Below are positions 1 through 64,000 of a stretch of 64,000 nucleotides of DNA, piece after piece. This DNA is from Haliotis asinina. Its lineage: Eukaryota; Mollusca; Gastropoda; Lepetellida; Haliotidae. The stretch is from NCBI RefSeq assembly GCF_037392515.1, contig NC_090288.1:14861969-14925968 (forward strand), given 5' to 3'. A program made the position numbers and the translations under genes. The notes beneath the pieces are model-generated. The model searched no databases and had not been told where the DNA came from. It saw nothing but the letters and a program-made list of their open reading frames with translations. The stretch's first letter is position 1. Each line of letters begins with the position of its first letter.

Positions 1-429
1 CACATGTTCTACCAGCGATCCTGTGTTGGGTCTCATGGATGGTTTCCGCGCCTGTGTTCCATTGCCAGAAATGTCTTGTGATGGGGTCCGTCATACAAGG
101 CGATCTTACTTCACCCCAGTGTTACGTTCTTTATAACGTGCACACTTTATCACAGACTCAAGTCAGTCTTAGCGCTAAGGTTTATTTTGTACAGCACCAT
201 AATGCTGTTCCGGTGCAGTCGTCTTGACACTGTCCATCGGGTGACAGTAAGACTGACGAAACTGATGACGTCATCATCATAATACAGCTCGTCAGGAGGA
301 TACAAACCATGGCTGTAACTCGGCTACTCCCAAACTCCTCACGGCCTGGCCATGTTTTGGGTCCTTAATGTATCATATTATATTATTGGTAATTCACTAC
401 AGAGGTTGTAATTGTTTTGTTAAAACTGA

Positions 430-820
430 ACCGTTTTTAGACTCCAGCACACAATAGCTTTGATCAATTTCACCCCAATCCGCCCTTAGTTCTCATTTTT
501 GTCATCAGACCAACCCAATCCGTCACCAAAATACGTATTGACTTTGCTATCTCACGTAAAACAAATAACATCTTGATGGGAATCTTTCCTACCAATTGCC
601 AATACCAGTTCAACCAAGTATCATTCGTTAATTAATCTTACACATATAGTTATATATGTCTGAGTTTATTAAATGACTAATACACAACGACATGCTATGT
701 GTTTACAATCGTTAATTATGCCTACCAAATATCATCTAAAGGTGTGTTGTTTCTCCCACAAGTTTGAATGACGTTGTCAGCTGTACTCGGTCACGTTCTT
801 TGCATGAGAAAAATAGTTTG
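430..820. repeat. Segmental duplication, copy A
   Basis: This stretch matches 2757-3340 in the same orientation. Shared blocks occur in the same order: 'cacaatagcttt', 'gggaatctttcctacca', 'tgagtttattaaatg', 'gcctaccaaatat' and 'cgttctttgca'. Copy B is longer because a SINE-like block interrupts it. The similarity is patchy, which suggests an old duplication or two copies of an unclassified interspersed repeat. I see no gene in 1-3650; the short reading frames there are not conserved in appearance. Confidence 0.6.
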
Positions 821-2756
821 TTATAATTGTGTGTCACATGTTATAAATAATACATATATATAGTTTAAAACGCTCGGTAAAATATAACATCCAGCCATAT
901 GACTTATGATACACAAGACACTACATTAAATTAAAAACAGACAGTAATGAATAGTATATATCACAGCTTTATAAGCACCATTGCGGACGAAAAGATAAAA
1001 AAAACACATAAACAAAATAATTTTTAAAAATGTTTAAAAAGTTTAAAAACTCGGCTTATTGCTTCGTTATACTCTCCGACGGTTTGAATACCAGAATCCC
1101 TCTGGGTTAGGTTCTCAGTCTCTTAATACTTGTACTCGTAAATTTGAACGGTAAAGCGTCAGATTTCTTGACGTGTTCCCTAGAATGACGCATTCGCTGC
1201 AATACAAGCCTCGAGCGCTTTGGACCATAAACGAGTGTATTTTCAGAGGTCTCGTGGTATTGAACAAGCAATTCTATTCATAACTTAAGAATCGTTACTA
1301 GGCAATTCTGTCAGAAACCAGTAATCTAGAGAACACTATGCGTACTCTAAAGCACATTTTGGGTCCATTTTAGGGACCGTGACCATAAAATATATGTGCA
1401 ACATGCAACTATCCTCAGAGTTGGTCTACTTCGGTGTAAAGGAAAATATTGTTGCTGACAAGGTCAGTGTTGGCTCAAGAGGGTGTTTTGACTCATCAAA
1501 TTCAGTGAGGATCCCCTCTATTTTACGTCTGCCCATCTATTTAACACTGGAGGGGCCCAGAAGCATTCTTTTCATCAATTTGGACCCACTCAAAATTTCA
1601 CCCAAATCTAACACTGCAAGGTACTTTTCTTTCTATGATTTGTTGCAAAGTTTTTTATAGGTGCAAATTCCTAAACACAACAACTACTTTTTACTCTTTA
1701 TGAAAAAGAAGTTCCATATAGATATACGTACGAGAGAGAAATAGCATTTAAAGGTAAGTCTTTGAAGGAGTAAGCATTACTCCGAAACGCTGTGTTCTCA
1801 TAAAGAAGTTGATATCCATAAATCTTCATTCTTAAGCATTTAAAGGTAGTATTAGCGATCAACTCAAGTTTTATGAAAATGGTTCTTGAGAGCGAAACAG
1901 CCCAGTGTTGAATGTTAATATACTGTATTTAAGTTTTAAATTTCTTTCAAAGGGATCGGTCAACATAATTTTCTTTTTCAAAATTAATACATTTCTGAAA
2001 AATACAAACAATATTTGGTCATGTATAAGTGGATGTCTGTGTGCGTGTGTCTTTTCTAATCCTTTAAAAAGAACCCAACTAAATACGATGTAACATTATG
2101 CTCTAAGGGGTCCTTTGTTAAACTGGGCACGGATCTATAAATGTATCAGGTTGTTATCTGGAATAAAAAAAAATTAGTTTAAAAGATTTTTTCGAAAAAA
2201 AAGAAGATAAATAACCGGCAGGGGTCACTGTACTGTCCGCTTACGTGGACTTGTCTCTTCGAAGGATAAACTTATTGTACGTACATGGGCTCACCATTCA
2301 GTACAGTCCTGGAGCACGCCTTGGTATAGAGTGAAGTACGCACCAGCATGAGCCAGTGTACATAACAGCAGTGAAGCTACAAGTGGTTCAGCTATGAATG
2401 ACCCACTGACTCAGATAGGCGTGCGATTTACGGTTAGTCAGTCTGAATGAATACGTCACGGGCTGTAGTTTATAGCAGTTACCCAGGGTGCTGGGCCTTA
2501 AATCCTGTGACGTCAGTGGTTGATTGGTAATTATATCAGTTAATCACAGCAGATAAACAGGTGACTAACATAGAACAAGGGGCGCTGTTGTTGATCGACT
2601 CACCGTCATTATGTTCCTATACCAATGACATATACGAAGTATTTATGACGGTTACAGGGTAGAGACATGCAGTTTGCAATACCGTGTTTGTAAGAAACTG
2701 TGGTTTGGAAGAGATAACACCATACCATCAATTGTAACATGGAACTCTGTTCATTT

Positions 2757-3340
2757 GGCCCACAATAGCTTTCATAGCCTGTGACCATCCGTTTTGTCTT
2801 GCAACCCCCCCACGCCAACCCTACCCAGTCCGTCCCCATAATAGTATACACGTTTCTCCCTACAGAAACGACATTGGATTGTGGGGTAGCTAGCCTAGCT
2901 AGTAGGAAGGGTACGCTCATCACGCTGAAGACACGGGTTCACTTCCCTTTTGGAAGTGTGTGAAGCCCATTTCAGGTGTGCTCTAGATATATTCTAAGAT
3001 TACTAAAACCGACGTACAACTAAACTCACTAAAATAGACGTTTGAAACAAATTATCAACATGTTGATAGGAATCTTTCCTACCAGTTGATAATGCTAGAC
3101 CAATTCAACCAATAACAATTAGCGACCGAAAAGTATTATTTGAAATTACACGAAGTTATACATGGCTGAGTTTATTAAATGTTGTATTTTAACGACATAT
3201 GCAGGACGAATTGTTATGTGGTTATAATCGTTCGTTGTGCATGCCTACCAAATATTGTCTTACGGACTGAATATTGTTGTTCCTGCTCGCAATGAGGTTA
3301 TCAGCGTTACTCGTTCGCGTTCTTCGCAAGATAACACGTT
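2757..3340. repeat. Segmental duplication, copy B, with a SINE-like insert
   Basis: This is the partner of 430-820. The block 2878-2990 is absent from copy A. It looks like a tRNA-derived SINE head: 'ggggtagctagcctagctag' resembles an A box, 'gggttcacttccc' resembles a B box, and 'gaagcccatttcaggtgtgc' follows. Copy B lies immediately upstream of the probable PNPLA8 promoter. Confidence 0.55.
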
Positions 3341-3654
3341 TTGTCAAGGCCAATCCCATTGGTAACAACTATGTTTAGCTCGTTAGAAGTGCCACACGTG
3401 TCTGGTGTGTATATAAACAGAAGCAAGGCGTTGTCCCATTGGCCTACAAAGAAGGCGTCGTCTCTTATGCATATTCATTAGACTGGATCTTTATTTTTGT
3501 TTCACGATTCCCCTACAAACTTCTATGATATTGCCATATTCAACTTGATCAAAATATACTTTCGTATGGAATTAAACGCTCACTGAAACCTATTATGTGT
3601 TGGCCTTCTAATGAGAAGTTTAGAAGCAGAAATCATTTCTTCGACCCATTTTCC

Positions 3655-4055
3655 AGCTGACCTGATTTCGACCAATCAGCGACTGCCTTGTGATCACTGT
3701 TTATCACGCCAGAATGTTGTCATTTTGCGGTTTGTAAATAATGTACTATTACCTTAGACACTGCTTATATAATTTACATTTCAACATAACATAAATAGCC
3801 TTTTGTATTTTGATGTATTTTTGCTAAACGTGTATAAGCGCATATTGAAATGTAATATTTTATTTCTTATGGGAACTGTATAATTTCTATTTTAGACAAC
3901 ATGTAAACGAGATATGGTTTAGTGATTTGGAGGCAGTTTCGGGGAAGTATTATTAATTTAGCCATGGCATGATTTTCCGACTCAAAATATCAACATAGAG
4001 TTATTAGACATCACAGGTAACGGTGCCGAACAACGAGCAGTCTTAAGCAATCAAG
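3655..4055 (+). promoter_or_regulatory. Probable PNPLA8 promoter and non-coding first exon
   Basis: CCAAT-type boxes occur at about 3351-3365 ('gccaatcccattgg') and 3675 ('accaatcagcg'). A strong donor, 'tcaag|gtaagaa', is at 4055/4056. A matching acceptor, 'gtttacag|aattg', ends at 5925, 15 bases before the PNPLA8 start codon. The simplest model is a non-coding exon ending at 4055 spliced to 5926. No transcript supports it, so the transcription start is unknown. Confidence 0.35.
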
Positions 4056-5032
4056 GTAAGAATATTTACGTTAGTCCTTTACGAGACTAAACAATTTGAT
4101 TTTTTTATTACATAAGAGGTGATGTCAATCCAGTTGTATTTTTCATCATTCCTCTGTTATTATTTCATGATAAGACTGACATATTTAAGTGATTCTAGTT
4201 TCCTATTACAGTGGTGTTTGTTTCATATGTATAGATCTAGTAGAAACAGATATGTTATAGCATTCATACTGTCAGATGACTACAATAAGACAAGATAACA
4301 GACTGAATACTAGTATCTCGGCATGTCTGTACAACTGAACATTTCACGTACGTGTCAGACATCACGACTTGACCATGAGTGTTGCCACTTGTCAGCTTAA
4401 GTTTTCAGAATTACCGATTAAATAAGTATCAGGCTATATTTTTAACATGGCTAGTGCAATACACATGCCCAATATATACTTCACGACTGTTATTGATGAA
4501 ATCTTTCTGAAGAGCAACACCAATTTTTCACCCATACTCAATACATCACTTCCTACAGATGAGATGTCTGTTGCAAGTGTTTCACTTTGGTCTGCTGTGA
4601 GAGTATGTGATGAAGAAGTGTTGTTTTTATGTGAAATAATTAACAAAGTGTTAACACTGATAAAATAAATAGTTCAGACAGCTAACGTAGTGTTCCTGCA
4701 AAGGTGTATGGCTTTTTCTGATTTCAGTTGGCACTGCACAGAGGACCAAACTCACCTTAAATTCTAATTATGCCTGCTCTCTTCCTTTTGATCACAGTCA
4801 TTTATAATCACGGCTGTTTTCTATTTTCTGAGCACATGGTTATTTGCCTTTATGTGCATGCATATTTTAGTTGCAAAAGTAGAAACTTGATAAAAATGTA
4901 CATTTCCATAATTTGGTGTGGAATGATTTATTAAAAGACATAGCATGATCATGAAAAGGTGTCTGGTTGGTGAAACATCTGTGTCTGCCCCTAAGAATCA
5001 TGAAATCGTTTTTGACTGGAAAGGACTTACCA

Positions 5033-5175
5033 GGGCCTCCTTTCACAAAACTGTCGTAAGCGTAAGGTCTCACAACCCTTCTCGTAGCATTCCTAATTCA
5101 TATTTTACAGTATAGGAGGTACGAATGCTACGAGAAAAGTTAAGCTTATGAGAGCTTTGTGAGTCAAGGCCCAGG
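5033..5175. mobile_element. Short foldback element (MITE-like)
   Basis: The ends are inverted copies: 'gggcctcctttcacaaaact' on the left and 'gagctttgtgagtcaaggccc' read inward from the right. A second inverted pair lies inside ('ctcgtagcattc' and 'gaatgctacgag'). Relatives with the same end sequence occur at 16447-16606 and probably at 49838-49940. It lies in the first intron of the PNPLA8 gene model. Confidence 0.6.
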
Positions 5176-5940
5176 GCTCCAGATAAAGGCTGTATTGGTG
5201 TATGTACTGATAAAAATATGCATGATATGGTAGGAAATAATTTAGAAACTGTTGCAGACATGCACCACAGCAGCTCTGTACCTCATCATCAGAAACATTT
5301 CCAGATGGATTTATCTGACAAAGCATTGTTTTATTGTTTATTGACTTCTTTACACAATAGTAGCAATGTTGTGTATGTATGAAACAAATGACAAGGTTCT
5401 GGTACTCCATTAAATTCCATTCAATACTCTAAATGTACTCTAAAGGTTTCCTATAAGTCCTACATGTATATTGAAAAAATAAGGAGTACATACTCCTGAT
5501 ATTGAAAAATTATCTGGATCCCTGATTTACTCACCTTAACACTAAGAGTGGAGTGGCTAGCAAGAACTACAATGGTATCCACAGTTGGCATTTTAAACCA
5601 ATAAGGTGTTCCCAGTAATTTGCAATATCTTGGTGGTTGAAGTACTGAAAAGTCATGAACTGAGGTAATAAAAGAAATGAAAGAATTGATTTTGAAAGTA
5701 TACAGCTGAGTGACTCAATAGTTCTGCATCCTTCATTTGGGTTGGGTGGGCAATGTTTACTGATGGTTCACTGACAGAGGATTTGTTAGGTGATCTTTCA
5801 GACGTATTGTCAGAATAAAAGATTTGTAAATTAATTTGAAACCACATTGGCATTTAGAAATTGTTGTCTTGGCAGATGTACATTGTAACATCACACTATT
5901 TTATTTCATTGTTCATAGTTTACAGAATTGCTGATTCGCC

Positions 5941-8900
5941 ATGGCAAGTTTGAGGAACTCAGCATCTGCATGTGCTCGTCTGCTAGCTCCACCTCCTGGC
6001 CAGGTCAGTTCTGGTGGACACTGGAGGACAGCATCGCCTGACCGGTGGCGGCGAGGAACTGATACAGTCTGTGGATGTCAGGAAATGAGCACAATGCAAC
6101 AGATGTACCACAACCACACAGATAGTAAGAATGCTGATCAGAAAGATGAAAATCACAAAAAGGAGTCAAAATCCAAGTCATATATGGATTCACTAAAAGA
6201 ACAAATCAAGTATTTAGAAAAGGTTAAAGACAGTATTGCCAACAATTTGCCAAATGTAGGCGTGATTAATGCTGTTGTTTCGACGAGATTTGCGGATGAA
6301 TTTCAGAAGTATGTTCCATTTTCTAGCAAGTTGAGAGAAAATGTTCAGAAAGATTTACAAGAAAGTATAGAGGAACAGAAAGCTCAGTTAAGAAATTTGG
6401 AGAGACGGGTAAAAGACAAGATGATGGCACATGAAGTTAAGGATCCAAGGGCAGCGGAGCAGCAGTCATTTGCAAGAGCAATGCAAGATACAAACGAAAG
6501 TATAGTGAAATTTTATGACACTATTGATACTACTCACTCACTAAACAAACCTGGTGTGAAATCAAAGACAGTAAATGAAGATGATCTCATGACGAGTATT
6601 TTTAAAAGTGTATGGCCTATTAAAGCTGACAAAGATCCAGATGACGCATCGACAGTGGTCAAGAAGAAGCCATTGGTACAGAGAGATTTTGTCTCAAAAA
6701 CTGCTATAGACAGTCGAACAAAAGCACTGGTAGAAGGAATCAAGACTGCATCTACGTTACAGTCAAAATTACGCAGGACAGAGGACTTCTGCAAACACAT
6801 TCTTCAGTACCCTAACTCAAGATTTACAGCTACAAAGGTACTGATAGTTGAAATGGTTTACCTTAGTCCATACTGTTGCAAGGTCTTAGAACTCCTGATA
6901 CTAGTATACTTTGGATATACTTTGAAGGATGTTAGCAGTGTTCGAAATGTATACAAGAAGCCTAGTGGCAAAAGGTCTGCCAAATACCTGGGTTCGATTC
7001 CCCACATGGGTACAATGTGTGAAGTCGATTTTTGGTGTAACTCACAATGATATTGCTTGAATAGTACTAAGAACGTAAACTCACTCACAAAATGTGCAGT
7101 GCTGTTGCAGAAATTGTAGGTATGAAGGTTATTCTCAGTGTGTACTTGGGTTGTCAACTGCAAAGGACAGGGTTTTGTTGAAACGTAAAATTGAACCTTG
7201 GTCTGACCATGTAAGTTCACAGTAGGATGCAAGAAGATTCAGTGCTCATCATGTCTGTGATCGTAACTGTTCATCCAAGGGCCTGTGATCTATGATATGG
7301 TGTGGTAAAATAAGCTAGTGGATGCAAAAGCATGCCACTAAAGTTTTAGTGAAAACGCTTAAAATGTTTTTGGCACAGATGGATCATTGGAGAGAAGCGT
7401 ATTCCATCTGTGAGAATGTCAGAGTATCTGCCAGTCTGTTATAGATTCATCTGTTGTATTTTGCAAGCTGCATAGATACAATGCTACCTCTCCCCCCTTA
7501 CATAAGTTACTAGATGCAACACCTATGTATTAGTGAAAAATGTGAAATACTTTGCATTGTAATGTATACTTACATTTTGTATTCATTCATAACCCCACTT
7601 GGAGTGTCTTATTTCTTACCAGTTTGGTGCATATTTTCTCTAGATGCTAATGAAAACACATGTCAGATATTGTATTTGCTTCACCATGGCAACAGGGAAG
7701 AATCAGATACTGCAGATACTTTTCATATTCAGTGACAGCTGGTGCGACGGATTCTATGTTAAGTGGTTTGTGTTTGTGTATAGCCAGTATAGGTGTTGTT
7801 CATATCTAGCCCATGAGCCTTGATTGCCCATTGCTGAGTGTATTATCATTATTACGTGCCCAGAATCCCAAAAGTTATTTGTTGTTTAATCTGATTGGTT
7901 GAAATCCCTGACTATTCACTGCGTATTAATATGTACAAACAATCAGAACTTTCTTCAGTGAGTGCAAACAGAAAAAAGTGCATGCACGGTTTTGTTTACC
8001 ATGTTTACTATGTTGATAAAAATTATGTGTTTGCTAATTTTATTGTTATTGAGTATACAGGAATTCACATGGTACCGACAGTATTTGTCAGCATTTGATG
8101 TTCGTCTCCTAAATCTATTCTGATAAATACCCTGGACTATTTGTGAAGTTAGCTTCAAATGACACAGCGCTAGATCACACTTCTTTAATAGACATCCAAT
8201 CCAACTGGTTTTTGTGACTGAAACTGAAAGAAGCCGCAATGTCACCATTACTGAACTTCCTCGCTGTTGTGTCATTGTTTAAGGAGAAAGTCGTGCCCTA
8301 CCTGTTGAAGTTTCGAGGTAGCCAGGATGAGGCATTGTCGAGCCAGGCCAACCAGGCGCTGGCTCAGATTGGCTACGTAGACCCAGTGAAGGGACAGGGA
8401 ATCAGGATGCTGACCATCGATGGAGGTGGAACAAGGTGAGTGAAGATGCTCTAAACCTTTCATCTGTTTATCCCATGTATAAAGTACATTAAATATCCCT
8501 ATGTACTATGTGGCACCAAACGTTCATAGTGGCTGCAAGCAATGTGGAAAATAGTTTCTAGACAGTCCAGCTAGCTATGCCTGAAAGCTGCTACCCCACA
8601 AAATAATTCACTAGCCTGAAATTTGAATGTAGAAACTAAGGAAAAGGTCTCAAGAGCATGTAAGATTAAGATCTTGTTGGCATGACACAGGTTTCATTAT
8701 TAAGCTGCTAATATGATGAACATTTTTATCAGGCCGTAATCTTGCACAAATTAAAAATGTATTGTAACATAACAAGTCAGAGATAGTGATATATTTACAA
8801 AATGACCCCATGCAAATTGACATGCTACTGGCTGGTGATTATTTCATAGACTGGCTGCAAATGAAAATGCCTGACCATGATCTGTATTGGGGAAGCAAGG

Positions 8901-11900
8901 CCAACTGTTGTTTGGCTTTGTGGCCTCATGCTTGTGGGTTTCACCATTTGGGTTCGCAATTTCCTTAAACACCAAGCTGAGGTGCCAGGATGAAAGTTAA
9001 ACCCCATTTCAAAGTTGGAGTAAAGCATGTGTGAATTGTTTCTTTAGAGGACTGCTGGCAATCGAATGCTTGAAGAAGCTGGAAGAAGCTTGCCAGACGG
9101 ACATCCGTGACATGTTCGACTACGTCTGTGGAGTGAGCACGGGGGCGCTGGTTGCTGCCATGGTGTTCCTGTATCGTGTTCCTCTTGCTGAGTGTGAACT
9201 CCTGTACAAGGACTTCAGTCAGCAGATGTTCACTCGAAACAAAGTTCTTGGAACCAGCAAGCTTGTCTGGAATCATGCTTTCTATGACACAGAAGCTTGG
9301 GAGAACATACTTAAGTAAGATTGTAGTATAATATGTTTCAGTATTGTTTTTGATCATATCAGTGATCCAAAGTTTCAGATGATAGAAAGAAATGAAGGCT
9401 AGTTCTTCAGCAATTTGAACATGTTTTATAGTTTTCATAGCAATAGTACATATTATCAATCTTTCACTTTCCCTGCTTACTGATTGATAGATTCTATATG
9501 GTCGATGATGGTTCTGTACTGACAAGGTCAGTTTCACGTAAGGAGAAGGAAACGGTCACCTGAAATGTATTTTCCTGTGAAAGCTCAAGTGATCTGTATT
9601 TTTTCCAGTTTTTGTCCCCTCAAAATATGAATTTTTTTTGTTTTTGGGTTGGTTTAAGGTTGTAAGCTTTATTGTCAGATTGCCTCTTAGAGATATTTCC
9701 CATATGTCACTATACATTATTTTTCCTTATCCTGACTCATGCTTAATTGCTCACTCTCCTCTTCCTGGCGAAGGTAGTGGAACACCTGAAAGTTTCCTTC
9801 TGTAAGAAGCGGACGTAAAATCACACTCACCTAAGTATTACCTCCCTTTGCCCGCGCATATGGTCAGCTGACCACCATGTTACTTCACTCTCTCCTTTAA
9901 TCACCCGACGAGAGTGGCTGGATGCACCTGGGGTCCCTTACATGGCGATAAGTCTTACATTCTTTTGATTTTTCTACCTAAATTTGTGCTGTATACGGTT
10001 TTTGGCCTGTATAGATTTATTATTATTATACAATTTTGTAATTATTGTGACTATTTCTAACACATATTTCGTCAACTGAGACTTAGTCGAAATCATGTTT
10101 TCAGTGCAGATTACGGCTGTTGGCCGTTGACCCGCACGTATTTTCACCAGCATGTAAGCCAGATGTTCTGCTCATACTTGTTGTGTATTTTGCTTTAAAT
10201 TGTCTAAAGCAGAATGTTTATTATATTTACAGTCTGTTCAGAGACGTGCTAGAGACAAGCAGTGTTGGCTCACATTAACCATGTCTAAATCTAGTGAGAT
10301 AAAGTTGGGTAACCATTTAATTGTTGATGCTGAGATTCATTCCAGCTAGATGCCAGATGTATCTTCAAGGTTGTGTCCAAGGTCAGGCGAGTCCCCTCCC
10401 AAGACTCGGAAGAGATCATCCGTTGAGACAGGACCATGTCAGACTAAGAAATTTAAGAAGTCGAAGTTGTCATCTGCAAGATCATAGCAGAATCATCCCT
10501 CACTGATAAAGAAGTCATTCGGGGACGAGATAGTCCCCTTAGAAGAATGTCATTTTTTTTACGAGTTGCTGTTAATGATACGGAGAGAAGACACCAGCCA
10601 TTGAACTTTGGCAACTAGATTGACACCGACTGCATCATCAACGCCTCAGAACACATCTCATCTACAACAGACATCGCAGACTCTTCAACACAGTCGTCAA
10701 TGCACGCACTACATGCATTTGACACAGGCGTCTTCGTGCAACAATTCACAATGCAGAAGAGGAACCTCATGGAAGATTGGAAGAGGAAAGACGACTGCAC
10801 TTTTCAACGATGTTGACTGTGAATCAGAGAGAGCATTCATCTAGACCTGCACTCACGTCTGAGGATGAAGAAGAGGTGCATGCAGGCAAGCACTCCAGAA
10901 GATCCAGGTCCCGATCATCAGATCGCAGCACAGAGAAGGATATACCCATGCCGAGTGAGTGCACTCACACGAGTAGTTATACGCGGGTGAATGACATCAC
11001 ATCATGGATCACAGATGGTTTAAACCTGGCTTCCCCATCTAAGGATACCAACGAGCTCAACACGTACAAGATGAAGAATGACGACACTGATACGTTAACA
11101 TTTCCACTGATACCTCCTGTATCTACGATACCTGAAACTTTGTCTACAGCATTCAAGACAGCAACCAAGTTTTAACAGCAACATGTGCTGTCTTTTAACG
11201 CACGTCATTTCCCCCAGCCATCAACGAGACTCTCATTGCTAAGTTTAGCAAATGAGGAAGAGAGGATGATCCAGTCAGCTTTCGTTACACCGAGGAAGGA
11301 TCAGCAGTTTATGTCTGAACATCTAGCTTCTACCACTGCGGGAATTAATCTACTTCGTATTCAAGGGCTTCACAAAACCCTTTTATCAAGTCCCATGGTC
11401 TGCACCTACGGTATTCAACAGAAGGATGGAAGGGGTAGCAAGACGGGTTAGTCAAGGTTCAAGGGAGGTTATGATGATAAAATCCACACTTCGACTTCTG
11501 TCCCTAGTCCGTTCTGTCCATTTGAACCTTTTATGATGGCAAGTGGAAGCGGTTTGAGACATATGCCAAGAAGAAAGGCTTCATGGCGATGAAGGCAACA
11601 TATCCGCAGATAGCAGAATATTTATGTCACTTATGACATTCCAGAGGTCTGAAAGGCTCTACATTATTTATATGCTTGGTAACTCTCAGCTCAGTTGTCA
11701 CCATGGAAACGGGGACCAAGCTGACTAAAGTACCTGAGTTGCCTTACCACGCTCCTTTAAGTTGGAAGATCAACAACGTAGATTTAGAGCTCCAGCATGG
11801 GATCTAAACATTGTACTCCAACATCTCACAAGTGATGCGTACAAGCCATTTTATTGGACCTCATTTGAACTGCTAACTCAGAAGACGCTGTTTTTTACTT

Positions 11901-14880
11901 ACCTTGACTACAGCTGCACAAATGTCAGAAATTCATGCTCTAGATTTCAACCACATGAGCTTTGATGCAAGTCATCAGCAGACAGCTCATCTGGGTCCAC
12001 GATGGGATGTTATTGCAGAAAATCAACTGCCAGGTCAACCGGATAGACAATTCCACAAACCGGTACTATCTTCAATCCTTAGACCTCATAATACTCAAGA
12101 TTTATCATTATGTCTAGTCAGAGCATTGAAGATATGCATCGCAAGTACCAAGTCTTGAAGACGTTTCAAGCGCCTGTTTATCCCTATATATACTGAGACA
12201 CTTACGGAAGCATCCCGCAACACTGTCTCAGTTTGGATCAGAGCTGTTATACTAAGAGCATATAAAGCAGCAGGATTAGACTTTCCACGAGCCTCTAACC
12301 CACATTAAGTCAGAGACTAGCGCTACATGGTAATTGCTCGCTATCTAGTATTATGGAAGGCTGTTTTTGGAAGTCAAATACAGTACTCGCCAACCATTAT
12401 CTGTGAGACATAGCCATGGAGGATGTCACTGGCATTCATCAGTTTGGACCACTTGTCGTTACTCAGCAGAGACAGACAGTTCCCCGATAACGCTGACTTA
12501 ACTCGCTTAACTTTTAGATGGGAACTTCAGGGGATTTCAGGTGTTCCACTACCTTCGCCAGGAAGAGGAGAGTAAGCAATTAAGCATGAGTCAGGATAAG
12601 TATAAAATACCAATTTTATTCAGAAAATTACATGTTGGGGTGAGTTTTTAATGAGTTATTTTCCCTATTTTACAGGAAGGAACTGGGAGAACAAATGATG
12701 ATCGAGTTTGCCAAGGACAAGCAGCTACCAAAGGTGAGACTAGTTTTCAGTGATACAGAACATATTATATTTATGCAGTGATTTCAGAGTTTTAACTTTG
12801 AATTCCTCAGTGTCACTTTGTAATCTTCCTTCCAGTGAAGATAAATATTACTTGTACTATTAAAGTATTACTAAACAAGTATGCAGCTATCCAAGCTTCT
12901 CCGGCCTATTGTGCCTCCATATGTTCATGATAAAAATTGATTTCCCTATCCTGGAATGGTTCTAAAATTATCTTAATAAGAGGTAATGACAATGAGCCAA
13001 GAGCCTGTTGTAATCCAGACTTGCCAAATGTTAGAGATTTGCATGGGTTGTATGCGATGTGTTTGTTTCAGGGTCTGTATGGCAGACTAGTTGCTCCTGT
13101 GTCCAACTCTTGTCTATTTGAGAGTTTCTCTTGTATATTAGAGTTACTGTATGTAACTATTGATACCAGGTCATTTGAACCAGTGCTATGGAAGCACATT
13201 GTACAGAGTATATCAAGCATAAAATAATATATACATGTACATGGATAATCAAGAATGGTAGCCAAAGTTTCATTTATGACTGACAAATGTTTTGATGTTT
13301 TCTGCAGTACTCAGGGATGTCCACTCTGATGAATGTGCCGAAGTTGAAGAACTTTATATTTCGTAACTACAACCTGCCTCCTCAGTCTTATTCGCGATAC
13401 CCTGGGGGGTGCAGGCACTCCATCTGGGAGGTGATCCGAGCCTCATCAGCAGCGCCAGGCTACTTTGAGGAGTTCAAGCTTGGAGACTATGTCCATCAGG
13501 TCAGTGAAGAATTGTACTACTAGAGTCAAGGTAGAAATCCCCTGTTGTCTTCTGTGAAATTGATCAGTTGCTATTTAAAATGTGACAGGATTTGGTAATT
13601 AAGTTCCACAGTTTTTGGTGATGCTTGCTTGCTTGCTTGCTCCTGCCCTCCCTCACTCACTCATTTACTCACTCACTCAGAATATGTATGAAACACCTTG
13701 ATAAATGTTCTGATGTTGTTTTTCCAGGATGGTGGTCTCATGACCAACAACCCAACAGCCATTGCCATTCACGAAGGACGACTTTTGTGGCCTAATGAGT
13801 CAATTCAGTGTGTTATTTCTATTGGCACTGGTCGATACGAGCCTGCCATGGAACTCCTTTCTTCCAAGCTTGCTCTAAAAGACAAGGTGATGAAAATAGT
13901 AGACAGTGCCACAGACACAGAAGGTAAGGAAGCCAGTACTGTAGCTTTGTACATTCTTGTGATATAAAGGATGTGATGCTTAAAGTTCAAAGTTTCTACC
14001 ATTAGAGTGCCAATGGCACTGTTCAGTTGTGTTCAATAATTTTCTGGGGAGGTTGTGGGAGATGATTGCTTATTTCATAGGTCCTGTGATTTATAATGGG
14101 GCTGGTGAATCAGATGGAATTGGAAGACAGTCATGACAAGAATCTGGGATGGCCATCCCTTCAAAGCATTAGTGCATGAAAAATCTTTCTTAGCATATGG
14201 CAAATCATAGTAGCAGAGTCTAATGTTCTGTAAGGGTTGAAATGATTGAACATGTTTAGACAAAGGTAAACATTACCATCAATGTGAATGAAGATTTGTC
14301 ATATTCTTTTTTTCATTTTTATTGGTTTCCGCATAAACTATCTCAAATACATCTTTGCGATAGATAAAATAAATTTCCCATTAATTCTTAAGTTCTGTGT
14401 CTTTTCCATCCAAGTTCTAACAAAACATGTTTGAGTTGTGTTACGGTGATTTCATCATTGTTAGTATATTTTTTGGTGTGTGAAATTGGTGTGGATCGTT
14501 GTCACATTATCAACCACTGGATATTCACAGGCTGTTGTGATAACATTTTAGTATTTCTGACTTTGGTGTACTGTGGTGTGAAAAGTCACAGAAAGATACC
14601 AAGAATGTATCATCTTCTTTTTCCAGCTGTCCACTCCATTCTCCATGATCTCCTACCTCAGAACACATACTACCGGTTCAACCCTTACCTGTCTGAGTAC
14701 TTCCACCTGGACGAGATCCGCCCAGAGAAAATCGACCAGATGTTGCAGGAAACACAGCTCTACCTGCGCAAAAACGATGTCAAAATTACCAAAGCCATCA
14801 ACCAACTGTCCAAAGGAAGAAGGCCACATCAGCGGACAGCTGATATGATTCGAAAGGCTGCTGATAGTGTGAGAGCATGA
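5941..14880 (+). CDS. Calcium-independent phospholipase A2-gamma (patatin-like PNPLA8)
   Basis: Coding exons: 5941-6837, 8284-8435, 9048-9314, 12676-12733, 13308-13499, 13728-13923, 14627-14880. All junctions are GT/AG and the phases join into 671 residues. The enzyme hydrolyses fatty acyl esters of phospholipids; family members act in mitochondria and peroxisomes. The patatin domain starts near residue 340. It has the oxyanion motif DGGGTRG (345-351), the nucleophile motif GVSTG (Ser380) and the catalytic Asp523 in DGG, so it looks catalytically complete. Residues 1-300 are charged and helical, with a possible mitochondrial presequence (MASLRNSASACARLLA). The start has a good context (gccATGG). 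The protein ends in DSVRA and lacks the C-terminal SKL peroxisomal signal of mammalian PNPLA8. It is somewhat shorter than the human protein (about 780 residues), mostly at the N-terminus. Intron 3 holds a DIRS-like fossil. Confidence 0.93.
9726..12600 (+). mobile_element. DIRS-like tyrosine-recombinase retroelement fossil
   Basis: The element is bounded by inverted terminal repeats of about 66 bases (9726-9791 and 12535-12600) that differ at about one position. The interior has a gag-like, serine/arginine-rich region (about 10300-11450). A stretch at about 11760-12500 reads like the tyrosine recombinase of DIRS elements, with text such as 'PAWDLN' and 'VSVWIRAVILRAYKAAGLD'. I could not recognise reverse transcriptase or RNase H. 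Inverted ends plus a recombinase point to DIRS rather than LTR elements. It is shorter than full-length DIRS elements and is broken in several places. Near-identical ends suggest recent arrival. It lies within intron 3 of PNPLA8. Confidence 0.75.
13618..13680. repeat. Simple repeat (GCTT)n then (CACT)n
   Basis: Tetranucleotide runs in PNPLA8 intron 5: 'gcttgcttgcttgct' followed by 'cactcactcattt' and 'cactcactcag'. The second run is the complement of the GTGA head that precedes several dispersed repeats in this window. Confidence 0.7.
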
Positions 14881-15208
14881 AAATGTGAAAATGATGAACA
14901 TCTCCTATGGCTGTGATTTCTCCAAGTTTGGAACTCCTGTTTGCTATGAATTAAAGAAGAAGTCGAGAGGTGGAAGGACAGACGTTTCGACAGAAGATCA
15001 GTTGTGGCAGTCAGTTTATTTATTTCATATTGTGATACTACAGGTGTTTCTTTCTAGTTCATGACATCTGCATTTGTGGTAGTTGCAAGAATCAGGGTTT
15101 TATTATCAGATGAGTGCTAAACATTGCTGAACTAGTCGTGGTGTTCAGGGATGCTAGGACATGACCTAGCTCCTTCTGAGGAGTGATTCCACATTGAAAA
15201 CATCAAAC

Positions 15209-15625
15209 TACACTACCCATCAAAAGTTTAGACTCAAGTGTAAATGTAGCCACTTACTTCAGTCAACTGTTTGAGACTAGATTTTGCAAAATATTCCATA
15301 TTGTCTAAAGGTACTGTTTATACATGAACTGATGTATTATAAAATAAATTTGTATCATTGAAAAGATTATTGACATGAGTGTAATGAATGAAGTTGGTGA
15401 ATTCTTAAGAAAACTCTACACCAAAAAAACGCTGTTCACATGCACAATATTAGCACATGCTGTTCGGATGTTTGATGCATGATGTTCATGCAATTAATCG
15501 GCATAAAGTTCTCATTTGGTTCCCCCAAGTAGGTGGAGAAATTCATCTTCGATGTAACCATATGTATATATACATAACACATAATTTGTGCTTTATGTGA
15601 GTCTAAACTTTTGATGAGTAGTATA
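15209..15625. mobile_element. Tc1/mariner-like MITE
   Basis: Terminal inverted repeats of about 28 bases: the left end contains 'cccatcaaaagtttagactc' and the right end 'gagtctaaacttttgatgag'. TA dinucleotides sit at both outer edges, as expected for Tc1/mariner insertion. The element is about 415 bp with no transposase frame. It carries an AATAAA at 15343 downstream of the PNPLA8 stop codon and could supply a polyadenylation site. Confidence 0.75.
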
Positions 15626-16446
15626 TATTGAAAGCAGTCAACAATTTTTATTGTCTTTCTTCCAAATCAGTTCATTTTTTTCTTGTATCACAATTTGATC
15701 TGCTGAAGCAAGAGATAGAGTAAAAAAGTCAGGTAGAATGTCTCATTCACATAGTTTGGATGCAAATATCATTTTCTATCAACAGTTCACTTTGACAGAA
15801 CATTGGAACACAGTTTGGCTACATACTTTCTTCACTAACAGGACCAGTGAATTGTAACTCAGTGATATTTTGAGGAACGGGAACGCGAGAAGCTCTAAGA
15901 ATTCTAAGCTCGTAATGTTGCAAAACAGATGGAATATGTTTTACATCAAGATGCTATAATGTTTATTATTCTTTATGGAATTGTATTTCATATATGTGAA
16001 ACTTTCAGAGTTTTTAAGGGCATTTATCTAGCGGACAAGTTTTACATGGTTTATCCCAAAACAGGATCTTCGTAAACGACTATTTTACTTTGATAGGCAT
16101 ATTTTAATAGCTGATTGATTACAAAGTAACTTGACATTTTTGGAAAGCCACTTTTCCTGTTGTGTAATGATTTTGTCATCGATGTTTTGGAATTGTTTGA
16201 TTATTTGACTTGCTGAATGCCCTCATTCCAGCAGTAAGTGCTGAAATCTTGGTACATTAACTTACTCAGGAAACTGTTGGTCAATATGTCATCAAGGTAC
16301 ATGCAGGTTTTTACTCTTTATACTTATTTGTTTGTTTGAGTTGTATTTTTAGATGACCTTGCATTTATGATGGTGCTTTGTTTAAATGTTGGAAATATGT
16401 ACTCTATATACCGGTGCGTCTAGGGGTGTACTGACCGGTGACTATC

Positions 16447-16606
16447 CTGGGCCCCGTTTCACAAAGCTCTTAAAAGCCTAAGATCTCGTATCTTTTCTTG
16501 TTTTCTCGTAGGATCTGTAGCTCCTATGTTGCAGTAGTGGAGGAACAATGGCTACGACAAACTTACAAGATCTTAGGCTTATGAGAGTTTTGTGAAACAG
16601 GCCCCA
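16447..16606. mobile_element. Short foldback element (MITE-like)
   Basis: A nearly complete palindrome of about 160 bases: 'ggccccgtttcacaaagctc' at the left and 'gagttttgtgaaacaggccc' at the right, with 'gcctaagatct' and 'agatcttaggc' as an inner pair. Same family as 5033-5175. Confidence 0.7.
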
Positions 16607-17654
16607 GACCTTGATGTAGTCAAAAGTGGTATTTTATGTACACTTTTTTTATTGGTGCAGAATATGTTGTATGTCCACCATGAAGTTGAGCCTCATTGTT
16701 TGGTAGCTATATTCAGATGACCTTGTGACCTTGAATATGAATGAAGAAGGGTCTGTCTGTAGGGATGAGCTTGCTTCAGTTATCAGTAACAGGCTTTCAT
16801 CACATTTTAGTAAATTTGTCTCATCCTAATATCCACCAGTGTTATATGTAAAAAACATGAGAAATTAGTAATGTACAATCCCAGCACTTCGAGAAAGGAA
16901 TCCATCTTTAATGTCTTGTTCAGTGGTGTAGTTTGAACGTAAAATGTAGCAAATTGTCCATCACCATTGATCACTTCACAGTGAGTATTACTCAAAACAG
17001 CTTTTAGCAATATTCTGGAGTAATGGGAAATATTCAGTTAAACATGGTGGAATGCTTCAACTAGTCAACAACATTTTTCTGTAAGCCCCTGTCCTTGAAG
17101 AGAAATGCAAATGCAGACTGCTGGTCAAAATGCTGCCATCTTACCTAGTCTGCAAAGAACTCACCTTCCACAAGTGCTTTTCTTTGTGTTGACTCCTCTG
17201 CATAAATAGGTGGAGGATGAAAACAGTGTCCACGTTTGCCAGTGTGTACTCAGCAGCTTGTCATAGTTGCTGAAGTAGTACTTCGAAGTTTTTCACCTAT
17301 GCATTTTGTTCTGTTTTCAATTCTTTTCTTTCACAACAACGACCTTCCCTTGTGTTTCAAGTGTAGTTGATTTTCCTTTTGGACACTATCAGAGTATTTT
17401 TACTGTGAAAATAATGATGCCTTTGTTCTAATCTGTTTTGTACTTTTAACTTTTCGTCATTGCTACTGATATTTGTTTGTTATTGGTTGTTTGTTTTGTT
17501 GACAAAAGGAAAATGATGCGAAGACCTGTTTAACAACATATCTTGCTGTTTGTGCTTTTATTTAAAGCCTTGAAAGTGTGATCTTTGTAGAACATTAGAA
17601 GAAACATTTCACATTTTGTGAACACAAACATTTAGGACCACACAAACCTCGAAA

Positions 17655-17840
17655 CTTGCTCTACCATCATGGCCACAGCAACAACTATGGACACTATGTT
17701 AGAAACACCTCCAACTGTACCACAACAGAGACTACCACTACAACTACAAAAACCACTACAAGGACTACAAGATGCACCCTGACATGCAACATCCTCCTTA
17801 CACAAAATACACCATCCACAACCACCACACCCACATGAAG
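17655..17840. repeat. ACN-rich low-complexity tract
   Basis: The stretch is dominated by ACA, ACC and ACT triplets ('ctaccactacaactaca', 'aaccaccacacccacatg'). A plus-strand frame reads as poly-threonine, but there is no recognisable protein and no splice context. I treat it as low-complexity DNA, not a gene. Confidence 0.6.
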
Positions 17841-18596
17841 ACCTACCTCGGTCATTGCAATGCAATATTAATGCACACTTGGCCATTACGCTGGCAGCAG
17901 TTGACAACCCATCGTGTGTATGGAATACGCTGATCCTTCTGCTCCTAATGAATACCACATTCTACCTATATATGAAAGTATTTGTGATGCATCTCTTTTC
18001 CTCTTAAGTTTACGAAAAAGAATCTCAAGTGGAACTTTAAGTTTAGATATAATTGACACTTAATCCAGGAGATTCCATTGATCATCCAAAAATAATTTTT
18101 CGGTGTGTAACAAGTAATAAACTGTGTCATGTAAGTACACGTAACTGCTTCAGTGGCAGAGATTAGTAATGTTATTGGATTGTGACATCATAGTAACTGA
18201 TGTTGCAATTTCAATGAAGCAATGCAGTGGAAGCTTGTTTGGGAAGATTGAAGTGATAGATTCAAAAACATGTTCTCTTCAGATACAGCATCCATGGAAT
18301 GCTAACTTGCATGTATGATTTGTAATAAGATTGTATCTTGACCAATTGCAATGGTCAGTGTGGCGTGAAATACGCATTGCAATGGTATGCATGTTTTCCT
18401 CGGGATAATTGTGTGCATTGATATACACTAGAAGCTGAATCTACCCTGTGCCATTTAACAATCTTGCTTCATGTGAACATGTCACAGTAATAAATATGTC
18501 TACATGTACACTTTTGTTGGTATGATTTTGTTAGTGGCTCCTTGTGGAAGTTGCTCTTGTGATTTGGTGAACATCAAGTCAGATGAAATATTCATT

Positions 18597-18830
18597 TGTT
18601 GTTTAACACTTTGCTCAGCAATATGCCAACCATATGGCAGAGGTCTGTAAATAATGAAGTCTGGACCAGACAATCCATTGATTGACTTCAGCATTGATTG
18701 AACTAACAATTGGGATACAACCTTAATCCCATTAGTCGTCTTTTATGAGAAGCATGGCTTGCTGATGACAAATTCTAACCCAGATCTTAATAGGTATGAA
18801 GTGATTAGGTTCGAGACTATTTCATGTGCA
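18597..18830 (+). repeat. Gastropod-type dispersed repeat, family I
   Basis: Contains the family I core in order: 'ctcagcaatatgcca', 'ggtctgtaaataatgaagtc', 'tggaccagacaatcc', 'cccattagtcg', 'gagaagcatgg'. Other copies are listed separately. A (TC)n run follows at 18841-18855. Confidence 0.65.
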
Positions 18831-19006
18831 TGCCTGTGTATCTCTCTCTCTCTCTGCTTGTTCTAGTCCAACAGGCTATGCCACAATTTACCATAAATCC
18901 CCCCTAGAGTCACTGTATACTGACTGAGCCAGTCAGTCCCTCTATCATCCCTCTGTTCCAAGACCAAGACAGAGTAAAGGAACAAACAGTTTTGTAATAT
19001 AAAAAA

Positions 19007-19012
19007 TTTATT
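19007..19012 (-). promoter_or_regulatory. Candidate IFT122 polyadenylation signal
   Basis: AATAAA on the minus strand about 1.3 kb beyond the IFT122 stop codon, followed on that strand by A/T-rich DNA. It is the most plausible signal I can see, but a nearer non-canonical one cannot be excluded. Confidence 0.4.
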
Positions 19013-19350
19013 GTACAGTTATTTTACAATTGTAAAATTCTACATAACATAGAATTATGTAAATAAATAGAAATAACATCACAGAAATACATGATCTGCT
19101 CAACATGTAACATGGCAACAGGTATGGATGGAATGCACTGATATCTTGTCTCATATATACTGAAGCATCATTCAACACCAGATTCCTTTAGAGGCCAACC
19201 ATTCGGCAGGTATTTTCTGGAACAAATTATTTTTGTAACAGATATCTAGTCCCCTCAGCAATATATAAGTAGTTGCTGCTCCATATCTTCCAGTCAAAGA
19301 ATCATAGTGTAATGGAGACAATTCAGCCAATGACTGACACAGACAGGAGA

Positions 19351-19717
19351 TTGTTGGGCTGCAACGATTCTGTCTGATTCATAGAAAATCCAATCTGACA
19401 CCTCCATTTTGATTTTCGATAATCATTATCACTATTTAGATTTGATACTTGAATAACTATTTGAATTTTTTCCACACAGCTAGAACATAACTTCAACTTT
19501 AACTAAAGCAGTTTCGAGCGCTGAAATAGGGAAAAATGTGATTGGTTGATGCCAGGCTTATCATCCAGTGAGAATTGTTGCTAGTAAAAATTGTCAATTT
19601 TTTGATAGATTGATGTTTTTCCTTATATGAAGAAAACGTATGAATTGAAAATGATCAAACTGAGGGTCCAATACTGAAAACTGAATCAAGGTCTGGGTGA
19701 ATCATTGCAGCCCTAGA
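19351..19717. mobile_element. hAT-like non-autonomous element, copy 1
   Basis: The ends are inverted: 'gggctgcaacgatt' and 'aatcattgcagccc'. A GGGCTGCAACGATT end is typical of hAT-derived MITEs. A related but diverged copy is at 46621-46997, sharing inner blocks such as 'attatcactat' and 'caatttcgagc'. No transposase frame. A clean 8-bp target duplication is not evident. Confidence 0.55.
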
Positions 19718-20344
19718 TGATTCATTTAACAGCTCAATTACACAGCATCAAGGACTGCCTGTGCAAAGGGTAGATGTTTGAATATAGTAAGCCGTTAGGG
19801 AAAAGACATGACAAAAGTCGCAGGGTTAACATCAATCTGACCATCTTAGCAAGAGGTTGTACTCCTTTGAGAAAATTTTAATTCAAACTCTAACATATGT
19901 TGTAGTACAGGAGCTGTGAGAATGGTAGTGACAGAGATAATTTTTTTAACATAGTCCAGTATCAAATTTCAGAAAAGAATCCAACCTCAATTACTGCCCG
20001 AAAAATGAGACCACTACGCCAAACGCCTGGTACTAAGTTACAATAACTTGTAGTTTGAGGGTAGTTTGTTATACAAGAACTGAAATATTGTCATACATAG
20101 CTGCAGGACTTAATTCAAAAATGTTTTGTACTCAGATTGCAATCAGATCAAAGTTTCCACCAAAGATGAAAGATTGAAATTTACATTCAGATCTCTAGGA
20201 CTCCATAGTGTGTTCACTCAGACAGACAATGAATCATTGTGAAAGAGTCATCTCACAATGTCATCAACTGGAAAACTATTTCATGCTGTACATTTGAACA
20301 CTGATGTGGACGGTGTTTCTCCTTGTTGGTAGGTATGGTAGTCT

Positions 20345-23300
20345 TCAGTCTTCTAGCTGGGTGCGGCAGAAAGGACAGAAGCCTTTCTGTAGGTATTGCT
20401 GCTCAAAGTCATCAGTGTGGAATAACTGGAGACAAATACACAGACAATGAGCAGGGATTTATCTATGGCTGTGAACAAGAGTCAAAATGTAACCAATTTG
20501 TTGCTTTTTTACAACAGGAACATCTCTAGTTCATATTTTCTTAACACTGTGCCATTTTGACTGAATTTAGTGCAGTCGCATGAAGCATAAATTATTCTTA
20601 ACTGCTCTGGGTATTGGCGAGATAACTTGACCATGAACCAGTGAGGTAACCAAGAGGTCAAACTGTTCACCTATCACACTCTCAAAATATAAATGTGTAC
20701 ACCAAAATTCCAGTGTATGACACTAACTCAACATTATTTATACTACCCATGGTCAGATTACTGATGCAATGTAACAGACTTTAGCAGACAGAGAATGGAT
20801 GCATTTATTCACATGCCATCCTTGGACTTGTTAAAGGTCATATTTGTTGTAGACTTATGTAATTATGTCAACATGGAGTATGTGACACGTTTGGTATGCT
20901 CTATACAGATCACTGACTGATTGAAGGGTGGCTGGGTAGCTTAGTGGTTAAAGTGTTTTTAGTCATCATGGTAAAAACCAGTGAACAGGTGATAGCTACT
21001 TCAGACTCTGTTTATATGAGACAATACACATGGTATTCATTCTAGTGCACATATAACATCCCATGTTTCACCCCTTTGTGTATAAGGTCAAGGCTGCACT
21101 TACCCTGTTACAGGACGGACATAGTGTAATGGTAACGTCTGGCAGTAGCGATCTGAAGAACTGGTAACGCAATGGTTTGGGCCACTTCAATACATACACC
21201 TCAGACCGTGTCATGGACTGTAGGATAGATTTGTTCACCACCACTGGACGAAACTCACTCGTACCATCCTGAAATATTATCAGAGCAAATCCTTCCACTC
21301 AGATCTGTTTTCACAATAGCATATCTACAGGTCAAAGGTCATTCAGATAATATACTCATAGAAACAAAGGGGAAATTGTAGATGAGCTGACCAGACTAGT
21401 GATCCAGTGTGGTTGAGGTGTTGGAATCAAGCCCACCTGTGACCGGGTGTAAAAGCCTTGGAGTCTACTTTGTGTGCAGACTCCTTCCATGTTGTCACAA
21501 CCCATAGTGTACAGTACACAACCCTGTGCACTTAAAAGAACCCATGAATCGATTGGTATATGACCAGATGGTCGCCACATGTATGTGCCAACACCCAGAT
21601 GTGGGTAAAGCAACATGCAGTAAAACTTGGACAAGGTACTGTGACTATGTGTCCCAGTCCACCCAGCTGTAAATAAGTACTTTGTAAGGATGAAAAAGCC
21701 GCAATAACTCGGTGTGCCTAGTGGCTGCAAGTGCTGTATATTCCCCAAGGAGTTGAATTTGAGTCATTGATATATGCACTCTTTCAGGTTGGCAATCTAA
21801 CCACTACACAATGAAGGTTGTCATGGAAAGCAAAATGGTGTTTCATGAATGAGATGAATGTGTACTTACATCATATGTTTTGAGTCTGGCTGTGAACGGG
21901 TCCTCATCCTCTTCAGGCTCGTCACCAAGTCTCAGCGACTGCACGTCTGGGTACTGTTAAGGATCTCTCTATTCATACCACACTCTGATAGAACTAGATT
22001 ATGCATAGCAGGTACCTACCTCTGCTTTTTTCAGGCACTGTACATGTCAGCCAAAGTGGTTTTATTTACTTCATGACTTTAGTATGCTATATAGCCCACA
22101 TATTTCAAAATCCTGGATTCAAATGTGCTAATCTACTTAACACATGGTAATACTCTATATACAAAGGTGGATTGTTGTGTTTGTGAAGGTGAGTATGTGG
22201 ACTGAGATGATAAATTTTGGGTGCCCTGAATTGAACACTTGCTAACTCCCTTGCACCACACAGACCAACCTTCTCATTCCCATCCAAACTTAACCCAAGA
22301 AATGGTTACAAATGCAGACTAATTTAAAAGCAATACAGCATGTGGAAACCTTTTATGGACTCTAGATGTTTCAAACAACTGTCACATATCATCACTGCAC
22401 TGACTGAGACAAACCAGGGAAAACCATCACTACACACAGCGCCAGTTAGGAAGGATACTGCCCATTCTAGACTCGTTCCAGTTTCCTTGGTTGTCCTTCT
22501 TCTGTTTGGGTATAGACATGTCTAGGATGTGGACTGCCTCCTCATCCGTTATTCCATCCTCGATAACAAACTCCACCAGCGGCAACACCTCTATACATAA
22601 TCAAACAACATACAAAGATGAGACACAGGGAAATTCCCAATCCCTACAAGTCTGATGATATCACTCCTGAAAATGGTAGCTTCCATTTTCAAAAGTTGAT
22701 ATGGTCATAAATGACTACAGTGATCAAACTAGACTGTTGTGGGATTGTCATTTAAGTCCTACTCATTGTAACTTGAGTGTTAAAAGTATTCTAGAATCTA
22801 CTGTACATGGAATATATATCTGCAGCAGTAAGCTGCTGGGATGTCAGGAACATTCTTCATCATACTGAAATATCCGGGGTCTCATGTTAGTGCTACCCCC
22901 ACTCTAAAACACAGACTTATGATCACTATAGTGTGGAGACTGCTTTGTGGAATGAGGCATAGGGTCTTATATATCTCATAAGCTTTGCATTTATATTTCA
23001 TACCACATCTTAGAATTTAAATGCATCTGAAAGGTAAAAAACAGGCATTCAATGGGATGCATGTAACATTCATGACCAGCAAAAAGTGTCTATTAAGGCC
23101 AACTGAATCATGGATGTATGTTCATGGTAACAATCACTGGTTTGTCATGAGCAAATTATATTAATTACATGATGTAGTGAAAAACTTCTGAATTGTTCAT
23201 ATTCATTCCAGCTTCCTTTGTGACCACAAAGACACCTGAAGCCTCACTCAGTGCATGCTGAACAAAACAGGTTTGACCACTCACCAAAGTTGACGAAGGA

Positions 23301-26300
23301 GTTGACACATGGCTGCTTACAGTTGACACATTGGTTACCACTGTTGTTGAGGAGGGGGTTGGTGGTTGAGCAGCGATAACAAAGGGGAAGTAACTCCTGA
23401 ACAGACCATAAATAAGATCACTGCACAATCCATTTACTGTGATATGCCATTCAGATATACACAAACGCTAGCACGTCACATCGAGTGAGGTAACGATAAA
23501 GTTCTGTTCACAGTTGTTGCTTCAAAGATTCTACAAATGACGTCTACTTACGTCTGCATCCATGAACGGTTTGGCTCTGATGGTGATGCTGCCCACATCA
23601 ACATTCTCCTGGAATCGTTGTGGAATTCTCAGAGTCTGAAGACTCTCGTATGCATGGCGGGCCAGCTTGTATGCTCCAAGATTCTTGCTCTGCTTGGCCA
23701 GGGTGTACAGAGCTGAACTGACCAGTTAAGGCGAACATGTTGCCACAGCATGCTATACCACACAATGATCTGACATATGCCCAGAATCTCGATGACAAGG
23801 TGTGATAGTTCTTGTTTAATCTATTTGAAAGTGTTCCATATTTAAGTACACACAGTTTTAATTCAGAAGTGGTTATGAAACAAAAACTACTGAGTTCATT
23901 AATGCACATTATAGTCAACATGTTCAAAATTAAGATAGGCTCCTTAAGGTCTCTTGTAGTATATGACCCCGCATATTCCAAGAAGTATAAAACTAGGATC
24001 ATCATGTGGACACTTTGACAAGTGATCGAATATAACTAGCGGAGATAACACAGCTAACATAGCTAACACTTTCATCAAAAGAGATGGAAAAGAGTTCTTC
24101 CATCAGTGATGTTAAGAATAACGAACATATAGCTTCTTCAGCTTGACCTGATCAAATGAATGCATTGCGTGACCGTGTCAGAACTGGTTGGGTCTATTAT
24201 TGTGGCGGGGTGTACCTTCATCACTTGATTGTCTGCATGTTCGAACAGCCGAGATAAAGTTGGTGTTTGACATGTCAGTGTCGAGAAAAGTTTCTTTAAA
24301 AAAGAAGCCACAGGTGGTTCAATGTTTGGGCCGCTTTGCACGAACGAAACAATAACAACATTCTCTCCTCCCCTGTTTAATGAAGTTAACACGACATGCT
24401 CAGGTCAAGCTGAACAAGCTCTAAGGTCTGGGTGACTCATCAGTTAGCTCATCTCTAGACAAGGATACGCTTTAGACACTCCGTGTGGGATGTCAGTTGC
24501 CTTGGGCAGCCGGTGGAGCAGGAAGCGGGACATGTTGAAGAGCCCTTCGGGCAGCACGGACGTGAATGGTTCCACCTACACACAAGTACAACTGTTACAC
24601 TACAGTAAAACATTTTTGATTGTTTGATGTCAGATTCAGCCAAATTCCAGCTGTATGTCTCAGGGTTCGTATGGAATTTCAAGACCAAGATTTAAGGATT
24701 TTAAAACTTTTCCAAAGTTTTCTGGGCAAAATTAAGGCCAATATCAATCTTCATCAAGATTGTATGAAACCTGTGACAGTCCCATGTAAATAACTGAATG
24801 TGGATAACACAAAGTGGTGATATTATCATAAACCGACCATTCATGCTATTACACTAACAGCTTTAGCAGGATCAGGCTCACTGATTTAGTTGACAAATGT
24901 CTTCATATCCAATTTGTGTAGATCGATGATGATCATTAACAGACCATCGCAGTTCAACTATGACCCATGAAGATTCAGCCTAGAACTGGTCACCTGGCAA
25001 CCCATGCTTGTCAAAAGAGGTGACGAATGGCATCAAGCGGTCAGGCTCACCGATTTATTTGACACGTGTCATAGTATCCCAACTGCATACATCAATGCTC
25101 ATGCTGTCGATCACTTGATTGTTTGGTTCAGACTCATTTACGTACAGATGAAAAGGTTGGGAGGCAAGTACAAGTTGGTATTCAGGTATAAGACAACATG
25201 TTATGAATGTCAACTTCTTTATTGTTTACACAACATTTCTGGACTATTCCTTGCCCCTTCATCAGAAACGTTGTGTAAACAATAAAGAAATTAACATCCA
25301 TAACATTTTGTTATATACAGATGAAAAGCTGTTTTGAATAGCAAGCAAACAGAGCTAATCACAGAGACACACGGTTACAGATGCATACACTGTTATGAGA
25401 CATGGTTGTATATGAAACCCACCACATGTCTGTGTATTGTGTGATAGATGTAGTAAATCTCTGCCTTCTTCTGGAAGTCAAAGAACTTCTCCAACATCTC
25501 CTCCTTGCGATCCTTGTCCTCTGTAAATGCAGTACATGTCTCGTTACCATGGTTACATAACACTTCGGTACAAGTGAGTCAAAACAAACACTAGTCCTAT
25601 TTTATAAGGATTTAGACCTATGTTTTAAGATGCTCATGTGTTGATGTGAAGTGACATACCTCTGGCAATGTCCAGACACTGGATGGACAGCTTCCAGAAG
25701 TAGTAGCCTGCATCATTGAAGCGGCATTCCACAACAGCATTCAGCGTCAACTGTTCCAGCACCTTCACTGCTTCAGCCTGTAAGCCTGCCTTGTGGAATG
25801 CTGGAGCAATCAACAGTGAACAACTTATCAACAAGTTCATCCGGAGGCTGTGCTATCAGCAAACAAGAACGAGTCTACAAGAGCACACACAAGTGTGTGC
25901 AATGTCTGACTAAGATTCTTTTAGAATAAAGTTGACTAAGTAACAATAATACGAGAATATCCCACCGAAAATATCCCACCGAAAATGTCCCCCAAACTAC
26001 TAAAACATGACACAATGTCATACCGTACCTTGCTGGGCCTCCTCGAACCTGTCATTCTCTGCTAGCCATTGAGCATATGGCACATAAACCTCCTCACGAT
26101 ACTCTGGGTGCTTCTCCACCAAAGTGAAGGCCTTAAAAAATCATGTCACCAGTGAAATTGCAGTCAAGAAATAATTAGAGAATCTGAAGGAAGAGCATGG
26201 ATCACCAGCCATCAGTACCACAATATCTTTGAAAACAAATGCAACTTAAAAACATCAGTTGTGATTTTTTTATGCTCTGTCATGGTTTATTGGGATATAA

Positions 26301-29300
26301 CAAAAACTTTCGTATTACTGCATGTTCAGTATGATTAACTTTGGCAGCTGGGATCTTAGATGTACGTCAATGACAGAGACCTTTAGGTTCAACCATGCAG
26401 ACCGTTCACACATCCAGATGTTACCAGGCAAAATTTCATATGAATGTCAACAACTAAATATCTACATCTCTGTGGTCAGTGATCAAGGGGAGTCTACTCA
26501 AATCAAGCACTTAATCGACAAAGTCCTGAAGTCTTACTATCATTTGTAACTATTCTTTTTTCAATTTATCTTAACATTAAAGCTTTTATGGGCTATAGAT
26601 AATCAACTTATACCTGGCAGTATCAAACAGAAAAGGGAGATAACTCACATCATCCCAGTGCCTGGCCTCGACACGCATGGATATTAAAGCCTTCACATCT
26701 CCCATCTTACTGTAGACCTCAGCAGCAAGGCCATACTCCTCCATGCGAGCCAGGTAATGGGCGCACCGACCCAGTGCCTCCCGGTCAGCCTTGTCCAGCT
26801 TCCGGGCCATGTCAATCATCCTAGAAGTAAGCAGGGAACCAGTTGTATACTGAGTCCAGATTTCTTGTGTCATTGAATGAGAGAGTTCAGTTTTATGCTG
26901 CTTTTGGCTGTATTTCTATAATATCATAGAAGGGAACACCAGAAATGGGCTTCACTTATTGCATAGTGGTATTAAGCAAATCTTGCAAAATACTTTCCAG
27001 TTACACTACATTACACACTGTGAGTTTGGTTTTATACTGCTTTTACCATTATTCATGGCATGGGACACCAGAAATGGGAAAAACCCCACTTAAACAGTAA
27101 AAAAGTCAGCAGTATTCCAGCTGATCTTTATGATGTAAATGCACGGCTGTGGACCAGGGATGTAAATATAAATTACACTATAAAGTTACAATGACAAGTA
27201 ATCGAACAAGCAACAGAGTCTGTATAGAGTCCATATAGTTGCCTTGTATGGTAAGCATATATTGCACTGGACGTTGTCCAATCAGAACCTTTTGTTCACA
27301 ATATCAACCATTGGTTTGTCTGATAAAGACCAGGTTATTCAGAAACAAATATATATATGGAATATTGCTCACTACAACAGTAAACAACAAACAGCCACAA
27401 AACTATGTCATCTTATTTTCCCTTACATATCAGCCCATCCATGCTCCCCAATGATCTCAATAGCCTTTAGATTCTCCCCAGCACTGATGTACATCTCAGC
27501 TGCTGCCCTGGGCTCATTGCTGCTCTTGGCCCAGTCAGCCTGCTTGGTGATTAGGAGCTTCTTGTCATGGGGATCCCCAGACCCGATGTACTCCTGCAAC
27601 ATAACCATCACGTCAACATACATGGTTTCCTACAAATGTACTCTACAGCATCATACAGTCAATGTCATGGACACTACATCAAAGAATGCACAAATACTGG
27701 AGAAGATTGAAGGTTTGAGGATAAAAAAAACAATGGTTGTGCATCTGGTCAAGAATTGCCAAGAATTCCTGCAGGTATTCGGAAGTATTCAGATTTAGGT
27801 TGTGTGTATTGCATGCAGAACAACTGTTTTCATACATTTATGAAGCTCAGTGGATATATGGTGTCCTCAAAAGGCCACTGGCTCAGAGAGTGAACATGGT
27901 CTAATGCTGATTTTAGTGTTTAAGTGACATACCTTTGCTTGGTCAAACATGCGGAGATCAGTGTACATGCTCAGGGCCTTTTGTTCCTGGCCTGATTTCT
28001 TGTATAACTTGGAGGCTTCTCCAAACTTGCCTTGGTAGCCATACACATCAGCCATGAAGACCATGTTGTCAGTCTCGCCTCTCTTCTTCCGCTCCTGAGG
28101 AACAAGGCAAAGTGATTAACATCACAGTTCATGCATAAAGAGAATTCAAGATATTTTACAGAATGACAACGCCCTTTTCAGGGTCAGTTATAAGAACTTT
28201 TCTTGGAAAGAGTGCCAATTCAAGGCCTCTATTGATACTTCGATACTTTTTACAGAATTTTGTAAAGCTCTTTCTAAACTGAATCATAGACTTGGATAGA
28301 CTACCAATTCAAGGCCTTTGACTTCATTTTGATACGTAATTTTCTACCTCAATGTTGTGAATGAGCTCCAGATATCTGAGATCTCTTATCCTAATGAAGG
28401 CTTTCTTGGCAGTGTCGAAGTCGAGACCTTCAAGAGCATCATGGGCCAGAGCCTCCCAGTCACCTTCAGTGACACCTAGACATGCCACCCGGTACGCATC
28501 CCTGTACAGACAGACAAGACAGCATGGTAATTCATTCAGGCTAGTGTAAGTTCAGTTCATAAGGAAAACAGGAAATGTCATGCATTAACCCAATCTGCAA
28601 TTCTGTTTTTCATAAATGATCAGAACAACATTTGAACTACTAAATGGGTGCAATAAGAAGGCAAACAGAAAAGATTCTAAGCTAATGCTATTTAGTTGGA
28701 ACTATTATTATATTTAATGTCAATATACTCATGGAAACCAAGAAAAGTGCAAGTGTTCCTATACTCTTTTTAGGGTTTCATGTCATGTTTTATATTGCAC
28801 TGTGGGTGACAATCTGGAAAAAAATAAAAGAACACTTGTTCTCTCACTTTTCCTTATTTGTTTCCATGAGTATATCTAAATAAAATACTCCCTGTCACCC
28901 AATGCTGTCTCTAGCCTGTTGGATAGCGACCTTGGCATAAAGCCATCAAATCAATATTTTACTCAAGCTATCAAGTATCATACTGGAATGTACTAGTGAA
29001 TCACACCATGATAGTTCACCAGAGAGGTGGGGGCTGATACTGCCCACTACCGTTAACAGAAGCAAGGGACATGGTGCATGGAGCATTGTAGCACCTTCAC
29101 AGTCCACAGATAACAAATCAGCTAAAGCTTAGCATCACTGGCAGTGGAGAGTCATCCTCGATATCTCCTGGGTATACGTTCAGATAAATCTCCAATATAT
29201 TGCATCTAATATATTACCTCCCTTTTCTGGCTCCACATGCTCACAGTAGCCTGTCAGCTAAGCTGCCATTACAACTGAGCTTGCCAGTATCAACAAAGAT

Positions 29301-32300
29301 AGCACTCGCAGCTTTGAAGGTTTGTTTGCAGTGCAACTCAGATTTTAGGGGAAATCATAAAGACAAATTGTCAGGTCCGAAACTTTAAAAAAATATATGT
29401 AAGAACTCCTTCTACCTCTTTCAGAATTCCTCTGCAGGAATTGCGTTTTTTACCAAGTTTAATCGGTTAGATAATTTAAAAGTGAAAAGGAATTGTGATT
29501 GGTATGCTCAACTTCCCAGTGTAGACATCTAATTGGATAAAAAGCCAGCCAAGGGAGATGCATCCAGCGTATAGCAGAAATTTATTTGAATATGTACCCT
29601 GGAGATGTGGAGGATGGTGGAGAGTAGGTGAATTTGTGACCCACTTAGAAGCAGGGATGAGAATGGAAATTTTCATTTACAGCTGAAAACTAGTCGGGGG
29701 TCTGGGGGCCACGGGACCCCAGCCAGGTCCAGGGCGGAGCCTGGTCGGGGGCCCAGGGGCGCGAAGCCCCCCGGAAGCTCCTGGGATTTGGCATTTTACA
29801 CACTAAATATGGCTTCTAAAATCAATATTAACACTGTATATATATTTAGACGTTTAAGAAAAATGACCCTGGGGATGTAAAAAAACGCGGATCCCTGTAG
29901 ACGAGATCATTCCTTGAAGGCTTCATTATTGCCTCCATGCTGAATCCCAGGTTCCAAAAAGTGTAACAAAGCAAATGCAGCTGGATGCCATGGTAATGTG
30001 AATACAACCCTTTTCGCACCTAAACTGAAGCTTGTGTTGTATACTCCCCCGGGAGATGAGAATGGAATCCGTATGCCAACAGATCCTTGACAGGGAAAAC
30101 AAGGAGCATGTTATAGGACATGCATGCAACATACACAGGCCTTTCTTATTACTGTTCACAAATAACTGTATACTTACTTGAACATCTTCTTCTCGAGATA
30201 CTGGTACATGGGAGCAGACTGGGGTACATCTACCGAGGACATGGCATATACATGGAGACAGAATATCTTTGAGCCACTGAACCCAACCACAAAACCCTGA
30301 AACACATAGCACAGGACTGTTCAATGGAGACCACTGTAAATTAACACATGACAGCACGCTGCTGTAGGGGTTGTAAGGACAGTATTGTCTCATGACTGTA
30401 TTGTATCTCCATTCTGTTGTGATAAAAACCCACACTGACTTTCAATCATAGCAATGTTTTGTGACGTTTTGTGATCCTTAAAATGAGACTGTTCTTTCAT
30501 GAATGACATGCCTCTAATATTTCACTTGTGCTGCCTTGAGAACATCACAACCTCCACAGGAAAAGAAAATTTCAAGCTGATTGTTCATTTTTTACAGCAT
30601 TCTGGTTAATTTTTTACAGCATTCAAAAATTTCTGTAGACTACTTCTTTACTTGAGCAAGTGCTCACTCATACAAGGTAGCCATTTTGAAATTGAACCTC
30701 AGACAGATTTTCAATCTGAAGAGTAAATAGAACCAAGCTATAAAGAGTTATCCTAACAGAGTTGTATCACGATTTCTAGTTGTGGATGGTGCAGATCCTG
30801 ACCTGCAGTTTCTGCTGATGCAGGGGGAAGTTGCTGGCCTTGATGTTGAGCATACCGTTGCCAGAGAAACACAACATGTCCTCATAGTGTGTGTTCCATG
30901 CTACACTGTTGGCATTTGGTTCCTGAAATATTCAACAACACACATGAAGATGCACTTCTGACATCTAACCACCTCTAACAATATCATTAGTGAACCTGAA
31001 TTGACAAAAAGCAAATTCAGTTGTGAAACAATTACTGAAGTATTACAAAAACATTATACCACAAACAGTTAACAAAAAGAACCACAAGAAGTAATTCATA
31101 AGTGAAGCAAGTCACCATTTAAACTGATCTGGTAAAACCCATGGACTAAGGTATAGGTAAATGAGACAGTTTGTTGTGTGCTTTTAGCAATATTCTGGCA
31201 ATATCACAGCAGGAACACCAGAAATGGGTTTCACCGAAGTGGGAAATCAAACCTGGAACGTGTCAATGCTTTAATCACTAATCTAACCGATGGCCCATGA
31301 TTGGGAATAGGACAGACAAACCAAGAAACATTATCAGAAGAAATGTGGGATCAAACCTACATCCATCGCGACAAGTAGACTAAGTAAATAGAGGAAGGAG
31401 TAACCTGGAAGAGAAGTTCCTTTGAACTGAGGTCATACACAAGACAGGTGTTGTTCTCATCAACAACAGCCAGTCTGGCACGGCTGCAGCTGAGGTCCAG
31501 ACATCTCACAGAGGTTGACTGCTTCAGTAGCTGGATGGGGAATGGGTTGTCAACGAAGATCTTCATGATCTGTACCACAGTGAGAAGTGAAGAAAGTTAG
31601 TCAACACGAAACTGTCCATCATTTTAAAACTTTAACTTATTATTAAGCTGTGCTGTGTTCCATGTTCTGTCGTCTATTTTGAGTATCGGTTATAATTAGT
31701 GCCTTGATATTGTTCTCCCTGTGAAATTGTGGAGGTAATGTGTCAAATTGTTATGGATTTAATACGTTCCACAATGACACAGTCATGTGTTCAAGACTTA
31801 AAGGGAACTTGCAAAGACTGGGCATTTGCAAGAGAACAGTCCCCATGTAATACCAATGGAATAAGAGTGAAATCATTCTGACACAGGAACAAATGCCAGA
31901 AACACATGTGTCTACAAGAACAAACTTGATCAGTAGATCTCATTCTGGGAACATGTATAACGACAAGCGTAAGTGATGTAATTAGACCAGAACTATATTC
32001 TGAAAAAAGGCTAAACTTGGAGACTTTCGGCTCAATGTAACTGAGCAAGATTTGAATCCTCCCCTGTCCAAGAGACTGACCTGTCCATTCTTGAGTCCGA
32101 CCAACAGCCCTTCCCTGCCTGAGGGTCCCCCGATGACCTTGATGTACCTAATGAGGGACTCCATTGTCCACTCTTTCTCCTTCACCCCCTGGAAGGAGAG
32201 ACACTGCAGTTTCTTTTCCTGGAACACAATACCTAAGAGTGAGGAAGAGAACAATAGTGTTGAAAAACAGTTGTATTATGCTATATGACGGTGGCCTTCA

Positions 32301-35300
32301 AATACCAGAGTTTGACTATCAAGAGGTTACCATGGTTACACTGACATACCTGACAGAGGATGATGTTCTGTGAGCACACCACCAGCAAGTTACAGTCCAA
32401 CTTTTTGTTGATCTTCTCTTTGACACGATAGTGCATGTCTGCTGAGTCGTCCGTGTACAGCTCGTAGATGACAATCCGGTCTGGTAGCTGAACCTGGAGT
32501 CATAATTGAAAGTTAACTCAGTTACTAAAGCTAAGGGAATTTCTCTTAATCAGACATTGTTATGTTGCTGGACACTGCAGTAGAAAGTACTCAAACTGCT
32601 ACAATGTAAGTAAACATTTGTGGGCCATATAACTGTGACCTTATATTGTATTCACACTGGCACACATTGTGACCATCCAATCCTCAACTATAATGAAAGC
32701 ATTCCATGGTGGAAAATAGTTTTCATATGAGTAACGTCTGATCAAACACTTTGGAAACTACTAACCAAAAGAAAGGCACTATTTTTCGTGAAATTCAGTG
32801 CTATTATGTGGACTCTCAACTGTCTGAACAGAAGTTTAGAAGAGATGTCCTTACAATTAGTGGCAAATGTCACACACTGACATTGATGAAAACAAACAGC
32901 TCCTGTCATGTACCATTGTCTGATTGTTTATCCAAGGTCACCTCATAAGAATAAGGACAAAACAAGCTTATTCGGCAAACTTCGCACACTAGTCAAATAA
33001 GTAACTGTATCACAGTGGCGTGGCCATCATTATTGTCTCATCCACTTCAAAAACTTTCAAGAGTGAGTGAGTGAGTGAGTGAGTGAGTTTAGTTTCACGC
33101 CACACTCAGCATTATCCCAGCTATATGGCAATCCCGTTAGTCTGTAAATATTCGAGTCAGAGTCGACAATCCAGTGATCAGCAGCATGAGCATCTATCTG
33201 TGGAGTTGGGATACAATGACATATCAACTAAGTCAGTGAGTCTGACCATTCAATCCTGTTAGTCATCACTCATGATGAACATGGGTTACTGAAGATCAAT
33301 TCTGACCCATATCTTCATGGGTGTGGCAAAGGGTGACCTTTCCTAGACTGTCCTTGACATTCATCTCTGTGAAATTAGACAGCAGTCTATCCCAATAGTG
33401 TACACTTACAGCCAGTCTGTGTCTGTAGATTGCAATCTTCTTCACAAGGTCACGGCACTTGATACGAACTGAAAATTTAGACGAGTAGACTAAAAAGAGT
33501 TCAGAATCAGCATATAATGTCAGTCTTGGCAATATTCCAGCAGTATCATGCAGCAATATCATGGCAGGTACTGAAGAACTAGAGATTGATATGAACAACA
33601 AAAATCACTGCAGTGTTTGGTGGCATTTAATCGATTTATACTGACCACTTGACTTGAGCCACTTTTTCCGATGTAGCGGAGGACCTATTCAACTTAGTAT
33701 TCCTTCATGACAGAGGTCAGTGGCCAGATTTTCAATGTTCTCTTAGCGCTAAGATAGTTGTAAGTGGCATTCATAAACATAAACTTACGATTATCTTAGC
33801 TTAATAGCGCTAAGAGAGCTTAAAAAATCTAGGCCCAGTAGTACTGAATTACAAACTGAAACCCACAAAATGAAAGCTGCACATGATTAGACGAAGTGTA
33901 CGCATGGACCTATTAAACTTGGGATTCCCTCATGACACAAAATAAAAGAAGCACCAGTAACTAACAAAAAGTCAAAATGATCCCGCAAAATGTCACCTAT
34001 CTGTGACCTTGTGACCTCAACAAGTGTCACTGATTACCTCACCTTTCTGGTCAGTGATGAGATGCTGGATGATGACATCGGTCATGTTGTCTCTGTAGGC
34101 ATACCTGTCCTTGTACAGACCATGCACGGTGCTGAAGATGAGCTGGTAGTAGGCGATAGTACCATCCTGACAGCCAACAACCTAGAAAAGGGATATGACA
34201 GTACCATCACTGACTGACTCAATGTGGTTTTACGATGCTTTTAGCAAAATTGCAGCAACATCGTGACGGGGGACACCAGAAATGGGCTTCACAAACAATA
34301 CCCATGTGGGTAACCGAATCCGGGTCTTGGATGTGCTGATTTAACCACTACCCTACCCCACTGTCCTGCATGGATTAGACAACAATGGTAGTAGGCTAAT
34401 GTTGCTTTGAATATTATTTCAGTTATTTCATCAAGTAAGTGTAACACAGTACAAGAGTTTGTTGTGGGATGCTGGTGTTGTGTACACTGTTACACACAAC
34501 CTATAGATGAATTCTGACAGCTAACAGTGAACGAGTTTAGTCTTATGCCACTCTTTAGCAATATTCATGCAATGTCATAATGTGAATCATAATGAGAGAT
34601 ACCAGAAAAGGGCCTCACACAGTGAATCCACATGGGTAATCAAACAGGGTCATCAATATAATGGCGAATGTTTTAAAACCATGAGGCTTCCCCACCATCC
34701 CAAACATCCAACCTGGAACATGGTGCTTACATTTTTCTTGTTATCATGTGTATGTGCAACCTCAACTTACAACATAATTGGAGTCAGGTCGAACAGCAGC
34801 ACACCACACCCATGACGTTTGATCCCCAATGACTCCAAGCTTGACCCCTTCCTTGGTGTGGAGACAGCACTGTTTGTTTGAACCCCCGACCACCACATAC
34901 TCCCCCTTGGAGAACCAGCTGACGCACGTGGGATCATAGCCCAGGGTGCGGTCCTTGCCAATCTGAAACATACAATCAACAGGGAGTACACAAATAAGGG
35001 TCATACTGACAGGAAACATGGACAAACAATCAACAGACAATACACAGTTGCGGGTTCTTGCTAACAGGAAACATGGACATAGAATCAACAGACAATTTTC
35101 AATTGAGGATTCTTGCTAACAGGAAACATGAGCATACAATCAACAGACAATACACAAATGAGGGTCCATGCTAACAGGAAACATGGACATACAATCAACA
35201 GAATATACACAATTGAGACCACTCAACACTTATTTAAAACATTATCAATGACATAATTTTCATATTGATAATCAATACCAATAACTCTTCCCATTATTCA

Positions 35301-38300
35301 TATTTTCGATGTCCAATATTTCTAACCAGCCCTATAAGAGAGGATTGGATTCATTCCGACAGGTGTGGTACTGACCTGTTTGCCAGACAGCTGGTAAAAC
35401 GACAACCTCTGTCCCCAGTCAGCTATTGCTAGGACATCATAGGATTCATCTCTGGAACAAACCAGGAACAGAACTCATGTACATAGTCTGACAATTCAAC
35501 CAAAATGTCAGTACCAATCCTTTTATTTCAAGTATATTAAAAATCAATCTACACATGGCACTGACAATAGACCCAGCTGAAACCACATACATCAAACTGA
35601 TGTTTAACAAATGTCATAGGGCCATCTATAACTGTGTTATAACAACTGTATGATGAGCAGGTTTGTTACAGTTTTCGGAATTACCATTAAAGTCTGTACC
35701 AAAGCTTTGATATAACATAGACTTTAGTCTTTATGTACAGCCGTTATGACTGGCATTATAAATATTGATCAAAGGGAAATGTCCAAAACCACCAGTGATG
35801 GTATCAGTGACCTACCTGCTGGGGTTCCACGACAGAGACCACACAGGGGCAATGTTAGCACCGGGTCTTTCAATCTTCACCTTTTCCTCTCCTCCCTACA
35901 AACAATAGATATAGAATCAGAATACTTTATTTGTTGATTTGTTTGTTGTGAAACACTTCACTCAGCGATATTTCTGCTATATGTTGGTGGTTAGTATATA
36001 ACTATGTCTTGACCAGGCAATCCAGTGATCAACACCACGAGCACTGATCTACACATATGACGACATGAGTCAACAAAGCCAGCAAGTTTGACCACCCGAT
36101 TATGTTGGCTGCCTCTTGCAGCAAGCATGCGTTGCTGAAGACCGGTCAATATTCTCTATAATGAGTGAGTTAGAGAGCTTAGTTTTATGCCACACTCAGC
36201 AATATCCCAACTATATGGCAGCAGTTTGTAAATAATCAAGTCTGGACAAGACAACACAGTGATCAACAACATAAACATCGATCTGCGCAATTGGGAACCA
36301 ATGACATGTGTCAACCAAGTCAACGAGTCTGACCACCCAATCCCGTTAGTCGCCTCTTACGACAAGCATAGTCGCCTTTTATGGTAAGTATGGATTGCTG
36401 AAGACCTATTCACAGATCCACTTTGTAACGAACTTAACGCTTCTATATATTTGACATAAGAGTGTTTTTTAAATGGAAGAAATGAGAGCAATTTGCTAAA
36501 ATCAGTATGAAACACATCAATCTACCCAAATTCAGTCAGTCAGTACACAACAGATGATGACCCACAACAGATGATGACCCACAACAGATGATGACCCACA
36601 ACAGATGATGACCCACAACAGATGATGACCCACAACAGATGATGACCCACAACAGATGATGACCCACAACAGATGATGACCAGGATACCATTGGACAATC
36701 TCAGCGTCACGACAGTTGTAAGTCTGTGTCAAAATACAGGATTTACAATCATCTCAGCACTAAAATTGCTTGGCACCAAGGTCACTGTGCAAGATATCAT
36801 AATGAACCATAATGCTAGTGCTTGAAAAGACCAGCATGTTAAGATTTTGTTATGGGGGAAACCACTATGTGTTCAGCTACTGTTTGGTCAGGGACTAGCA
36901 AGTACCTACCTTGTTTCTGATGCTGACCAGGCCATTGTATAAGCCCAGGGCAAGGTATTGTCCATCATTTGTCCAGCTGCAGCAGGTTACACGGCTGCTC
37001 ACTTTATGCTTGGACACAGACTTCTGCTCCGGAGACCACAGACCTGAAAACATATCGTTCACACATATCATTGCACCACAATTGCTTAGATCGATGCTGA
37101 TGCAGTTAATCACTGGATTGTTTGGTTCAGACTTGATTATTTGCAGACCCAGGGCCACAAAGCTGAAATATTGCTGAGTGACTCTAAATGTTAAAATGTG
37201 CTGATAGATGCAGTTAGAAAGAAAGAGATCTTCTCCTACAAAACTTTAGAGTAAAGTTTCAAAGTGTGTTTGTCTAGGCATCTGGACAATATCTGGTCCT
37301 GAGTTCGCATTCTCAAATGGATTCAGTGGTTAATAAAGTTCAGGGACCATTCACAAATCACTGGTTTGTTGATCACAGCGCCCTCAGCAATAATCACTCT
37401 TTAAATAATCGAGTCTGGACAAGACAATCCAATGATCAACAGGAAGACTATTGATCTAAGCAAATGAGAAATTGATGTGTGTCAACCAAGTCAGCAAGTC
37501 TGACCACCTGATCCCAAGACGTCTCTTACAATAAGCATGGGTAGATTCTAAACCGCACCTTTACAGGTGACATGAGAAACACATGATTGTTTCAATTACT
37601 TATTAGGAAATTGAAAATTCAGTTTTGCAAGGACTGGAATTGATATGACAATTTTAATGACAGGGATAAAGCTGTATACAGTCATGCCCCATTTATCCGA
37701 AGGCTTGTGTTTTTATTGAAATTGTCCAGATAAGCGAATTTTCGGATATCTGAACCACGGGCCATATGTACAAAGAAACTTACAAAGAAACGAACATAGT
37801 AGGCATCAGACATAATCTTTATTGAATACACATAAACAAATATCAGTGCATACATAAAATGCCTCATGCCTGTTCATGCAGTTATGCTCACTTGAAGAAA
37901 TCAGTCATAGCTTTTTGCACTGGCTGTGTAGAAAAGCGAGAGGACTTTCACCAGTCAGTTCACCACTGTTGACATTCATAGGATCATCAGCAGTAACAGT
38001 CACAGTTGTAACTTATGCATAAGATCGTAGTGCATCACGAAGTTCTGACAAGGCCATGTCTTCTTGTGGGTCCTCATTTGACTGGATAATATCCACATGA
38101 CGAAAGCAGTTAGCAATTGTCTTTTCACTCACAGCTGTCCAGGCTTGCTTGATCATCCGGATTAATTTTAGTGACCCACAAATTGACACGCCTCAAAATT
38201 AACTCAGTGTCACCATGATACTCAGAGGCAGTTAATCCTCTCACGCTTCAAAGATTGCCGACTTCTTTCATGTTACGGCACACAAGGCCCTCGGTAATTG

Positions 38301-41300
38301 CGTGTGTAAGCAGATAGGTGCTCAGATATACGAGACAAAAAATGCACATACTGTAAAATCATTATTATTCGCGGGGTTTAATTTTCGCGCTTTTCGCGCA
38401 AAAAAATTATCCGCGAAAATAAAACCTCTGCGAATAATTATGATAAATTGTGGAAATAAAAACAAACAAAGAGCTTTGAGTTTTAGTTTTGTATTCCTAG
38501 TAATTTGACTACAAGTACACATCATTCATTCATGACTCAGTGAAACAAAAAGATACATAAAAACAAATTAAATAGTTGATTCAACACATGTCATTTTCAG
38601 TGTCTCTGATTGACACGATACACACGACTTTACTAAATTAAAAATGTCAGGTCACCTGCTACTAGTGAATTAGTCCGAAAGTCCAGCTTGGCGAAATCCG
38701 CTTTGGATTAAATCCTTCCTCTTGGATATGTTGCCGTAGGTCTGGATAATCCATTGGGCATGTAGTGGTTTGACAATAATGGTACACGTGCACAGAGCTT
38801 TCTGAGTAGCTGATTGGCCGAGCGTGTCACGGGTCGAGGTCACATAGGTCAATGATTTCTTACGCAAATCTCAACATGGATTCTTCAGTGCTCCACTGCG
38901 TGTCTCAACGTAGCGGAAGGTCCATGTTTCCCCAGCTAATTAGGCAGGTGACAGGACGACAGCTAGGGTCAGTGTTTTCTTTACAGTTTACAGTTACCTG
39001 TGTTATACTCTCGTGATTTCTGTACTTTGACGATGCGCGAAAATTAAACCGCGCGAATTAGTCAATTTTTCTGTTTCTGCGAAAATTAAGCCACGCGAAA
39101 ATAAATGATTTTACAGTAATTTGGTGTTTTGGATGTGAAAATGACCATACGATTACAGAAACCGGATTTACGGATAGGTGAGTAATTTTACAATGTTGTG
39201 AATTCGTTTTAATGAATTTTCGTTCAGAAGGTGAGTTTTCTGGATATCTGAGGTTCGGATAAACGGGGCACGACTGTATTTCTGTAGCCCTTACCAAAGT
39301 CACTGACAGCACAACTGGCAAGCTGGTGAGTCACTGGATTGTATGCCATGCACTGGATTGCATCATTGTGCCTGAAACAAAATAGCATTTGATATTAATG
39401 GGCAGTTCTGAAGTCCAGTATAGAAATAAAAAACTAACTTTCTTCTCAGTATTCTATAATTTTAGACAAACCCCAAATTAGTAATTCTAAAAATACCAAC
39501 TTCTTCCTTCTTCTCAAATGAATCCTACTTCACAATGATGTGTACAACTGCTTGTGAGTGAGTGAGTGAGTGAGTTAGGTTTTATGCCACTTTCAAAAAA
39601 ATATTCAGACAATATCACAACAAGGACACCAGAAATGGTCTTCATATACAGTATCGTGAATCGATCTGAGCCTACACATCATGAGCAAATTCTTTAACTT
39701 GCACAAATCACAAACAAAAGTCCTTGCTGAATATTACCAGTCTGGATTAATGTCAGTTAAGAACAGTGGTTCCTTGTGCACAGATATTATTGCTTACGTG
39801 TATTTGAGAATTCCCTCCAGTTTACTTGTCCAGATGATAACACTCTTGTCTGCTGATCCTGAGGCGAAGCGTTTCCCATCTTTTGAATATGCTACACAGT
39901 ACACTGTGTCCTTATGCCCTTTGAGAGGCTGGATCATTGAGCCATCATTGGCATCATACACTAACACACGATTTCCCGCAGCTACTACCAGCTGACTGCC
40001 ATCCGACTTGAAACACACGCTCCATACACTGAAAATGAAACACTGGATGAAGAATGTGTTGAAAAACAACATCCACAAAGTATCGGGGTTTTACCTCGAC
40101 TCAGACAAATGGGGGTGTCGGGTACCCCTAATTATTAGTTTCAAGTGTCCACACAATCAATACAAGGGTCCTGTGAAGTAACAGTGTGGAGAACTGTAAG
40201 TTTAAAATTTCTTTAGAGTTTGGAATGAATCTGTGATTAAAATGGACTGAAGGATGAAATGATGCAAGTAAATGAAAGAAACTGTCAAACACTTAGGAAA
40301 GTTATAGATGTGCTGTGGGTACAATGGATAATTGTGAGTCTCTCTGGGTGCAGTGAATTTTTTTCTGCATCCATTCTCTACATTTCTGCATGCTGGACGC
40401 ACATTTGCGAGTCACATAAAACCCTAAAATATTCTTTATCTGTTGGAAAATATCCTGAAATCAGAAGCTGCAATTTGTCTTTTTACTCAAAATATACAAT
40501 GATTATCCCGCTGTACATTCTGAAAGGAATTTTCACATGAACAAAGGGATGCATAATTTGTTTTCACTAATGCAAACCTACAGAATTGCTTAACAAGGAT
40601 GCCTCACTTAGACAATGTATCAAAATGACACAGTATTTTCACATACTGACATTCAAATGCCATGACATTTATTGGTGATCTACTTCATCTTCATCACACT
40701 GGTTTCAGCTCTAGTGATTATTTTCAAAAACTGAACAAGCATTACCTGAAAAGCATACTGAAAAATGCAGATTTCTATCTACGATAAGAATGAAAGTGTT
40801 AGTTTACTATATATAGCAGATGCAGCTGCTTCATGTGGGACATTGCTTGACCTGGGTAAGAGATGGGTCATATTCATCTTGTCAATGTGCAGTCATTTAG
40901 CATCATAGAAGAATTAAGACTTTAGGAGAAAACAGCTGGTGTATCATAATTTTCAAGTGGCTTGGTGTTACAAACATAAAAAACAGTTTTTGGGGAAAGA
41001 ATATGAAATGACAAATATGAAACATTTAGAAAAAAAATGAAGAATGTGGGTCACTAGCATCCATAATTTGAAGAATGATTACTGATCTATGAAAGAATCA
41101 CCAGAATTTGAAATCAAGTAAGTTCGCTGGTACAAGACAAACAAGCATCAAGAACATCTAGTTGAATTTCCTTATGCACTACCGCTTTTACCATAAGGAA
41201 CGTAGATGTCAACTCTGCAAATGATTTTTTGCACAGAGGTGAAAACACAACACATCTTTAGTTCTGATCAAGAAGGGTAATAATATACTCACCAGAATGC

Positions 41301-42991
41301 ACACAATAACATTGCCAGGGATACATAATTTCACTGATTATCTTGCAATGATGTGTCAAAATCAATGTAAAGTTAAAGATGATAGTGATACAGGTTCAGG
41401 CTAAAACATCACCATAGCAAAACAGCACCTGGTGAAAAACAGCACCATTTGGACATGATGGAACCTCAACTTGGCAAAAATGGCTACAAGTCTTATGGCA
41501 AAAACAGCATCAACTAAATTGTTATTGGGAAAGTTGATTGCTGTTAGATAATTCTGACTGCAAAATGTTTAGATGATACATATCTCTATTCTGTCAATAC
41601 TGCATGGAAAGGGCGTCCCATAGCCAATAAATGAATTGCGGAAAATTTAGACAGTAAATACATCTACTGTGCTGATAGTAAATGGGAAGGGCATACCAGT
41701 TTAGCGTGAAAACATTGCATCATGTCATATTTTAAGTACATTTACTCTACTGAAATTGCCTAAACTTAATATTAAGAGTGAAACTACAAAAAATGCACAA
41801 ATGTACCCATTACCCATTAATCTTGTTATTTTAATGAAATGGGTGAGGGAGTCAAGGTTTTATGCCGCTTTTAGTAATATTCCAAGTATGTCACAACAAA
41901 GGACAGCATTACTTACAGTCCCCAAAGTCAGACTTGTCTCCTGTGGTCAGAGGACCTTTGCCTACACGGCTGCATTGACTTGGAATTCGCTGCCATCTGA
42001 TATTAAATGTGTCGTATCACTGAACTCTTTCAAGTCCCTTCTGAAAACTCATTACTTCTCCATAGCCTTCTCTCAGATCTGTCTTTCTTTTTTAATTCTA
42101 ACTATTAGTAACATCATGTATACGTTAATCATACATTCATCCTTTTTGTTGCACATTGAACGAGCATTGAATGCACCGATACAGACGCAGTTACAAATAC
42201 CCACTATTACTAAATACCCACTATTAGGACACCATAAATGTAAACGAAATGAACCATAAATTAAACCTCAATTTCATATATATATATATATATCTATATA
42301 TCTATATCTGTTGACCTAATCTTGCTAATGTTAAAATGAAATGAAACAAAGCTTAAAAGTCAACATCAGACTTTTATATATGGTGCGGTTTTGGTTCAAA
42401 AATCAGTAGCTGTTTTCCCCAAAAAAGTATGGGGCTGTTCTGCTGTGGGGCCATTTCAACTATAACCCACTGATACAACTGTACCATTGATCCCATTGGA
42501 GATGGCTAAGAAATGCAAACTCAAAAAATATCACAGGGCTCCTATAACAGTTATGTATCATGAGCACAGTGAAAATTACAGATGGTATTGGTATTGCTGA
42601 CCCTAGTCTCACACTCACAGGATAGTGAAAAGTTAATGAGTATAAATCCATGTAGTCCATACTTTAAGAAATCGTAGGAAAAATGATAGTCTAATGCTGC
42701 CAAGTCTAGTTATTTCACACCATGAGTTGACCTATACAAATAATATTACATAAACAAATACGTCGTTGCAAAAATGAAATGATTTAATTTATTCAATCAA
42801 TTACGTTCATACTTCAAATGATGGATACCGTCGATTCCCTAGTAACCAACCAAACAAATTATGACAGCAAAAACGTTTTGACACATGATAAAATGAAATA
42901 AAATTACACTAAATTAAATTAAGGGGAAATACCATTGTTCTATCTTATCCTTGTCTTGAACTTTATCTACCCATGTTGGTACAGCCCTCAT
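20345..42991 (-). CDS. Intraflagellar transport protein 122 (IFT-A subunit)
   Basis: IFT122 is a core subunit of IFT complex A, which drives retrograde transport in cilia and entry of membrane cargo. I find 28 coding exons on the minus strand with GT/AG junctions; consistent phases give 1199 residues, close to vertebrate IFT122. The start [10 protein letters not shown] resembles the vertebrate MRAVLTWRDK. Residues 1 to about 640 form the WD40 part (e.g. [20 protein letters not shown] and [12 protein letters not shown]). Residues about 640-1010 form a TPR-like helical solenoid. The last 160 residues carry paired cysteine motifs (CYRC/CVNC and CPSC/CPFC) that probably bind zinc. The gene converges on PNPLA8 and diverges from RAD54L2. 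The only weak junction is the donor of exon 25. Exon coordinates are in the two following entries. Confidence 0.95.
20926..21030 (+). repeat. tRNA-derived SINE head (family II)
   Basis: The text 'gtagcttagtggttaaagtg' looks like a Pol III A box preceded by 'gggtggctgg'. This start is shared by the tRNA-like end of the family II repeats, which elsewhere read in reverse with 'ggaacaccagaaatgggctt'. Lies in the last IFT122 intron. Confidence 0.5.
21380..21810. repeat. Possible interspersed repeat in an IFT122 intron
   Basis: The blocks 'gatggtcgccacatgtatgt', 'gtgggtaaagcaacatgcag', 'tgtcccagtccacccagctg' and 'caatctaaccactacac' resemble a tRNA-related dispersed repeat I associate with invertebrate genomes. 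There is only one copy in the window, so this cannot be confirmed internally. The overlapping minus-strand frame is not a gene. Confidence 0.35.
24850..25150 (-). repeat. Family I dispersed repeats (one full, one partial)
   Basis: Reverse-orientation family I text: 'acccatgcttgtcaaaagag', 'gcggtcaggctcaccgattt', 'gacacgtgtcatagtatccc', 'atcacttgattgtttggttc'. A partial copy abuts it at about 24850-24960. Lies between IFT122 exons 21 and 22. Confidence 0.6.
25196..25315. repeat. Inverted-repeat (foldback) element
   Basis: The arms 'cttctttattgtttacacaac' and 'gttgtgtaaacaataaagaa' are reverse complements, as are the outer flanks 'aacatgttatg' and 'cataacatttt'. The loop is about 40 bases. Transcribed RNA could form a long hairpin inside the IFT122 intron. 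Confidence 0.65.
26890..27095. repeat. Family II repeat fragments (two)
   Basis: Two adjacent fragments with 'gaacaccagaaatgggctt' (about 26935) and 'gacaccagaaatggg' (about 27064), each preceded by a 'tatgctgctttt' or 'tatactgctttt' head. Same family as 31160-31300 and 52003-52145. Confidence 0.55.
28723..28875. mobile_element. Small palindromic MITE
   Basis: Inverted ends 'atatactcatggaaacca' and 'gtttccatgagtatat', extending inward through 'aaaagtgcaagtgttcc' and 'gaacacttgttctctcactttt'. About 150 bp, no coding capacity. Lies in an IFT122 intron. Confidence 0.65.
29395..29660 (+). repeat. Unclassified interspersed repeat, copy 1
   Basis: Shares ordered blocks with 47222-47420 in the same orientation: 'aagaactcct', 'ctacctctttcaga', 'cagccaagg', 'gatgcatccag', 'tatag'. 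The pair defines a family of roughly 200-260 bp that I do not recognise. Confidence 0.5.
29690..29795. other. GC-rich islet with foldback potential
   Basis: A short, strongly GC-rich block in AT-rich intron DNA: 'tctgggggccacgggacccc', 'ggagcctggtcgggggcc', 'gcgaagccccccgg'. Blocks of the type 'ggggcgaagcccc' are self-complementary. It abuts the interspersed repeat at 29395-29660 and may be part of the same or another element. Function unknown. Confidence 0.5.
31160..31300 (+). repeat. Family II dispersed repeat
   Basis: Contains 'cttttagcaatattctggca', 'ggaacaccagaaatgggttt' and 'tggaacgtgtc...taatcactaatctaacc', the last being a decayed tRNA-like end. Lies between IFT122 exons 12 and 13. 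Confidence 0.6.
33060..33320 (+). repeat. Family I dispersed repeat with (GTGA)n head
   Basis: Begins with a GTGA tetranucleotide run (33062-33087) and continues 'tttagtttcacgccacactc', 'agctatatggcaatcccg', 'gacaatccagtgatcagcag', 'gttactgaagatc'. The most complete family I copy in the window together with 36163-36410. Confidence 0.7.
33731..33838. mobile_element. Short foldback element
   Basis: Palindromic arms: 'agattttcaatgttctctta' with 'gcgctaagat', and 'atcttagcttaatagcgcta' with 'agagagcttaaaaaatct'. About 105 bp, in an IFT122 intron. It resembles the 49838-49940 element in its 'ttagc(g)ctaagat' core. Confidence 0.5.
34225..34670 (+). repeat. Family II dispersed repeats (two copies)
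   Basis: 34225-34375 has 'gcttttagcaaaattgcagc', 'gacaccagaaatgggcttca' and 'gtaaccgaatccgggtcttg', ending in 'taaccactaccctacc', the complement of a tRNA A-box region. 34530-34670 has 'tttagcaatattcatgc' and 'accagaaaagggcc'. Both lie in the intron between IFT122 exons 7 and 8. Confidence 0.6.
34950..35218 (-). repeat. 55-bp tandem array derived from the IFT122 exon 7 acceptor
   Basis: The anchor 'aggaaacatg' recurs at 35011, 35066, 35121 and 35176, an exact 55-bp period. The first, shorter unit is the real exon 7 boundary: on the plus strand 'ccttgccaatctgaaacata' with 'caatcaacag' is matched in the copies by 'tcttgctaacaggaaacatg' with 'caatcaacag'. Each copy therefore includes a version of the start of exon 7 and its upstream acceptor region. 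On the minus strand the copies keep an AG ('gttag|caag') near the position of the real 'tttcag|attggcaag'. Confidence 0.7.
35935..36410 (+). repeat. Two family I dispersed repeats in tandem
   Basis: Copy one (about 35935-36155) has 'ctcagcgatatttctgctat' and 'ccaggcaatccagtgatcaa'. Copy two (36163-36410) has 'gccacactcagcaatatccc', 'tgtaaataatcaagtctgga' and 'gtcgcctcttacgacaagca'. They are similar enough to show one family, and head-to-tail in one intron. Confidence 0.65.
36545..36680. repeat. 17-bp minisatellite, about 8 copies
   Basis: The unit 'acaacagatgatgaccc' is repeated perfectly about eight times. The near identity of copies indicates recent expansion. The minus-strand reading frame through it is an artefact. 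Lies between IFT122 exons 4 and 5, away from either splice site. Confidence 0.9.
37340..37560 (+). repeat. Family I dispersed repeat
   Basis: Contains 'aataatcgagtctggacaag', 'acaatccaatgatcaacagg', 'gtgtcaaccaagtcagcaag' and 'gtctcttacaataagcatgg'. A partial reverse-orientation copy lies at about 37080-37160. Confidence 0.6.
37679..39276. mobile_element. Tigger/pogo-like DNA transposon relic A (with nested insert)
   Basis: Terminal inverted repeats CAGTCATGCCCC.TTTATCCG at the left and CGGATAAACGGGGCACGACTG-type at the right, both flanked by TA, which is the pogo/Tigger target. Minus-strand fragments between 37960 and 38160 read like the C-terminal part of a Tigger transposase ('CFRHVDII' and '[13 protein letters not shown]' in different frames), with several stops and frameshifts, so it is dead. 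Another element is inserted at 38351-39116. Relic B at 58994-59716 is the same family. Lies in an IFT122 intron (exons 3 and 4). Confidence 0.8.
38351..39116. mobile_element. Nested inverted-repeat element
   Basis: Inverted ends 'ctgtaaaatcattatta' and 'taaatgattttacag', with further match through 'tcgcg.gg.ttaattttcgcg', flanked by TA on both sides. About 766 bp. Repeated 'attttcgcg' and 'cgcgaaaat' motifs near both ends look like subterminal transposase sites. It interrupts the Tigger-like relic A. No transposase recognised. Confidence 0.75.
39545..39680 (+). repeat. Family II repeat with (GTGA)n head
   Basis: A GTGA run at about 39556-39574 leads into 'gttttatgccactttc', 'caatatcacaacaaggacac' and 'cagaaatggtcttca'. 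Shares its head with the family I repeats. Lies between IFT122 exons 2 and 3. Confidence 0.6.
41905..42260 (+). mobile_element. LINE (CR1/L2-type) 3' fragment
   Basis: A plus-strand frame reads '[20 protein letters not shown]' and then '[12 protein letters not shown]', with [11 protein letters not shown]. This is the conserved end of the reverse transcriptase ORF in CR1/L2-like LINEs. The fragment is 5'-truncated, as is usual, and starts within a family II repeat (41843-41905). It is followed by a TA-rich tract. Lies in IFT122 intron 1. Confidence 0.75.
42275..42312. repeat. (TA)n microsatellite
   Basis: An alternating TA run with a few C interruptions, directly downstream of the LINE fragment. 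It may be that element's tail. Confidence 0.8.
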
Positions 42992-43400
42992 CTTTCCGTA
43001 AAACACACTCAGCACCTATGCTGTCGGTGTTTGGAATTCAAGTCCACCGCGCATATCTAAGCGCATATTTTGGGGTTTCCGGTTTAAAGTATCCGGTTTA
43101 CGGAACTCGAGTAACTGATTGACCAAATAGAAAACTCTTTATGTATACAATGGAAACCTAGATGTATTGCAGATTCTCTAGATGCATTCAAACGCAACCT
43201 ATAGTTCATGTGCAGAGATGATAGAATACACGATTGCGAGACAAATGCATAATCAACCTAGTTCGGTTCATTTTGTACGTAAAGGGGCGTAACTCTTTTT
43301 GGTAAAGCACCTGTCTTTTGTCCCTTCGTCATTTACCGGAAGTTTTCCTTGGGTCAGTGGAGGGATTCTCCTGACTATTTTAATTCATTTTGATATTTGT
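42992..43400. promoter_or_regulatory. Divergent IFT122 / RAD54L2 promoter region (putative)
   Basis: This interval lies just upstream of the IFT122 start codon. It contains a consensus ETS site, 'accggaagt' (43335-43343), and is less AT-rich than the flanks. RAD54L2 reads the other way and its leader is spliced at 47581/47582, so its first exon must be upstream and may start here. I could not find a convincing RFX X-box, which many cilia genes have. Confidence 0.35.
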
Positions 43401-44875
43401 CCTGGTTCATAATCAGCAGGGGTCTATTGTATACCGTGTTTCGCAAAATTGGTGTTTGGTTTACATTCAACAAGGAAACGTGTGATTTGATGGATCTGGA
43501 ACGCCGATAATTTGCCAATCAAACTCAAAGTGGCAGCTAACAGGTCACTGACATCTTCATGCAAATGGGTTGAGGATATTGTCAAAGGCCAATTTCTGTT
43601 GTGTAAGTAACCCATTTCACCCGTATTATTATACATTAGATCATACCAAATATCACAGTAGCAGGAATGTGATGACCTAAAGAATTCTTCTTGTTTAAGA
43701 ATGGATTTTGGATGAACTGTAAACAATATAAGACAGTCTAATTAATAATCCATGACAGTGATTTTGCCACAGTTCACAGTTTCATCCTCACATGAAATAT
43801 GCACCATTGTTTTCCTAGTAAATTAATGTTTCAACAGCTTATTATTATATGATCATAAATCAATTTTTCAGTGTTGATTAAGGGAAAATGAAATGTCACA
43901 TCACTTAATCCATGCATAGAATATTCCAGAATATTATTGTCTTATGTTTGGATGGAGATAATCACTTATCTGAGCATGGTGTATATTATCAACTAGGGTT
44001 ACATGGTTATGACGATTCTCTGACTACAGTTTAACTGATTCATAAGTCTAATTTCAGAATATGACATTTATTACCCAGCTTTTAAGTATAGCCCTACACT
44101 ACACAAAAGGGCCATCCATAATGAAAGGTATCTTAAAATAGACTTCAGAATTTGGTTGTAATGAAATCTGTCATTGACATGACTTCACATAAAGTTGCAG
44201 AACATGGCATGTTTGCAAACTAGTTATATCTGTCTGACAATAGAGTAATAATAATAGAGTATTTTAGTGCATGACCTATACTCGATTGTATTTGTTGGAG
44301 AAGGAGCTGGAGAGCATGTTTAAAAAGTAACATTTGTAAGAATTTATTTACTATTTATCATACATATTAATGATGCATCATATGATAATGTCTTAAAATT
44401 CAAAAGCAATATAGTTCTTGGTGTCTGACAAGTTCAACATTGGTGCTGATCTGAGTTATTTTTTAGTGGTGCATTCAGGATTCATGATAATGAAAGAACA
44501 GTGCACACGAAACGCAAGTTAAAATATACAGCAGTTCCTTATTACAACTGCTCGAGTTGGGTTCTTTTTCCAAGTTTATCTACCTTTGAAGACTTCACAT
44601 AGAGTATCATGTGTTAGATTAAGTTTACATGAAAGGGTCCCCAAATGCATTTTGAGGTATTTTACACATTACACACATGACCACATGCATTCATAAACCA
44701 CTTAAGCCGTTTTTGGTAGACAATAATGATCAATAATCTTACTTTCACACTTGTTTAAACAAATTAAATGAAGTACCCTCTCAACATTCATTAAGCCCAC
44801 TCCCAAAAGATGCAGTTGTTACAGTACACACATAACCTGAAGTTTATCTGGAGCTCTGCGTTAAAATGTGGATAA

Positions 44876-45005
44876 TATACTGGACAAAAAATAGATCAGG
44901 ATGTATGTAAATTTTGAAATTATGATTAATGATGCATTCACTCACAATCTGGTGAAATATCAATCATAAAAATACCAATAAACCGGAATTATATTGTCCA
45001 GTATA
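44876..45005. mobile_element. Small TA-flanked MITE
   Basis: Inverted ends 'tatactggacaaaa' and 'tattgtccagtata'. About 130 bp, with no coding capacity. Confidence 0.6.
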
Positions 45006-45429
45006 CATCTGCTACACAGTCTGAAGATTGATTAAATGTATTTTCTCTTGTTCAGCAGCTCTAACTGATTAAAAGATTCAAGTCATGCAAAGACAAAAAT
45101 ACCTGCTATCATATTAAACTATAATTGATCAAATATTTTGTGAAAGTACTAGTGTGAAAGTAGAAGTGACTTTAGCAACTGCATTAGGTAAGAACACCTA
45201 AAACAAGTTTGAAAATGAAGACAGGTGTTACAGTAGAGGTGTATCAGGTTGTGATTATTTTTTTCAACAGAAAAAAAATGCTATTAGGCTTACCTTTGCT
45301 CTATTTCAACATGTGGGCAAGCCTACGCATATAGGCTTCCATTTTGTCACTCGAATTTGATTCTTCACAGAAGTGTCATGTACGAAGCCCATTCTTGGTT
45401 TGCCCTGCTGTGACATTGCTGATATATTG

Positions 45430-46122
45430 TTAAAGGTCACATGCTTTGCAGATTTGCAGATACTTTGCAGATTCTGATACCTTTCGGTATGCACTTACCG
45501 AAACAAGTCATCAGAAATGCCCATTCAGCCTTTAAAATTGAAATAAAAACCGTGATGAATAAGAGCCCACAAAATCAGAGTTGACACTAGTCACTAATTT
45601 TCCACCAGTGCTGGGGGGAAAAGGTGGTTTCAGCAGCTATGCTGTGCTGCGCTTATAACACATGTGCAGTGAATAGGTTCACGGGGCTTGGAACAGTATG
45701 CCTGCCAGGAGTAAGAGGTTTAGAGCAGTAGTCACAAACAAGTAAATAATCTACTCGTTACATAAAAAAAATAAAATAACATGTTGATTGAGAGAAAACC
45801 CAGTGTCTGGTTTATTGACACTTAAATGTCTGCCGGTCTCTCTGCTTTTGACTATGCAATGTACAACTTTAATCATTGAAATTTGAAATGCAATTTGCAC
45901 GTCTGTGCACAATCAACGGCTCTCACTGGGTTCGGTATCGCGGCTGCTTCGTTTCAAGGGATGTGAACCCAAGAACAAAATATTGCACATTTGATTTGTG
46001 ATTATATGCTTATAATTTTGTTGATTTGTGTTTTCTTAACCAACAATGCATTTTATGTATCATGAATAAGTGATAACTGTGATTTAATTATGTCTGATTT
46101 TTTCATTGCATGTGACCTTTAA
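45430..46122. mobile_element. Inverted-repeat DNA element
   Basis: The ends 'ttaaaggtcacatgc' and 'gcatgtgacctttaa' are perfect reverse complements about 690 bp apart. No transposase frame is visible inside. The superfamily is unknown. Confidence 0.5.
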
Positions 46123-46620
46123 AAGCAGCATAAAGGTAGACTCACTCAGTTTACTCAGGGTAGCTGACTAGTACAAGGCTAGAGACCATGATGTACATGC
46201 ATCTTGTGTATTCTCTTTGTTGTGTATTTAGTGAGGGTGAGAGCAGGTGGTAATTAACCTAGCGATATATTCGTCAGTAGTGATCCTCCTCTGTATGTTT
46301 TGTGGCAGTATGCTGGAAATATACTTTAAATCCCACCAATCAAGACCCCAGGTCTGCCTCTGTTGTTTAAATTACTCCAGGAATACTCAAAGACTCAAGA
46401 ATATATGTTATGTTGTCACAAGTCTATAAGAAAGGATCAGCTTTAGAGTTATCGTGTATGTACTAATGAAAGTTGTAGGCCATAAGATAATATCCCTCTT
46501 GGATGTTCACTCTTTGAAGAAAAATACACGTTTTTTTAAAATTTGAAAGTGAATTTTTATGTTCAGTGTATGTTTGTCATGCCCAGTAATGAATATGCCT
46601 TACTGTTTGCTTATTAATTA

Positions 46621-46997
46621 CGGCTGCAGTGATTTGGTTTGATTTATCGAAAATCGAATATTGCACCTTAGTTAAACCATAGGTAACCATTATCACTATT
46701 TTGAATACCTGTTTAAATTATTTCCACATTGCCGGAACATGATATTTAAACCAACTCAAGCAATTTCGAGCACTGGAATAAGGTGAAACATGTTTAGTTT
46801 ACACAGGGCTAATCATTCAATGAGAATAGTTGTAAGTAGACAGTGAGAAGTTCATGATAGATTTCATGGCAAAAGTGCCGATTCTGAGAGTCTGAAATGT
46901 GACGTTTTTACTTGTATGAAGAATCAAATTGAAAATGATAATGTCAAGGATCCTAGATAGAAATCAAATTGAATTGATGTCTGGATGAATTGTTGCA
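46621..46997. mobile_element. hAT-like non-autonomous element, copy 2
   Basis: A diverged relative of 19351-19717. It starts 'ggctgcagtgattt' and ends 'gaattgttgcacccc', with shared internal order. Copy 2 lacks the conserved end bases of copy 1 at several positions, so it looks older or decayed. Confidence 0.45.
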
Positions 46998-47221
46998 CCC
47001 CAGTTATTAATGTTCCTGCATTTATGTACATATTCAGCCACAATTTCAGTCTTGACTGTGCCTACTGGCCTGAAGCCTAAGTTTTATGAAATATGGATCA
47101 GTCCAGAAAGCTCAGCTGATGATGTTCCATGCATAAGTGAAATGAAGTAACTTCAGTGGTAATAGCCATTTTCTGACTTGTGTTTTCCAAACATTAAGAT
47201 AGACAAACTGACAGGTCTGAT

Positions 47222-47420
47222 TTTGTTACAAACTATTCAAGAACTCCTCCTACCTCTTTCAGAGTACTTCTGCATCCTTTGAGCTGACATGTTTTATCAG
47301 TTAAAAAGATTAAAAAACAGCCAAGGAAAGTAATAAATTCATGAGCCGTAGATGCATCCAGAGTATAGAGGAGATTTATTGGAACATATGCACTGGAGTG
47401 GTTGTTATCAGTTCATCACT
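47222..47420 (+). repeat. Unclassified interspersed repeat, copy 2
   Basis: Partner of 29395-29660: 'aagaactcctcctacctctt', 'cagccaagg', 'gatgcatccagagtatagag'. It ends about 160 bases before the RAD54L2 leader acceptor. Confidence 0.5.
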
Positions 47421-47581
47421 TGGGTACACAATGATTATGTAATGCCATTTAGAAAGAGGTCAAATGTAACAAATGTGTCATATGTCACCCACTGTCATAT
47501 TGTCAAAATATTGTTATAACTGGCATGAAACGCAACTCCCTAACTCCCTCACTCATACCATGTTCTTGTTTTCTGTTGAAG

Positions 47582-47642
47582 GATGCATGGAAGAATCAGC
47601 AGCAGCGATTTGTGTTGAAGTTCGTCATATCACCAGATCACA
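47582..47642 (+). promoter_or_regulatory. RAD54L2 leader with two upstream ATGs
   Basis: The leader exon starts after the acceptor 'gttttctgttgaag|gatg' at 47581. An ATG at 47583 opens a 12-codon frame ending at 47618. A second ATG at 47587 opens a 46-codon frame ending at 47724, overlapping the main start at 47643. The main ATG has A at -3. Both upstream ATGs would be met first by scanning ribosomes if this exon is in the mRNA. Confidence 0.5.
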
Positions 47643-50600
47643 ATGTCAGGTGAAAGTACGACGGAAAACATTCCTCTTCAGCCGAGTACATTATCAAAAG
47701 TGTTATCAGAAGAACTGTCCCTAGATTCTTACTTAGATGCACAGACTATAGAAAAAGATGTGCAGCTTGATGAGGACACCAGTGAACTTACCAATCTAGA
47801 AAAACTACCGGATGTTGTTGATGATGCCATAACAGCTGCTGTAGAGGCCGCTGAGAATGTGCAGGCTGCTGAAAATGATGAAGTAGAAAGTATAAACTTG
47901 CAAGAGTCAGATCTGAGTCTCCCTGATGAAGAACCGTTGAATATACCAGATGATGAGTTAGAATTGCCGGATGATGTTGAGGATGAGGAGGATGGAGGAA
48001 GTGAAGCATCAGAGGAAGAGTCTGAAGAAGAGTCAGATGAAGAAGATGAAGAAGAGGAGGAGGAGGAAGAAGAAGAGGAGGAGGAAGAGGCAACTGAAAT
48101 AGAGCCTCCACCTGATTTAACTAGCATCATTGATGGTCCTGAGCCAGTTGCCATGGATACAGACTTGGCAGCAGCTCTTCCCGATGAACTTAAGACTGTA
48201 CCGGAGGAGAGTGTTCCCAGCACCAGTCAAGCAAAGGAGAAGACTACGAAGAAAGGGAAAAAGAGGAAGAAGAAAATGAAAGGTGAAAAGAAAGCTAAAA
48301 AAGCGAAACGGAAGTCTGGATTTAGGAGAAAAAATATCAGGTTAGTCATCTTTTGATTTGAAAAATCATAGTTCCTGAGTATGTTTTGCATCCATAAGAG
48401 AGAGATGTCTTTGTCATTTACCCTAAGAGTACTCCTGGCTTTCTTTTGAACTCTGCAAAGCTGAACAGTCTATGTATCTTAACATAGGTTAAAGTCACCT
48501 TTGCCTTTTCATGAGCAACATACCATTGACAGTCCGATTTGTAATTCATCTTCAGCTATCATGCTTGTCTTAAGAGGAGACTGATGGCATCTGTGGTAGA
48601 CACATGCCACTATTGCATATATCAGTGCTTGTGTTATTGATCACTGGATTGTCTGGTCCAGACTTGATTATTTACACACTGCTGCCATGCATCTGGAATA
48701 TTGCTATGTGCACTGTTAAGCAACAAACCAGTGAACCAGTCGTAACTGGCAACTAAATTGGACTGGATTGTCTGGTTCTGTGAATTCTGTGGGATTATTT
48801 ATCATGTTTTCGTGTGAGTGATTTTCCTAGTCTTTTCAGGCTCCTGATATTTGCTAAATAATTTAGCTGGAATATTGTTGAGGTATAGGATAAAGCATGA
48901 CTCAGTAGCACTCGAGGTCTTACTTCCTGCCACCTGATAGTCGATGGCTTACTTTGCCCAGTCGTAACCGAGTAGTGCTTTATTGTACATATAAACCATC
49001 AGTGACGGACAAGTCGATGCTCATTTAATTCATGCAATGACCCTACTTAACAGTACCTGAAGCGCTAGTAAAATCAGCATAATGACCGTAGACCTAACTA
49101 TAAATAGATAATTTCAACCTAGTATCATTGTTGGTAACCTGATACCTGTGGTTACATTCCTGCCAGAGAAAACATTTACACTTTAAGGTAGATCTTTGAT
49201 CTGTGCTAATATTTTTCAATTGAATTCATTGATTTTGACAATATTTTTCATTTGATTTCAAACACTCACATATCATCTGAATTTGAATGTTGATGTTAAT
49301 ATAGAGTTAGAAAAAACTAAAACCTTGGAAGAGGTCATACTTACAAAAGTAAAACTGGGAAATCGGTCTTCCTTACAAAAAATAAAACTTGGGAGGAAAC
49401 AAAAACCTCAAATGTGGTTATTCTGGGAAAAGTAGCCATGTCTAAACCACATTCACCTTGTCTCTGTAGAATGTTCATTTTGTCAGAAGTCATGCTCACG
49501 CCATATTTCTGTGATACTGCTCAGGTCCATTATCAAAGAAGATGAGCTGGATGCCGAAACTCTGGCTGCCCAGAACGAGGAGTTTGAGAGGAAGAAGCGT
49601 CTCCAAGAGATCCAGAAGACCTTACTTGCCAAGGCACAGGGTCAGAAGGCTGAGGAGAAGGAAAAGGACAAGGACTCCCAACTCAAGTCTTTACTACAAG
49701 GTAACGATGGTAACACTTCATGGTTCTGCTACTTGGTTACAATGGTAACGCTACATAGCTTTGCTGTGCAACAGAGTTAAACTATAGTTACACTGTATGT
49801 CTCCACTACAAGGTAGCTAACTGTTAGAACTGTGCCCTGTTCCTCAAAGTGATTTTAGCTCTAAGATGATCATAACTCCCTTACTTTAGCATTAAGACTT
49901 ACACACCACTACGATTGCTTTGAGGAGTGGGGCCCTGGGCTAGAATTGATCTTCATTAACCCATGCTTGCTTATAGGCGACTAACAAGACTGGGTGGTCA
50001 GGTTTGTTGACAAGCTTGACACAATCATTGGTTCCCTAATTGCGCAGATCAATGCTAATGCTGTTGATCACTGGATTCTCTGATCCAGACTATTAGTTAC
50101 TGACAACCGTCATATAGCTGACATTTTGCTGAGTGCCACGTAAAACTAAACTCACTCACTACAAGTCAACTCTATTAACAAGTAGTAATGCTACATGTCC
50201 ACAACACACATGCTTCATTATGTCATTGTTATGCTCAGCTGCGGAGGAGGAAGCCACCAAGAATGACGATGTTGTGATCTTGGACGAGGAGGACAAGAAG
50301 TCGGAGCCAGAGAAGGAGAAAGGTAACTGCGCTTGATTTAATGATTTGTTGACCATGTATAGCTTTCCAATCTTAGTTTTCTTTAGTTTCACCTCTTTGT
50401 AGTCAAAACACGTTTGTGATGAATGGTGGAGGTGGAAAATTCTGCCTCTGAGGGAATAGTCCCAAGCAACTGATGATAGTCATTAGAGGTGACTGAATGA
50501 ATTGGGTGTTCTGGCACAATTATTGTAGATTGGGTAGATGTGAGCGACATCAGCTCTGATGAAGACATTATATTATGCTTGTGTTACATGAGAGTATTAT

Positions 50601-53600
50601 TGTAGACATGGTCGACATCAGCTTGGATGACGACTGCTTGTTATGCTTGTGTTACATGAGAGTATTATTGTAGCCATGGTCGACATCAGCTCGGATGATG
50701 ACTGCATGTTATGCTTGTGTTACATGAGAGTATTATTGTAGACATGGTCGACATCAGCTCGGATGATGACTGCATGTTATGCTTGTGTTACATGAGAGTA
50801 TTATTGTAGACATGGTCGACATCAGCTCGAATGACGACTGCTTGTTATGCTTGTGTTACATGAGAGTATTATTGTAGACATGGTCGACATCAGCTCGAAT
50901 GACGACTGCTTGTTATGCTTGTGTTACATGAGAGTATTATTGTAGACATGGACGACATCAGCTCGAATGACGACTGCTTGTTATGCTTGTGTTACATGAG
51001 AGTATTATTGTAGACATGGACGACATCAGCTCGGATGACGACTGCTTGTTATGCTTGTGTTACATGAGAGTATTATTGTAGACATGGACGACATCAGCTC
51101 GGATGATGACTGCTTGTTATGCTTGTGTTACATGAGAGTATTATTGTAGACATGGTCGACATCAGCTCGGATGATGACTGCTTGTTATGCTTGTGTTACA
51201 TGAGAGTATTATTGTAGACATGGTCAACATCAGCTCTGATGAAGACATTATATTATGCTTGTGTTACATGACAGTATTATTGTAGACATGGTCGACATCA
51301 GCTCGGATGACGACTGCTTGTTATGCTTGTGTTACATGAGAGTATTATTGTAGACATGGTCGACATCAGCTCGGATGATGACTGCTTGTTATGCTTGTGT
51401 TACATGAGAGTATTATTGTAGACATGGTCGACATCAGCTCGGATGATGACTGCATGTTATGCTTGTGTTACATGAGAGTATTTTTGTAGCTGTGAAGGAC
51501 ATCAGCTTAGATGAAGACAATATGTTACATTTGAGTTATATGAGAGTATTATTGTAGACCTGATCCACATCAGCTCGGATGAAAACTGTGTGTTATACTT
51601 GTGTTACATGAGAGTGTTGTTGTAGATGTGATCGACATCAGCTCGGATGAAGACTGCATGCTATACTTGCGTTACATGAGAGTGTTGTTGTAGGTGTGAT
51701 TGACATCAGCTAGGATGAGGACTGTATGTTATACTTCTGTTACATGAGAGTGTTGTTGTAGATGTGATCGACATCAGCTCGGATGAAGACTGCATGGTTG
51801 TTGAGGACAAGGAGGAAGAAGATGAGGCGGAGGAGGAGGACATGAACAATGGTGGAGGACACATTGATGACGCTCTCAACCGAGCAGATGAACAGGGTCG
51901 TGTTCAGGTTAACATTGGACATCCTAACACTGACCCTGACATCTTCCTCTCACCAAAGATTGCCAAAAACATCAAGCCCCATCAGGTTTGTGAGATATGA
52001 GTGAGTGAGTGAATGTGGTTTTATGTCTTTTTGAGCAATATACAAGCAACATCATGGCAGGAACACCAGAAATGGGCTTCACACATTGTACCCATGTGGG
52101 TCATCGAACCTTGGTGTTGATGAGCCTGTGACCCATGCTCCTTGTGAAAAAATAACGGTCTTTGTATTTGAAACCAAGAGCTGCCCTGTGACACTCGTTG
52201 TTTGTATGTTCAGATCGGTGGTGTTCGGTTCCTGTACGACAATCTGGTGGAGTCACTAGATCGTTACAGCAGCAGCAGCGGCTTCGGCTGCATCCTCGCT
52301 CACAGCATGGGGCTCGGCAAAACCATCCAGATGATAGGCTTCATTGATATCTTCCTGCGTAGCACCAGTGCTAAAACGGCCCTGTGCATAGTGCCTATCA
52401 ACACTCTGCAGAACTGGATGAGTGAGTTCAATCAATGGGTACCCACAGAGCCGACGCCGGAGTTCCCTGGCATGGTATCAAGACCATACAAGGTCTACCT
52501 GATGAATGACAACTACAAGACAATGGCAGCAAGGGCTAAACTACTTGGTAAGGAAAATAAGTTGAAGTGTTTAGTTATACTGTGGGTACTGTTGTCACAA
52601 TGAGCAGTCAGTATAATTTCAAGCCTTCATTCACATCTTTCATGTTGCAAACAAGTGTTGTGCTTATAATACATTGGTAATAATGTTGCCAACCAAAATA
52701 CAATGAAATACCATCTCTGTGCAGATCATAAGTCTGTTAGGAATAAAATGGAGACAGCTGGTTCTATTAAGGTTTGTTTCTTATGCTCATCCCGTTTTTG
52801 CAAATAGTAAACAGTGATTGATTAGTCACTGTCCAGCTTACAATTCCACAAAAGGTTTCAGGAGGGATTGTCAGGATTTTGTTGCTAGATTGCAGCTTTT
52901 ATTACTTGTCATGTGACTAATGGCGGCCTGCTTCAAGTCATTCATCATGTAACTTGGACAAACTCTCTGACATTGGTCGACTCACTGACACTCGCAGCTA
53001 CTGACACGTGCCCCTTATGTCAGATTATCTGGTGATCACTAATTTTGTTATCCAATACCTTTTGTTACGTAATTTACCTCCAGGGACAGTGAGAAGACTT
53101 TTAGTTAAGGGGTTTTAATTTTCTTATCCAAATTTAATAAACCAGACTCTAATGGTGATAATTAATGAAGAAATTTACCTGGACCAAAGTATAGTGTTTA
53201 CTTACCCAGTCTGCTTACCTAAGGTTGCTGTTACTTAGATGGTTTCCACTTTGTTTATCCTTCATGACAGCCTGCATTAACAGTATTTCTCAACTGTTTT
53301 TAGCTAAGCGACATGCCTGATCTGTACACTCATGGATATAGTGTGGGTTGACTTTCACATCACCTTGCTAACACTGTTGCTATAGATTCACCATATCCAT
53401 TTACCGTATATTGTTTTGCTATGAACAGTCCCATGGTAGTCAAGATGGTGTTAAACTTGTGGAAACATTGTGTTTATGTTTTTTGACGGATATGATGTCT
53501 CGGTTCGACTCATGGCAATGGCAATGTTCAAAATGTTTACTTTCCCACAATGCATATGAGTTGTAAAATGAATTCATATGTTTGTTATGGATGAAAAAGT

Positions 53601-56600
53601 CCTTCTGTCACAACGTGGCCAAATTGAGAGGTCATTGGTGATCCAGGTCAGCGTGATTTGACACTCGTGTGACGTATGAGATCAGTATGCCTATACCCAT
53701 ACATTGACCTCCTGGGTAATAAGGACTGTATATGTGTCATGTGCTTAGAACTTAGTGGTGTGGATGAGGTGCTATAAAGGTACTCCTATATGGTCTCCAG
53801 ATGAAAGTCTGGAAGACATATTGTTATTATCTTTTATAGACTGAGATAGCAATGCAGCAGAGAGGGTTCAGGTGATCCTGGCACAGGCTGTAAAGCTTAT
53901 CATCAGCTCTGGGCCCTCGCCCCCTCTACATGCAGCCCAGACAGCGAATGGGACTTCTTCCTAAACACTGCCTAGTCAAACCCACCAAGAACTTTCCAGA
54001 GAATATGGAGGCTCCCCAACACTACTGCAGCCTTCTGCACTAACCAGATTGTCAGAAGGGCTGTGCTCCTAGTGGAGAACCTGGGCACTCTCCTGTTCTG
54101 CGCCAAGAGATCAGGAGGTACCAAACCAAGGGCACTGAGGACAATGGGGAGCCTGACGACAGTGTATTTGGGATGCAAGCAAGCCATTTCAAAGGCAAGG
54201 TCCGCATATTTATCATGCTTTTCCTGAATCTTGCCAATCACATTGCTGTCAAAAGGGATCTTAATATTATTGTTATCTTTATTTTTATTCGTGCAGATTT
54301 TGTACCAGCTCTCCTGACTTAACCACTGGGGCGGTTTCGATGACACTTTCAGGGATGATAGCCTGTATTCTGAAACTGAATCATTGAACAAAAAATCCTC
54401 ACTTCCCACTTCCATTAAGGGCAGATAATCCAAAATCTGAAAATCTTTCAACCCCAATTTCTCCAAAACTATAAGAGATAAATGGACCAAATTTTCACTC
54501 ATTGAAGAGAACTTCAGTGAATGTTGATTCAACTCATAGCAGAAGTTGACCACCATGATAGATTTTCCACCATTTTGAAAAAAACTGAACATTTTGCCAA
54601 TCTTTGTATTTTGACGGTGCCTGCCTATACTCGAAGCGATTAGGCGTAATTTGTTGAGGGCATGTTGGTATCTTGAAAAGGTTTGGAGTTATCCCCCTTG
54701 AAATTTGGTTATTTTTTTCCAAGAACCTTTTTCATAATGTTCATAAAAATATCATAACTGTGAGAAAACACAATGGATTACATCGTTCAAGGTACCAAAT
54801 TGTAGATAATTGAATGGGAAACATCTTTGATTCACATTATGGTTTTGTGAAAATAAATACCTACATCACTATTACGACACAAACACAAACTTTACAGTTT
54901 TTCACATTTCCAGCAAGAATCAACACAAGTTCTAACAAAATGTTCCCATGCCCGCACTGCCAAAGACACCGTGATAGTCTAGTTAGAACTCTTTAGAGTT
55001 TCTTTTCAGCTGGACTAGCACTGAATGTTCACAGAAATACAGGAGTGTTAAGGAAATAGTTCCTTCTTCAACAGACCTTAGCTCCGTTGTTCTTAGGTCT
55101 ACAGTTAAAGCAATTAGTGATAGGATCTAATCTTTCCAGTAGTTTCTATATTTCACTGTGCCTTCCTGTTTGTTTTTCTGCAGTTTGTGAATTTTGTGCT
55201 CATGTCAGTAGTGTTGAATCAGAGCCAAATTAATCTCAAAAACACTGTAATGGATGGTCCAGCTGGCTTCCAAGGAAACTGTTCAAGTGAAGATAGCTAT
55301 GGTTGGTGTATGGGGGAAGTCTGAAAATTGTCAGTATTGCCAGGAGGCACTCCTAGATATCATTATTATCCCTCGCAACGTATTTTGCAGGGGTATTAAA
55401 ATGCACCCCGTCCGTCCGTCCCTCTGTCCGTCCATCCATGCACATTTATCTTTTCTGGAGCAGAACTTTAAAACCATTCAATATTTCTTCACCAAACTTG
55501 GCACATAGATAGATCTGGTGGTGTACTAGTGCCGTTTGGTAGTTTGGGTATTCTTAATAAAATATTTTTCGCATTTTGGAAACAAGTGTGACTTAGACTG
55601 AAGTTGGAGTTAATGTGGGGGATATTGGTGACTGTGTCTTGTTTTTGTAATTTTCTAGCTGAGAAAGTTCCTTAAACCAGGAAAGGGCCAGGGTAGCAGT
55701 GCCTGCTCATTCCATATGTGTTGTCTGTGTGTAGGTGAGTGGTCAGAAACCGGAGGAGTGCTACTAATGGGATACGAGATGTATCGTCTCCTCTCCTCGA
55801 GGAGATCCATTCCTGCAAAACCAAAGAAATCCAGGAAAACCACAAACTCCTCACAGTCACAAGAGCCAGAAGTGATTGATGTTGATGAGGAGGATAAAAA
55901 TAAGTTATTAATGACAGGTATGTATCAATTTTAACGGGAAGTAGGATAAACATAACATTCTGTTCCTGTCAAATTGGCATCTTTTGTATGTTTGAAAAAT
56001 ACAAATGTACCCTAGATGCTGGGGGTGCGTCTGAGTGATTGTTTTGGGGTATCCTCTACAGGTGATCAAAACGTGCACCTCCAACTTCTTGTAATTGTTG
56101 ATGCTGATGTTCCTTTGAGCCAAATTTAGTTTTGCATATAATCTTTACACTTCAATACACCTTTATTTGTGTTTAAGACATACAGACTGTTGATGGGTGT
56201 TTTAGACATACAGACCCTTTGTGTGTGTTTGAGATATACAGATCCTTGATGTGTTTTTAGACGTACAGACCCTTGTGTTTGAGACATACAGATCCTCAAT
56301 GTGTGTTCAGACATTCACCCTTGATGTGTGTTTGAGACACATGGGCTCTTGTGTTAGATACATACAGACCCAAAATGTGTTTTAGGTGTACGGAACCTTG
56401 ATGTGTCTTTGAGATGTACATACCCTAGACATGAGTCTGAGATGACCCTTCATGTGTGTTCAGACATAAAGACCTTTGTGTTGAAAGCATACAAACCCTA
56501 GATGTGTGTTTGAGATTTAGAGATCATTGATAAGTGTTTGAGACATACAGGCCCTTGCAGTGTTTGAGACACAGATGCTCTTGGTGTATGTATTAGCCAT

Positions 56601-59600
56601 ACAGACCCTTCATGTGTGTTTGACGTGTGTTTGAGATGTACAGACCCATGGTGTGACTTTAAACCATGCAGAATCTTAATCTATATTTCAGATATGTTTT
56701 CATCATTAGTAAACCCAGGTCCTGATATAGTGGTATGTGATGAAGGACACCGAATCAAGAACAGTCATACAGGAATCTCTCATTCTCTAAAGAACATCCG
56801 CACAAGGTAGGATAAAGCTGTCTGCATTCTTTTGTATCAGTACATACAGCGTTCGAAATAACCGCTGGCCCAAAGTACACTGAGTACATGACCATTGAGT
56901 TCCATGTTGGAGAAAGTCCAACCCCTGCTGGTTGTAAGTGATGACTTTGTGGTTTGGAAGATCAAGTTCAGTGGCTTGGTTGTTGTCATTGTATGACATG
57001 AGTGAATGTCAGTGGATAGATGTCATTGTATGACATGGGTGAATGTCAGTGGATAGACGTCATTGTATGACATGGCTGAATGTCAGTGGATAGACGTCAT
57101 TGTATGATATGGGTGAATGTCAGTGGATAGACGTCATTGTATGACATGGGTGAATGTCAGTGGATAGACGTCATTGTATGACATGGGTGAATGTCAGTGG
57201 ATAGACGTCATTGTATGACATGGGTGAATGTCAGTGGATAGACGTCATTGTATGACATGGGTAGTGGATAGTGGCTTGTGCCAGACTACATCATTAACAT
57301 GCATGGTATAGCTTGAATATTTTCATGTGCAGCCTCTGCAACAAATGGTCTTTATCATGATGATAATGTTTCGTGTATGTTGATTCACCACACCCTTCTG
57401 TGTTCAGACGGAGAGTGGTGTTGACGGGGTACCCGCTGCAGAACAATCTGATGGAGTACTGGTGCATGGTGGATTTTGTCAGGCCCAACTTCCTTGGCAC
57501 CAAGACTGAGTTCTCAAACATGTTTGAGCGGCCTATTATGAACGGCCAGTGTTCTGACAGTACACTGAGTGACATCAAGCTGATGAGGCATCGAGCGTAT
57601 GTGCTGCACAGCTTGCTGGGAGGATTTGTACAAAGGTGAGTCTATCTACCTGGCAACAGCACACACTTACCATGTCATAGAATACATCTACCAGAATCTT
57701 CATTGTAACAGATCATGTAACACATCACATCTACCATGTTACAGAACACTTCTACCAGAACACATCTTCCTTGTAACAGGTCACTTCTATCATGAACAGT
57801 GCACATCTACCATATTGCAGTACCGGTATATGTCTACTATCTTACTGGACACATCTACCATATTGCAGTACCGGTATATGTCTACCATCTTACTGGACAC
57901 ATCTACCATATTGCAGTACCGGTATATGTCTACCGTCTTACTGGATGCATCTTCCATCTTACTGGACACATCTACCATATTGCAGTACCGGTATATGTCT
58001 ACCATCTTACTGGACACATCTACCATATTGCAGTACCGGTATATGTCTACCATCTTACTGGACACATCTACCATATTGCAGTACCTGTATATGTCTACCG
58101 TCTTACTGGATGCATCTACCATATTACTGGACACATCTACCATATTGCAGTACCGGTATATGTCTACCATCTTACTGGATGCATCTACCATCTTACTGGA
58201 CACATCTACCATATTGCAGTACCGGTATATGTCTACCATCTTACTGGACACATCTACCATATAGCAGTATATGTCTACCATCTTACTGGACACATCTACC
58301 ATATTGTAGTACATCCTTTACTGGACACATCTTCCTTGTTATAGATAACTTCTACCGTATTGCAGTACATGTCTACCATGTACTGGACATGTCTGCCATG
58401 TTACAGATCACTTCTACCATGTTACACAGAACATATCTTGATTTGTTTATCTGTTTACAGGCGTGGACACACAGTATTACAGAACGCGTTGCCGCCAAAG
58501 CATGAACATGTTTTCCTCATCAGAATGTCTCCCCTACAACGTACACTTTACAACCAGTTCATGAACACCATCCAGGACTCAAGTGGCGATGGCCCCTTTG
58601 CCACCATGAATGCTCTGAAGGCCTTCGCCGTCTGCTGCAAGGTGGGTTATGTCCAGGATTGCCCATACTATTGCTGCTGTTGCTAGCTCATTTAGAGTTT
58701 ATGTTTTCACATTAGATTCTTATCATTACTATCCTTGAGCAAGGAAGAATAAATCTAGGCAGTAAAAGAGTTGATGGTATCGATTCAGTCTCATTATCAT
58801 TTATTTTAGCAAAGAAAAGAGCCCCACATCTTTTTAAAATCTCATTCAGCATATAGGGGTGGTGGGGTAGTCTAGTGGTAGAAGTGTTTGTATGTCATGA
58901 CTTGATATACAATGGATACAATGTGTGATAACATGCAAAATCAACAACCGACACACCATGTATCTAAATAAGTTGCCGGGTTTTCTCTGTATTCAGTCGT
59001 GCCCAGTTCATCTGAACACTTGTGTTTTTCTTGAATTGTCCGAATAAACAAATTTCTGGATATCTGAACCATGGACCATATGTACATGTACAAAGAAACA
59101 AAGGTAATAAGCCTTGGACATCATCTTTATTGATTGATAAAACCTCAACAGATATCAATGCATTCATAAAATATCTAGCAAACATACGTGCAGTCATGCT
59201 TGCTTGAAGAAATGTGTCTAAGTTTTTTCTGCTGGCTTTGTAGAGAAGCGAGAGGACTTTACTTATAATACCTGTTGTCACTGTCGCCAGCATACTCATA
59301 GTAGCTAATAAACTGATAAAAACATACACATGTTTACTAAGGGGCTCCAGGCTTGCATAGGGATACTGCTCCTTGAATTTACAAATTTCTCTCTTCTCCC
59401 TCACTGAAATGGCATGGCGATCATGTTTTGTTGGTTGATATGCCATTTTGACAGACAACACTTCTGATCCAACAACAGTTTATCAGCATAATTATAGTGA
59501 CAAACTAATTGACATGCTTTGTGAGTTACAGGTAGTTAATCTTCTCACTTTTCAAAGACTGCTGTCTTCTTTCATGTTAGGGCACAGAAGGCCAGTTGGT

Positions 59601-62600
59601 ATTTGCTTGTGTAAACATACTGACAGGTACTCAGCCATCCGGATATACATGACAAAAATATCTATAATTTAGCGTTTGGTATGTAAAAATGACCGTCTGG
59701 TTACGGAAAGCGCTGATCAACCAAATCTCTTCATGCTTAGAGATACCTAGTCTGATGTGTTTGTTCTTCAGCGTCACACTCAGTCTGCAAATTATTGAGT
59801 CTGGACAAGACAATCCAGTGATCAACTTTATTGATCTACACAAGTGGCATACGATGACATGTGCCATCCAAGTTGGCGAGTCTAACTGCCCAATTGTGTT
59901 AGTTGTCGCTGTCAACAAGCATGGGCTGCTGAAGAAGGATTCTAACTTCTATCTTCCTCAGTACCTAATCTGGTACTTTAGCACAGTTTTGATACTGGAT
60001 TGCAATTCTCTCCTCAGATCTGGAACCACCCAGACATTCTGTACAAGCTGGTTAGTCATCAAAAGAACGAAGCTGCTCCAGAGAGTGACCTTGACATTGA
60101 CCCAGATGGAGGAGGGGCTAAGAAGAAGAAAGCTAATCAAAAAGCATCCGATTCTGAAAAGAATGTCATCAGCTATGATTGGGTAAATCATTACTAACTT
60201 TTTAGGACAGAATCCTAGGTTGAGTGACAGCAGCGTTACATGACGTGTAGTGTACTGAAGTAACATTTTGTGGGATTTACTGTTAACCGGAAATATTCTG
60301 TGTCTTGTTAATATTGGGTCAACCTACCCCCAGTCTGTTCTGCAATGAATTATTTTTGCAAGAGTATTAGGCTTTGCGAAAAACAACATAGTTAACAGAT
60401 TGCTTCTTACATCATAATGTAACTTTATTGTTTCAATACTATAGTTGAATTGAAATTGAATAAACTGAAGTATAAAATCAATTACAGTACTCATAAAAGT
60501 TGCCTAACATACATTACAGCTTACTGTTTTCATTTTTTTGTGTTATCGTGTAATATGATTCAAGTGACATCTCGGCTTTCCTCGCCTCGAACTTCATGTT
60601 TGGACACAATGTTTAATGCTAAAATATATGCAAGAAGCATTTTTGTCACAGTTGTAACCCAGAATGATACATCCACTTACTTCAATAGTATACTGTAGGT
60701 AGTGATTTTTTACTTCAGATTAGCTTGATTTTACCCAAAACTTTCATCACTATCTAAAGTGTTGTTTTTGCGAGGACAGTATCCACTGCTGTAATATGAT
60801 TGGCTGTCTAATGACTTATGCATGATTCTGACCAATCACGGTCTTCATAGCAGAATGGAGGCAGAAAAGCATCATTAGCAACCAGTCTTTATCCAGTAAA
60901 ATCACTTCTTACAACTGCTAAAAGACTCTTGGCAAGGGTATAGTGACATTTTTTATGTTCAGAGCTTTTGAACGATACCCGCCAATAAACGATGCCTTAC
61001 GTGTTATTGATAAGAAGCTTCCAAAACAGAGGTATTTTCTCCTGTTGTATCTGATATTGGGAAAAGACAACCATACATATCGTTTCAGAAATCATTTCAT
61101 AACAAGTAAATGCATCTGGTTAACTGGCACTGAAAGAGTTAATATTACTACGCCGAGTATTTTTCGTGTGGGGAACAGAAACGCCAAATTCGCAATATTT
61201 CTGATTTACAGTATGTTAGCTACCAAGGGGATTTCCAGATTTGAAGTTCAGATATTTCGTTTCCCCACTCTTCATATCATAACAGCCAGATTCAGCCTTG
61301 AATCTGTGTTGACGTGTAGGGTTACATGTTTTATAGTTTCACCATTTCACACAGAAGACGCCATTTGAATTTATAGAGTGATTTTCCCCATATTCATGTG
61401 TAATACATAGCTACTTCAGTCTTTGCTGAGTTGCATTTAGCCAGGTCAGGTCCAGCAGTTGTCAGTGCCCTGAATTGAGTCCATGTCATGTTTTGTAGGC
61501 TCATGACTTAATGAAGGACTACAAGCCAGGGCTGATTGAGAATGGAGGCAAAATGGCCATCCTCTTCTCAATGATTGAGCAGACCCTTGCACTGGGTGAA
61601 AAGATGCTGATCTTCAGGTATGTTTCACAATCACTGTTAGTTCTATATTGATGAACAATGAGGGGTATTAAGAATATCTCTTGTACTTGATGTTTTTCTA
61701 TTATCGTAATCTTTTAGATGGTAAGTGTGCATTATATTGTGTGAAGATCTGGGTTAGAATTGATCATCAGTAACCCATGCTTGTCAAAAAAGACTTACAG
61801 GATTGGGCGGTCAGACTCACTGTCTTGGTTGACACATGTCATGGTATCCTAACTGTGTAGATCAAAGCTAATGCTGTTTATCACTGGACTGACTGGTCCA
61901 GACTGGTCCAGTCTTGATTATTTAGCTGGAACATTGAAGAACATGTTTGTATTTTATATACGATCCCAAATGGACGCTTCTCTGTTGTAGAGGCACGTGA
62001 TGAATTCACTCACCAACAGTTTGCTTGAAATTATGATCAGCAGCCTATTATGTATAAAAATATTTCCTCTCTATCAGGAAAAATGTTCATCTGAAGTGAA
62101 ATTTTAAAACTTTCTCTAGGTTTATAAACAAGTTTTGGGTAAACAGTTAAAAGGATAACATTTTCACACTTGTCTCAGTTTCCAACATGGACTGACATTC
62201 TGACATTGTGGTGCATTCCTTATACAAAATGGCAGAATGGGAAATAATTCTCATGCTTGAGATTACCAATGCATGTAGACTTATTTTTAGCGATTTGATG
62301 TCCGATAAATTTAGATCACCTATGATTCAGTTGTGCTGCTGATGGGATGCCTTGATCAACACCTTGAGCATGTACTAGTTGTGTGGCCATGTGCGAGGTA
62401 TAAATAACCTATAATGATGATAATAAATATGGATTTCTCTGTGTCATTAATGGAGATTTTGTGTTGATTGTGTTATATGCTTGTTGTTACAGTCAGAGTC
62501 TGTTCACATTGAACTTGATTGAGGACCTGTTGTCCCAGGTGGATGTGCCATGCCCTGACATGCAGGAAAAGTGGGCCCGGAACAAGTCATACTTCCGTCA

Positions 62601-64000
62601 GTAGATTTTCCATCTATTTGTGCTGTAGCTTACCTGAACATGTTCAGCTTCTGTCTGTAGATTTTCTGTCATTTTGTACGGTAGCTCACCTGAACATGTT
62701 CTACTGCCTTTGAACAAGTTTTACTTCCTTCAATTGTTTTCCATGATTTTGTACTGTACATCACCTACAAGTGTTCTAGTTCCATCAGTAGTGTTTCTGT
62801 CGTTTTTGCTGTAGCTCACCTGAACATGTTCTTCTTCCATCAGTAGCTTTTCCATCATTTGCACTGTAGCTCATCTGCACATGTTCTACTTCCATGATTG
62901 ATTTTTCATCTTTTGAACATGTAGCTCACCTTGTAATTGCAGCCATGCATGCTGAAAATTTTCAGAAGCTTTCCGTCATTGTGGGAGGTGTTATGTATAC
63001 TGATAGGCACAAATTACTTGGGAGCTCATTGAACATATCCCAGGAACTTGTAAACTATGTAAATGGTTGTTCAGTAATGAATGATTCTTTTGATATATAC
63101 CTGATCAAGTAATTTTGAGAAAGATTGAAAACAATTTGATATCCAGATTCATTTGGCCATAGTGTTTACTAGTATATCGGAGTCAAGATACGTAAGTTTT
63201 GATGATTTCACTGGTTATTGATGCACAAACTGAATGTTGACTAGTTTACATTGTAACCCCAGGTTTGGATGGGAGCACGCCGGGTACGGAGAGAGAGAAG
63301 CTGATCAACCAGTTCAACGACCCTGAGAACAAACGATGCTGGCTTTTCCTCCTGTCTACTAGGTAGGACTCTGATCTAACAACAACCAAGATCAAAGAGA
63401 TAATTCTCCTTATTACAATGAATTTCTGACACCATTCTCAAGTAGAATTCTAAAACATTCATTGTAATAAAGAAGTTGTACTGCAATAGTCATCTCCTTT
63501 TCTAAATTGATTTTAAAGATAGACGATGTCTTATATGAAGTTAAAAATGTGAAAGTTGCCACAATCAGAAGGTCCCCCAGTGAAAAAGATCTGACATTAC
63601 AAGACTTTCTGCATCATAATACAGTTCCACACAGGAAATATTTGGAGATGGAAATCGTGATTATATGTGATGTCGTGATGCCTGGTTATCAGACTATATT
63701 TTTTCACAGCCACTTAAATGCTTTCCACATTTTGAAACCTAAAACAAATTTTGTCCTGTTTGCAACTCGGGGGCTTTGTCTTGGAAGTGTTGGGTCTCTT
63801 TGTTGTCTTTCATTTTTGTCAGAAGCTCTGTTGATGGTCGGGCTACGATAGGCTGTACATGATAGTTACGGAGCCCAGCTGGCAGCTGGGGCTGGTTCTA
63901 TAACATTGTGCCTTCATATCTGCAGGGCTGGCAGCTGGGGGTGGTTCTGAGTTTTAATATAACATTCTGCCTTCGTATCTGCAGGGCTGGCTGCTTGGGG
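47643..64000 (+). CDS. Helicase ARIP4 / RAD54-like 2 (SNF2-family ATPase), 3'-truncated by window
   Basis: RAD54L2/ARIP4 is a nuclear SNF2-type DNA-dependent ATPase that modulates nuclear-receptor transcription and is linked to SUMO. Coding exons: 47643-48340, 49525-49700, 50239-50322, 51762-51985, 52214-52547, 55735-55917, 56692-56806, 57408-57635, 58461-58641, 60018-60182, 61499-61617, 62493-62596, 63263-63362 and 63985 onward. Phases are consistent for 909 codons. Residues 1-232 are acidic (a poly-Glu tract), then lysine-rich. Walker A is GLGKT (427-431) and the DEAH-type box is DEGH (583-586). Helicase C motifs begin at [17 protein letters not shown] and FNDPENK...FLLSTRAGCLG. Three SUMO-interaction-like motifs occur (VVIL 303, VIDI 321, VIDV 552). 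The C-terminal part, some 500-600 residues in human, lies outside. Several introns carry minisatellites abutting splice sites. Confidence 0.94.
48600..48740 (-). repeat. Family I dispersed repeat fragment
   Basis: Reverse-orientation text 'gatcactggattgtctggtc' followed by 'cagacttgattatttacaca' and 'tggaatattgctatgtgcac'. In RAD54L2 intron 1. Confidence 0.6.
49838..49940. mobile_element. Short foldback element
   Basis: Arms 'tgttcctcaaagtgatttta' and 'cgattgctttgaggagtggg' are near-inverse copies, with the 'gctctaagatgatc' core shared with the other short foldback elements. About 100 bp. In RAD54L2 intron 2. Confidence 0.5.
49945..50160 (-). repeat. Family I dispersed repeat
   Basis: Reverse-orientation family I: 'acccatgcttgcttataggc', 'aagactgggtggtcaggttt', 'gatcactggattctctgatc', 'tgagtgccacgtaaaactaa'. 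In RAD54L2 intron 2, ending about 80 bases before exon 3. Confidence 0.65.
50534..51761 (+). repeat. 68-bp tandem array of the RAD54L2 exon 4 acceptor and exon start
   Basis: The 'gtag' acceptor tetramer recurs every 68 bases with no indel from 50534 through 51758, 19 occurrences in all; the last is the true exon 4 acceptor. Each unit is 'gtag', then 'acatggtcgacatcagctcg', then 'gatgatgactgc', then a 32-base intron-like tail. The first part is a copy of the exon 4 start (VIDISSDED). The last four units (51554-51690 starts) are closest to the exon. In the exon's frame each copy would encode [12 protein letters not shown] followed by a stop at the next 'tag'. Confidence 0.95.
52003..52145 (+). 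repeat. Family II dispersed repeat with GTGA head
   Basis: Starts 'gagtgagtgagtgaatgtgg', then 'gagcaatatacaagcaac', 'ggaacaccagaaatgggctt' and 'gtgggtcatcgaacc', which is a decayed B-box complement. Lies in the short RAD54L2 intron 4 (51986-52213), filling most of it. Confidence 0.65.
53820..54760 (-). mobile_element. Non-LTR retrotransposon 3' fragment (minus strand)
   Basis: A minus-strand frame ending near 53972 reads [20 protein letters not shown], then [11 protein letters not shown] and [15 protein letters not shown]. This is the conserved tail seen after the reverse transcriptase in many invertebrate LINEs ('...KYxxLAxE...VxPIVxGALG'). Upstream frames on the same strand continue in other phases, so it carries frameshifts and is dead. 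It sits in the 3.2-kb RAD54L2 intron 5 and is a different family from 41905-42260. Confidence 0.6.
55358..55520 (+). repeat. Dispersed repeat with (CCGT)n tract
   Basis: 'cctcgcaacgtattttgcag' leads to 'gggtattaaaatgcaccccg' and a 'tccgtccgtccctctgtccg' run, then 'cttcaccaaacttggcacat'. I recognise this arrangement as a widespread invertebrate dispersed repeat. It occurs once in the window. Confidence 0.5.
56150..56680. repeat. Degenerate minisatellite, roughly 28-40 bp units
   Basis: Many imperfect copies of 'tgtgtttgagacatacagac' with 'ccttgatg'. Units vary in length, indicating an old array. It ends within about 50 bases of the exon 7 acceptor (56691) of RAD54L2. Confidence 0.75.
56994..57260. 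repeat. 37-bp minisatellite, about 7 copies
   Basis: The unit 'gacatgggtgaatgtcagtg' plus 'gatagacgtcattgtat' is repeated with few differences. It lies in RAD54L2 intron 7 (56807-57407). No similarity to the flanking exons is obvious. Confidence 0.9.
57640..58460. repeat. 46-bp minisatellite with degenerate flanks filling RAD54L2 intron 8
   Basis: The core (about 57811-58320) repeats 'acatctaccatattgcagta' then 'ccggtatatgtctaccatct' then 'tactgg'. Some units carry an extra block containing 'atgcatcttccatctt'. Because 46 is not a multiple of three, long open frames of 170-240 codons run through it in all three plus frames and one minus frame. These are artefacts. Degenerate copies extend outwards and nearly fill the intron between exon 8 (ends 57635) and exon 9 (starts 58461). 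Confidence 0.9.
58855..58930 (+). repeat. tRNA-derived SINE head (family II)
   Basis: 'ggtggtggggtagtctagtg' and 'gtagaagtg' form a Pol III A-box-like start. The B box is decayed. In RAD54L2 intron 9. Confidence 0.45.
58994..59716. mobile_element. Tigger/pogo-like DNA transposon relic B
   Basis: Same family as 37679-39276: left end 'cagtcgtgccc', then 'ctggatatctgaacca', 'gagaagcgagaggacttta' and 'ttctttcatgttagggcac' in matching order. Between 59340 and 59445 the minus strand encodes [19 protein letters not shown], which matches the N-terminal CENP-B/Tigger helix-turn-helix. The catalytic region is missing. The right end is cut off near 59716, before a family I repeat starts at 59757. In RAD54L2 intron 9. 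Confidence 0.8.
59757..59965 (+). repeat. Family I dispersed repeat
   Basis: 'cagcgtcacactcagtctgc', 'gtctggacaagacaatccag', 'catacgatgacatgtgccat', 'caacaagcatgggctgctga'. It ends about 50 bases before RAD54L2 exon 10. Confidence 0.65.
60183..61498. other. RAD54L2 intron 10, no feature recognised
   Basis: A 1.3-kb intron without recognisable repeats or genes. The open frame at about 60943-61368 has no conserved look or splice context. Confidence 0.4.
61744..61935 (-). repeat. Family I dispersed repeat
   Basis: Reverse-orientation family I: 'acccatgcttgtcaaaaaag', 'ggattgggcggtcagactca', 'gacacatgtcatggtatcct', 'atcactggactgactggtcc'. In RAD54L2 intron 11. Confidence 0.65.
62580..62930 (+). 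repeat. 56-bp tandem array derived from the RAD54L2 exon 12 end and donor
   Basis: The real junction is 'gaacaagtcatacttcc|gtcagtag' (exon ends 62596). Copies of the same text follow: 'gaacatgttcagcttctgtc' (62636), 'gaacatgttctactgcc' (62692), 'gaacaagttttacttccttc' (62712), 'acaagtgttctagttccatc' (about 62767), 'gaacatgttcttcttccatc' (62822) and 'cacatgttctacttccatg' (about 62878). Spacing is mostly 55-56 bases. The intronic part is repeated too ('agattttccatc', 'gtagctcacctgaacatg'). Confidence 0.8.
63398..63478. repeat. Short inverted repeat (hairpin)
   Basis: The arms 'ctccttattacaatgaat' and 'attcattgtaataaagaag' are reverse complements with a loop of about 40 bases, in RAD54L2 intron 13. 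Confidence 0.6.
63878..63984 (+). repeat. Two imperfect copies of the RAD54L2 exon 14 acceptor and exon start
   Basis: 'gctggcagctgggg' at 63878 and 63927 corresponds to the true exon start 'gctggctgcttgggg' at 63986. Each is followed by 'tggttct' and then 'taacatt.tgccttc.tatct' with 'gcag', the acceptor tract of the next copy. The spacings are 49 and 59 bases, the difference being a short insertion. Two decoy 3' splice sites (one clear at 63925) therefore lie just upstream of the true one at 63984. Confidence 0.75.

What the first reader, a model, noticed from the sequence alone, without database searches (positions are those of the whole stretch)
50534..51761. A 19-fold ladder of near-identical 3' splice sites leading into RAD54L2 exon 4
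The acceptor tetramer and the first ~32 coding bases of exon 4 are repeated every 68 bases, in exact register with no indel, for 18 intronic units before the true exon. The unit straddles the splice junction, so intron end and exon start have been amplified together. Each decoy offers the spliceosome a 'gtag' acceptor plus exon-like sequence, including the VxDISS motif. Use of a decoy would add 68n bases (a frameshift unless n is a multiple of 3) and usually an early stop at the next 'tag'. This could act as a copy-number-tuned brake on correct splicing, or the cell may ignore it. Units nearest the exon match it best, as expected if the array grew outward from the exon.
Basis: partly seen in the sequence, partly recalled or inferred. 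Interest (0 to 1): 0.85.

Follow-up and report, generated by a model that had tools for sequence, protein, structure and literature searches.

The report
Tandem-repeated splice acceptor in RAD54L2-like gene
A stretch covering the end of an intron and the start of the next exon has been copied head to tail about 18 times in a gene of what is probably a marine snail; it looks like a long but probably harmless example of a repeat type known from lancelets, and a handy natural test of how cells choose splice sites.

Summary
The ladder is real. At 50538-51796 a 68-base unit repeats with no indel; an acceptor AG ends at 51761 and at each of 18 earlier 68-base steps, 18 of 18 kept. The unit is about 33 bases of intron end plus 35 of exon 4 start. 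Copy k=2 is identical to the real region from -24 to +35. All 18 decoys, if used, give an in-frame stop, 17 exactly at the next unit's TAG. The claimed outward gradient fails: among complete units k3 and k4 match worst (55, 56 of 68), k5-k17 56-60.

The kind is known: lancelet 'mirages', minisatellite-like duplications of intron/exon boundaries, including the 3' type; RT-PCR suggested normal splicing there. Minisatellites fill 10% of a 200-kb sample of this genome. Strong tandem copies straddle 3 of 38 tested junctions of this gene, about the rate of random positions in it (84 of 1000); a SMARCA2/4-like gene has another acceptor ladder. Best reading: a neutral mirage, decoys mostly ignored. 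A splicing brake is untested; the exon 4 acceptor is second weakest of 19 by pyrimidine count.

The parts
50239..50322 (+). exon 3, ends ...GAGAAAG|gtaact (one base carried over), encodes ...[19 protein letters not shown]
   Evidence: open frame and GT-AG edges
50538..51796 (+). 68-base tandem array, from the exon-like half of the outermost unit (k=18) to base +35 of the real exon 4
50536..51693 (+). 18 decoy acceptors, AG ending at 50537, 50605, ... 51693 (every 68 bases); each leads to an in-frame stop
51602..51660 (+). decoy k=2: identical to the real acceptor region from -24 to +35 (AG ends 51625)
51760..51761 (+). acceptor taken as the real one: the only one of 19 that gives an open frame through exon 4; pyrimidines 7 of 17 at -20..-4, second lowest of 19 acceptors of this gene
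51762..51985 (+). exon 4 (224 bases), starts [16 protein letters not shown], donor CATCAG|gtttgt
62577..62931 (+). second junction-straddling array of the same gene: about 55-base units that resemble the last 20 bases of exon 12 (16 of 20) and its donor (62596|gtcagt); GT kept in 1 of 6 downstream copies
63878..64000 (+). third junction-straddling duplication: acceptor of exon 14 (AG ends 63984) copied 59 bases upstream (AG ends 63925), with a further partial copy

Best explanation
A neutral 'mirage': a minisatellite made by repeated tandem duplication of the intron 3/exon 4 junction of a RAD54L2-like gene, in a probably molluscan genome rich in minisatellites. Shown: the array, its straddling of the frame-defined junction, the stops after every decoy, similar arrays at other junctions, and a junction hit rate like the background. 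Inferred: the spliceosome uses the last acceptor because exon 4 is defined as a unit with its own donor, so the acceptor giving the shortest exon wins; the 18 upstream copies are mostly ignored. Occasional use of the nearest copies (k1, k2; exons of 292 and 360 bases) would make transcripts with early stops that nonsense-mediated decay removes.
For: Array and register. Decoy read-out: 18 of 18 stop. Precedents with the same anatomy: lancelet globin BflGb6 copies the 3' end of an intron plus the 5' part of exon 2, and the authors' RT-PCR suggested no interference (PMC3087553 passages); Adh and troponin C mirages are said not to generate aberrant mRNAs, and PGBD5 has such repeats (PMC3902484 passage); in the human ABCA7 VNTR, whose 25-bp units each start with the donor GT, retention of one unit was 2 +/- 1% (PMC5954066 passages). 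Background: 31 arrays (period >=30, copies >=5) covering 20,325 of 200,000 sampled bases (7 of 20 pieces had no array, and 7 arrays lie in one larger tandem repeat). 3 of 38 junctions of this gene carry strong straddling copies against 84 of 1000 random positions in the gene span and 299 of 2000 in the 200-kb sample. A further acceptor ladder (5 AGs, 56-base unit) in a SMARCA2/4-like gene, 1 of 22 SNF2-domain matches examined in 20 fetched pieces.
Against: No RNA was seen, so use of 51761 rests on reading frame. Local sequence cannot tell k=2 from the real site (identical -24..+35), and the real acceptor has the second poorest pyrimidine tract of 19 in the gene (7/17; exon 15 has 6, the others 8-14), so leakage to decoys may be appreciable. 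In units k5-k18 the exon-like half has 15 of 35 variable sites and the intron-like half 2 of 33 (Fisher p 0.0006; lowest of 68 circular windows), which could hint at constraint on the acceptor half; without k8 and k18 it is 6/35 against 1/33 (p 0.11), and over all 18 units 17/35 against 10/33 (p 0.14).
Confidence: 0.78

Rival explanations
1. Copy-number-tuned brake: decoy acceptors compete with the real one, each use yields a premature stop, so the number of units sets how much functional RAD54L2-like protein is made.
For: All 18 decoys keep AG and poison the message; k=2 equals the real site locally; second weakest acceptor of 19; skewed variation in part of the array. In human ABCA7 the length of a splice-site VNTR correlates with exon 19 skipping and inversely with expression (PMC5954066 passages).
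Against: No expression data. In the ABCA7 case one-unit retention did not depend on VNTR length. Lancelet mirages reportedly splice normally. Junction arrays occur at about background rate.
Confidence: 0.07
2. Array first: an intronic minisatellite existed and exon 4 was extended 35 bases into its last unit by a shift of the splice site.
For: The same sequence exists on both sides of the junction; direction cannot be read from the array alone.
Against: The exon part encodes [10 protein letters not shown], which recalled human RAD54L2 parallels with VIELSSGEED at the same place (recalled, not tested here). In the SMARCA2/4-like ladder the exon-edge residues align to BRG1/SNF2L2 from residue 1, so there the exon part looks ancestral.
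Confidence: 0.08
3. Assembly artefact: a collapsed or falsely expanded repeat.
For: Copy number cannot be verified without reads; only one copy of the locus is found in the assembly.
Against: Units carry distinct variants, the contig is 66 Mb long, and other junctions show the same kind of array. Copy number may still be off.
Confidence: 0.04

Closest known systems
Mirages of lancelet genes (Adh3, troponin C, globins BflGb6 and BflGb9, PGBD5); PMC3087553 and PMC3902484, passages read
   [quoted passage not shown] the 3' type holds intron end plus exon start; many copies keep splice signals; homogenised interior, divergent edges; unit length within the 10-72 bp given for Adh3
   Different: Different animal group (probably a vetigastropod); 18 decoys against 6 and 3 units in the two BflGb6 haplotypes; every decoy here leads to a stop; no RT-PCR here
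Human ABCA7 intron 18 VNTR (PMC5954066, passages)
   Same: Each 25-bp unit begins with the splice site of the flanking exon (GT of exon 18); 23.7 units in the reference; leakage measured
   Different: Donor, not acceptor; unit intronic; length affects skipping of the next exon
Human 6-16/IFI6 minisatellite with multiple splice donor sites (Turri et al. 1995; title seen in reference lists only; paper not held)
   Same: By its title, a minisatellite that multiplies a splice site
   Different: Donor sites; details not read here
Internal tandem repeats at exon-intron boundaries of human duplicated genes (PMC2812944, passages)
   Same: Minisatellites at boundaries can change splicing and may form novel introns
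   Different: Units average 30 bp, repeated 4 times; genes in segmental duplications

Membership tests
mirage (tandem duplication of intron/exon boundary) | minisatellite-like head-to-tail repeat | tested here: met
   period 68, 18.4 copies, 0% indels
mirage (tandem duplication of intron/exon boundary) | repeat unit spans an exon-intron boundary | tested here: met
   35 exon bases shared with k=2 without mismatch; junction set by frame and GT-AG; no transcript seen
mirage (tandem duplication of intron/exon boundary) | copies carry splice signals (many but not all in lancelet) | tested here: met
   AG in 18 of 18 decoys
mirage (tandem duplication of intron/exon boundary) | interior homogenised, edges excluded from homogenisation | tested here: met
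   k5-k17 nearly uniform apart from k8; k1-k4 and k18 divergent
mirage (tandem duplication of intron/exon boundary) | length differs between haplotypes | not testable with these tools
   no second haplotype or reads held
mirage (tandem duplication of intron/exon boundary) | regular splicing not disturbed | not testable with these tools
   no RNA data
intron gain by tandem duplication of AGGT | the duplication creates a new intron | tested here: not met
   copies lie inside the existing intron 3 and the frame stops after each decoy; a new intron that skips the frame test was not looked for with RNA
NAGNAG tandem acceptors | acceptors 3 bases apart (definition recalled) | tested here: not met
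   spacing 68 bases

The most novel reading that the evidence does not exclude
The 18 decoys are live poison acceptors: a heritable, copy-number-variable dial on the dose of a RAD54L2-like protein, with the acceptor half of the unit held constant by selection while the exon-like half drifts.
Probability: 0.07. Interest if true: 0.75.

Novelty: new member of a known kind. Interest (0 to 1): 0.42.

Why it matters
A row of 19 acceptors, one of them (k=2) a perfect local copy of the real site that differs mainly in position, is a natural version of the classic duplicated-splice-site experiments (recalled): it can tell first-AG or 5' to 3' choice, which would pick the far end, from exon definition, which would pick 51761. 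If the rate seen here (3 of 38 junctions of one gene) held elsewhere, this genome would contain very many such ladders, and the question could be put genome-wide from ordinary RNA-seq. For screens of raw sequence it is also a warning that repeated splice sites are to be expected in minisatellite-rich genomes.

Tried and rejected
Array extending further upstream in degenerate form: 50323-50537 aligned to the unit scores 12 against a null mean of 11.5 (p 0.44), and 50480-50537 p 0.09: not supported, though ATTATTGTAG recurs there. Dispersed repeat family: the unit was found only here. Junctions as favoured sites for repeats: 3 of 38 against 84 of 1000 random positions in the gene span: no enrichment, and with these numbers no clear depletion. 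Weak extra candidates, not counted among the 3: donor of exon 2 (score 15, p 0.005 and 0.0025), donor of exon 19 (score 17, p 0.005), acceptor of exon 8 (score 14, p 0.01). Exon 13 was not located and its edges were not tested. Among the 20 SNF2 pieces, repeats near a match edge also showed in L045 (array starting beside a donor, read by eye) and L054 (array ending some 40 bases before the match); neither was counted. An earlier table put the exon 4 acceptor lowest of 16; with exons 15, 17 and 21 added it is second lowest of 19. Solved structures and Pfam gave an ATRX/SNF2 relationship only; none of the 56 PDB sequences listed was named RAD54L2. NCBIfam on the SMARCA-like exon gave four matches far below cut-off. 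Paper searches: (one search was on RAD54L2; one search listed 12 of 149 papers; one search listed one abalone paper, whose passages describe an intronic minisatellite and, in those passages, no splice-site ladder). No listing showed a mollusc mirage, but the library holds only open-licence papers.
Full report
What is there. The window lies in a 1.14-Gb, 159-contig assembly on a 66-Mb contig. Six matches to the Pfam family Egg_lysin, a family that I recall from abalone and other vetigastropods, suggest an abalone-like mollusc; no tool names the species. From 47643 onward a gene reads exon by exon as an SNF2 ATPase; a joined stretch of exons 3 to 5 is closest among solved structures to ATRX and matches the Pfam SNF2-related domain.

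The array. Between exon 3 (ends 50322) and exon 4 (51762-51985) a 68-base unit is repeated without indels. Placed in register, an AG ends at 51761-68k for every k from 0 to 18, with GTAG at 19 of 19. A unit consists of about 33 bases of intron end (TTATGCTTGTGTTACATGAGAGTATTATTGTAG in most interior copies) and 35 bases of exon start. Seventeen intronic units are complete; the outermost keeps only the exon-like half (29/34 against 10/34). Copy k=2 is identical to the real region from -24 to +35.

History. Identity to the real site is 60, 67, 55 and 56 of 68 for k1 to k4, 56-60 for k5-k17 and 39 for k18, so there is no steady decline from the exon outward. Units k5-k17 are almost uniform apart from k8; k1-k4 and k18 are divergent; k8 shares with k18 a set of variants that is rare in the interior. 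This suggests a homogenised interior with older edges, and perhaps a block duplication that carried a k18-like unit inward. An attempt to trace the array further upstream gave no significant alignment.

What a decoy would do. Exon 3 was joined in a script to each acceptor. Only k=0 stays open to the end of exon 4. The other 18 reach a stop: k1 inside its exon-like half, the 17 others exactly at the TAG that forms the next unit's acceptor. This follows from the phase: one base carried over from exon 3 plus 68 bases makes 23 codons, the last being TAG. So every decoy is a potential poison site, whatever its number.

How the real site could win. The exon 4 acceptor has 7 pyrimidines in the 17 positions -20 to -4, second lowest of 19 acceptors of this gene (exon 15 has 6, the others 8-14), and the decoys have 7 or 8. 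Local sequence therefore gives the real site little or no advantage, and none over k=2. What differs is position: the real acceptor gives the shortest exon (224 bases against 292 to 1448). Choice by exon definition would select it; choice of the first suitable AG after the donor would not. This is inference; no RNA was available.

Background. In 20 arbitrary 10-kb pieces, arrays of period 30 or more and at least 5 copies number 31 and cover 20,325 of 200,000 bases; they are clustered (7 of 20 pieces have no array even at period 10 and 3 copies, and 7 arrays in L014 lie in one larger tandem repeat). For 38 junctions of this gene the 40 bases around the junction were aligned to the adjacent 1 kb: 3 have strong straddling copies (scores 40, 24 and 28; shuffles for these at most 18): exon 4 acceptor, exon 12 donor and exon 14 acceptor (21 junctions; 17 further ones, which also repeats three). 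Random 40-mers in the same gene span reach a score of 24 in 84 of 1000 cases, and in the 200-kb sample in 299 of 2000. So the rate at junctions (8%) is like that of the gene's own surroundings and below that of the sample: no sign that junctions are favoured, with small numbers.

Other ladders. The exon 12 donor (62596|gtcagt) opens an array of about 55-base units that resemble the last 20 exon bases (16 of 20) and run on past the donor; of 6 downstream rows listed, one is followed by GT, three by AT and two by TT. The exon 14 acceptor is copied 59 bases upstream. Of 43 SNF2-domain matches two lie in the window; 22 of the other 41 were examined in 20 pieces, and one has a clear acceptor ladder: L057, AG ends at 181, 237, 293, 349 and the real one at 405, unit of 56 bases with the first 8 exon bases. 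Its exon translates to a BRG1/SNF2L2-like stretch aligned from the first residue, so the exon edge looks like the ancestral part there. All 4 decoys there lead to stops in the frame of the exon.

Known relatives. Tandem repeats spanning intron/exon boundaries are known in lancelets as mirages. [quoted passage not shown] the authors write that mirages seem not to interfere with regular splicing, and describe homogenised interiors with excluded boundaries (PMC3087553, passages). PMC3902484 (one passage) adds Adh, troponin C and PGBD5. For donors, the human ABCA7 VNTR begins each unit with the exon 18 GT; one-unit retention was 2 +/- 1% and not affected by length, while skipping of exon 19 rose with length (PMC5954066, passages). 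An intronic minisatellite whose repeat number varies between individuals is reported in the Pacific abalone TSSK1-like gene (PMC6905558, passages). Human RAD54L2 needs its SUMO-interacting motifs to bind SUMO-modified TOP2 (PMC10699776, passages); the repeated exon start (VIDISSDED) looks like such a motif, by recall of the motif only. Decoy products would end before the ATPase domain.

A hint against pure neutrality. Among k5-k18, variable sites are 15 of 35 in the exon-like half and 2 of 33 in the intron-like half (Fisher p 0.0006; no other of 68 circular windows is as low). This weakens to 6/35 against 1/33 (p 0.11) without k8 and k18, and to 17/35 against 10/33 (p 0.14) over all 18 units. 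Units are not independent, so I read it as a lead only.

Verdict. A real and long mirage-type acceptor ladder, the first that I know of in what is probably a mollusc (paper searches listed under Tried and rejected, open-licence library only), most likely neutral. It deserves a look at RNA because it is a clean natural test of splice-site choice, not because it stands alone.

Noticed in passing
62577-62931: About 55-base array straddling the exon 12 donor of the same gene; GT is lost in 5 of 6 downstream copies (AT in three, TT in two), unlike the acceptor ladder where AG is kept in 18 of 18.
   Followed up: partly
63878-64000: Exon 14 acceptor duplicated with 59-base spacing, 43 bases at 91% identity, plus a further partial copy.
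   Followed up: partly
L057 130-413: Acceptor ladder of 5 AGs (one real), 56-base units at 98%, in a SMARCA2/4-like gene; its acceptor copies look more pyrimidine-rich than those of the RAD54L2-like array (by eye).
   Followed up: partly
49700 in the window; 69627 counted from window base 1 through the adjoining pieces (in L035): Weak tandem copies over the donors of exons 2 and 19 (p 0.0025-0.005 among 38 tests).
   Followed up: no
L014 220-9558: Seven 53-base arrays whose starts are 1487 bases apart, that is a larger tandem repeat containing a minisatellite.
   Followed up: no
57802-58312: Minisatellite with periods 48, 69, 117 and 165 reported, in the intron before exon 9, open in several reading frames on both strands.
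   Followed up: no
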